Both the position numbers and the translations under genes were made by a program. The notes under the pieces are model-generated. The model saw nothing but the letters and a program-made list of their open reading frames with translations. It made no database searches and was not told the origin of the DNA. DNA of 37,879 nt from Bacteroidota bacterium (GTDB taxonomy: Bacteria > Bacteroidota > Bacteroidia > SXHM01): the NCBI GenBank assembly GCA_947479755.1, contig CANKAM010000008.1:1-37879 (forward strand), in the 5' to 3' direction. Of the stretch, positions 1 through 37,879 are shown piece by piece (positions within the stretch are counted from its first letter, which is position 1; every line of letters starts with the position of its first letter).

Positions 1-19
1 AAACCCATATCAGGAAGAA

Positions 20-496
20 ATGAAAAAAATAAAGAGTTTTAATAGCATAAGATCAATGCCTACTACTTTTACAAGTGACCAAATCAAAGAGTTGAATATT
101 GATAAAACATTGGAAAATTTTATTGAACTGCAAAAATCAGGTAATGAAATAAGAAAAGTATTAGTGTTTAATAAAATCTCAGGGAAAGAATATTCAGACT
201 TAATCAAATTTCAAATAGATGAAATCTCTGCTTTTTGGGAAAGTAACAGTTCTGATTATGAAAATGGAACAAAGCTTTTCCAAACTTTTTCCAGCAAATT
301 AGTTGATTTTAAAGCCGACTTAAAAGAAAAAAAAGATTTTCTATCTAACAATAGGAATGACTGGAATGAAACTACGGTTTCTGATTTAGAAACGGTCATT
401 TCACGATATAATGATGCAGTAAAAAACGAACTTGAAGATTTAAACATTAACGAATTGCCAGAAATTGACTGGACAATTTTTAAAGATAATAATTAG
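20..496 (+). CDS. Hypothetical protein, charged and helical; possibly 5'-partial
   Basis: I do not recognise a family. The product is 158 residues if translation starts at this ATG, rich in Lys, Glu, Asp and Asn, with no signal peptide or membrane segment, and looks mostly alpha-helical (the middle, about residues 30-135, could be coiled coil). A purine stretch AGGAAG lies just upstream of the ATG. However, the reading frame is open all the way to the left edge of the window (codons read N-P-Y-Q-E-E before the Met), so the true start may lie outside and this may be the C-terminal part of a larger protein. It is more A+T-rich than the housekeeping genes here and is followed by two strong hairpins. 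Confidence 0.6.
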   Translation: MKKIKSFNSIRSMPTTFTSDQIKELNIDKTLENFIELQKSGNEIRKVLVFNKISGKEYSDLIKFQIDEISAFWESNSSDYENGTKLFQTFSSKLVDFKADLKEKKDFLSNNRNDWNETTVSDLETVISRYNDAVKNELEDLNINELPEIDWTIFKDNN

Positions 497-506
497 TAAT
501 GCTCCG

Positions 507-559
507 CTAAGCGGCATCTGTGATGCCGCTTAGAACACAGCCGAATTTGTAATTCGGCT
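507..559. repeat. Twin hairpins with identical TGT loops (REP-doublet-like)
   Basis: Two perfect inverted repeats sit back to back. The first has 12-bp arms (CTAAGCGGCATC at 507-518, its complement at 522-533) and loop TGT. The second has 9-bp arms (AGCCGAATT at 539-547, complement at 551-559) and loop TGT as well. Five bases separate them. There is no U-tract directly after the first; the second is followed by TAACAAAAAAA. They may serve as a transcription end for the upstream gene, but the paired structure with the same loop resembles REP/BIME-type elements. Confidence 0.7.
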
Positions 560-586
560 TAACAAAAAAACAGAAACCCCATCAAC

Positions 587-615
587 TTTAAACTTTAGAC
601 TTTCAAACTTTAAAC
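587..615. repeat. Short quasi-periodic ACTTTAAACTTT repeat
   Basis: About 29 bases built from four variants of the word AACTTTA/GACTTTC/AACTTTAAA at 7-9 bp spacing, ending just before the ATG at 625. No gene content. It belongs with the other low-complexity intergenic stretches of this window, each with its own word. Confidence 0.5.
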
Positions 616-624
616 CAAAAAATC

Positions 625-1353
625 ATGGCATCCACCTCAGAAACCGGTCACGCAGTTAATTACAATAACTTCAATACCCTTATAGCCCGGGCTACGGGTT
701 ATGGCATCCGCTACAATCCTACCAACACACTTATTCAAATTCCTAATCTGCAAACTGTATACGCTGCTGTGGGCACAGGCATACAACATGTGGTGCAATA
801 TAAACCCGGGTGGAGCAATGCTATAAATGCTCGTCAGCAGGTATTTTTGGATATGGAAAAATTTGCAACCCGTATCATCAACGCCTTTGATGCTACCGAA
901 GCGGTAACCGATGCTCAGGTGAAGGATGCTAAAACTGCTTTGCGTAAAATCCGTGGCGAGCGCAAAAGCAAAAAAATTTTAAACCCCGGTCCCGATGACC
1001 CAATTCAAATCTCCGCTTCACAACTATCATTTGCCAATCAGGTTCTCCATTTTGGTGAGTTGGTAGGCATGGTAACAGCCGAGCCAACCTATGCCCCCAA
1101 CGAAACCGACTTGCAGGGTGCAAATTTGGTTATAGTCCTTAATTCACTCAACACCGCTAACCAAACCGTAGCCACCGCAGAGCAACCCTATCTCGATGCT
1201 CTTAGCGAGCGCAACACCGCTTTATATGCACCTAAAACAGGCGCGGTCGACCGTGCCCTTGAAATAAAACGCTATGTAAAATCGGTTGCCTCTATTACTA
1301 AAGACGAGTATAACCAGATTGCAGGCATCAAATTCAGCCGCCCTAAAAAGTAA
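625..1353 (+). CDS. Hypothetical protein, Bacteroidota-type
   Basis: The product is 242 residues with no signal peptide and no membrane segment. It begins MASTSETGHAVNYNNFN and looks helical and Ala/Thr/Asn-rich, with a basic stretch RGERKSKK near residue 110-117. From memory, proteins starting with a similar MASTSETGH motif recur as uncharacterised proteins in Bacteroidota, but I know of no assigned function and name none. Codon use looks normal for the window. It stands alone, with hairpins upstream and a repeat-rich intergenic region downstream, so the context gives no functional hint. Confidence 0.75.
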   Translation: MASTSETGHAVNYNNFNTLIARATGYGIRYNPTNTLIQIPNLQTVYAAVGTGIQHVVQYKPGWSNAINARQQVFLDMEKFATRIINAFDATEAVTDAQVKDAKTALRKIRGERKSKKILNPGPDDPIQISASQLSFANQVLHFGELVGMVTAEPTYAPNETDLQGANLVIVLNSLNTANQTVATAEQPYLDALSERNTALYAPKTGAVDRALEIKRYVKSVASITKDEYNQIAGIKFSRPKK

Positions 1354-1393
1354 TTTATAGCTCTGTCTCTCTATTCCCTTCCTTATCTCTGTT

Positions 1394-1418
1394 CCCCCTC
1401 CTTATTTCAAGGAGGGGG
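1394..1418. repeat. REP-like hairpin CCCCCTCCTT / AAGGAGGGGG
   Basis: A perfect 10-bp inverted repeat with a 5-base loop (ATTTC), followed by TTAGGGGGTGGTGGGG. The stem plus a GGGGG-rich tail is the layout of REP-type palindromes mobilised by IS200/IS605-like transposases in other bacteria. It lies 40 bp after the preceding stop codon and could also act as a terminator, although it has no T-tract on the plus strand. Confidence 0.65.
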
Positions 1419-1456
1419 TTAGGGGGTGGTGGGGTGATAAAAATCCGGAAATTGTA

Positions 1457-1666
1457 TGTTTTGCCTACCCATTTGTATGTTTAGGCTACCCATTTCTCTG
1501 TTTTTGCATCCCGGTTTTGTGTTTTTGCATCCCATTTTGCTGTTTAAGCATCCCGTTTCCCTGTTTTCCCATCCCATTCTTCTGTTTTCCCATCCTGTTT
1601 TGCTGTTTTCCCATCCCATTCTTCTGTTTAACCACCCCAATCTTCTGTTTTCCCATCCCGCCCCAA
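1457..1666. repeat. 21-bp tandem repeat array, 10 units
   Basis: Ten exact-length 21-bp units start at 1457, 1478, 1499, 1520, 1541, 1562, 1583, 1604, 1625 and 1646. Every unit begins TGTTT; most continue to CATCCC around unit position 9-14; the last seven bases vary. Units 6 and 8 are identical. No unit differs in length, so divergence has been by substitution only. Because 21 is a multiple of three, long frames stay open on both strands (heptads such as LFSHPIL or MGWENRR), but these look like artefacts of the periodicity rather than genes: no recognisable protein, no promoter and extreme composition. Confidence 0.9.
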
Positions 1667-1667
1667 A

Positions 1668-1714
1668 AAACCTTCAAGGTTTCAGGCACAACTGGCAATT
1701 AACCTTGAAGGTTT
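1668..1714. repeat. Paired palindromes AACCTTCAAGGTT
   Basis: AAACCTTCAAGGTTT (1668-1682) is a near-perfect palindrome. Its inverted copy AACCTTGAAGGTTT lies at 1701-1714, giving a 14-bp stem with an 19-base loop or two small cruciforms. It starts two bases after the end of the 21-bp array. Confidence 0.65.
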
Positions 1715-1721
1715 GCTTCTT

Positions 1722-1827
1722 CCTTAGCGCCTTCGTGGGAAACTCTTTGCGCCTTTGCGGTAAAAATCTGTGTTAAATCTGTGTAATCTGTGGTAAAAAC
1801 CCTCCGCGTCTCTGCTGTAAAAAACAG
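1722..1827. repeat. Degraded dispersed repeat with GCGCCTTTGCGGTAAAAA words
   Basis: This stretch is built from two word types: GCGCCTT(C/T)G(T/C)GG plus an A-run (1728-1765), then TCTGTG(T/G)TAA words (about 1767-1797), then CTCCGCGTCTCTGCTGTAAAAAA. A second, shorter copy of the first word type occurs at 23067-23090. No reading frame of interest. It looks like an intergenic repeat that has decayed. Confidence 0.55.
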
Positions 1828-1884
1828 TTTTCCTTGGTTATTAACCCAAAAAAACAGGGGGTGTTAATAAAATAAGTATAATTA

Positions 1885-1919
1885 TTTTTGGAAGAGGGCT
1901 ATAAAAACACATACTTTTG
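1885..1919 (+). promoter_or_regulatory. Promoter of glnN (TTTTTG ... TACTTTTG)
   Basis: TACTTTTG at 1912-1919 fits the Bacteroidota -7 consensus TAnnTTTG exactly, and TTTTTG at 1885-1890 is 21 bp upstream as a -33 candidate. Transcription would start near 1925, leaving a leader of about 110 bases that contains the inverted repeats at 1940-2016. Confidence 0.6.
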
Positions 1920-1939
1920 CGCCCGATTTCGGTTTTTAA

Positions 1940-2016
1940 GGTAATTGGGGTAATAAAGGTAATTATGTCAAACGTGCCTAACCAAATTACCTAATTACCG
2001 CAATCACCCAATTACC
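1940..2016 (+). promoter_or_regulatory. GGTAATT inverted repeats in the glnN leader
   Basis: GGTAATTGGG (1940-1949) has its exact complement CCCAATTACC at 2007-2016, and the inner words GGTAATTA and AATTACC also pair between the two halves. The transcript could fold into a long imperfect stem covering most of the leader and ending 20 bases before the ATG. This could influence stability or translation. Alternatively it is just another short-period intergenic repeat with no role. Confidence 0.45.
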
Positions 2017-2036
2017 AACTAAAAAAACAAAAAAAC

Positions 2037-4226
2037 ATGTCCGTATTACGATTCAAAGCCATCGAAAGCGTTTACACACGCAGACCTTTAGAAGTAGAAG
2101 CCCCCTCTGATAAAATATCAGACTTCTATGCAAGCAACGTATTCGGTAAAAAAGCCATGCGCGAATTTTTACCCGATGAAGTTTACAAACTTGTGCAGGA
2201 AGCCATTGATAAAGGCATTCAACTCGACCGCAAAATTGCCGACCACGTAGCAATGGGCATGAAATCATGGGCAATGACCAAAGGCGTAACGCATTACACG
2301 CACTGGTTTCAACCCCTCACCGGCACAACTGCCGAAAAACACGATTCGTTTTTTCAGCCAACCCTTGATGGCGCTGCGCTGGAAGTATTTGATGGCGGAC
2401 AATTGGTGCAACAGGAGCCGGATGCATCCAGCTTCCCGAGCGGAGGTATCCGCAACACCTTTGAGGCGCGCGGTTATACTGCATGGGATCCGACATCTGC
2501 TGCATTTATCATGGGTAAAACCCTGTGCATCCCTACTATCTTTGTTTCTTATACAGGCGAAGCGCTTGACCATAAAGCTCCTTTATTAAAAGCCCTTCAC
2601 GCAATGGATAAAGCTGCGGTAGAGGTTTGCCAGTATTTTGATAAAAACGTTACCAAAGTAACTGCTACCTTAGGCTGGGAACAGGAATATTTCCTCGTGG
2701 ACGCTGCTTTATATACAGCCCGCCCCGACCTTATGTTGACAGGAAGAACCGTTTTCGGTCACTCCTCAGCAAAAGACCAACAGTTGGAAGACCACTATTT
2801 TGGTTCTATCCCTGAAAGAGTAAATGCGTTCATGCGCGATTTCGAGATTGAATCATTGAAGCTTGGCATTCCCGTAAAAACCCGTCATAACGAGGTTGCC
2901 CCAAATCAATTTGAGTGCGCACCTATATTTGAAGAGACTAATTTGGCGGTTGACCACAACCTGTTATTAATGGATGTGATGGAAAAAGTAGCGCGCAAAC
3001 ACAACTTCCGCATACTGTTTCACGAAAAGCCCTATGCAGGAATCAACGGTTCGGGCAAACACAACAACTGGAGTATGGCTACTAATACAGGCAAAAACCT
3101 GTTAAGCCCCGGAAAAACTCCTAAAAAGAATTTGCAATTCCTCACGTTCTTTGTCAATACTATTAAAGCCGTTCACGAACACGCAGATTTATTGCGTGCC
3201 TCTATTGCCCATGCTGGAAATGATCACCGCCTGGGAGCCAACGAAGCGCCTCCTGCTATTATATCTGCGTTCATCGGTTCGCAATTAGATGCAGTGCTGA
3301 ATGAACTGGAAGCAAAAGTGCATGGCGGCAAAATGTCGCCCGATGAAAAAACGGAATTGAAACTGAACATCGGCAAAATCCCTGAAATCCTGTTGGACAA
3401 CACAGACAGAAACAGAACTTCACCATTCGCCTTCACAGGAAATAAATTTGAGTTCCGTGCCGTTGGTTCTTCACAAAACTGCGCAGGACCGATGATGGTA
3501 CTCAATACCATTGTAGCAAATCAATTAACCGACTTCAAAGTAGCGGTAGATAAAATAATTGATAAAGGCGTTGACAAAGAAGAAGCAATCCTTCAAGTAT
3601 TGCGTCAATATATAATAGAGTCTAAAAATGTGCGCTTTGAAGGCAATGGCTACAGCGATGCATGGGTAAAAGAAGCAGAGAAACGCGGTTTGAGCAACAT
3701 CAAAACCACTCCGCAAGCCCTGGATGCCTATGTAAGCGCGAAAAGCAAAGCCCTTTTCAAACGCTTTGATATCCACAGTGAGCGCGAAATTGCTGCCCGC
3801 CACGATATTTACTTAGAGATGTACAGCAAGAAGATTCAAATCGAATCACGCGTAATGGGTGATATTGCGTTGAATCACATTATCCCTACTGCTATTCAGT
3901 ACCAAAACCTGCTTATTACTAATGTAAGCGGATTGAAAGGAATCTTCTCTGCCGAAGAATTTAAAAAGTTGACTCCCGTGCAGGTTGAGACTATTAAAGA
4001 AGTATCTGAACACATTCTGGCTATTAAGAATGGAGTAGAAGCAATGGTAGAAGCCCGCAAAAAAGCCAACAAAGTAGAAGGCGCACGCGCTCATGCTGTT
4101 GCTTACTGCGAAAAAGTGGTTCCGTTCTTCGAAACCATCCGTTATCATGTAGATAAACTGGAATTACTGGTGGATGATGAGTACTGGCCATTGCCAAAAT
4201 ACCGCGAATTGTTGTTCAATCGCTAA
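2037..4226 (+). CDS. glnN: Glutamine synthetase type III
   Basis: Makes glutamine from glutamate, ammonia and ATP in the cytoplasm, the main entry of ammonia into amino acids. At 729 residues it has the length of GSIII, far longer than type I or II. The ATP/glutamate-binding core is visible as GINGSGKHNNWS (about 335-346), preceded by PNQFECAPIFEETN, and the family block FRAVGSSQNCAGPMMVLNT lies near 475. The N-terminal GSIII-specific region contains HYTHWFQPLTG, where the phosphate-binding loop begins. The ATG follows an A-rich leader. The gene stands alone with its own promoter and a strong terminator. The family forms double-ring dodecamers. Identification is very secure. Confidence 0.97.
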   Translation: MSVLRFKAIESVYTRRPLEVEAPSDKISDFYASNVFGKKAMREFLPDEVYKLVQEAIDKGIQLDRKIADHVAMGMKSWAMTKGVTHYTHWFQPLTGTTAEKHDSFFQPTLDGAALEVFDGGQLVQQEPDASSFPSGGIRNTFEARGYTAWDPTSAAFIMGKTLCIPTIFVSYTGEALDHKAPLLKALHAMDKAAVEVCQYFDKNVTKVTATLGWEQEYFLVDAALYTARPDLMLTGRTVFGHSSAKDQQLEDHYFGSIPERVNAFMRDFEIESLKLGIPVKTRHNEVAPNQFECAPIFEETNLAVDHNLLLMDVMEKVARKHNFRILFHEKPYAGINGSGKHNNWSMATNTGKNLLSPGKTPKKNLQFLTFFVNTIKAVHEHADLLRASIAHAGNDHRLGANEAPPAIISAFIGSQLDAVLNELEAKVHGGKMSPDEKTELKLNIGKIPEILLDNTDRNRTSPFAFTGNKFEFRAVGSSQNCAGPMMVLNTIVANQLTDFKVAVDKIIDKGVDKEEAILQVLRQYIIESKNVRFEGNGYSDAWVKEAEKRGLSNIKTTPQALDAYVSAKSKALFKRFDIHSEREIAARHDIYLEMYSKKIQIESRVMGDIALNHIIPTAIQYQNLLITNVSGLKGIFSAEEFKKLTPVQVETIKEVSEHILAIKNGVEAMVEARKKANKVEGARAHAVAYCEKVVPFFETIRYHVDKLELLVDDEYWPLPKYRELLFNR

Positions 4227-4241
4227 TATTTGATTGCCCTG

Positions 4242-4275
4242 AAAGCCTTTCCGCACTGTGCGGAAAGGCTTTTTT
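4242..4275 (+). terminator. Rho-independent terminator of glnN
   Basis: Perfect stem GCCTTTCCGCA / TGCGGAAAGGC with a 3-base loop CTG, extended by AAA/TTT and followed by a run of six T. It lies 15 bp after the glnN stop codon. Confidence 0.9.
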
Positions 4276-4308
4276 AATTATCTTTTATCATTAATTATCA
4301 TTTTTTTC

Positions 4309-4337
4309 TTTGCTGAATAAATATTTTTCTACTTTTG
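4309..4337 (+). promoter_or_regulatory. Promoter of the PorE-like gene
   Basis: TTTG at 4309-4312 and TACTTTTG at 4330-4337, separated by 17 bp, match the Bacteroidota -33/-7 pattern. The leader would be about 85 bases. A second, weaker candidate (TATTTTAG at 4383-4390) lies closer to the gene. Confidence 0.6.
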
Positions 4338-4426
4338 GTCGGTCGAAAAATCGATTTAATCATTGCATATTGATAATTTATTTATTTTAGCACCCCAACA
4401 AAAAAGCCAACACAAAAAATCAACCT

Positions 4427-6418
4427 ATGAAAATTTTCAAAATCTTTACTCTCTTAGCCCTTGCGGTATCGGTTTCCCTCTCAGCGTTTGCTCAAAAGAG
4501 CAACGACAAAAGCAAAGCTGACCAAGCTTTTGATGTGATGGAATATTATGTTGCCATTGACCTTTATAAAAAGGAATACAAATCGGCAAAAGATAAATCC
4601 CGCAAAGCTGAAATCATTTTCAAGGTGGCAGAATGCTATCGCCTTACCAACAACCTTAAGCAGGCTGAAACCTGGTATAAGAAAGCCGTAAAGATCAAAT
4701 ATCCTGATCCTATTGCTATCCTGTATCTTGCTGATGCAATGAAAATCAACGAAAAATATTCTGACGCAATTGTTGAGTATAACAACTACGCAGCAAAAGT
4801 AGCAACTGATCCACGCGGTGCTAAAGGTGCTGAATCATGTGCACTTGCACAGAAGTGGATTGATAATCCAACTCGTTATGAAGTAAAGAACGAAGCACAA
4901 ATCAATGGTAAAAACAATGATTTCTCGCCTTCATATGCAAGCAAAAACAACAAAGAAATTCTTTTTACCTCTTCAAGAGACGGTGCAGAAGGTGATGATG
5001 TTGACGGATGGACAGGACAAAGTTTCACAGATGTTTTTACATCTAAAATTGATAACAAAGGAAAATGGAGCACGCCAACACCGTTGGATGTAATTGTAAA
5101 CTCAGCCGACAACGAAGGTTCTGCTGTTTATGATGCAGAATTTAAGACTCTTTATTTCACACGTTGCACACGTAAAAAGAAAGAAGCAATGGGCTGCGAA
5201 ATTTTCAGTTCAGAATCAAAAGGAAGTACTTGGGGCGAGCCAGCACTTATTTCTTTAAAGCCAGACTCGGTTATAGCAACAATCGGACACCCTGCATTAA
5301 ATGCTGACGGTTCAGTTCTTGTTTTTGCAGCTGATATCCCGGGCGGATTAGGCGGAAGAGATATTTGGGTTTCAACTTTTGATAAAGAGAAAAAACGTTG
5401 GACTAAACCTGTAAACGCAGGAAGCACTATCAACACTCCTGCTGATGAGATGTTCCCTTTCATTCATGCTGATGGAACTTTATATTTTGCTTCAAGCGGA
5501 CACATCGGAATGGGTGGTTTGGATATTTTCAAAGCTGATAAAGTTTCTGCTACTTCATGGGCAAATGTTACTAACATGCGTTACCCAATCAATTCTGCCG
5601 GTGACGATTTCGCAATCGTTTTCGAACGTGAAGCTGAAAAAGGTTACTTCACTTCAAACCGTAACGGTGGAAAAGGTGCTGATGATATTTATTCATTCAT
5701 CCTGCCACAACTTCAATTTACTTTGCAAGGTGTTGTAAAAGATTTCAAAAGCAAAAAACCAGTTGATGGAGCTACAGTTACTATTGTTGGAACAGATGGT
5801 TCTTCAAAAGAAGTTAAAACAGATGCATCAGGTTTCTATAAAGTTGATTTGATGCCTGCTACTTCTTATGTATTGACTGCAGGGAAACTTGGTGCCTACC
5901 TGAACAAGACAGGAAAAACCACTACTGTAGGTTTTGAAGAAGACAAAGCATTGGTTCACGATTTCGAATTGGATCCTATTGCAAAACCAATCGACCTTCC
6001 GAACATTTATTACGATTTGGCTAAATGGGAACTTCGCCCTGAGTCTAAAGTTGCTTTAGATGGTCTGATTGAAGTATTGACTGACAACCCGACTATTGTT
6101 ATTGAGTTAGGTTCACACACCGATATCCGTTCAAGCGATGCTTACAACTTAACACTGTCACAAAAGCGTGCCCAGTCAGTTGTTGATTACCTTATCGAAA
6201 GTGGCATTTCTGCTGACAGATTGGTTGCAAAAGGATATGGTGAAACTACTCCACGTGTTATTCCTTTTGATGTATCATTCATGAAGAAAGATGATGTAAT
6301 CACAGAAGCCTACATCAATAAACTTCCTACAGAGCCACAAAAAGAGGAAGCGCATCAGATGAACCGTAGAACTGAGTTCAGAGTATTGCGCAGCGATTAC
6401 GTTCCTAAACAAAACTAA
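4427..6418 (+). CDS. PorE-like TPR / beta-propeller / OmpA-domain protein
   Basis: 663 residues with a signal peptide (about 1-22, ending AFAQ). Domain order: TPR-like helices (about 30-150), WD40-like PD40 beta-propeller repeats with motifs such as SPSYASKNNKEILFTSSRDG and GGRDIW (about 160-425), a carboxypeptidase-regulatory-like fold (about 428-495, QGVVKDFKSKKPVDGA), and a C-terminal OmpA peptidoglycan-binding domain (about 525-655, with SHTDIRSSDAYNLTLSQKRA). This order is that of PorE of the type IX secretion system, which tethers secretion rings to peptidoglycan from the periplasm. PorE of Porphyromonas is a lipoprotein, while no lipobox is visible here. Bacteroidota carry several paralogues, so a role in T9SS is likely but not proved. 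No other por genes lie nearby. Confidence 0.85.
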   Translation: MKIFKIFTLLALAVSVSLSAFAQKSNDKSKADQAFDVMEYYVAIDLYKKEYKSAKDKSRKAEIIFKVAECYRLTNNLKQAETWYKKAVKIKYPDPIAILYLADAMKINEKYSDAIVEYNNYAAKVATDPRGAKGAESCALAQKWIDNPTRYEVKNEAQINGKNNDFSPSYASKNNKEILFTSSRDGAEGDDVDGWTGQSFTDVFTSKIDNKGKWSTPTPLDVIVNSADNEGSAVYDAEFKTLYFTRCTRKKKEAMGCEIFSSESKGSTWGEPALISLKPDSVIATIGHPALNADGSVLVFAADIPGGLGGRDIWVSTFDKEKKRWTKPVNAGSTINTPADEMFPFIHADGTLYFASSGHIGMGGLDIFKADKVSATSWANVTNMRYPINSAGDDFAIVFEREAEKGYFTSNRNGGKGADDIYSFILPQLQFTLQGVVKDFKSKKPVDGATVTIVGTDGSSKEVKTDASGFYKVDLMPATSYVLTAGKLGAYLNKTGKTTTVGFEEDKALVHDFELDPIAKPIDLPNIYYDLAKWELRPESKVALDGLIEVLTDNPTIVIELGSHTDIRSSDAYNLTLSQKRAQSVVDYLIESGISADRLVAKGYGETTPRVIPFDVSFMKKDDVITEAYINKLPTEPQKEEAHQMNRRTEFRVLRSDYVPKQN

Positions 6419-6440
6419 TTGCTTAAGAGCTGAAAAAATA

Positions 6441-6471
6441 AAAGCCCTCCGAATTTCGGGGGGCTTTTTTT
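6441..6471 (+). terminator. Terminator of the PorE-like gene
   Basis: Stem AAAGCCCTCCGAA / TTCGGGGGGCTTT with one G-T pair and a minimal loop, followed by a T-run. It starts 22 bp after the stop codon. Confidence 0.88.
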
Positions 6472-6473
6472 AT

Positions 6474-6481
6474 TTCCTTTG
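6474..6481 (+). promoter_or_regulatory. Candidate -7 box of the purM operon
   Basis: TTCCTTTG differs from TAnnTTTG at one position and lies 12 bp before the purM ATG, directly after the terminator T-run. No clear -33 box. The leader would be only a few bases. Confidence 0.35.
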
Positions 6482-6493
6482 CACACGTAAAAT

Positions 6494-7642
6494 ATGACCA
6501 CACCAAATAAATATAACCAGCGCGGAGTATCGGCAGACAAGGAAGACGTTCACAAAGCCATTGCGCAATTAGATAAAGGTCTATTTCCAAAAGCATTCTG
6601 TAAAATTGTCCCCGATTACTTGGGTAATGATGAAAACTATTGCGTGGTAATGCATGCCGATGGTGCGGGAACTAAATCATCACTTGCATACATCTATTGG
6701 AAAGAAACGGGTGATATTTCTGTTTGGCGCGGTATTGCGCAGGATGCGGTGGTGATGAATACCGATGACTTATTATGCGTTGGTGCATTGGATAATATTC
6801 TGCTTTCATCAACAATAGGAAGAAATAAATTTCTGATACCGGGTGAAGTAATTACTGAAATTATAAAAGGAACGGAGGAAACGCTTGCTATGCTTCGCAA
6901 GTACGGCATGAATATTATTTCAACCGGAGGTGAAACTGCTGATGTTGGCGATTTAGTGAAAACCATAATTGTTGATTCCACCGTTGTTTGTCGCATGAAG
7001 CGCAGTGATGTTATTTCTAATCACAGAATTCAGGCTGGTGATGTGATTGTTGGTTTGGCTTCTTACGGTCAAGCAACCTATGAAAGCGAATACAATGGCG
7101 GTATGGGTAGCAACGGATTAACTTCTGCCCGTCATGATGTTTTCAACCATGAGTATGCAAAAAAGTATCCGGAGAGTTTTGATAACTCATTGCCTGACAG
7201 TATTGTTTATTCAGGTAAAATGAAGTTGGAAGAGGCAGGTAAATTGGTGCTTTCACCAACGCGCACGTATGCCCCTGTAGTGAAAAAAATATTTGACACA
7301 GTTTCAAGAGAAAATATACACGGCATGGTGCATTGCAGCGGTGGCGCACAAACTAAGGTGTTGCATTTTGTGGATAATCTTCACATTGTAAAAGATAATC
7401 TTTTCCCAACACCGCCATTATTTAAACTGATACAAGAGCAAAGCGGAACATCATGGCAGGAAATGTATAAGGTGTTTAATATGGGCCATCGTATGGAAGT
7501 TTATGTGGCACCGGATCAGGCGCAAGCTATTATTGATGTTGCTAAATCATTTAACATTGATGCGCAGATTGTAGGTAAATGTGAAGAAGGTAAAGGCAAA
7601 AGTCTGACAATAAAAAGCGAACACGGAGTTTTTGAATACTAA
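6494..7642 (+). CDS. purM: Phosphoribosylformylglycinamidine cyclo-ligase (AIR synthase)
   Basis: Catalyses ATP-dependent ring closure of FGAM to AIR, the fifth step of purine synthesis. The DGAGTK motif (about 56-61) matches the DGVGTK nucleotide-binding loop of PurM, and GDVIVGLASYGQATYESEYNGG starts the C-terminal half with its SG/NG substrate loop. Length 382 residues is longer than the roughly 345 of E. coli PurM, as is usual in Bacteroidota as far as I recall. It is first in a likely operon: the ddl start lies 6 bp after its stop. No other pur genes are nearby, so purine genes are scattered in this genome. Confidence 0.95.
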   Translation: MTTPNKYNQRGVSADKEDVHKAIAQLDKGLFPKAFCKIVPDYLGNDENYCVVMHADGAGTKSSLAYIYWKETGDISVWRGIAQDAVVMNTDDLLCVGALDNILLSSTIGRNKFLIPGEVITEIIKGTEETLAMLRKYGMNIISTGGETADVGDLVKTIIVDSTVVCRMKRSDVISNHRIQAGDVIVGLASYGQATYESEYNGGMGSNGLTSARHDVFNHEYAKKYPESFDNSLPDSIVYSGKMKLEEAGKLVLSPTRTYAPVVKKIFDTVSRENIHGMVHCSGGAQTKVLHFVDNLHIVKDNLFPTPPLFKLIQEQSGTSWQEMYKVFNMGHRMEVYVAPDQAQAIIDVAKSFNIDAQIVGKCEEGKGKSLTIKSEHGVFEY

Positions 7643-7648
7643 AAAATA

Positions 7649-8632
7649 ATGAAAAAAAACATTGCTATCATCATGGGCGGAGACTCTTCAGAGTCGGTAA
7701 TTTCACTTAAAAGTGCAGACGTTGTTCAGAAATACCTGGATAAAGAAAAATACATTGCTTACAAAGTTCTAATCAGTAAACAGAAGTGGGCAGTTGTGGA
7801 TGGTGACAATGAATTTGCGCTGGATAAAAACGATTTCAGTTCAATTGTTAACGGTAAAAAAATAAAATTTGACGTAGTGTTCAACGCTATTCACGGTACT
7901 CCCGGTGAAGATGGTAAACTACAAGGCTATTTTGACTTGCTGGGTATTCCTTATTCATCTTCGGGGGTGTTGGGTTCGGCACTTACATTCAGTAAGGGAA
8001 CTTGCAATGCGGTTATTAAAGCTTGGGGTTTGGCAAATACGGCAAAGTCGGTGGTGGTTAGAAAAGGTGAAAGCGTTGATGAAGCAGCAATAATTTCTGA
8101 GCTTGGTTTACCTTGTTTTGTAAAACCCAACAATGGCGGCAGCAGCTTTGGTGCTTCAAAAGTTAAAGAGACAGAACAATTAAAATCTGCTTTAGCCAAA
8201 GCCTTTGAACATGACCCCGAAGCTATAGTGGAGGAGTTTCTTCCGGGAACAGAAGTTACCTGCGGTGTTTTTCGTTATGCCGGTAAAACAACGGTTCTAC
8301 CGATTACTGAAATAGTTCCTAAGAATGAATTTTTCGACTTTGAGGCGAAATACAAAGGTGCTTCGGAAGAGGTAACACCTGCCCGTATTTCCGAAGAATT
8401 GACTGATGAAATACAACGCATCACAGGAACGGTGTTTGATAAGCTTGGATTGAAAGGTATGTCACGTATTGATTTTATTATCAAAGAAAACGTTCCTTAT
8501 CTGGTGGAGGTAAACACCACTCCTGGTTTAAGCGAGCAAAGCATTGTTCCCCAGCAGGCGCGATCGGTGGGTATTACCCTGACCGACTTATTCGGAATGA
8601 TGATAGAAGAAAGTCTAATATCTAAGCAATGA
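7649..8632 (+). CDS. ddl: D-alanine--D-alanine ligase
   Basis: Joins two D-Ala using ATP to supply the dipeptide end of peptidoglycan precursors. The 327-residue product has the N-terminal GGDSSESVIS loop, HGTPGEDGKLQG (about 79-90, the HGxxGEDGxxQG signature), an ATP-grasp core with PCFVKPNNGGSSFG, and the metal-binding EVNTTPGLSEQS near 288-299. The KY in FEAKYKG fits the Tyr-containing D-Ala type rather than the Phe-containing D-Ala:D-Lac ligases, so ordinary vancomycin sensitivity would be expected. Its stop overlaps the next start (ATGA), so the EVE gene is probably translationally coupled. Confidence 0.95.
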   Translation: MKKNIAIIMGGDSSESVISLKSADVVQKYLDKEKYIAYKVLISKQKWAVVDGDNEFALDKNDFSSIVNGKKIKFDVVFNAIHGTPGEDGKLQGYFDLLGIPYSSSGVLGSALTFSKGTCNAVIKAWGLANTAKSVVVRKGESVDEAAIISELGLPCFVKPNNGGSSFGASKVKETEQLKSALAKAFEHDPEAIVEEFLPGTEVTCGVFRYAGKTTVLPITEIVPKNEFFDFEAKYKGASEEVTPARISEELTDEIQRITGTVFDKLGLKGMSRIDFIIKENVPYLVEVNTTPGLSEQSIVPQQARSVGITLTDLFGMMIEESLISKQ

Positions 8633-9033
8633 ATTACTGGCTTGTAAAATCCGAACCCACTGCCTATTCGTGGGATGAATTATTAAAAGACGGCTCAACC
8701 TCCTGGACAGGTGTGCGCAACTATGCCGCCCGAAATCATATGCGCGCAATGAAGAAGGGCGACCACGTTTTCTTTTACCACAGCAACGAAGGCAAAGAGA
8801 TTGTCGGTCTAACCAAAGTTGCGAAAGAGTTTTATTCCGACCCCACTGCACCCGGTGAAGATTGGAGTGTTGTAGAATTAGCACCCGTTAAAACCTTTAA
8901 GAAAACAATAACTCTTACCCAAATTAAAGAGGATAAGCGTTTGAAAGGAATGTGGCTCGTTAAACAGGGAAGGCTTTCGGTAATGCCTGTTACTGCTGAT
9001 GAATACGAACGTATTTTGGAGTTGAGTAAGTAG
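8629..9033 (+). CDS. EVE-domain protein (THYN1-like)
   Basis: 134 residues forming one EVE domain, a PUA-like fold. The N-terminal MNYWLVKSEPTAYSWDEL is the typical start, followed by WTGVRNYAARNHMRAMKKGDHVFFYHS, the conserved pocket-forming block. Known relatives bind modified bases in DNA (for example 5-hydroxymethylcytosine or 5-formylcytosine) and some are fused to restriction enzymes; the role of free-standing bacterial copies is uncertain. It overlaps ddl by 4 bp, so it is expressed with purM and ddl. No methylase or restriction gene lies nearby. Confidence 0.93.
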   Translation: MNYWLVKSEPTAYSWDELLKDGSTSWTGVRNYAARNHMRAMKKGDHVFFYHSNEGKEIVGLTKVAKEFYSDPTAPGEDWSVVELAPVKTFKKTITLTQIKEDKRLKGMWLVKQGRLSVMPVTADEYERILELSK

Positions 9034-9099
9034 GTTTGAATTGTATAATTATCCGAATTTCTATTTTCCAAGCTCCAACCTCTAACTTCCAAATTTTCC

Positions 9100-9107
9100 T
9101 ACCTTCG
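9100..9107 (+). promoter_or_regulatory. Candidate -7 box of the TonB-dependent receptor gene
   Basis: TACCTTCG differs from TAnnTTTG at one base and lies 19 bp before the ATG. It follows a short quasi-periodic stretch (CCAAGCTCCAACCTCTAACTT, about 9067-9087). Confidence 0.45.
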
Positions 9108-9126
9108 CCAGCCAAAATAATTAAGG

Positions 9127-11442
9127 ATGAAGAATTCAGTTAAAGTTTTGTTGCTTTTGCTTTTAAGCGGTTACGGTGCGTTTGCTCAAACCGGAACTGT
9201 TCGTGGTTTTGTTTACGAAAAATCAACAGGCGAACCGGTAATATTCACCAATGTATTTCTTAAGGGCACTTCCATTGGTTCTGCTACCGATGTAAACGGT
9301 TTTTATCAGATCATGAAAGTTCCGGCAGGTGCTTACAGACTTGCTGTTACAGGTCTGGGATATGATACACTTTATAAGGACATTACTGTTAAAGCCAACG
9401 AAATTACCAGTGAAAAATTATACATGGAAAAAGGTGCGGTAAAACTGACTACCGTTGATATTTCTGCTGAAAAAGAAGAAGCCAAAACAGAAGTGAAAAT
9501 CTCCATTAATAAAATCACTCCGCGTGAAATGAAGATGGTTCCTTCCGTTGGTGGTGAGCCTGATTTTGCACAGGTGTTGCAAATTCAACCGGGAGTTATT
9601 TTCACTGGTGATCAGGGCGGACAACTTTACATTCGCGGAGGTTCGCCAGTTCAGAATAAAGTGTTGCTGGACGGAATGGTGATTTACAACCCTTTTCACA
9701 GCATTGGTTTGTTCTCAGTTTTTGATACCGATATTATCCGTAATGCTGATGTTTATACAGGCGGTTTTACTGCAGAATATGGCGGACGTATTTCTTCCAT
9801 CATGGATATCACTACCAAGAATGGAAATAACAATCGTATCTCAGGAAAAATTTCTGCGAGTCCATTTGGTGCTAATGCAATTCTGGAAGGTCCGATTGTA
9901 AAACCTAAAGAGGAAGGTGGCGGAGGTTTGTCGTTTATATTTTCAGGAAAAACATCTTATTTGCAACAATCTTCAAAAATATTTTACCCCTACATCAATA
10001 ACAAAAACGGATTGCCTTTTAACTACACCGACCTGTACGGAAAAATTTCTGCAACAGGCGGAAATGGCAGCAAATTCAACCTGTTTGGATTTAAGTTCAC
10101 GGATAATGTAAAATATCAGGCCTTGTCAAATCTGAAATGGAATCAATACGGTGTTGGAAGTAATTTCATTCTTGTTCCCGGAGGTTCAACAACGCTTATT
10201 CAGGGGAATTTCGCTTATTCAAACTATAAGATTTCATTGGGAGAGCAAGACCAGAAACCGCGTGAAAGCAGTATCAATGGCTTTAACCTTGGCTTGGCAT
10301 TTGTTTATTACACCGGGAAAAATGAGTTGAAGTATGGTCTGGAAGTATTGGGCTTTAAGACAGATTTCACATTCTATAATTCAGCCGACCGCAAAATTGA
10401 ACAGGTTGAAAACACTACAGAGTTTGCTGCGTACGTAAAGTACCGTGCAAATATTGGCAAACTGGTGTTGGAGCCGAGTTTCCGTTTCCAGTATTATGCT
10501 TCGCTTTCAACACCATCATTTGAACCAAGGTTGGGTGCTAAATACAACATCACCGATTGGCTGCGTATCAAATATGCCGGAGGATTCTATTCACAGAATC
10601 TGTTGAGTGCTAATTCCGACAGAGATGTGGTGAATTTATTTTACGGTTTCCTTTCAGGACCTGATAACCTTCCAAAGCAATTTCAGGGTGAAGATGTAAC
10701 ACATAAACTACAAAAATCCATTCACAACATTGCCGGCTTTGAAGTGGACTTAACTAAACGTATCAGTCTGAATATTGAAGGATACATGAAACATTTCACA
10801 CAACTCACCAACATCAATCGCGACAAATTGTTTGATGATAATGCAGCTAATGTGGATGTTCCTGATATTTTAAAAAAGGATTACATCATTGAAAAAGGGA
10901 AAGCAATGGGTATTGATTTCTTGTTGAAATATGATTACAAACGTTTTTATTTCTGGGGCGTTTATTCGCTTGCAAAAAGCACAAGAACCGATGAGTTAAG
11001 AACGTACGCGCCCGTTTTTGACCGCAGACACAATGTTAACATAGTTGCAGCCTACAAATTAGGTAAAACACTGAGTTGGGAATTAAGTGCTCGTTGGAAT
11101 CTAGGCTCAGGGTTTCCGTTTACCAAAACACAAGGATATTATCCTAACCTTAATTTTTCCGGTGGAATTACAACTAATTATACAACAGCAAACAATACTG
11201 ATAATGCATCACTTGGAATTGTTTACGGTGATATAAATACCGGAAGACTCTCCTACTATCACCGCTTTGATATTTCGGTAAAGAAAACGGTTACGTTCAC
11301 AAAGAATACTACACTTGAAATTAACCTGAGTGTAACGAACGTTTATAATCGCGAGAATGTATTTTATTTCGACAGGATAAAATACCAGCGTGTGAATCAG
11401 TTACCGATTTTGCCAAGTCTTGGTATTGCATTTAGATTTTAA
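9127..11442 (+). CDS. TonB-dependent outer-membrane receptor with regulatory-like N-domain
   Basis: 771 residues. A signal peptide (about 1-20, ending AFAQ) is followed by a carboxypeptidase-regulatory-like beta-sandwich (about 23-108, GTVRGFVYEKSTGEPVIFTN), a plug domain (about 120-230, with QLYIRGGSPVQNKVLLDGM), and a C-terminal barrel ending in FRF, the expected terminal aromatic. It would import a ligand across the outer membrane using TonB energy. It is shorter than SusC proteins (about 1000 residues) and has no SusD partner, so a glycan-uptake role is unlikely; the substrate cannot be read from sequence. The next gene starts 3 bp after its stop. Confidence 0.93.
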   Translation: MKNSVKVLLLLLLSGYGAFAQTGTVRGFVYEKSTGEPVIFTNVFLKGTSIGSATDVNGFYQIMKVPAGAYRLAVTGLGYDTLYKDITVKANEITSEKLYMEKGAVKLTTVDISAEKEEAKTEVKISINKITPREMKMVPSVGGEPDFAQVLQIQPGVIFTGDQGGQLYIRGGSPVQNKVLLDGMVIYNPFHSIGLFSVFDTDIIRNADVYTGGFTAEYGGRISSIMDITTKNGNNNRISGKISASPFGANAILEGPIVKPKEEGGGGLSFIFSGKTSYLQQSSKIFYPYINNKNGLPFNYTDLYGKISATGGNGSKFNLFGFKFTDNVKYQALSNLKWNQYGVGSNFILVPGGSTTLIQGNFAYSNYKISLGEQDQKPRESSINGFNLGLAFVYYTGKNELKYGLEVLGFKTDFTFYNSADRKIEQVENTTEFAAYVKYRANIGKLVLEPSFRFQYYASLSTPSFEPRLGAKYNITDWLRIKYAGGFYSQNLLSANSDRDVVNLFYGFLSGPDNLPKQFQGEDVTHKLQKSIHNIAGFEVDLTKRISLNIEGYMKHFTQLTNINRDKLFDDNAANVDVPDILKKDYIIEKGKAMGIDFLLKYDYKRFYFWGVYSLAKSTRTDELRTYAPVFDRRHNVNIVAAYKLGKTLSWELSARWNLGSGFPFTKTQGYYPNLNFSGGITTNYTTANNTDNASLGIVYGDINTGRLSYYHRFDISVKKTVTFTKNTTLEINLSVTNVYNRENVFYFDRIKYQRVNQLPILPSLGIAFRF

Positions 11443-11445
11443 TTC

Positions 11446-12090
11446 ATGAACTTTCTACCTGAAGAGATAGAGAAGTTTGTTGAAGAACACACCCGTCCTG
11501 AATCGGATGTTCTGAAACAACTTAACCGCGAAACCTACGCGAAAGTCTTGATGCCGCGAATGCTTTCCGGTCATCTGCAGGGACAGGTTTTGCGTATGTT
11601 CAGTCTGATGATCAAGCCAAAGAATATTCTGGAGGTAGGTACATTTACAGGCTATTCAGGTATTTGCCTTTCAGAAGGTTTACAGGAAGACGGAAAACTG
11701 ATTACCATTGATGTGAATGCAGAACTTGAAGAAATGGTTCGCAAGTACTTTGAACTGGCAGGAGCAGAAAATAAAATAGACTACCGAATCGGAAATGCCA
11801 TGCAGATTATTCCTGCGTTGAATGAAAAGTTTGACCTTGTTTTCATTGATGCCGATAAAGAAAACTATTCCAATTACTACGATTTAGTATTTGATAAAGT
11901 AAACACCGGAGGTTATATCATTGCAGATAATGTGCTGTGGAGTGGCAAAGTAACAGAACCTAAAGAGAAGATGGATAAAGATACCAGAGCCATTGTTGCT
12001 TACTCAGAAAAAATTCATACAGATAGCCGTGTGGAAAATGTTTTGTTTCCGGTGCGTGATGGTTTGCTTGTTGCAAGAAAAATAGTTTAA
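11446..12090 (+). CDS. O-methyltransferase, class I SAM-dependent (family 3)
   Basis: 214 residues. The SAM-binding motif EVGTFTGYSG (about 64-73), the acidic IDVN after the second strand, and the metal-site motif FIDADKENY (about 130-138) with ADNVLWSGKV define the catechol/caffeoyl-CoA O-methyltransferase-like family. The bacterial group includes YrrM/TrmR, which methylates 5-hydroxyuridine in tRNA; this protein could be that enzyme, but small-molecule methylation is equally possible from sequence alone. It is probably co-transcribed with the receptor, but no functional link is obvious. Confidence 0.9.
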   Translation: MNFLPEEIEKFVEEHTRPESDVLKQLNRETYAKVLMPRMLSGHLQGQVLRMFSLMIKPKNILEVGTFTGYSGICLSEGLQEDGKLITIDVNAELEEMVRKYFELAGAENKIDYRIGNAMQIIPALNEKFDLVFIDADKENYSNYYDLVFDKVNTGGYIIADNVLWSGKVTEPKEKMDKDTRAIVAYSEKIHTDSRVENVLFPVRDGLLVARKIV

Positions 12091-12171
12091 TTTGCTCCCG
12101 ATTAAACAATCCCGCCTATAGAAAATTTCTACTAAACACTTTGCCGAAAAAAGTTTTTTAGAAATTTCTCA

Positions 12172-13290
12172 TTGAAGAAAATTATCGTTTCAGTTACCAA
12201 TGACCTCAGCACCGATCAGCGTGTTGACCGTGTTTGCAATACCTTGCAGCGTAATGGTTTTGAGGTATTATTAGTTGGCAGAGAACTTAAGAACAGCAAG
12301 CCTTTGCACCTTCGTGCTTATCAAACCCACCGTATGAAATTATGGTTTGAAAAAGGGTTTCTTTTTTATGCTTCATTCAACATCAGTTTGTTTTTTTTCT
12401 TATTGTTTGCAAAAGCAGATGTATTGCTGGCAAACGATTTAGACACACTGCCTGCAAATTTCTTTTGCTCAAAGATTAAATCTCAAGCACTGGTTTATGA
12501 TAGTCACGAATACTTTACCGGTGTGCCTGAGATTCAAAACCGTCCGTTTGTTAAGAATACCTGGAAATCAATAGAGAAGTTTATTCTACCGAAAATAAAG
12601 CATACCTACACTGTGAATGAATCTATTGCAAGGCTTTATAAGGAAGAATACAATATTGACTTCGGAGTTGTACGGAATCTTCCTTTGAAAAGGAATACAT
12701 CTGTTAAAACTAAAACAAGAAAAGAATTGGGTTTACCTGAAAACAAAAAGATAATTGTGTTGCAAGGTTCAGGAATAAATGTGGACAGGGGAGGAGAGGA
12801 GGCGGTGCAGGCAATGGAGTTTCTGGACGATACAGTTCTATTGATTATCGGTAGCGGTGATGTGATTGATGCCTTGAAAAATATGAGCGAGAAGCCTTCT
12901 ATAAAAGGAAAGGTAATTTTTAAAGGTAAACTTCCTTATGCTGAAATGCTGGAATACACAGCTAATGCCGATGTCGGTATTTCTTTTGACAAGGACACCA
13001 ACATCAATTATCGTTTCAGTCTTCCCAATAAAATCTTTGATTACATACAATGTGGTATTCCCGTGTTGGCTTCACGTTTGCCCGAAATTGAAAAGGTGAT
13101 AATTGGGTATCGTGTTGGTGATTTTATTGAAACGCATGACCCGAAACACATTGCTGCAAAGTTGAATGAGATGCTTACTGATACTATTAAACAATCAGTG
13201 TGGAAAGCAAATACTTTTGAAGCTGCAAAAACATTGAATTGGGAAAACGAAGAAATAAACGTGCTTAAAATCTTTACAAATCTTGGCTGA
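12172..13290 (+). CDS. Glycosyltransferase, GT4-like (TTG start)
   Basis: 372 residues, likely GT-B fold. The N-terminus KKIIVSVTNDLSTDQRV is a typical Rossmann start, and VYDSHEYFTGVPEI is a motif of this family. The C-terminal domain has GSGDVIDAL and the nucleotide-sugar site region SLPNKIFDYIQCGIPVLAS. A hydrophobic patch (about 61-80) may bind the membrane. The start codon must be TTG, because the conserved first strand begins directly after it and the next ATG lies about 54 codons inside. It overlaps the next glycosyltransferase by 8 bp. The pair probably adds sugars to a surface polysaccharide or lipid; the acceptor is unknown. Confidence 0.9.
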   Translation: MKKIIVSVTNDLSTDQRVDRVCNTLQRNGFEVLLVGRELKNSKPLHLRAYQTHRMKLWFEKGFLFYASFNISLFFFLLFAKADVLLANDLDTLPANFFCSKIKSQALVYDSHEYFTGVPEIQNRPFVKNTWKSIEKFILPKIKHTYTVNESIARLYKEEYNIDFGVVRNLPLKRNTSVKTKTRKELGLPENKKIIVLQGSGINVDRGGEEAVQAMEFLDDTVLLIIGSGDVIDALKNMSEKPSIKGKVIFKGKLPYAEMLEYTANADVGISFDKDTNINYRFSLPNKIFDYIQCGIPVLASRLPEIEKVIIGYRVGDFIETHDPKHIAAKLNEMLTDTIKQSVWKANTFEAAKTLNWENEEINVLKIFTNLG

Positions 13291-14425
13291 TAAACATTTA
13301 CATATTGTAGCCTTTGATATTCCGCTGCCTGCAAATTATGGAGGTGCTATTGATGTGTTTTACAAAATCAAAGCCTTTGCTGCAGAAGGAATTAAAATTC
13401 ATCTTCATTGCTACGAATATGGTAGAAAACCGGTGAAAGAACTGGAAGAGTATTGCGAAAGCATTGCTTATTACAAACGGAAAACAACGCGTCAGCGCTT
13501 GCTCAGCATGAAGCCTTACATAGTTGTTACCCGTAATTCAGATGAATTGATTGAGAGTTTATTGAAAGACAATCATCCGATTTTGTTTGAAGGCTTGCAT
13601 TGTTGTTATTACTTAGATGATAAGCGGCTTGCAGGAAGAGCAAAGGTTGTGCGCACACACAATATTGAACACGACTACTATTTAAACCTTGCGCGTGTGG
13701 AACGTGATGTGTTTAAGAAATATTACTTCTACAATGAGTCATATAAGCTGCAGCGCTTTGAAAAAGTCTTGAACAGCGCAACAGGTATTGCAGCTATTTC
13801 TAAAAATGATGTTGACTATTTTGCTGAGAAGTACAGAAATGTTAATCATGTCAGCGCTTTTCATCCGAATGAAAGGGTGGAAGTAAAACCAGGCAAAGGC
13901 GAGTTTGTATTGTATCACGGAAGTCTTGAAGTGGGTGAGAACAATGAAGCTGCTCTGTTTCTTGTCAATCAGGTTTTCAGTGATTTGAAAACTCCTTTTG
14001 TTATTGCGGGCAACAAGCCTTCAAAAGAATTAAAAGAAGCTGTAGCAAAGCATAAACACATTACTTTAAAGAGTGATATTTCAACCACTGAGATTTATCA
14101 ACTAATTGCCGATGCGCAAATCAATCTTCTGCCAACATTTCAATCAACAGGAATTAAACTGAAGTTGCTTGCTGCGCTTTACAGCGGCAGGCATTGTATT
14201 GTAAATTCTTTTATGGTTGAGAATACAGGCCTTGAAGAAATATGCACTGTTGCGAATACTTCGCAGGAGATGCAGGAAACTGTGAAGAAGTTATTTAAAC
14301 AAACATTCAGCGAAGCTGAAATTGAAAATAGAAAAAGAATATTGCTGAGCGGTTTTGGTAACCGTGAAAATATTCTGAAACTGATTAAGGTTATCTATCT
14401 TCCTCAACCTGTTGTTGCGGGTTGA
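13283..14425 (+). CDS. Glycosyltransferase, GT-B-like (TTG start)
   Basis: 380 residues. Visible: a glycine-rich N-terminal loop (DIPLPANYGGAIDVFYK, about 12-28), RTHNIEHDYYLNLA (about 128-141), which resembles the HN-containing loop of GT4-type mannosyl or glucosyl transferases, and a C-terminal site TGIKLKLLAALYSGRHCIV (about 293-311). Translation starts at a TTG inside the last codons of the preceding gene, so the two are coupled. Its last 35 bp overlap the end of ftsE on the other strand. Donor and acceptor cannot be read from sequence. Confidence 0.88.
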   Translation: MADKHLHIVAFDIPLPANYGGAIDVFYKIKAFAAEGIKIHLHCYEYGRKPVKELEEYCESIAYYKRKTTRQRLLSMKPYIVVTRNSDELIESLLKDNHPILFEGLHCCYYLDDKRLAGRAKVVRTHNIEHDYYLNLARVERDVFKKYYFYNESYKLQRFEKVLNSATGIAAISKNDVDYFAEKYRNVNHVSAFHPNERVEVKPGKGEFVLYHGSLEVGENNEAALFLVNQVFSDLKTPFVIAGNKPSKELKEAVAKHKHITLKSDISTTEIYQLIADAQINLLPTFQSTGIKLKLLAALYSGRHCIVNSFMVENTGLEEICTVANTSQEMQETVKKLFKQTFSEAEIENRKRILLSGFGNRENILKLIKVIYLPQPVVAG

Positions 14426-15119
14426 TTTGTTGTCGCTGCGGCATTTCAATAATAATGCCGTGTTCACACTTTAATGTACGTGCGGAAAAGCGTTTGAAGA
14501 ACGAATAATTATGCGTTGCCATAATCACCGCTTTCCCGTTCTTACTGATTTCAATCATAAGTTGTAAAATCCCTAAGGATGTATCAGGGTCAAGGTTTCC
14601 GGTTGGCTCATCGGCAAGAATTAAATCAGGATCATTTATAAGCGCACGTGCTATCGAAAGCCTTTGCTGCTCACCACCTGAAAGTTGATGAGTCATTTTC
14701 TTTTCTCTTCCAGAAAGTCCCGTGCGTTCCAACACTTCCTTAATCTTGGCATCCATCTTTGCCTTGTCTTCCCAACCGGTAGCTTTCATAACAAAGACCA
14801 GGTTGTCATGAACATTTCTATCAGAAAGCAATTGGAAATCCTGGAATACAATTCCCAATTTTCTACGCAAAAATGGTACTTTTTCTTCTTTTATGGTTTC
14901 TAATTGATAACCCGCCACAGTTGCATTTCCTTTGATTAAAGGAAGGTCTGCATATAGCGTGCGCATAAAACTGCTTTTCCCGCTGCCGGTGCGGCCGATA
15001 AGGTAAACAAACTCGCCTTTATGAATATTAAGTGAAATATCACTCAGCACTAAATTATTGCGCTGAAATACAGAAAGGTTTGAAAGTTCAACTATCGGTT
15101 CTTGCTTATGCTCTGTCAT
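14391..15119 (-). CDS. ftsE: Cell-division ABC ATPase FtsE
   Basis: 242 residues. Walker [10 protein letters not shown] (about 42-50), Q-loop VFQDFQLL, signature LSGGEQQR, Walker [13 protein letters not shown] and the H-loop ATHNY are all present, so the ATPase is intact. FtsE with the membrane protein FtsX drives peptidoglycan hydrolase activation at the septum. FtsX is not adjacent here, as is common in Bacteroidota, so assignment rests on similarity to FtsE rather than LolD-type ATPases (about the same size); the short C-terminal tail rich in Gln is variable. It converges on, and overlaps by 35 bp, the glycosyltransferase gene on the plus strand. Confidence 0.88.
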
Positions 15120-15159
15120 GAGTTTTTATTATTGCGCCAAATTAAGAATTATCAGATTT

Positions 15160-15197
15160 GTAACTCACACAGTAACTCATAAAATAATACGTTACTC
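15160..15197. promoter_or_regulatory. GTAACTCA direct repeats between ftsE and a small ORF
   Basis: GTAACTCA occurs at 15160-15167 and 15172-15179, exactly 12 bp apart, with a variant GTTACTC at 15191-15197. The spacing close to one helical turn suggests a protein-binding site. It lies 41-78 bp upstream of ftsE on one side and 26-63 bp upstream of the small ORF on the other. No clear -7 box is visible on either strand, so this is tentative. Confidence 0.25.
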
Positions 15198-15222
15198 TTA
15201 ATGAGAACTAAAATCATTCATC

Positions 15223-15306
15223 ATGTTTACTGCAATCTTTTTATTCATCTCCATGTTGTTGGCTCATATCGTTGATTATTTCCGCGAAGAGCATAAACAC
15301 CATTGA
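15223..15306 (+). CDS. Possible 27-residue membrane peptide
   Basis: ATG to TGA encodes MFTAIFLFISMLLAHIVDYF followed by REEHKHH. One hydrophobic helix (residues 2-17) with a charged, His-rich tail is the shape of many small membrane proteins. It fills the gap between ftsE and the phosphatase gene, where no other feature is seen. There is no recognised family and no clear promoter, so it could be a chance frame. Confidence 0.35.
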   Translation: MFTAIFLFISMLLAHIVDYFREEHKHH

Positions 15307-15326
15307 ATGTGTTTAATCGCTATTTA

Positions 15327-16208
15327 TTATTCAAAAGCAGATAATACAGGTTTCCCTGTCCAGCAATCAGGAGTGGTAATGTTCAAAATTTTGGCCAATG
15401 TAGGAGCAGTATAATATGTTTCCACAGTTTCTGTTATTTCAAAGCCTTTCTTTATTCCTGCTCCTGAAATGATCCAGGGGATTTCTTTTTCTGCCAGACT
15501 TCCTCCTCCATGTCCTTTCTTTATTCCACCATGGTCGGCTGTAATTAGGATAACGGTGTTCTCATAGATACCTGCTTCTTTTAAGGCCTTGATAATGGCG
15601 CCTGTTATGGAATCGGCTTTGGCGATTGATTTATAATAATCCGGTGTAAAATGACCGATGGCGTGACCTGCATGGTCAACATGATCGAAGTGCAGGAATA
15701 AAAAATCAGGCTGTTTGTTTTTAATGCATTCAATTGCTTTATCAGCCGTTTCGTTTTCATCTTTTGTGTCCTGTAGTATCGTGAAGGCATTTGTTTCGGT
15801 AAGGCGGGCAAAGCCGTCCCAATCATGGTAACAAGTAATGTTTGCGTTTGCTTTTTGATTTCTCATTACACCAAAGATGGTTGGAAACAGTTTACCCTTT
15901 TCGCATCCGCAGAATGAACGGTTCTTTATCTTCTTTACTTCCCACTTGTTTGAATGTATGCTGTGATATTTTGGCGGAGCTCCCATTATCATGGAAGCCC
16001 AATTTGGGCTGCTTGATGTTGGCATAACCGCATGAGCATGTAATGTCCATGCTCCGTTTTTCATCAGTTCATTAAATACAGGAGTTTGGGAATTCCTAAT
16101 ACCTGCTGCACTCATCCCGTCAAAGCCAAGAACAATAATATGTTTTGCTTGTTGGCCAAATGCTGTAAATGCAAAGAGAAGTAAAAAGTAAATGAAGGTT
16201 TTTTTCAT
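15327..16208 (-). CDS. Secreted type I phosphodiesterase / nucleotide pyrophosphatase-like hydrolase
   Basis: 293 residues of the alkaline phosphatase superfamily. A signal peptide (about 1-18, ending AFGQ) points to the periplasm or outside. Metal and active-site residues are visible: D30 in GFDG, a likely nucleophile S66 in TSSSPNW (Thr in many relatives), D175/D178 and H182 in HFDHVDHAGH, D225-H226 in TADHGG, and H233 in GHG. It is short for nucleotide pyrophosphatases, so it is a minimal catalytic domain. Substrates could be phosphodiesters of nucleotides or phospholipid head groups. It follows the permease by 51 bp on the same strand, so the two may be co-transcribed. Confidence 0.9.
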   Translation of the reverse strand: MKKTFIYFLLLFAFTAFGQQAKHIIVLGFDGMSAAGIRNSQTPVFNELMKNGAWTLHAHAVMPTSSSPNWASMIMGAPPKYHSIHSNKWEVKKIKNRSFCGCEKGKLFPTIFGVMRNQKANANITCYHDWDGFARLTETNAFTILQDTKDENETADKAIECIKNKQPDFLFLHFDHVDHAGHAIGHFTPDYYKSIAKADSITGAIIKALKEAGIYENTVILITADHGGIKKGHGGGSLAEKEIPWIISGAGIKKGFEITETVETYYTAPTLAKILNITTPDCWTGKPVLSAFE

Positions 16209-16259
16209 AAAACAAAGTTTTTCTAAAGGAAGGCTAATATATAATCAGTGACAAATTCT

Positions 16260-17567
16260 TCAGCGCGGATTAACAAAAACATAATACGCCAGAAAAGATG
16301 CAGCCATTAAACCAAAGAATATTGCCGCAAGCATTGGATTATAAACCGACATGCTGATGATTGCAACTACTGCAATAACCAATGCAATGGTTGGAAACAC
16401 AGGATAGAAAGGCGCTTTGAAAGGTCGTTCCAGTTCAGGCATTTTTCTTTTTAATTGAAAATACGAAATCATAGAAAGGATGTAAAGCGAGAGTGCGCCA
16501 AACGTAGCAATGGTAATAATGTCGCCTGTTTTGCCGGTGAAGAGGGCAATGATGCCAATTGCCATGTTAAAGATAAGTGCCATGGTTGGAGTTTTAAATC
16601 TCGGATTTATCTTTCCAAGAAAGGAGGGAGCATTTCCCGACTTGCCAAATTCATACGTAGCTCTTCCTGCGGCAAGCAGCAAACCATTGAATGATGCTAC
16701 AAAGCCGAACAAACCAATCCAGATGAGCAGGTGATAGAACGCATCACTAACCGCAGGAATATGTTTGATGGCCAAAGGTAAAGGCGAATCGGAAATGTTT
16801 CCCTCGGCATCAAATACAACGGCTTCCCAACCGGCAACACCAACGGCTGAACTGAACGTAAGCATAGCAAGAATGGCAAGCGTAAACATGGCAGATGCAA
16901 AACCAATGGTTATGTTTTTCTGCGGATTGATGGTTTCTTCGGCAACGTTTGCAATGCCTTCCAGACCGAGAAAGAACCAGATGGCAAACGGAATTGCCAT
17001 GAACACGCCTTCAATTCCGTTGGGAAAAGAGTTGATGGCAAGGTTCTCGAATTTGAAATGAGGCAGTGTAAAGCCAGAGAAAATCAATAACTCAACAACA
17101 GCCACAATGGTGATGAACAACTCAAAAGAAGCAGATGCTTTTACACCAAGAATATTTAAAGAGGTGAAAACAAAGTAGCAGAAGATGGCAATTCCAATAA
17201 CAGGTAACTCGGGAAAGAGTAAATGAAAATAAGCTCCAATTCCAAATGCAATAGCAGGCGGAGCAAACACAAATTCTATGATTTGAGCCATGCCGGCTAC
17301 AAAGCCAAGATGCCTGCCCAATGCTTTGTCTGCATAATCAAATGCCCCACCTGCTTTGGGAATAGCACAGGCAAGTTCGGTATAACACAAAGAGAAGGTA
17401 ACGTACATCAACATGATGAAAAACGTGGCAATGCCCAGACCAAGCGTTCCACCTTTTTCAAGACCAAGGTTCCAGCCAAAGTACATTCCTGAAATAACGT
17501 AGCCAACGCCAAGACCCCAGAGCATGAGCGGGCCAAGTGAGCGTTCAAGTTTTGCTGATTGTTCCAT
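16260..17567 (-). CDS. APC-superfamily permease, ethanolamine-permease-like
   Basis: 435 residues with about 12 membrane helices. The first helix region has GVGYVISGMYFGWNLG and is followed by CYTELACAIPKAGGAFDYADKALG, typical of APC transporters with a broken helix 1. The GMYFGWN and EFVFAPPAIAFGIGAYF blocks resemble the ethanolamine permease (Eat) branch as I remember it. No ethanolamine-utilisation gene lies nearby, so the substrate could equally be an amino acid. The gene begins 10 bp after the tamL-like stop, so it is probably transcribed with it. A downstream secreted phosphodiesterase could in principle release head groups for uptake; this link is inference. Confidence 0.85.
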   Translation of the reverse strand: MEQSAKLERSLGPLMLWGLGVGYVISGMYFGWNLGLEKGGTLGLGIATFFIMLMYVTFSLCYTELACAIPKAGGAFDYADKALGRHLGFVAGMAQIIEFVFAPPAIAFGIGAYFHLLFPELPVIGIAIFCYFVFTSLNILGVKASASFELFITIVAVVELLIFSGFTLPHFKFENLAINSFPNGIEGVFMAIPFAIWFFLGLEGIANVAEETINPQKNITIGFASAMFTLAILAMLTFSSAVGVAGWEAVVFDAEGNISDSPLPLAIKHIPAVSDAFYHLLIWIGLFGFVASFNGLLLAAGRATYEFGKSGNAPSFLGKINPRFKTPTMALIFNMAIGIIALFTGKTGDIITIATFGALSLYILSMISYFQLKRKMPELERPFKAPFYPVFPTIALVIAVVAIISMSVYNPMLAAIFFGLMAASFLAYYVFVNPR

Positions 17568-17577
17568 GTTGTTATAA

Positions 17578-20019
17578 TTAAAACGGATACCCGATTCCTA
17601 AATTAAATATAACCCGTTTCATCAAAATCGGTTCGCTTACTCCTATCCAGCGTTGGTTGTTTGCTTCCGGTTTTCCGGGATTGTAAATCGGGTAAGCAGC
17701 ATCCATACGAACGATGAAGAAGTTAAAGTCTAGTCGTGCACCCACGCCTGCGCCTAGCGCAATCTCTTTGTAAAAACGTTTGATATCCATCTCTGCACCG
17801 GGACGCTGCGCGTCTTTTTGGATAAGCCAGATGTTTCCGGCATCGGCAAACACAGCCATCTTGAAATACTTGTAAATATCAAAACGATACTCAATGTTCA
17901 TTTCTAGTTTCATATTACCAAACTGGTCAATGGAAGTTTGCAGTTCTTCGGGAAGTGAGCCCGGACCAAGGTTTCGCGCTCTCCATGCACGGATACCATT
18001 GGCTCCGCCACCAAAGAAACTGGCTTCAAAAGGCAACACCGAAAGATTTCCGTAAGGTGTTCCGCGCCCTGCTGCCAACCGCATAACAAAGGTGCTGCGC
18101 GAGTTGATAGCGATGTAACGCCTGATGTCAAAATCAAACTTTATGTATTGCGCATACGGAATATTGAAAACGCGGTAGCTTCCGTTTTCATCTTGCTCTG
18201 CGCCCGTGAGGCGGCTAACCACCCACGGGATATTTCCCGAGAACTCAACACTGGCTCTGAAGTAGGTAAAATTCTTTACTTTGTTTACTTCCTGATTATT
18301 GAAGATGTATGAATAGACTCCTGAGCTGGTGATGTGAGAAATAAAGGTGTTGCGTAGGAGGCGGTCGTTGATACCGTTAATCCGTTCAAGGAAGGCAGCA
18401 CTTTCGTTGTAGATGTTTACAAAGTTGATTTCAATAGGGTTGGCAATCCAGCGCTCCTGGGCAGTTGCGCGCCACTCATAACCAAAGGTGGTGCGGAAAA
18501 TGGTGCGCGTAAAATCGGGACGTTGCTGAAAATCGTACGCCAGTTTAATCTTTGTTTGCGGACGAAAATATTTGGAGACTTTTATATAGCGTGCAGCAGG
18601 GAACAGGAAGCGCGGAATGGTAAGCGAAGCCTCAGGGCTAATCTGAAGAGTGTTGAAAATGGGTGTTTTTTTGTCGTCTTCTGCATTGAAAACAACCTGT
18701 GATTCCAAACCGCCTTTTATACGCATCTCAAATGTTTCCGCGCCTCTGAAAATGTTTTTGTTCTGGTAAACCAGATCGGCAAAAACTCCGGGAAAGCCGC
18801 CTGTGTTGGTGCCCTGAGCCTCAAACGAAAATGATTGGCGGGGAGCTGGAGTTAGCTGCACATAGCAATCAAGTTTATCGTTTTCTTTATCTTCAAACTG
18901 TATGTTTATGAACCTGTACACCTTTAAGCTCGAGAGCTGCTTGTAAGTGTTGTCAAGGCTTTTTGCAACATACAGTTCACCGTCTTTAAAGAAAACAGAG
19001 CTCATCAGCAATTTAGGATCGATGGTCCATTTCCGGTGATAGGTAAGTGAATACTTGTTATACACCAATGTGTCATAAGTAACAGCCGAAGTGTTTTTAG
19101 GATAAAACTCGGTATTCAGATATACCTTGCCGATTTTATAAGGACGAAATTCTTTGGGGCTGTTGGTGGTATCAGGTCTTCCGAAATCTTTTTCAGAGTT
19201 GCTTCTTATCATCAGTGTAAGTTCAACTTCGCGGTTACCAACGGTAGTGTCGGCCTGAAAAACAATGTTCTCGGTAGAGAAAAAATAGTAGCCTCTGTTT
19301 TTCAATTCCTTTGCAATGCGTTCGCGTTCTTTCTGCAGAATATCCACATCGTAATTCATTCCCGGTTTTAACAACGTGTTTTCTTTATCTGCACTCGCTA
19401 TGATCTGGTTCAGCTCGGGATTGTAAATGGCGTAAACTATGTTTTTTACCGTGTAGGGTAAATGTGGTTTAATGTAATATGTAACCTTTGCTTTCTTACG
19501 TTTATAAGCAACGCTATCGCTTATTTCGGCATTGAAATAGCCTTTATTCTTCAGGTATATTTCAAATTGCTTGTGTGTGCTTTGCGTAAGAATGGAATCC
19601 AACACTACCGGTGCTTCGCCAATGCCCAGCAGCCACTCACCAAAGCTTCTGCGGGCATCTTTCGGTTCTTTGTTTCTGGCAATTCGCTTTTCGTTTTTTC
19701 TGTCGCGTTTTTCTTTCAGTTCTTTTTTTCGCGCTTCTACTTTGTCAAGGTCAACCAGATTATAAACCCAAAGGTGGAAACGCACAAAGCCTACAATTCT
19801 GCGGTTGGGTTTCTGGCGAATGTATTTGGTCAAATCTTCTTTATTGACCTTTCCGCTGTCAACCTCAATTTTATTTTTTACAAGCAGAAATTCTTTGTCG
19901 CCAAGTTTGCGGGTGGCTCCGCAGGAAGAAAGCAGCAAATAGGAAGCAAGAAGTAAGAAGCAGGGCGCAGGGCGCAATAAGCCGTAAGTAAAACGTAAAG
20001 GTGTTATTGCCCTCTTCAA
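17578..20019 (-). CDS. tamL: TamL-like BamA/TamA-family outer-membrane lipoprotein
   Basis: 813 residues. A lipobox LLLSSC with Cys33 marks it as a lipoprotein, unlike BamA or TamA of Proteobacteria, and this is the hallmark of the Bacteroidota TamL protein. POTRA-like repeats (about 45-330) precede a surface-antigen barrel (about 390-813) with GGANGIRAWRARNLGPGSL, the conserved RxW-type loop inside the barrel, and a terminal beta-signal ending GIGYPF. TamL is thought to assemble outer-membrane components together with the inner-membrane TamB. No tamB is adjacent. The DNA for the signal peptide region is made of short imperfect repeats. The first half of the barrel gene is followed closely by the permease gene. 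Confidence 0.9.
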   Translation of the reverse strand: MKRAITPLRFTYGLLRPAPCFLLLASYLLLSSCGATRKLGDKEFLLVKNKIEVDSGKVNKEDLTKYIRQKPNRRIVGFVRFHLWVYNLVDLDKVEARKKELKEKRDRKNEKRIARNKEPKDARRSFGEWLLGIGEAPVVLDSILTQSTHKQFEIYLKNKGYFNAEISDSVAYKRKKAKVTYYIKPHLPYTVKNIVYAIYNPELNQIIASADKENTLLKPGMNYDVDILQKERERIAKELKNRGYYFFSTENIVFQADTTVGNREVELTLMIRSNSEKDFGRPDTTNSPKEFRPYKIGKVYLNTEFYPKNTSAVTYDTLVYNKYSLTYHRKWTIDPKLLMSSVFFKDGELYVAKSLDNTYKQLSSLKVYRFINIQFEDKENDKLDCYVQLTPAPRQSFSFEAQGTNTGGFPGVFADLVYQNKNIFRGAETFEMRIKGGLESQVVFNAEDDKKTPIFNTLQISPEASLTIPRFLFPAARYIKVSKYFRPQTKIKLAYDFQQRPDFTRTIFRTTFGYEWRATAQERWIANPIEINFVNIYNESAAFLERINGINDRLLRNTFISHITSSGVYSYIFNNQEVNKVKNFTYFRASVEFSGNIPWVVSRLTGAEQDENGSYRVFNIPYAQYIKFDFDIRRYIAINSRSTFVMRLAAGRGTPYGNLSVLPFEASFFGGGANGIRAWRARNLGPGSLPEELQTSIDQFGNMKLEMNIEYRFDIYKYFKMAVFADAGNIWLIQKDAQRPGAEMDIKRFYKEIALGAGVGARLDFNFFIVRMDAAYPIYNPGKPEANNQRWIGVSEPILMKRVIFNLGIGYPF
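19941..19978. repeat. Short-period repeat inside the tamL signal-peptide region
   Basis: On the plus strand the words AAGCAAGAAG, TAAGAAGCAG, GGCGCAGGGC repeat with 7-9 bp spacing. On the minus strand this encodes part of the hydrophobic stretch RPAPCFLLLASYLL of the lipoprotein signal. The style is the same as the quasi-periodic intergenic stretches of this window. Confidence 0.45.
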
Positions 20020-20088
20020 TTTCTGAGTTTTAAATAATTATTGGCCATTGTAAATTGTCCATTTTCAATTGCCTTACAACAATCAGCC

Positions 20089-20119
20089 CAAAAGTATAGC
20101 TTTGCGCTGTGCTTACCAA
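20089..20119 (-). promoter_or_regulatory. Promoter of the tamL-like gene
   Basis: Read on the minus strand, TTGG (20119-20116) and TACTTTTG (20096-20089) are separated by about 20 bp and match the Bacteroidota -33/-7 pattern. The leader would be about 65 bases. The -7 box touches the -7 box of the divergent methyltransferase gene. Confidence 0.6.
20097..20104 (+). promoter_or_regulatory. -7 box of the RNA methyltransferase gene
   Basis: TAGCTTTG is an exact TAnnTTTG match, four bases before the GTG start codon, so transcription would begin at or within a base or two of the start codon (leaderless). A -33 candidate (TTG at 20069-20071) is 25 bp upstream, longer than usual. Confidence 0.6.
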
Positions 20120-20870
20120 TTCACAAATTAAACACATCCTTTCGTTGAAGCAGAAGAAATTCCGCACCGAACATCAACAGTTCGTTGTTGAAGGCGTGAA
20201 GGTGGTGAAGGAACTGTTGTTATCGCCTTACAAGGTAGATGCAGTGTATGTTTTGGGCGAAGTTGCAGATGAAATAGCAGCGATGTCTTCCGTTGTTCCA
20301 TCCATCATTACCGAACAGCAGTTGCAGAAGATAAGCAATCTTGAAACACCTAATAATGTTCTGGCGCTGGCTTCCATTCCTCAATCATCATTCAGTTTTC
20401 AGCAGGTTAAGAATAAACTGTCACTTGCGTTAGATACCATCAACGACCCCGGAAACCTTGGCACTATTATCCGTACGGCTGCATGGTTTGCTATGGATAC
20501 CATAATCTGCTCACCCAACACTACCGATGCCTGGAGCCACAAAACGGTGCAGGCTGCAATGGGTGCATTGTTCAGAACCAACGTTGTGTATGCAGATTTA
20601 AAAAAGGTAGTGCAAGAATTTAACAGTGCCCAAACGCCTGTGTATGCTACCACGCTGGACGGAACGGATATTTATAAAACAACTTTATCGCCAAACGGAT
20701 TGATTGTTATCGGCAGCGAAAGTCACGGTGTCTCACCTGAACTGCTTGCGCTGATTAATACTAAACTTCTTATCCCTTCCTTTTCATCCGGTGCTGCCGA
20801 ATCATTGAATGCGGCTGTGGCTGCGGGGGTGGTTTGTGGGGAGTTCAGGAGGAGAGTCCATAGTCGATAG
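20109..20870 (+). CDS. TrmH/SpoU-family RNA 2'-O-ribose methyltransferase
   Basis: 253 residues. The three SPOUT motifs are present: NDPGNLGTIIRTA (about 113-125), VIGSESHGVS (about 200-209) and SLNAAVAAGVVCGEF (about 231-245), which form the knotted SAM site. The N-terminal substrate-binding domain has RTEHQQFVVEGVKVVKELL. Relatives methylate 23S rRNA (RlmB-type) or tRNA; the exact target is not readable. The start is GTG, chosen because conserved sequence (IKHILSLKQKKFR) begins a few residues later. The last residues, RRRVHSR, and the stop codon are encoded inside the long hairpin that follows. Confidence 0.93.
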   Translation: MLTNSQIKHILSLKQKKFRTEHQQFVVEGVKVVKELLLSPYKVDAVYVLGEVADEIAAMSSVVPSIITEQQLQKISNLETPNNVLALASIPQSSFSFQQVKNKLSLALDTINDPGNLGTIIRTAAWFAMDTIICSPNTTDAWSHKTVQAAMGALFRTNVVYADLKKVVQEFNSAQTPVYATTLDGTDIYKTTLSPNGLIVIGSESHGVSPELLALINTKLLIPSFSSGAAESLNAAVAAGVVCGEFRRRVHSR

Positions 20871-20923
20871 TCCACAGTCGATGGTCTATTGACCGTGGAC
20901 TATCGACTGTGGTCTATGGACTC
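20854..20923. terminator. 33-bp-arm hairpin between convergent genes
   Basis: GAGTCCATAG (20854-20863) pairs with CTATGGACTC (20914-20923), and the inner 23 positions pair with about seven mismatches around a TATT loop (20887-20890). The arms are themselves built of words GTCGATAGTCCACAGTCGA. It lies between the ends of the methyltransferase and the T9SS cargo gene and may terminate both. Flanking T-runs are weak, so it may act by structure alone. Confidence 0.65.
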
Positions 20924-20929
20924 TTCTTT

Positions 20930-22294
20930 CTACTCTTTCACAAATTTTTTACTTACTACTTCTGTGCCGTTGGTAAGGCTGAGGAAGTAGATGCCGGAAG
21001 AGAGGGAAGAAATATCGAATGTCGAATGTTGAACATCGAATGTTGAATGAAAGACCAATTGCCCTTGGGCGTTATGAATTTGTAGTTGTGCGTTCTTTAG
21101 GTTTAGGTCGGTATTAATTGTTAAAGTGTTGGTGGCGGGGTTGGGGTAGAGGGTGAGATTTGTTTTGTTGTCAACTTCTGTAATACTTAGCATATAATCA
21201 TAATAATAATCAGTGGTATAATTGTTTTCAAGGTTTTCACCGTTTTGAAACAGCAGATTAAGAATGTTGCTGTTATCGTCAAACTCGTATGTGTACTTGT
21301 GTGCAATATGCCACGCATTGTCGGTCATGTATTCGCCCAATACACTTGTATTGTTATTGTTGGAATCATAGGTGTAAGTAGCTCTTCCGTCAGACACCCA
21401 AATTGTATCATAGAATGATTCTGATAAACCGGTTAGTTGATTATTGTTTGAGTCGTAAGTGTTAATAAACCGATGATTGTCTCTCCAAACAGAATCTGCC
21501 CAGAATTGATATAATTCCAGTATTTTATTATTGTTGTTATCGTAGCTGTAGATGTATCTGTCGCCATTAAGCCAAATAGTATCGTTCCACATATAGTTGG
21601 TATATCCGGTTGTAAGGTTGTTTATATCATAAGTATAGGTGTACATATGGTTGTTTACCCACGTATTATTTATCCATTGCTGACCGGTTTCGCTTATTTT
21701 GTTGTTGTTACTATCGTAATCCATTAAATCTAAAGTACTATTTACCCATTCTGTTCCGTTGGATGTTTTATATAGCAGGCTTGTTCTGTTATTATTCAAA
21801 TCATAGGTTAGGAAAGATTGACTACCGGTGAACATTGAATCGGAACCTGATACCCATTCGGTAAATATTATATTATTGTTCAGGTCGTAATCCAAGGTGT
21901 ACTCGCTGTCTGTGCTCCAACTTCCATTGTTCCAGGTTTGTTGTGTTTTATGTAAAAGATTGCCGTTGAGGCTGTGATTAAAAAGTTGACGGAAGGAATT
22001 TACCCAAATACTGTCTTGCCAAACCTCCCGTAAATCCATTGTAAGATGCTGGTTTAGGTCATAAGAAAATGTTTGTTTGAAACGGTTGAGCCAATCGTTG
22101 CTTTCCCACCATATTTCGGTAGAAGTAATTAGTTTCCCATCAGTGTTGTATTGATATATTTCTTTGCGATTGTATTCCCATTCATTTAATGAACTATTCC
22201 AGTTCCATGTATAGGTGCTATCGAGCAGGCTTTCTTGTGCAAAACTATTGCAGGTAAATAGTATAGCAAGTAGAAGTAGAATATGTTTTTTCAT
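20930..22294 (-). CDS. T9SS-secreted protein with 29-residue YD-type repeats
   Basis: 454 residues. A signal peptide (about 1-19, ending SFAQ) is followed by ten or so repeats, nine of them almost exactly 29 residues long (about 78-338), each starting with Y-D-x-N-N-N and carrying W near positions 15 and 20. The C-terminal domain (about 375-454), with LYPNPATNTLTI and the end VSKKFVKE, is a type A T9SS sorting signal, so the protein is exported and probably anchored on the cell surface. The repeat recalls YD/RHS repeats but lacks their glycines. No partner gene is adjacent. Function is unknown; adhesion or surface-layer roles are guesses. Confidence 0.9.
   Translation of the reverse strand: MKKHILLLLAILFTCNSFAQESLLDSTYTWNWNSSLNEWEYNRKEIYQYNTDGKLITSTEIWWESNDWLNRFKQTFSYDLNQHLTMDLREVWQDSIWVNSFRQLFNHSLNGNLLHKTQQTWNNGSWSTDSEYTLDYDLNNNIIFTEWVSGSDSMFTGSQSFLTYDLNNNRTSLLYKTSNGTEWVNSTLDLMDYDSNNNKISETGQQWINNTWVNNHMYTYTYDINNLTTGYTNYMWNDTIWLNGDRYIYSYDNNNNKILELYQFWADSVWRDNHRFINTYDSNNNQLTGLSESFYDTIWVSDGRATYTYDSNNNNTSVLGEYMTDNAWHIAHKYTYEFDDNSNILNLLFQNGENLENNYTTDYYYDYMLSITEVDNKTNLTLYPNPATNTLTINTDLNLKNAQLQIHNAQGQLVFHSTFDVQHSTFDISSLSSGIYFLSLTNGTEVVSKKFVKE
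21013..21050. repeat. TCGAATGT-type short repeat inside the T9SS sorting domain
   Basis: TCGAATG, TCGAATGTTG, AACATCGAATG and TTGAATG follow one another. On the minus strand they encode FHSTFDVQHSTFD, in which STFD occurs twice, just before the conserved ISSLSSGIYFLSL of the sorting domain. The repeat style is that of intergenic DNA, and it is kept in frame. Confidence 0.55.
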
Positions 22295-22643
22295 TTGTGT
22301 TTTTTACAAATGTCAGACTTTGCAGTGCTGCCGTTACACTAAGTTTTTGCATTATTATACACTTCCAAAAACAAAAATACTCCGCTGCTCAGCAAGATAT
22401 TTAGCTTTCTAACTCAAAACTATTAGTCGCAATCAAATTTTTCTTTTTTATGATCTGTCATCGCCTGAAAAACAATTTGGAATAGTGGCTGTCAGTAAAG
22501 GGCGGATTATAAATGTTACCACTCCATCTGCAAATGTTTTTAAGTTCGAATAGTGTAGTTTATGAAAGTCAGGGTTGCAATATATTCTGATGTTTGTTGT
22601 TATTTTTAAGGTTTATTTATTGGTTTTATATATAAAATGTCAA
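22295..22643. other. Gene-free A+T-rich stretch upstream of the T9SS gene
   Basis: No frame worth calling on either strand. The only signal is CAAAAATA at 22372-22379, which on the minus strand reads TATTTTTG (a TAnnTTTG match) and could be the -7 box of the T9SS cargo gene, with a leader of about 70 bases. No -33 box at normal spacing. The remainder shows nothing I can name. Confidence 0.35.
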
Positions 22644-22916
22644 TCTAACTAGAAAAATTGTTTCTCTAACTAGTTTGACCATCACTCTAACTATAAAAAC
22701 CAATTATCTAACTAGATTGGCCGTTTCTCTAACTATAAAAATTATCTCTCTAACTAGTTTGACCATCACTCTAATTAGAAAAACCAATTATCTAACTAGT
22801 TTGACTGTTTCTCTAACCAGAAAAAGTGTCTCTCTAACTAGTTTGTCCGTCACTCTAACTAGAAAAAGTGTTTTGCTAACTAGTTTGCTTGTATCTCTAA
22901 CTAGTTTGACAATTTC
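22644..22916. repeat. 21-bp tandem array, 13 units, with 42- and 84-bp order
   Basis: Thirteen 21-bp units start every 21 bases from 22644 to 22896. Each begins TCTAACTAG or a one- to two-base variant. Units alternate between a type continuing TTTGnCC (22665, 22707, 22749, 22791, 22833, 22875) and a type continuing AAAAA (22644, 22686, 22728, 22770, 22812, 22854); the last unit breaks the pattern. Units at 22665 and 22749 are identical, and units 2-5 resemble 6-9, giving an 84-bp super-repeat. The TTTG type contains the 8-bp palindrome AACTAGTT. Frames are open only because 21 is a multiple of three; no protein is recognisable. Confidence 0.93.
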
Positions 22917-23217
22917 TATGTTTGGAGCGACTATTTCCATATTCAAAGAACAATGCTGCAAACATGAAAAGGATAGTAATACAGGTCAAGTTGTAATCTT
23001 ACGACAAAGGTACTAAGGCCCCTAACATGTCCGAGCACCAGCGCTCTGTAAAAAGCCATCAAATTGCTCCGCGCCTTCGCGGTAAAAAAAATGTATCCCC
23101 CCTTATGGAAATACTCCCGCCTTTGCATCTTATAATCGGAGCACACAATAAACTTGAACGTTCTCCGTTATCATACTAAGGTCTCACCATTTATTCATCT
23201 TTTAAAACAAACAAACC
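22917..23217. other. Gene-free region upstream of the TonB gene
   Basis: Contains the degenerating end of the 21-bp array (to about 22930) and a short dispersed-repeat copy at 23067-23090. No convincing gene and no clear TAnnTTTG box before the TonB start at 23218; the nearest partial match is CGCCTTTG around 23120-23127. Confidence 0.4.
23067..23090. repeat. Second copy of the GCGCCTTCGCGGTAAAAA dispersed repeat
   Basis: CTCCGCGCCTTCGCGG followed by an A-run matches the words GCGCCTTTGCGGTAAAAA and CTCCGCGTCTCTGCTGTAAAAAA of the element at 1722-1827. Both copies are intergenic and both lie near a 21-bp array. Confidence 0.5.
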
Positions 23218-24045
23218 ATGAAAATCAATTTAATCAGCGAGTGGGGTAATGTTGTTTCAAACGTGCGCAACAACATTGTTTTTGAACACCGTAACCAAGC
23301 CTATGGAGCCTATTTCATTCGCAGGGAGTATCCGCGCACCATGTTCTTTTCGCTTTTTGTTACCGTGTCGGTTATTGCGTTGGGTGTGGCAGGTTTAAAG
23401 CTGTCGAGTTATTTGTCTGCGAAAATTGTGGAGGTAATTGTGCCCGTAACCAACACACCTATTGAAATCATTACACCTGTTGAGCTAAAACCACTGGAAA
23501 CCCCTCTGGTAAAAATGGAACCCATGAAAACTCCACCTCCTCCAAAAGGAACGGAGTTTACCGCACCCGTAGTTAGTGATGACAAAGAAAAGATAGAAGA
23601 AAAGCCTTTTTCTCAGGAAGAAATAAAGCCCGGAAAAGTGGATGGAGTGGATAACGACAGTGCAATAGTAATTCCTGAAACTCCAACAAAAGGAAAAGGT
23701 GTAGTAGCCGTTGACACCGTTGAAAAAGTGCTCGACTTTGTTGATGTCAATCCTTCTTTTCCGGGAGGAGAAGCAAAGATGTATGAGTTCATTTCTCAGA
23801 AAACAAAATACCCGTCACAGGAAAAAGAGAATGGAATTTCAGGAACAGTGTATGTAAGTTTTACCGTTGATAAAGCCGGAAAAATAAAAGATGTTGTTAT
23901 AGAACGAGGTGTAACCCACGGCCCCAATCTTGCAAAAGAGGCGCAACGGGTAATCGGACTTATGCCTGAATGGAAGCCGGGAATTTATAAAGGACAAACG
24001 GTGTCGGTACGTTACCGTATGCCAATCAATTTTGTGTTGCGATAA
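23218..24045 (+). CDS. TonB-family energy transducer
   Basis: 275 residues. A cytoplasmic N-terminus with FEHRNQAYGAYFIRREYP (a block typical of Bacteroidota TonB proteins) leads to one membrane helix (about 42-61), a periplasmic Pro-rich linker (MKTPPPPKG, about 103-111), and a C-terminal TonB domain (about 180-275, FPGGEAKMYEFISQKTKYP, then GTVYVSFTVDKAGKI). It passes proton-motive force from ExbB/ExbD to outer-membrane receptors such as the one at 9127. No exbB or exbD lies next to it. It converges on gpsA with 4 bp between the stops. Confidence 0.93.
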   Translation: MKINLISEWGNVVSNVRNNIVFEHRNQAYGAYFIRREYPRTMFFSLFVTVSVIALGVAGLKLSSYLSAKIVEVIVPVTNTPIEIITPVELKPLETPLVKMEPMKTPPPPKGTEFTAPVVSDDKEKIEEKPFSQEEIKPGKVDGVDNDSAIVIPETPTKGKGVVAVDTVEKVLDFVDVNPSFPGGEAKMYEFISQKTKYPSQEKENGISGTVYVSFTVDKAGKIKDVVIERGVTHGPNLAKEAQRVIGLMPEWKPGIYKGQTVSVRYRMPINFVLR

Positions 24046-24049
24046 TTAA

Positions 24050-25111
24050 TCACGAAAAATAATCCAGGTCGGTGCCAAGAGGGAGGTTCATGAGGTAATC
24101 AACTCCCTCTTTCACCGTCATTCCGCCAAACAAACATTTGTAAATAGTCTCTGTCATAGGCGCACGCGTTTTGGCGCTGTGGATAAAAGCATTGGTAACC
24201 TTAACAGTGTTCACACCTTCGGCAACTTCATCCATGCTGCTCAATATATCTTCAATCTTTTCGCCTTTTGCCAAACGGAAACCAACGGTAAAGTTGCGGC
24301 TCTTTTCGCTTGAACAGGTGGCAATCAAATCACCAACTCCTGCCAACCCGAAAAAGGCTTTAGGGTCACCGCCCATCAGTTTTCCGATGTGAACCATCTC
24401 TACCATTCCACGGCTGATTAACAAAGCGCGTGCATTCTCACCATATCCTAATCCGCTCAGCGCACCCGATGCAATGGCAATTACGTTTTTTAAAACGCCA
24501 GCCAGCTCCACACCTGTTATATCATGATTGCCGAACACCTGAAAGCGTGAACTGCGCAGCGCGCGTTGCCCTTCGCGTATTACTTCATCAAAGCGACTTG
24601 CAATAACCGATGCAGCGGGTTGTCCAAGCGCTATTTCGCTTGCAAGGTTTGGTCCGGCCAAACAACCTACACGCATTACCTCTGTTTCCTGCAAAATAAT
24701 TTCGCTCATGGTGCGCACCATCTTGCGGTTTAGGAATGTTTTTTCTGTCAACGTTTCTCCTTGTTTCAGGCGCACATCAAGACCTTTTGTTCCATGAATC
24801 AAAATATGGTCGGGGCGCAGGTAAGGAGAAAACGTGCGTATCATTTCACTGAAACCGGACGAAGAAACCACCGGAAAGATTAAGGTACACGAAGAAGTTA
24901 GCTCTTCAATGTTGCTCGTTGGCTTTATGCGCTCGCTCATTTTTTGTCCGCGGTGAATGCGCTTCACCAAAATATTCTCCGCCACTTCGGGTCTGCGACT
25001 GTAAAGAATAACATCGCGGTTTTCGGCAAGCAAATTTGCTACGGCTGTGCCAAACACACCCGCACCAATCACCCCAACGGGCAGTTTATCAGATGTATTT
25101 TGCGAGTCCAT
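24050..25111 (-). CDS. gpsA: Glycerol-3-phosphate dehydrogenase [NAD(P)+]
   Basis: Reduces dihydroxyacetone phosphate to sn-glycerol-3-phosphate, the backbone of phospholipids. 353 residues. The N-terminal Rossmann loop GVIGAGVFGTAVANLLAEN (about 13-31) binds NAD(P)H. HGTKGLD, LAGPNLASEIALGQPAASV, the catalytic Lys in VLKNVIAIASG, and GLAGVGDLIATCSSEKSRNF are all standard GpsA blocks. The start overlaps the end of the upstream acyltransferase gene by 23 bp, so the enzyme and a likely user of its product are translationally coupled. It is the last gene of the prfA operon. Confidence 0.96.
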   Translation of the reverse strand: MDSQNTSDKLPVGVIGAGVFGTAVANLLAENRDVILYSRRPEVAENILVKRIHRGQKMSERIKPTSNIEELTSSCTLIFPVVSSSGFSEMIRTFSPYLRPDHILIHGTKGLDVRLKQGETLTEKTFLNRKMVRTMSEIILQETEVMRVGCLAGPNLASEIALGQPAASVIASRFDEVIREGQRALRSSRFQVFGNHDITGVELAGVLKNVIAIASGALSGLGYGENARALLISRGMVEMVHIGKLMGGDPKAFFGLAGVGDLIATCSSEKSRNFTVGFRLAKGEKIEDILSSMDEVAEGVNTVKVTNAFIHSAKTRAPMTETIYKCLFGGMTVKEGVDYLMNLPLGTDLDYFS

Positions 25112-26783
25112 ATCCTTCTATGCGGTTGTGGTAAAAAAATAAAAGATTAAAATCTTCCGACATGATAAAGTCGTCTTTTGTTTTGTACAAAGGACGCTTG
25201 GCATCGTACATTCCCAGGTTTTTTATTCCTGTCTCAATTACTTTATCAATCTCGGGAATTTCCAGTTCGTGATACAAATGAACTTCGCCATTGGCTGCCA
25301 TCTCGCGCAGGCGGTCAAGCAGACGCGAAACACCGTTGGTAAATTCAAGATACGTTAGTTTCTGATCCTCTTCGGGCAAACGAAGCACTGCATAAATATC
25401 TAATTTTTTGTGGCGTTTACGAATTAATTCAAATGCTACAAAAGCAACCACATGACTTGCAAAAACACGACTTTCGGAATGAAAACGTTTTACAATCTCA
25501 TCGCCCAGCATCTTGGTGTATTCAGCATCACGCTGCGAATCGCGGGTAAAAGCACCGTTGGTCATAAAGTAGCGGCTGATGTCAATCTTCTCGTTGTTTT
25601 TGCCGATGCTGTTTCCTTCATTATCAACCGGGTTTCCGAACAGGTCAATACACTTACCAAAGGAAATAGAAATCTCAGAAGATTTAGTAAAGAACTTCAG
25701 CATGAACTTTGCCAGTTTGTACGATGTTGAATAATCATCATTCTCGCGAAAATAATGTTGTTGTCCTGTTCGTTTCAGGTGCTCGTCAATAAGACTGGGT
25801 GCTTCCAGCACAAAGTTGTAGTTAAACACCACCGGAATTACAAAAATCTTTGTTGCTTTTTCTTTGTCCTTTAAAAAGTTAAGGCGCTGTGCTTCCATAG
25901 CTGTGCCTAATAAACCTAATTTGAGTTTTGTTTCAATAGAACCGGAGCGTGAACGTGTTCCTCCCGGAAAAAACAAACTATTACAACCGCGCACCATTCC
26001 TATTGTTGAATAGGCTTTAAGTGTTTCGAGGTAAATCATATTTTTCTTTCTGCGGTCAACTTTGTAAGCACCAAGTTTGTTCATGAAGAAGGCGAGAATA
26101 CCAATCCCGAAAAGATTTAAACCGGCTCCGTAAAGAAAGGGGCGCAAGCCAAGCGATGCAATGGCCCAGCCAATCATAATAGAATCAAGATTGCTGAAAT
26201 GTGTAGGAACCATTACCAATGTTCCTTTTTTTGCAAGTGTGCGGATGTGGTCTAAGTCTCCCTGCAGCCTTATCTTTTCGTGAAGGTTGTGGCGCGTTTT
26301 CCAGAAACGTGAAATTCCTTTACCTTCTGAGGCATTCAGCAAACGAGCGAAACCGAATGTAGTGGCTTCTTTCGCAAAGTTATAAGCGGAAGGACTGAAA
26401 AATCCTGCGATCTCTTCGGTATACCGGTCAATGATGCTTTCCAGAATGTTATCTTCATTAAGGTCAGGTGTTTTTTCATTCTCCGGACTTAATTTCAACA
26501 ACTTCTTTTTTACACCTTCCCAAAACGGGCCTTCGTCTTTTTTATCTGCCGCCCATGCATTTGTTTTTAAACGGATTCGCTCCAGATAATAGGTCTTAGC
26601 TAATTCTTCGTTTAATCCCTGGTTTGTTTTTGTCTGTTCTTTTGCAGCTTTGAAGGCGGCTTCTTTTACCTCTTTAAGAAATTCGTCACGCTCCTGCGTA
26701 AGCTTATAAATAGGCCATGTATTTACATCAGGAAACAATGGCTCATAAAGCCATCCTTTGCGTGTATGTTTTTGTTCTTCCAA
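25089..26783 (-). CDS. Glycerolipid acyltransferase (PlsB/PlsC-like)
   Basis: 564 residues. The acyltransferase motif HFSNLD (H195, D200) gives the catalytic HX4D. A second block, FFPGGTRSRSG (about 271-281), corresponds to the glycerol-3-phosphate-binding FPEGTRSRSG of PlsC, but with Gly274 where Glu is usual; PlsB has EGGRSRTG, so the double glycine is intermediate. An N-terminal helical extension of about 185 residues and a C-terminal extension of about 250 residues make it PlsB-like in size. It probably makes lysophosphatidate on the inner face of the membrane. The 23-bp overlap with gpsA supports glycerol-3-phosphate as substrate. First-step versus second-step acylation is not settled by sequence. 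Confidence 0.88.
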   Translation of the reverse strand: MEEQKHTRKGWLYEPLFPDVNTWPIYKLTQERDEFLKEVKEAAFKAAKEQTKTNQGLNEELAKTYYLERIRLKTNAWAADKKDEGPFWEGVKKKLLKLSPENEKTPDLNEDNILESIIDRYTEEIAGFFSPSAYNFAKEATTFGFARLLNASEGKGISRFWKTRHNLHEKIRLQGDLDHIRTLAKKGTLVMVPTHFSNLDSIMIGWAIASLGLRPFLYGAGLNLFGIGILAFFMNKLGAYKVDRRKKNMIYLETLKAYSTIGMVRGCNSLFFPGGTRSRSGSIETKLKLGLLGTAMEAQRLNFLKDKEKATKIFVIPVVFNYNFVLEAPSLIDEHLKRTGQQHYFRENDDYSTSYKLAKFMLKFFTKSSEISISFGKCIDLFGNPVDNEGNSIGKNNEKIDISRYFMTNGAFTRDSQRDAEYTKMLGDEIVKRFHSESRVFASHVVAFVAFELIRKRHKKLDIYAVLRLPEEDQKLTYLEFTNGVSRLLDRLREMAANGEVHLYHELEIPEIDKVIETGIKNLGMYDAKRPLYKTKDDFIMSEDFNLLFFYHNRIEGYGLAKYI

Positions 26784-26791
26784 AACAGCGG

Positions 26792-27316
26792 TTATGCTTT
26801 CTTTATTTTAAACGACCATGTAATTAAAAAACGCGAAACTTCTGTTCCGTCAGGCATAATGCCTACACTTTCAATTGTTACCGGAACTTTTTCTCCCGTT
26901 GCAATCGCCTGATCAATCGCTGCAAAAACTTTAGCACCTTCAGTGCAGGTGAAGGTAGTTAATTTATCTGCTTTTTTCGAGAACCCACCTTCAACTTTAA
27001 CAACAAGCATCCCCATGTTGGCATTGCAGTTTTCAATTGCCAGCAATGCCAGTGCACCTGTTGACATTTCAGCTGCCATTGCCTGTGCGGCAAAATAAAT
27101 ACTCTGAAAAGGGTTCTGGCTGCGCCATCCATATGGAAGTGTTACTTCACAATTATCAACGTCTAGTTTTTTAATATTCAGGCCGCAAAAAAAAGCTGCA
27201 GGAAGTTTTATTAAAAGAAAAAGATTGAAGAGAAAGTAATTAAGAAATTGTTTGCGTTGTTTTTCTGCTTTTGCATTAAGCACAATTGATTGTTTTGGTT
27301 TTGTAAGTGTTTCCAT
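26792..27316 (-). CDS. DUF4442 protein (hotdog-fold, thioesterase-like)
   Basis: 174 residues of the DUF4442 family, related to hotdog-fold acyl-CoA thioesterases. YGWRSQNPFQSIYFAAQAMAAEM (about 62-84) is the conserved block in which the central helix sits; no experimentally defined catalytic residue can be pointed out. A hydrophobic segment (about 27-45) lies near the N-terminus. It ends 8 bp before the acyltransferase start and begins 11 bp after prfA, so it is transcribed with lipid genes; a role in acyl-CoA or acyl-ACP handling is reasonable but is inference. Confidence 0.85.
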   Translation of the reverse strand: METLTKPKQSIVLNAKAEKQRKQFLNYFLFNLFLLIKLPAAFFCGLNIKKLDVDNCEVTLPYGWRSQNPFQSIYFAAQAMAAEMSTGALALLAIENCNANMGMLVVKVEGGFSKKADKLTTFTCTEGAKVFAAIDQAIATGEKVPVTIESVGIMPDGTEVSRFLITWSFKIKKA

Positions 27317-27327
27317 TTCTCTTTGAT

Positions 27328-28401
27328 TTATATTGTCATTCCTTCTTTTAACCTCTCTGCATTCTCTGCATTTTGCAGCGCATTCATCATATCCTGAATA
27401 TCGCCATTCATAAATGCCGGAAGGCTATGAATAGTCATTCCAATTCTGTGGTCTGTAATACGGCTTTGTGGATAGTTATAGGTGCGAATTTTTGCAGAAC
27501 GGTCACCTGTTGAAACCATGGTCTTACGCTTTTTAGCAATAGCATCATTATGTTTCTGCAATTCCATTTCATAAAGCTTTGTGCGGAGCATGGCCATAGC
27601 ACGTTCACGGTTTTTCAACTGACTGCGTTCCACCTGACACACCACCACAATACCGCTTGGCTTGTGGGTAAGCATCACTTTTGTCTCTACCTTATTTACG
27701 TTTTGTCCGCCAGCACCACCCGAACGTGCGGTTTGCATATCAACATCGGCAGGATTTATCTGCACATCAACTTCTGTTGCTTCGGGCAGAACTGCTACTG
27801 TAGCAGCAGAGGTATGAACTCTTCCCTGAGCTTCAGTGGCAGGCACACGCTGCACACGGTGAACTCCTGACTCGTATTTCATTTGTCCGTAAACGCCATC
27901 GCCTGTTACAAACATAATAACCTCTTTGTAGCCACCGGCTGTTCCGTCCGAGCAGTCAATCAATTCCACTTTCCAGCCTCGCTCTTCGCAGTAGCGGGTA
28001 TACATTCTATATAGTTCTCCGGCAAAAAGACTGGCTTCATCACCACCCGTTCCGGCACGAATTTCAATCGTTGCATTCTTTTCATCCTCGGGGTCTTTGG
28101 GTATCATCATCAGGCGCACTTCTTCTTCTATCACCAATTTGCGCTCTTCCATTTCGGTCAGCTCCAACTTGGCGAGGTCAAGAAATTCCTGATCTTTTTC
28201 GTTGTTCAGAATTTCTTTGGCATTGGCAATATTCTTCAGCAGTAAATCGAATTCCTTGTAGGCATTGGCAATGGGTTCAAGGTCCCGGTAATCCTTATTC
28301 AGCTTCACATAGCGGGTCATATCGCCTACCACATTCGGGTCGCCCAGCTGAATGCCAATATCTTCCCAACGTTTGTATATATCTCTTAATTTATCCAGCA
28401 T
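27328..28401 (-). CDS. prfA: Peptide chain release factor 1
   Basis: Recognises UAA and UAG stop codons and releases the finished protein. 357 residues from the ATG at 28401. The stop-codon motif PAT (about 187-189, [10 protein letters not shown]) and the catalytic GGQ (about 230, [12 protein letters not shown]) are intact. The reading frame is open for 47 more codons upstream, but [20 protein letters not shown] is the normal RF1 start and the -7 promoter box lies inside the extension, so the longer form is rejected. It heads a minus-strand operon with DUF4442, the acyltransferase and gpsA. Confidence 0.97.
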
Positions 28402-28419
28402 TTTTTCTTCAATGAGGCG

Positions 28420-28427
28420 CAAAGATA
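28420..28427 (-). promoter_or_regulatory. -7 box of the prfA operon
   Basis: Read on the minus strand, TATCTTTG matches TAnnTTTG exactly and lies 18 bp before the prfA ATG, giving a leader of about 13 bases. No -33 box at normal spacing. Confidence 0.65.
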
Positions 28428-28482
28428 ATTTTTTACTCCTTTGTGCGTTAGTATAGGATAGAACAACAACAAATGAAATAAT

Positions 28483-28490
28483 TATCTTTG
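28483..28490 (+). promoter_or_regulatory. -7 box of the PASTA-protein gene
   Basis: TATCTTTG matches TAnnTTTG exactly and lies 7 bp before the ATG, so the mRNA leader would be nearly absent. It is the same octamer as the divergent prfA box, 55 bp away. No clear -33 box. Confidence 0.65.
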
Positions 28491-28497
28491 CCACCTT

Positions 28498-29352
28498 ATG
28501 AATTTTTTCTCTTTCATATTCAGTAAAAGCTTTTTGAAGCATCTTGGCATTGCGCTTGGTGTCTTTATTGCGCTAATCCTGGTTATTGTCTTTGCATTGA
28601 GTGCTTACACAGACCATGGAGAAACCATTGCCGTTCCCGATCTTTCGGGATTGAAAAAAGAGAATCTTGAAGCAACGCTCACTCCGCTTAATCTTAAGTT
28701 TGCTGTGATTGATTCGGTTTATGATAATAAAAGACCGAAAGGCTCCATTGTTGACCAAACGCCTGTACCCGGTTTTCATGTTAAAGCAGGAAGAACCGTA
28801 TATGTAACTGTAGTTGCCATGCAACCGCAACGTGTAAAAATGCCTAATCTGGTTGACCTTACCCTGCGTCAGGCAACACAACGATTGGAAACCTATGGAT
28901 TGAAAGTGGGTAAAACTTCTTATCAACCCGATATTGCCAAAAATGTGGTGCTGAAACAGTTGTGGAAAGGCAGAAAGATTCATCCTGACAGTCTTATTGT
29001 TAAAGGCTCTTCTATTGAACTCGTTCTTGGTGACGGATTGAATGATTCTGAAATACCGATGCCGTATTTCATTAACCTTACACCTGAACAAGCCGAAGAA
29101 GCTATCAAATCAGGTGCATTAATTCAAGGGGCTTTTATTTATGATACCGATGTAAAAGACACACTGAAAGCACGTGTTTACAAACAACGTCCTGCTTACA
29201 GTTCTAATTCTGCGATTAAAATTGGCGACCCTGTTGATTTGTGGTTTACCGAAAACGAAGATAAAATTGAATACGACCCTTCTCTTCACAATAATCCGAT
29301 TGATGACGGTGAGGAAATGAAAGAAGGCAGTGATGATAACTACGATGAATAA
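28498..29352 (+). CDS. PASTA-domain membrane protein
   Basis: 284 residues: a cytoplasmic start, one membrane helix (about 14-36), then three PASTA domains (about 44-108, 113-180, 185-252), with [16 protein letters not shown] and [20 protein letters not shown] marking the first two. PASTA domains bind peptidoglycan stem peptides or beta-lactams in Ser/Thr kinases and PBPs, but here no kinase or transpeptidase is attached, so this is a free-standing cell-wall-sensing or scaffolding protein. The C-terminal tail (about 255-284) is highly acidic. Its end overlaps the next gene by 8 bp. Confidence 0.93.
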
Positions 29353-31639
29353 AAAAAATCTATTCCTGTTTCTTTTGGTTTTTGCACTGCCCATTGCGTT
29401 GTTTTCGCAAGAAGTATTGCTTGACCTAGAGGTAAACCCTGTTTTATTCAGCAAGCATACTGCTTCTGAAAAAAGCATCATGAATAATCAAGAGTATTAT
29501 ATCCTTGACACATTAAACCTTCCTTTTATTGATGATTTCTCAACTAATAAACTAAAACGTTATTACAATTGGGAATATATTGCGCCAACTGATTCAATGG
29601 CTATTCGCTGGACATTGAATGGCGATACATTGGCTACAGCAAACGTATCCGAAGACACAACCTATCATTATTACTACCGACTTGATTCGGTGCTGAATGA
29701 CACGCTTTTTGTAAACATTGTAAACGCCAGGCTAGATAGCGCAATAGCGCTGTCTGCTTACGAAGTGGTTTTTCATAATGGCGCGAATCCTTTTGTTCCC
29801 AATGAAACAGTGAGTTACTGGCCAACCGAAGAGTTTTATACTTTTTATGACAGCCTTGGAACTATTTTAGATAATTCTACTACAGCAGTTACTTTTCTTA
29901 CCCTTGAGAACAGCAATGACACCGTAAAAGTTTATCAGCCTGATGCAAACGCATTGTGGATTGATAATTATGCTTTCATAAATTCTACTTATCCTTATTA
30001 CCCACCTTCGGTTGGAGTGGCAACATTAGATGGAGTTGATGAAACCGGAATGCCTTATAATTTTGCAACCGGACTGCCCTACGGAGTTGCAGACCATCTT
30101 ACTTCAAAGCCTGTTAATCTTGAAGTTTATGAGCCTGCGGATTCGGTGTACTTTAGTTTTTTTTACCAGTCTCAGGGTAGAGGAAACGCACCGGAACAAA
30201 ATGATTCGCTCATTCTGCAATTCCGAACATCAACTGTTGATTGGACAAATATCTGGAATGCTGAAGGTGATGAATTGCCAGCTGACAGCATGTTTAAACA
30301 GGTGATGATTGCGGTAACAGATACAGCATGGTTTGAAAACAGCTTTCAGTTCCGTTTTCGCAACTATGCAACACTATCAGGTAATGTTGACCACTGGCAT
30401 ATTGATTATGTGCGTTTTAGTAATGCACGCAATTTTGCCGATACGGTTTATGAAGATGTTGCGTATGTGTATCCTGCTTATTCATTATTAAATGAATTTC
30501 AGGCTATGCCCTGGAGTCATTTTTTAGTTGACCCTGATTCGTTTATGAATGATACCTTATTGCTGAGCTTTCATAATAATTTGAATGCTGTAAAAAATAC
30601 AGGCTACCGTTGGAAAGTTTTTGACGAAACAGACACTGAAATTTTTGACAAAAACGGAGGTAGTAAAAATTACAGTGCAAATGTTTTCTGTCAAAACATT
30701 GACACATTTTGCGACCCTACTGACCCACTTTCTATGGAGCCAGATTTTGCATTCACCTTTCCAGACAATGGAGAAGACAGTGCAGATTTTGAAATTATTG
30801 CCAGTCTTGCTACAAACCCTGATAACATAAAAGACAACGATACGCTGCACTACGACCAGGTTTTCCACAACTACTATGCCTATGATGACGGTACAGCAGA
30901 AAACGGTTATGGCCTGGAGATACAATCACCTACAGGAGCTTCAATGGCTGCTTACCGTTTTAATATGATTAAGCAGGACACCTTGCGCGGAGTGCGTTTT
31001 TATTTCAATCCTCAGTTGGAAGATGTTTCACAAAAACTTTTCAGTCTTATGGTTTGGACAGGTGGTGAAACACCGGAAACATTGGTTTATCAGAATGATT
31101 CGCTTTCACCCGCTTATTCACCGGGATTAAATTATTTCCGCACCTATGCTATTAATGATACTGTGTTATTACTTCCCGCGGGCAACTTCTTTGTGGGTTG
31201 GATGCAGCTTTCTAATTACCGTATGAATGTTGGTTTTGACCGCAACCTGACTGCCAATGAAAATATGTTCTACAATATTTTAGGTGGTGGCTGGCTGCAA
31301 TCGCAGTTGCCGGGCGCATGGATGATACGTCCTGTTTTTAGCAGCGACACACTTCCGGGTGATGTTTTCTCTATTGAAGAAAATGAACTGATGACAGATT
31401 TTAATGTATTCCCAAATCCTGCATCGGATGAGGTGTTTATTGTCGCTATGAATGAGACAGGAAATAACAATGATTACCTGCTGAACATTTTTAATAGTAC
31501 TGGCAGTGTTGTAAAACAGGTTTCGTATTTGCCGCGTTCGGTTAATATTTCTGAAATGGCACCCGGTTTTTATTTCATTACAATTCAAAACAAAGAAACA
31601 CAGGAACAGAAAACCTACAAATTGGTTATTAGTAGGTAA
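29345..31639 (+). CDS. Large T9SS-secreted protein of unknown function
   Basis: 764 residues from the ATG at 29345, chosen because it begins the signal peptide ([20 protein letters not shown], then SQ) and overlaps the upstream stop by 8 bp; an ATG at 29330 would only add MMITT. The body is acidic, aromatic and beta-rich, with no catalytic motif I can name. It may include jelly-roll/discoidin-like beta-sandwich segments (for example around LLVWTGGETPETLVYQNDSL-like sequence near 555-580), but this is weak. The C-terminal NVFPNPASDEVFI through TYKLVISR is a type A T9SS sorting domain. It lies between a PASTA gene and rluD, a gene order I associate with Bacteroidota. Confidence 0.9.
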   Translation: MNKKNLFLFLLVFALPIALFSQEVLLDLEVNPVLFSKHTASEKSIMNNQEYYILDTLNLPFIDDFSTNKLKRYYNWEYIAPTDSMAIRWTLNGDTLATANVSEDTTYHYYYRLDSVLNDTLFVNIVNARLDSAIALSAYEVVFHNGANPFVPNETVSYWPTEEFYTFYDSLGTILDNSTTAVTFLTLENSNDTVKVYQPDANALWIDNYAFINSTYPYYPPSVGVATLDGVDETGMPYNFATGLPYGVADHLTSKPVNLEVYEPADSVYFSFFYQSQGRGNAPEQNDSLILQFRTSTVDWTNIWNAEGDELPADSMFKQVMIAVTDTAWFENSFQFRFRNYATLSGNVDHWHIDYVRFSNARNFADTVYEDVAYVYPAYSLLNEFQAMPWSHFLVDPDSFMNDTLLLSFHNNLNAVKNTGYRWKVFDETDTEIFDKNGGSKNYSANVFCQNIDTFCDPTDPLSMEPDFAFTFPDNGEDSADFEIIASLATNPDNIKDNDTLHYDQVFHNYYAYDDGTAENGYGLEIQSPTGASMAAYRFNMIKQDTLRGVRFYFNPQLEDVSQKLFSLMVWTGGETPETLVYQNDSLSPAYSPGLNYFRTYAINDTVLLLPAGNFFVGWMQLSNYRMNVGFDRNLTANENMFYNILGGGWLQSQLPGAWMIRPVFSSDTLPGDVFSIEENELMTDFNVFPNPASDEVFIVAMNETGNNNDYLLNIFNSTGSVVKQVSYLPRSVNISEMAPGFYFITIQNKETQEQKTYKLVISR

Positions 31640-31653
31640 TCCGGTTCTGTTTT

Positions 31654-31713
31654 GTCACCCTGAGCTTGTCGAAGGGTTTTATTTAACTAAGGCTTCGACA
31701 AGCTCAGCCTGAC
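31654..31713. repeat. Inverted repeat with core CTGAGCTTGTCGAAG
   Basis: Left arm 31654-31676 and right arm 31691-31713 (23 bases each, 14-base loop) share a perfect 15-bp core plus GTCA ends, with four unmatched positions. The core and its complement CTTCGACAAGCTCAG recur, from my recollection, as an intergenic palindrome in many bacterial genomes. It sits between the T9SS protein and rluD and may work as a partial terminator or processing site. Confidence 0.75.
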
Positions 31714-31731
31714 ATAATTCCTAAATAATAT

Positions 31732-32775
31732 ATGATTAATCAAACTGACGATATTGAACTGAATGAAGACGAACAGGATGAGCTTTTTGAGCATCACCGC
31801 CTGAAAGCCGATAAGGGTCAGGAACCTTTGCGCATTGATAAGTTCCTGATGAACCGTCTTGAAAGCACTTCGCGTAACAAGATTCAGAACTCGGCTGAGG
31901 CAGGGAATATTCTGGTAAATGATGTTGCCGTAAAATCTAATTACAAAGTGAAGCCAGGTGATGTTATCAGCATTGTGATGGCACACCCCCCACGCGACCG
32001 CACCCTTATTCCTGAAAATATTCCGCTGAATATTGTTTATGAAGATGACGATGTAGTGGTGCTGAACAAACCTGCCGGTTTGGTGGTGCATCCCGGTTAC
32101 GGAAATTATTCGGGAACATTGGTAAATGCCTTGGTCTATCACTTCAAAGATTTACCCAATCAAAATCAGGAAACTCCGCGCCCGGGATTGGTGCATCGTT
32201 TAGATAAAGACACTTCAGGAATTATGATTGTGGCGAAAAATGAATTTGCAATGACTCATCTTGCAGGACAATTCTTTGACCGCACTACCAAACGCGTTTA
32301 CAATGCCTTGGTATGGGGTGATTTTGAAGAAGACAGCGGAACTATTGAAGGACATATCGGCCGCAGCCTGAAGGACCGTAAGATAATGGCTGTTTTTCCT
32401 GAAGGAGATTATGGGAAGCACGCTGTTACACATTACAAAGTGCTGGAACGTTTTGGTTATGTAACGCTGATTGAATGTAAACTGGAAACCGGTCGTACAC
32501 ATCAGATACGTGCGCATCTGAAACACATAGGACATCCTTTGTTTAATGATGTTACCTATGGTGGCGACAGTATTTTGAAAGGAACGACGTTCCAGAGATA
32601 CCGTCAGTTTATTGACAACTGTTTTGAGTTAATGCCGCGTCATGCGCTTCATGCAAAGTCATTAGGTTTTGTTCATCCGGTAACTAAGAAAGAATTATTT
32701 TTCGATTCGGAAATTGCCTCGGATATGCAAGCTGTTATTGATAAATGGAGACATTACATTAAATATGAAAAATGA
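31732..32775 (+). CDS. rluD: 23S rRNA pseudouridine synthase, RluD family
   Basis: 347 residues. An S4 RNA-binding domain (about 33-90, RIDKFLMNRL...SRNKIQN) precedes the RluA/RluD catalytic domain with HRLDKDTSGIMIVAKN (about 154-169), whose Asp is the nucleophile, and GRTHQIRAHLKHIGHPLFND. It would convert uridines of 23S rRNA helix 69 to pseudouridine. RluC- or RluA-like paralogues have a similar layout, so the exact positions modified are not certain. It follows an inverted repeat and may be co-transcribed with the T9SS gene. Confidence 0.92.
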   Translation: MINQTDDIELNEDEQDELFEHHRLKADKGQEPLRIDKFLMNRLESTSRNKIQNSAEAGNILVNDVAVKSNYKVKPGDVISIVMAHPPRDRTLIPENIPLNIVYEDDDVVVLNKPAGLVVHPGYGNYSGTLVNALVYHFKDLPNQNQETPRPGLVHRLDKDTSGIMIVAKNEFAMTHLAGQFFDRTTKRVYNALVWGDFEEDSGTIEGHIGRSLKDRKIMAVFPEGDYGKHAVTHYKVLERFGYVTLIECKLETGRTHQIRAHLKHIGHPLFNDVTYGGDSILKGTTFQRYRQFIDNCFELMPRHALHAKSLGFVHPVTKKELFFDSEIASDMQAVIDKWRHYIKYEK

Positions 32776-32780
32776 AATGA

Positions 32781-32807
32781 TTAGCTAATTAGCTAATCAG
32801 CTAATTG
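32781..32807. repeat. AGCTAATT short tandem repeat
   Basis: Three 8-bp units AGCTAATT, AGCTAATC, AGCTAATT follow one another, beginning with TTAGCTAA, which is a perfect palindrome. It lies between rluD and the small repeat protein. The leader of the next gene would contain it. Confidence 0.65.
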
Positions 32808-32814
32808 ATTCATT

Positions 32815-33225
32815 ATGATTTCTTATCCTCCTAAAATTCTTATCGCCTGGGGCGAAGCTATCAGCGGCAACAAACCGATTAAGGAATGGCTCCTCGCAAA
32901 TGGTTATAAAGAACTGGGATTATTTGTACATGCTTTGAATAACCAGCAGGAAGCGCGGGACTGGCTGATGAAAAATAAGTTCCCGCATCTAATGGCAGTA
33001 ATACGAGGCATAGAAGGCGAGGAGAAAGCTGTGAAATGGTTAGAGCAATACAATCTTAAACCCCTTGCCAAAGTTGCCCTTGCAGGCGATGGGAATCAAG
33101 TTGCCTTAAACTGGCTGATAGAAAATAATCACCGCGAACTGGCTGTTATTGCTCAGAAAATAAAGATTGTAAAAGATGATATTGAGCAGAGAAATAATGA
33201 TGTGCATTCAATAAGTCCGGATTGA
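32815..33225 (+). CDS. Small protein of four 25-residue helical repeats
   Basis: 136 residues, no signal peptide. Residues about 22-121 form four consecutive units of exactly 25 residues starting IKEWL, ARDWL, AVKWL and ALNWL. Each has W-L at positions 4-5, a hydrophobic at 13 and more hydrophobics at 16-20, which fits a two-helix repeat of a small alpha solenoid (like a short ARM/HEAT or ankyrin-like stack). I do not recognise the family; similar uncharacterised proteins may exist in Bacteroidota. The tail after residue 121 is charged. Preceded by an 8-bp tandem repeat and followed by a gene on the same strand. Such solenoids usually bind another protein. Confidence 0.8.
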   Translation: MISYPPKILIAWGEAISGNKPIKEWLLANGYKELGLFVHALNNQQEARDWLMKNKFPHLMAVIRGIEGEEKAVKWLEQYNLKPLAKVALAGDGNQVALNWLIENNHRELAVIAQKIKIVKDDIEQRNNDVHSISPD

Positions 33226-33258
33226 GTATGGGGGATTTCTACAAAACAACGTTTATAG

Positions 33259-33266
33259 TAATTTTA
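33259..33266 (+). promoter_or_regulatory. Candidate -7 box of the large barrel gene
   Basis: TAATTTTA differs from TAnnTTTG by one base and lies 4 bp before the GTG start, another near-leaderless arrangement. No clear -33 box. Confidence 0.3.
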
Positions 33267-33270
33267 CCCG

Positions 33271-36200
33271 GTGCTGAAATCGCTCCCGATTCTGTTTCTT
33301 TTGCTTTTGCCTGTTGCATTAATTGCGCAAACAGGCAACAAGCGCTCGCTTGAGGTAAGTGCTGCAAAAGACAGCATACAACTCGACACCCTTAGTATTA
33401 TTCCTTCGTCATTTAAAGTTGCTTTTACCAATGGTTTTAAGTTAGATACCACACTTTATAAGTTAGACTGGGGAAGTGCAACCTTAATTCTTCGCAGAAA
33501 AAAATGGCAGGCAAATATTCCTGAAACGCCAACCGTTAAAGTGGAATACGAAGTGTTTCCTTATAATTTCAGCAAAGAATATTATAATAAAAGCATTGAC
33601 AGTTTATTGAAGCCACAGACAAAAGGTGTTCCCAATCCTTTTGCCGTAACCATTGATAAGAATGCTGCTGACGATATTTTCAGCATGAGTACGCTGAACA
33701 AAAACGGAAGTATTTCGCGCGGATTAACCGTTGGCAATAATCAGGATGTTGCTATCAGTTCCAGTTTAAATTTGCAGTTGTCTGGAAACATCAGCGAGAA
33801 TATAGGAATTCTTGCCGCGATTACGGATAATAATATTCCCATTCAGCCGGAAGGAAATACCCAGCAATTGCAGGATTTCGATCAGGTGTACATTCAGATT
33901 TTTAGTGACAGTACACGATTGACGGCCGGAGATTTTCAACTCCGAAAGCCGGAAGGATACTTTATGAACTTCTACAAACGTGCGCAAGGATTGAGTGTTA
34001 CGCATGGTTTTGGTTTGATTAATTCAAGCGACCCTAATAAGAAAATACCGAAGATGCGTGTTACGGGAAGCGGTGCTATTTCGCGAGGAAAGTTTGCGCG
34101 AAACATTATTCAGGGAATTGAAAGCAATCAAGGGCCGTATCGTATGCGCGGAAATGAAAATGAGATTTTTATCATTGTTCTTGCAGGGACAGAGAAGGTC
34201 TACATTGACGGACAACTGATGACACGCGGGCAGGAGAACGATTACGTAATTGATTACAACACGGCTGAGGTTACGTTTACTCCCAAACAAATTATTACCA
34301 AGGACAGGCGCATTATTGTTGAGTTCCAGTATTCAGATAAAAATTATGCGCGTTCGCTTTTTCATTTTGGTGATGAGTTTGAATATGATAAACTGAAACT
34401 GCGTTTCAACTTTTATTCTGAACAGGATAGCAAGAACCAGCCGCTGTTACAGGATTTGGATGATACACGTAAACAAATTCTTTCTGATGTGGGTGATAGT
34501 CTTCAGTTGGCTATTGTTCCTTCTGCTGATACTTCAACATTTAACAATGAACAGGTTTTTTATGAACTGAAAGATTCAACCATTGCCATCAAAGGAAATA
34601 CGAACACTTACGACAGTATTTTTGTGTATTCAACCATTCCTCAAAAAGCAAAATATCAATTGCGTTTTTCTGATGTAGGACAGGGGAATGGAAATTACAG
34701 GCAAGTAGCGAGCAGTGCCAACGGCAAGGTTTTTCAATGGTTTCAGCCCGACACTGTAACAGACGCATTGCAGGGGAATTACGAACCAGTTGAAATTCTG
34801 ATTGCTCCGAAACTGAATCAGATGTTTACGTTTGGCGGTGATTATATCTTTTCTGAAAATACAAAGTTGACATTGGAAGGCGCAATGACCAATACTGATT
34901 TAAACCGTTTCTCATCAAAGAACAGTAACGATGATGTGGGTTATGCAGGTCGTCTTGTTTATGACCATATTATTCCATTGGGCAAAAAAGATTCGCTTAC
35001 AGACAAACGCTGGAAAATACTAACAGGACTGAGTTATGAGTACACCAACAAGAACTTCCGTTTCATAGAGCGTTTCAGGAATGTGGAGTTTGACCGCGAC
35101 TGGAATTTGCGTGATGACAAGACGGTGCAAGAGCAACACATCACGGGCGCCAAACTTGGTTTTCGTAAATACGGAATAGGGGAGATGGTTTATGGCGTAA
35201 ATTCATTCATCAATGGAAATACCTTTAGTGCTTTACAGAACACACTTACTGCCAAACTTGCTTACCGCGGTTTCAAACTGGATTTTCGGGGAAGTCTCAT
35301 TAATTCTAAAGGAACTGAAAAGGATTTTACTTACAAGAAATACATTGGCACATTTTCAAAAACTATTCGCTGGTTTATGCTCGGTATCCGCGATGAACTG
35401 GAGGATAACCGCAGTTATGTAAACTCAGGTGATTCACTGCTGACTGCAAGTTTCTATTTCAACGACCGCACTTTTTTTGTTCAGAATTCCGACACATCAA
35501 AAAATAAATTCAACATCAGTTACAGGCGCAGGATGGAGAAACTTCCTCTGAACAATGACCTTGAGCGTGCAACGCTGGGTGAGAATGTTGCCTTCACAAC
35601 AGAACTGGGCAAAACACAAAATAGTTTGTTTAAAAGCAGTGTTACTTACCGTAAGCTCACCATTCTTGATTCGCTGCGGACTACTCAGCGTGCAGACAAC
35701 AGTCTTATCAGTCGCTTAGAATATACTTTTGGATTATTTAAAAGCGCGATAAGTTCCACCACGTTTTATGAAATTGGTTCGGGCTTGGAAGCAAAGAAAT
35801 CATTCTCTTACATCAGTGTTACCAACGGTCAAGGTCCTTACATCTGGATTGATTACAACGACAACAACATTAAAGAACTAAATGAGTTTGAAATAAATCC
35901 TTTTCCCAACACAACCGACACTACATACCTGCGTGTGTTTGTTCCAACTAACGATTATGTGAAAACACATTCCAACGCTTTTAATGAAGTGTTTAACATC
36001 AATCCTTCAGTAGTGTGGGGAAGTAAAACCGGAGTGCGTAAATTTCTTTCACGCTTTGCAAATCAGTTTGTGTATCGAATTGATCGTAAAACGCAGCGCG
36101 ATGCCATTGAGAATATATTTAATCCCTTCGTCAGCGCGGTGTCGGATACAAGTTTGCTCACGCTCAATTCATCGTTCCGGAATACGTTCTTTTTTAACCG

Positions 36201-36810
36201 CAGCAGCTCGAAATTCGGAGTTGACTACAGCTGGCAGGATAACCGTAGCAAAACATTATTGACAAACGGTTTTGAATCGCGTACCAATAAAAGTCACGGT
36301 ATTCGCAGCAGGTGGAACATTACCCGCAAATTTACGCTGAACGTAATTTATAACAACGGAACAAAAACAAGCACATCGGAATATTTTAACGCCAACAATT
36401 TCATCATCAATTACAATGAAACAGAACCGAAACTGTCGTTTCAGCCGAGTGCGGCATTTCGTGTAAGTGTGCAATTCAAATACGTGGAGAAAAAAAACAA
36501 TGTTGATTATGGCGGACAGAAAACATTTATTCGTAATCTGGGAACAGAGGCAAAGCTCAATATTCTTTCAAAAGGCAGTATTCTTGCCAACTTCAATTAC
36601 ATCATCAATAATTTTAACGGAGAACAAAATAGTCCGCTCGGGTTCGAGATGCTGGAAGGTTTAAAAACAGGACAAAACTTTACATGGGCACTTTCAGGTC
36701 AAACAAAACTGAATAAAAATATGCAGTTGAATATTCAATACACAGGCAGAAAATCTGAAGGTTCAAAAACGGTGCATACAGGCAATGTGCAGGTGAGGGC
36801 GTTTTTCTGA
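33271..36810 (+). CDS. Large outer-membrane beta-barrel protein, function unknown
   Basis: 1179 residues with a GTG start; the product begins MLKSLPILFLLLLPVALIAQ, a signal peptide cut after about residue 19. Blocks such as YIDGQLMTRGQENDYVIDYN and FTPKQIITKDRRIIVEFQYSD (about 315-355) are beta-rich and seem characteristic, and the second half alternates polar and hydrophobic residues as in outer-membrane strands, ending in VRAFF, a C-terminal aromatic typical of such barrels. No TonB plug, T9SS sorting domain or catalytic motif is visible. Its size and conservation-like features suggest a surface assembly or transport component. I cannot name a family; a distant relation to T9SS or gliding proteins would be speculation. 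Confidence 0.85.
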   Translation: MLKSLPILFLLLLPVALIAQTGNKRSLEVSAAKDSIQLDTLSIIPSSFKVAFTNGFKLDTTLYKLDWGSATLILRRKKWQANIPETPTVKVEYEVFPYNFSKEYYNKSIDSLLKPQTKGVPNPFAVTIDKNAADDIFSMSTLNKNGSISRGLTVGNNQDVAISSSLNLQLSGNISENIGILAAITDNNIPIQPEGNTQQLQDFDQVYIQIFSDSTRLTAGDFQLRKPEGYFMNFYKRAQGLSVTHGFGLINSSDPNKKIPKMRVTGSGAISRGKFARNIIQGIESNQGPYRMRGNENEIFIIVLAGTEKVYIDGQLMTRGQENDYVIDYNTAEVTFTPKQIITKDRRIIVEFQYSDKNYARSLFHFGDEFEYDKLKLRFNFYSEQDSKNQPLLQDLDDTRKQILSDVGDSLQLAIVPSADTSTFNNEQVFYELKDSTIAIKGNTNTYDSIFVYSTIPQKAKYQLRFSDVGQGNGNYRQVASSANGKVFQWFQPDTVTDALQGNYEPVEILIAPKLNQMFTFGGDYIFSENTKLTLEGAMTNTDLNRFSSKNSNDDVGYAGRLVYDHIIPLGKKDSLTDKRWKILTGLSYEYTNKNFRFIERFRNVEFDRDWNLRDDKTVQEQHITGAKLGFRKYGIGEMVYGVNSFINGNTFSALQNTLTAKLAYRGFKLDFRGSLINSKGTEKDFTYKKYIGTFSKTIRWFMLGIRDELEDNRSYVNSGDSLLTASFYFNDRTFFVQNSDTSKNKFNISYRRRMEKLPLNNDLERATLGENVAFTTELGKTQNSLFKSSVTYRKLTILDSLRTTQRADNSLISRLEYTFGLFKSAISSTTFYEIGSGLEAKKSFSYISVTNGQGPYIWIDYNDNNIKELNEFEINPFPNTTDTTYLRVFVPTNDYVKTHSNAFNEVFNINPSVVWGSKTGVRKFLSRFANQFVYRIDRKTQRDAIENIFNPFVSAVSDTSLLTLNSSFRNTFFFNRSSSKFGVDYSWQDNRSKTLLTNGFESRTNKSHGIRSRWNITRKFTLNVIYNNGTKTSTSEYFNANNFIINYNETEPKLSFQPSAAFRVSVQFKYVEKKNNVDYGGQKTFIRNLGTEAKLNILSKGSILANFNYIINNFNGEQNSPLGFEMLEGLKTGQNFTWALSGQTKLNKNMQLNIQYTGRKSEGSKTVHTGNVQVRAFF

Positions 36811-36859
36811 GGCTGAATTTGCTTTTCTTTGTGCTCCTCAATTATTTCAAATCCCAGGA

Positions 36860-37879
36860 ATGAAAAAACTTTTTACCACATTCTGCATTCTGCATTCTGC
36901 ATTTTGCATTTCATTTGCGCAACACATCACCCATGGTCCGGTAACAGGTGGATTAACTGCAAACAGCGCACGTATGTATTTACGCACCGATGCGGCAATG
37001 TCTTATACCATCGAACTTTCGGAATCTCCAAGCTTTACTTCTGTACTAACTTTTAGTGACAGTACCCGTCCTGAACTGGATAATTCACGCATTGTTACTG
37101 TAACGGGTTTGCAGTCTTACACCAAGTATTATTACCGTGTTATCATTGACGATATTGAAGAAGAGCGTTCGGGTTATTTCACCACGTTTCCTGAAGAGGG
37201 AGTCAAAGGAAATTATGTGCTCACAACAGGCTCGTGTCAGGAAACCTCCAACATGGATGTGTTTGACCGTATGCAGGAACTGGAACCCATCATGATGTTG
37301 CACACCGGTGATTTTACGTATCCTTCGTACCAGATGAATCAGGATTATCCTGAGAATTATGTGCGTGCGCAGGAAAGCTGGAGAAGACGCTATAATGAAG
37401 ATCGTATGAAAGATATGTTGCTCACAGTTCCTATTGATTATGTTGCCGATGATGATGATAATTACAATGGCAACTGTGCAAATTACAGAACAGGAATTAC
37501 GTTAGACACTTCTTCCGGTGAAGTGGTGAACGGTTGGACATTAAATCCCGTTCCACAGGGAGCGCGCGAAAACTGGTTTAAATCATACATGGAGTATTTT
37601 CCTGGTTATACTATTGTGGATACATCGGAAGGATTATACCATAGTTTTAAACTGGGCAATGCCGAATTCTTTTTCATAGATACACGTGCTACTTCAAGTC
37701 CTGCGGCTGAAGCCTACAGTTATGATTCAACTTCTAATGTGTGGAGTTTCACCCCTGACACCAACCACCGAATTTTGAGCGTTAATCAAATGAACTGGCT
37801 GAAAAACGGTTTGCAAAATTCAACTGCTGATTGGAAGTTTATTGTTGGTGGTGTGCCGTTCAACAAGTCGTTGCGAAGG
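36860..37879 (+). CDS. PhoD-like metallophosphatase, 3'-partial at window edge
   Basis: 340 codons run from this ATG to the last base without a stop. A signal peptide (about 1-21, ending SFAQ) is followed by a fibronectin-like PhoD N-domain (GPVTGGLTANSARMYLRTD, about 26-44) and the phosphatase domain: TTGSCQ (about 121-126), MMLHTGDFTYPS with a metal-binding Asp (about 143-154), FFIDTRATSSP (about 273-283) and NQMNWLKNGLQNSTADWKF. The usual WDDHD metal motif reads ADDDDNY here, with Ala for Trp and Asp for His. PhoD enzymes cleave phosphomonoesters or diesters outside the cell, often under phosphate limitation; the His change leaves activity in doubt. Confidence 0.88.
   Translation, partial: MKKLFTTFCILHSAFCISFAQHITHGPVTGGLTANSARMYLRTDAAMSYTIELSESPSFTSVLTFSDSTRPELDNSRIVTVTGLQSYTKYYYRVIIDDIEEERSGYFTTFPEEGVKGNYVLTTGSCQETSNMDVFDRMQELEPIMMLHTGDFTYPSYQMNQDYPENYVRAQESWRRRYNEDRMKDMLLTVPIDYVADDDDNYNGNCANYRTGITLDTSSGEVVNGWTLNPVPQGARENWFKSYMEYFPGYTIVDTSEGLYHSFKLGNAEFFFIDTRATSSPAAEAYSYDSTSNVWSFTPDTNHRILSVNQMNWLKNGLQNSTADWKFIVGGVPFNKSLRR
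36878..36912. repeat. CATTCTG heptamer repeat inside the phoD-like signal peptide
   Basis: CATTCTG repeats three times at 7-bp period and continues as CATTTTG and CATTTC. It encodes TFCILHSAFCISF, the hydrophobic core of the signal peptide. The same kind of short-period DNA is found between genes here. Because the period is not a multiple of three, the three frames cycle and give the pattern FCILHSA then FCIS. Confidence 0.7.

Follow-up and report, generated by a model that had tools for sequence, protein, structure and literature searches.

The DNA analysed here, called the window throughout, opens contig 8 of a Bacteroidia genome of 3.9 Mb and is 37,879 bases long; the genus is the sole one of its order among the genomes compared. 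A gene for a T9SS cargo protein with a C-terminal sorting domain (20930..22294, minus strand; Por_Secre_tail, E=2.5e-17) and a gene for a protein with a TonB C-terminal domain (23218..24045, plus strand; TonB_C, E=1.2e-15) flank a tandem array of 13 units of 21 bp (22644..22916). An earlier sequence-only reading had proposed these identities for the flanking genes, which the domain matches confirmed, and its description of the array was also borne out. Units start at 22644+21k (k=0-12) with zero indels, and units of an AAAAA type and a (T/A)TTG type alternate up to unit 12, while unit 13 breaks the pattern. Neighbouring units (distance 1) have a mean identity of 0.58, compared to 0.75 for units at distance 2 and 0.86 for those at distance 4, the last reflecting an 84-bp super-repeat in which units 2-5 resemble units 6-9. 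TRF reported periods of 21, 42 and 84, and the lag-84 score was 114.5, compared to a maximum of 14 in 300 Markov shuffles keeping dinucleotide frequency. These unit identities are consistent with the proposed growth by duplication of 42- and 84-bp blocks, and arrays of congeners differ by whole units. A fixed core had likewise been claimed, and columns 1-8 (TCTAACTA) are indeed 97% conserved versus 64% in the other columns (contiguity P=1e-4). The palindrome AACTAGTT is private to this array.

We infer that the array is transcribed from the minus strand, on the basis of a boxA-like element and a gene remnant on its two sides. The boxA-like element, GTTCTTTGA (22943..22951, minus strand), lies about 30 nt ahead of the first unit and follows a putative -7 promoter element, CATGTTTG (22959..22966, minus strand; 5/6 match to TAnnTTTG). 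A TTG located 20 nt ahead of the -7 element (22987..22989, minus strand) is what we take to be the -33 element, going by the Bacteroidota promoter consensus; promoters of Bacteroidota are unlike the sigma-70 type. Read along the minus strand, the order is thus TTG (22989-22987), 20 nt, CATGTTTG (22966-22959), boxA (22951-22943) and then the array. The 9-mer GTTCTTTGA was found repeatedly at one end of several arrays, and it is also present in the rRNA leaders of the congeners G002, G004 and G005, at positions -126/-128 and -337 to -382 relative to the 16S rRNA. At sequence level, a boxA as in rRNA leaders thus follows a putative promoter. It is one base off the gamma-proteobacterial boxA consensus GYTCTTTAANA (PMC5725501).

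Exact CGTTCTTTGAAT sites occur 13 times in seven congeneric genomes. Eight of them are intergenic, and each of these is followed at once by a 21-bp array of the same orientation; the remaining five are one coding gene in four copies and one odd GC-rich sequence. Further arrays are led by a second boxA form, GCTCTTTGACATACTG. A match of at least 5/6 to TAnnTTTG was present upstream of boxA in 17 of 20 boxA-led leaders, compared to 18% of shuffles. Separately, a repeat at many contig ends of G000 (e.g. L176, L185, L193, L197, L199 and L202-L204) carries GTTCTTTGAAATATTG near the contig end and is probably a multi-copy element bearing a boxA-like sequence.

The genes downstream of boxA-led arrays mostly belong to one protein family, which we call fam5 (232-241 aa, about 236, with a C-terminus that weakly matches fibronectin type III); two more small families, fam8 (MAxxFPxKDADFNDYFG) and MSGNRINKKDSAFDQYL, were also found there. 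At intact loci the start codon comes next after the array, mostly about 50-150 nt away. Beyond the window array, in the same direction, lies the decayed 5' part of a fam5 gene (22438..22585, minus strand; IHCNKDY...LKTFADGV), detected by tblastn (E=4e-6, in two frames) and by blastn against the intact loci L166 and L164; its start codon is lost and its frame is shifted. Cassettes of promoter, boxA, array and fam5 gene are intact elsewhere in this genome and in congeners. The window array is closest to such an intact cassette, located on contig 6 (0.67), pointing to a shared origin of the two cassettes. At the same tonB locus, the congeners G006 and G003 carry unrelated 20/21-bp arrays, each followed in the same direction by a fam5 remnant, there the last 40-60 codons. 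The window array therefore probably served as transcribed leader to a gene that is now decayed.

The sequence-only reading had linked the array to the two genes on its sides. A regulation of the T9SS and TonB genes is not supported and was discarded, because the array has its own promoter-boxA unit on the minus strand as well as a fam5 remnant, and because G002 and G004 keep tonB without the array, an absence that the same reading had named as evidence against this part of its proposal. Instead, we consider it likely that the window array belongs, as 5' untranslated leader, to a minus-strand cassette composed of promoter, boxA, 21-nt array and fam5, in which the protein gene has decayed.

To determine how closely such arrays are tied to genes, fam5 genes were gathered by protein profile, independently of repeats, and a stretch of at most 750 nt ahead of each was scored, a score of at least 20 counting as an array. 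Within the genus, 26 of 28 fam5 genes have an upstream array, as do 17 of 22 fam5-like genes from the rest of the class, these latter cases spanning several bacterial families; the background in random 750-bp windows was 4.5% and 2.5%, respectively. Since the loci are the best matches per search and include near-orthologues, these counts overstate independence. The fundamental period was exactly 21 in 36 of the 43 fam5 arrays (best lags of the other seven: 83, 43, 41, 14, 62, 66 and 83), and the leaders hold up to about 19 units of 21 nt. A second family, fam1 (about 300-340 aa), sits downstream of 41/42-bp arrays: an array was detected in 21 of 25 leaders, with a lag of 41 or 42 or double this value and mostly without a 21-bp half-period. 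Similar arrays, each with its own sequence and nearly always with a 21- or 42-base rhythm, thus precede two uncharacterised protein families across the class. The boxA was present in 16 of 28 fam5 leaders inside the genus and in none of 22 outside, and hence it is not obligatory in the leader or its sequence differs outside the genus.

The sequence-only reading had suggested to search the genome for other arrays with the same core and to compare unit numbers between relatives. As a tandem array, the core occurs nowhere else in the 3.9-Mb genome, but a related array was detected at G000:C6:19787-20246. Since a search with the core returned just the window array and one related site, motif searches miss the array class. 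A census by lag, covering 1.22 Mb of the same genome and 0.4 Mb of the congener G002, revealed 37 arrays outside evident long repeat-protein genes; most have a period of 21, 42, 63 or 84, and their sequences are unrelated. Unit numbers were compared in two orthologous pairs of boxA-led arrays from G000 and G004 (L169 versus L161 and L171 versus L170), which differ by whole units. Array similarity between close relatives can reach 0.90-0.93, and syntenic arrays of G000 and G002 score 0.43-0.52, about as unlike as unrelated arrays (mean 0.44, SD 0.07). Syntenic divergence and whole-unit differences together indicate that the period of an array outlasts its sequence. The conserved core is strong in the window array, but in general an 8-nt core reached p<0.05 in just 3 of 35 fam5 arrays.

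The fast sequence turnover, the unit numbers differing among congeners and the visible 42/84-bp block duplication would all be expected of a neutral product of replication slippage that the leader tolerates, an origin which the sequence-only reading had also allowed. Slippage alone is however unlikely, because it predicts neither a common period nor a linkage to particular genes, and a 21-bp period recurs in most of dozens of unrelated arrays, and in several bacterial families most fam5 and fam1 genes have an array ahead of them. The boxA and promoter kept in leaders of the genus and the contiguous core conservation in the window array also argue against neutrality, which we regard as very improbable.

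Many arrays have no adjoining fam5 or fam1 gene; that these are relics is, a few cases aside, a guess. The window itself has a second 21-bp array with a CTGTTTTCCCATCCC core at 1452-1659, between a gene for a 242-aa protein and a type III glutamine synthetase gene, next to which neither boxA nor a fam5 or fam1 remnant was seen. The array at G000:C4:111833-111966 is without boxA and has a GTTATCACC core in common with the boxA-led cassette G000:C32:12938; possibly it is an orphan like the window array. A 41-bp array with the palindrome TGTGGCGGCCACA (G000:C6:87418-87692) lies ahead of an unrelated gene, and the same motif is found in the leader of a fam1 gene of G002 (L277). The interval between gyrB and a secreted-protein gene contains arrays of unrelated sequence in G000 (C6:101021-101395, 21 bp) and G002 (C1:357684-357952, 42 bp), with no fam5 or fam1 gene.

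Repeats of other periods were observed as well. Three near-perfect 47-bp tandem copies (G000:C6:13981-14134) are outside the 21-bp series, arrays of heptamers, for example (GTTTTGG)n and (TTCTCTG)n, occur in the outgroup genome G007 (L150-L152), and an array of the congener G003 has a 32-bp period, about three helical turns (L086:15048-15212). L085, L086 and L090 are contigs of congener MAGs labelled Chitinophaga pinensis; by taxonomy they belong to the sole genus of its own order, and the label is probably wrong.

A unit of 21 nt equals seven codons, and the arrays might contain upstream open reading frames for heptad-repeat peptides. Most periods are divisible by 3, and 51 open frames were counted on the sense strand, compared to 32.9 expected from column-permuted controls. 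The antisense excess is however similar (44 versus 31.4), variable columns show no codon-phase pattern (p=0.72) and some arrays have periods of 20, 41, 43, 62 or 83. Moreover, stop codons interrupt every sense frame of many arrays, and in the window array every frame of the transcribed strand is stopped. No open sense frame with codon-phase constraint was thus found, and we reject a heptad coding sequence, to which we give hardly any credence.

The arrangement of promoter, noncoding tandem-repeat leader and protein gene resembles type III toxin-antitoxin systems (ToxIN, PMC8860590; CptIN, PMC4627078), in which case the array RNA units would be bound by the downstream protein and restrain it. 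As in those loci, a promoter lies upstream of the repeats and the tandem repeats are located between promoter and gene; in addition, the unit type tracks the protein family (21 with fam5, 41/42 with fam1). The features of type III systems also include a short hairpin terminator ahead of the toxin gene and a ToxN-type endoribonuclease (PMC8860590), and only 3 of the 43 fam5 leaders, and likewise 3 of the 21 fam1 leaders, have such a terminator between array and gene. Pfam recognised neither a toxin family nor a DNA-binding domain in the fam5 and fam1 proteins, just the weak fn3 match in fam5, and for fam5 no NCBIfam or PADLOC model matched, leaving no candidate for a ToxN-, CptN- or TenpN-type endoribonuclease; a search for known functions of fam1 gave nothing firm. 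Unlike type III loci, the arrays have 21-nt units in up to about 19 copies, with sequences unrelated between loci. A type III-like mode of action therefore appears improbable.

Unique spacers as in CRISPR arrays are absent from the window array, in which whole 21-bp units recur, with 86% identity at distance 4 over all 21 columns, and no Cas protein was recognised among the listed nearest neighbours of the arrays. By the features tested, the array belongs neither to the type III toxin-antitoxin loci nor to the CRISPR arrays. CRISPR arrays led by a boxA exist. They are similar to the leaders described here in that boxA comes soon after the promoter and an untranslated region follows; the leaders differ in having a spacer-less 21-nt tandem array and uncharacterised downstream genes, and in carrying boxA in 16 of 28 cases within the genus. 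Plasmid iterons are direct repeats spaced about two helical turns, whereas our arrays are chromosomal, occur at many loci with unrelated sequences and are in a leader position. The likeness and the differences noted for CRISPR leaders apply equally to the boxA-controlled 5' UTRs that exist outside rRNA, for instance that of suhB (PMC5725501). The TAACTGA direct repeats of five Bacteroidetes and many Cyanobacteria are also intergenic and upstream of start codons, but they consist of one fixed heptamer with 2-6 copies per set in the main genome and patternless downstream genes (PMC4679880), whereas our arrays combine private sequences with a common 21-bp period, which rules this class out. No Rfam 15 family matched the window or ten leader loci. 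In a limited literature search (21-bp Bacteroidetes arrays, fibronectin-gene repeats, boxA leaders), we found no earlier description of the array-leader arrangement.

How would such a cassette work when it is intact? RNA polymerase would start just ahead of boxA, and boxA may recruit NusB and NusE (S10) and thereby shield the long untranslated leader from Rho. Transcription would continue through about 250-400 nt of repeats and arrive at the fam5 start codon some 50-150 nt further on. Near-identical units keep the 21-bp, two-turn spacing; their sequence is private to the locus, homogenised within the array and changed between species. Most likely, the array would serve as a multivalent binding platform, in the leader RNA or in the DNA, and adjust how strongly the downstream gene is expressed, and the fam5 product itself might bind its own array. 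Spacing, more than sequence, thus seems to be what is maintained in this boxA-led untranslated leader array.

The two forms of such a platform are favoured by different observations. On the sense strand, fam5 arrays show a skew of A over T in 34 of 43 cases, which points to RNA or a transcription-linked bias, while the two-turn period and the lack of a G-U preference lean to DNA. Potential stems in the arrays have no excess of G-U over A-C, and RNA hairpins selected on the sense strand were rejected for this reason. At the DNA level, a protein, perhaps the fam5 or fam1 product, could sit on one face of the duplex with two turns per unit and use the array as an autoregulatory operator in the transcribed leader, boxA merely aiding the polymerase. 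Most arrays have a period that corresponds to exactly two turns of B-DNA in fam5 and to about four in fam1, and dyad potential is mildly enriched (p<0.05 in 10 of 39 fam5 and 6 of 21 fam1 units) without the G-U bias of RNA stems. Of the 21 fam1 consensus units, 6 have A/T tracts spaced at 10-11 bp, but the tracts of fam5 units are not spaced in this way, and A-tract curvature was consequently discarded as an explanation. The sense-strand A skew and the lack of a DNA-binding domain recognised by Pfam also speak against DNA phasing. So do the periods of 20, 20.7, 21.5 or 22 in some arrays, which would drift out of phase within some 10 units. The two-turn spacing of the sequence-only reading is supported in a broader form, as a 21- or 42-bp period common to most unrelated arrays. 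Phased binding to DNA is, on this balance, a possibility that we view with some doubt.

The leader of a boxA-led cassette with a decayed gene remains our preferred reading of the window array, which would then be what is left once the gene dies, an orphan that resembles an isolated curiosity. A more speculative extension is that cassettes of this type are class-wide in Bacteroidia and that each paralog recognises its private leader array; selection might act on the 21-nt spacing and on the matching of protein and array, not on a fixed sequence, and orthogonal couples of protein and nucleic acid would result. This raises the question why two-turn spacing persists while the letters change. Homology and motif searches of the usual kind would overlook a cis element that is defined by a period of 21 or 42 bp, not by its sequence, and that is tied to particular protein families in several bacterial families, and with it two protein families without assigned function, fam5 and fam1, gain a testable partner.
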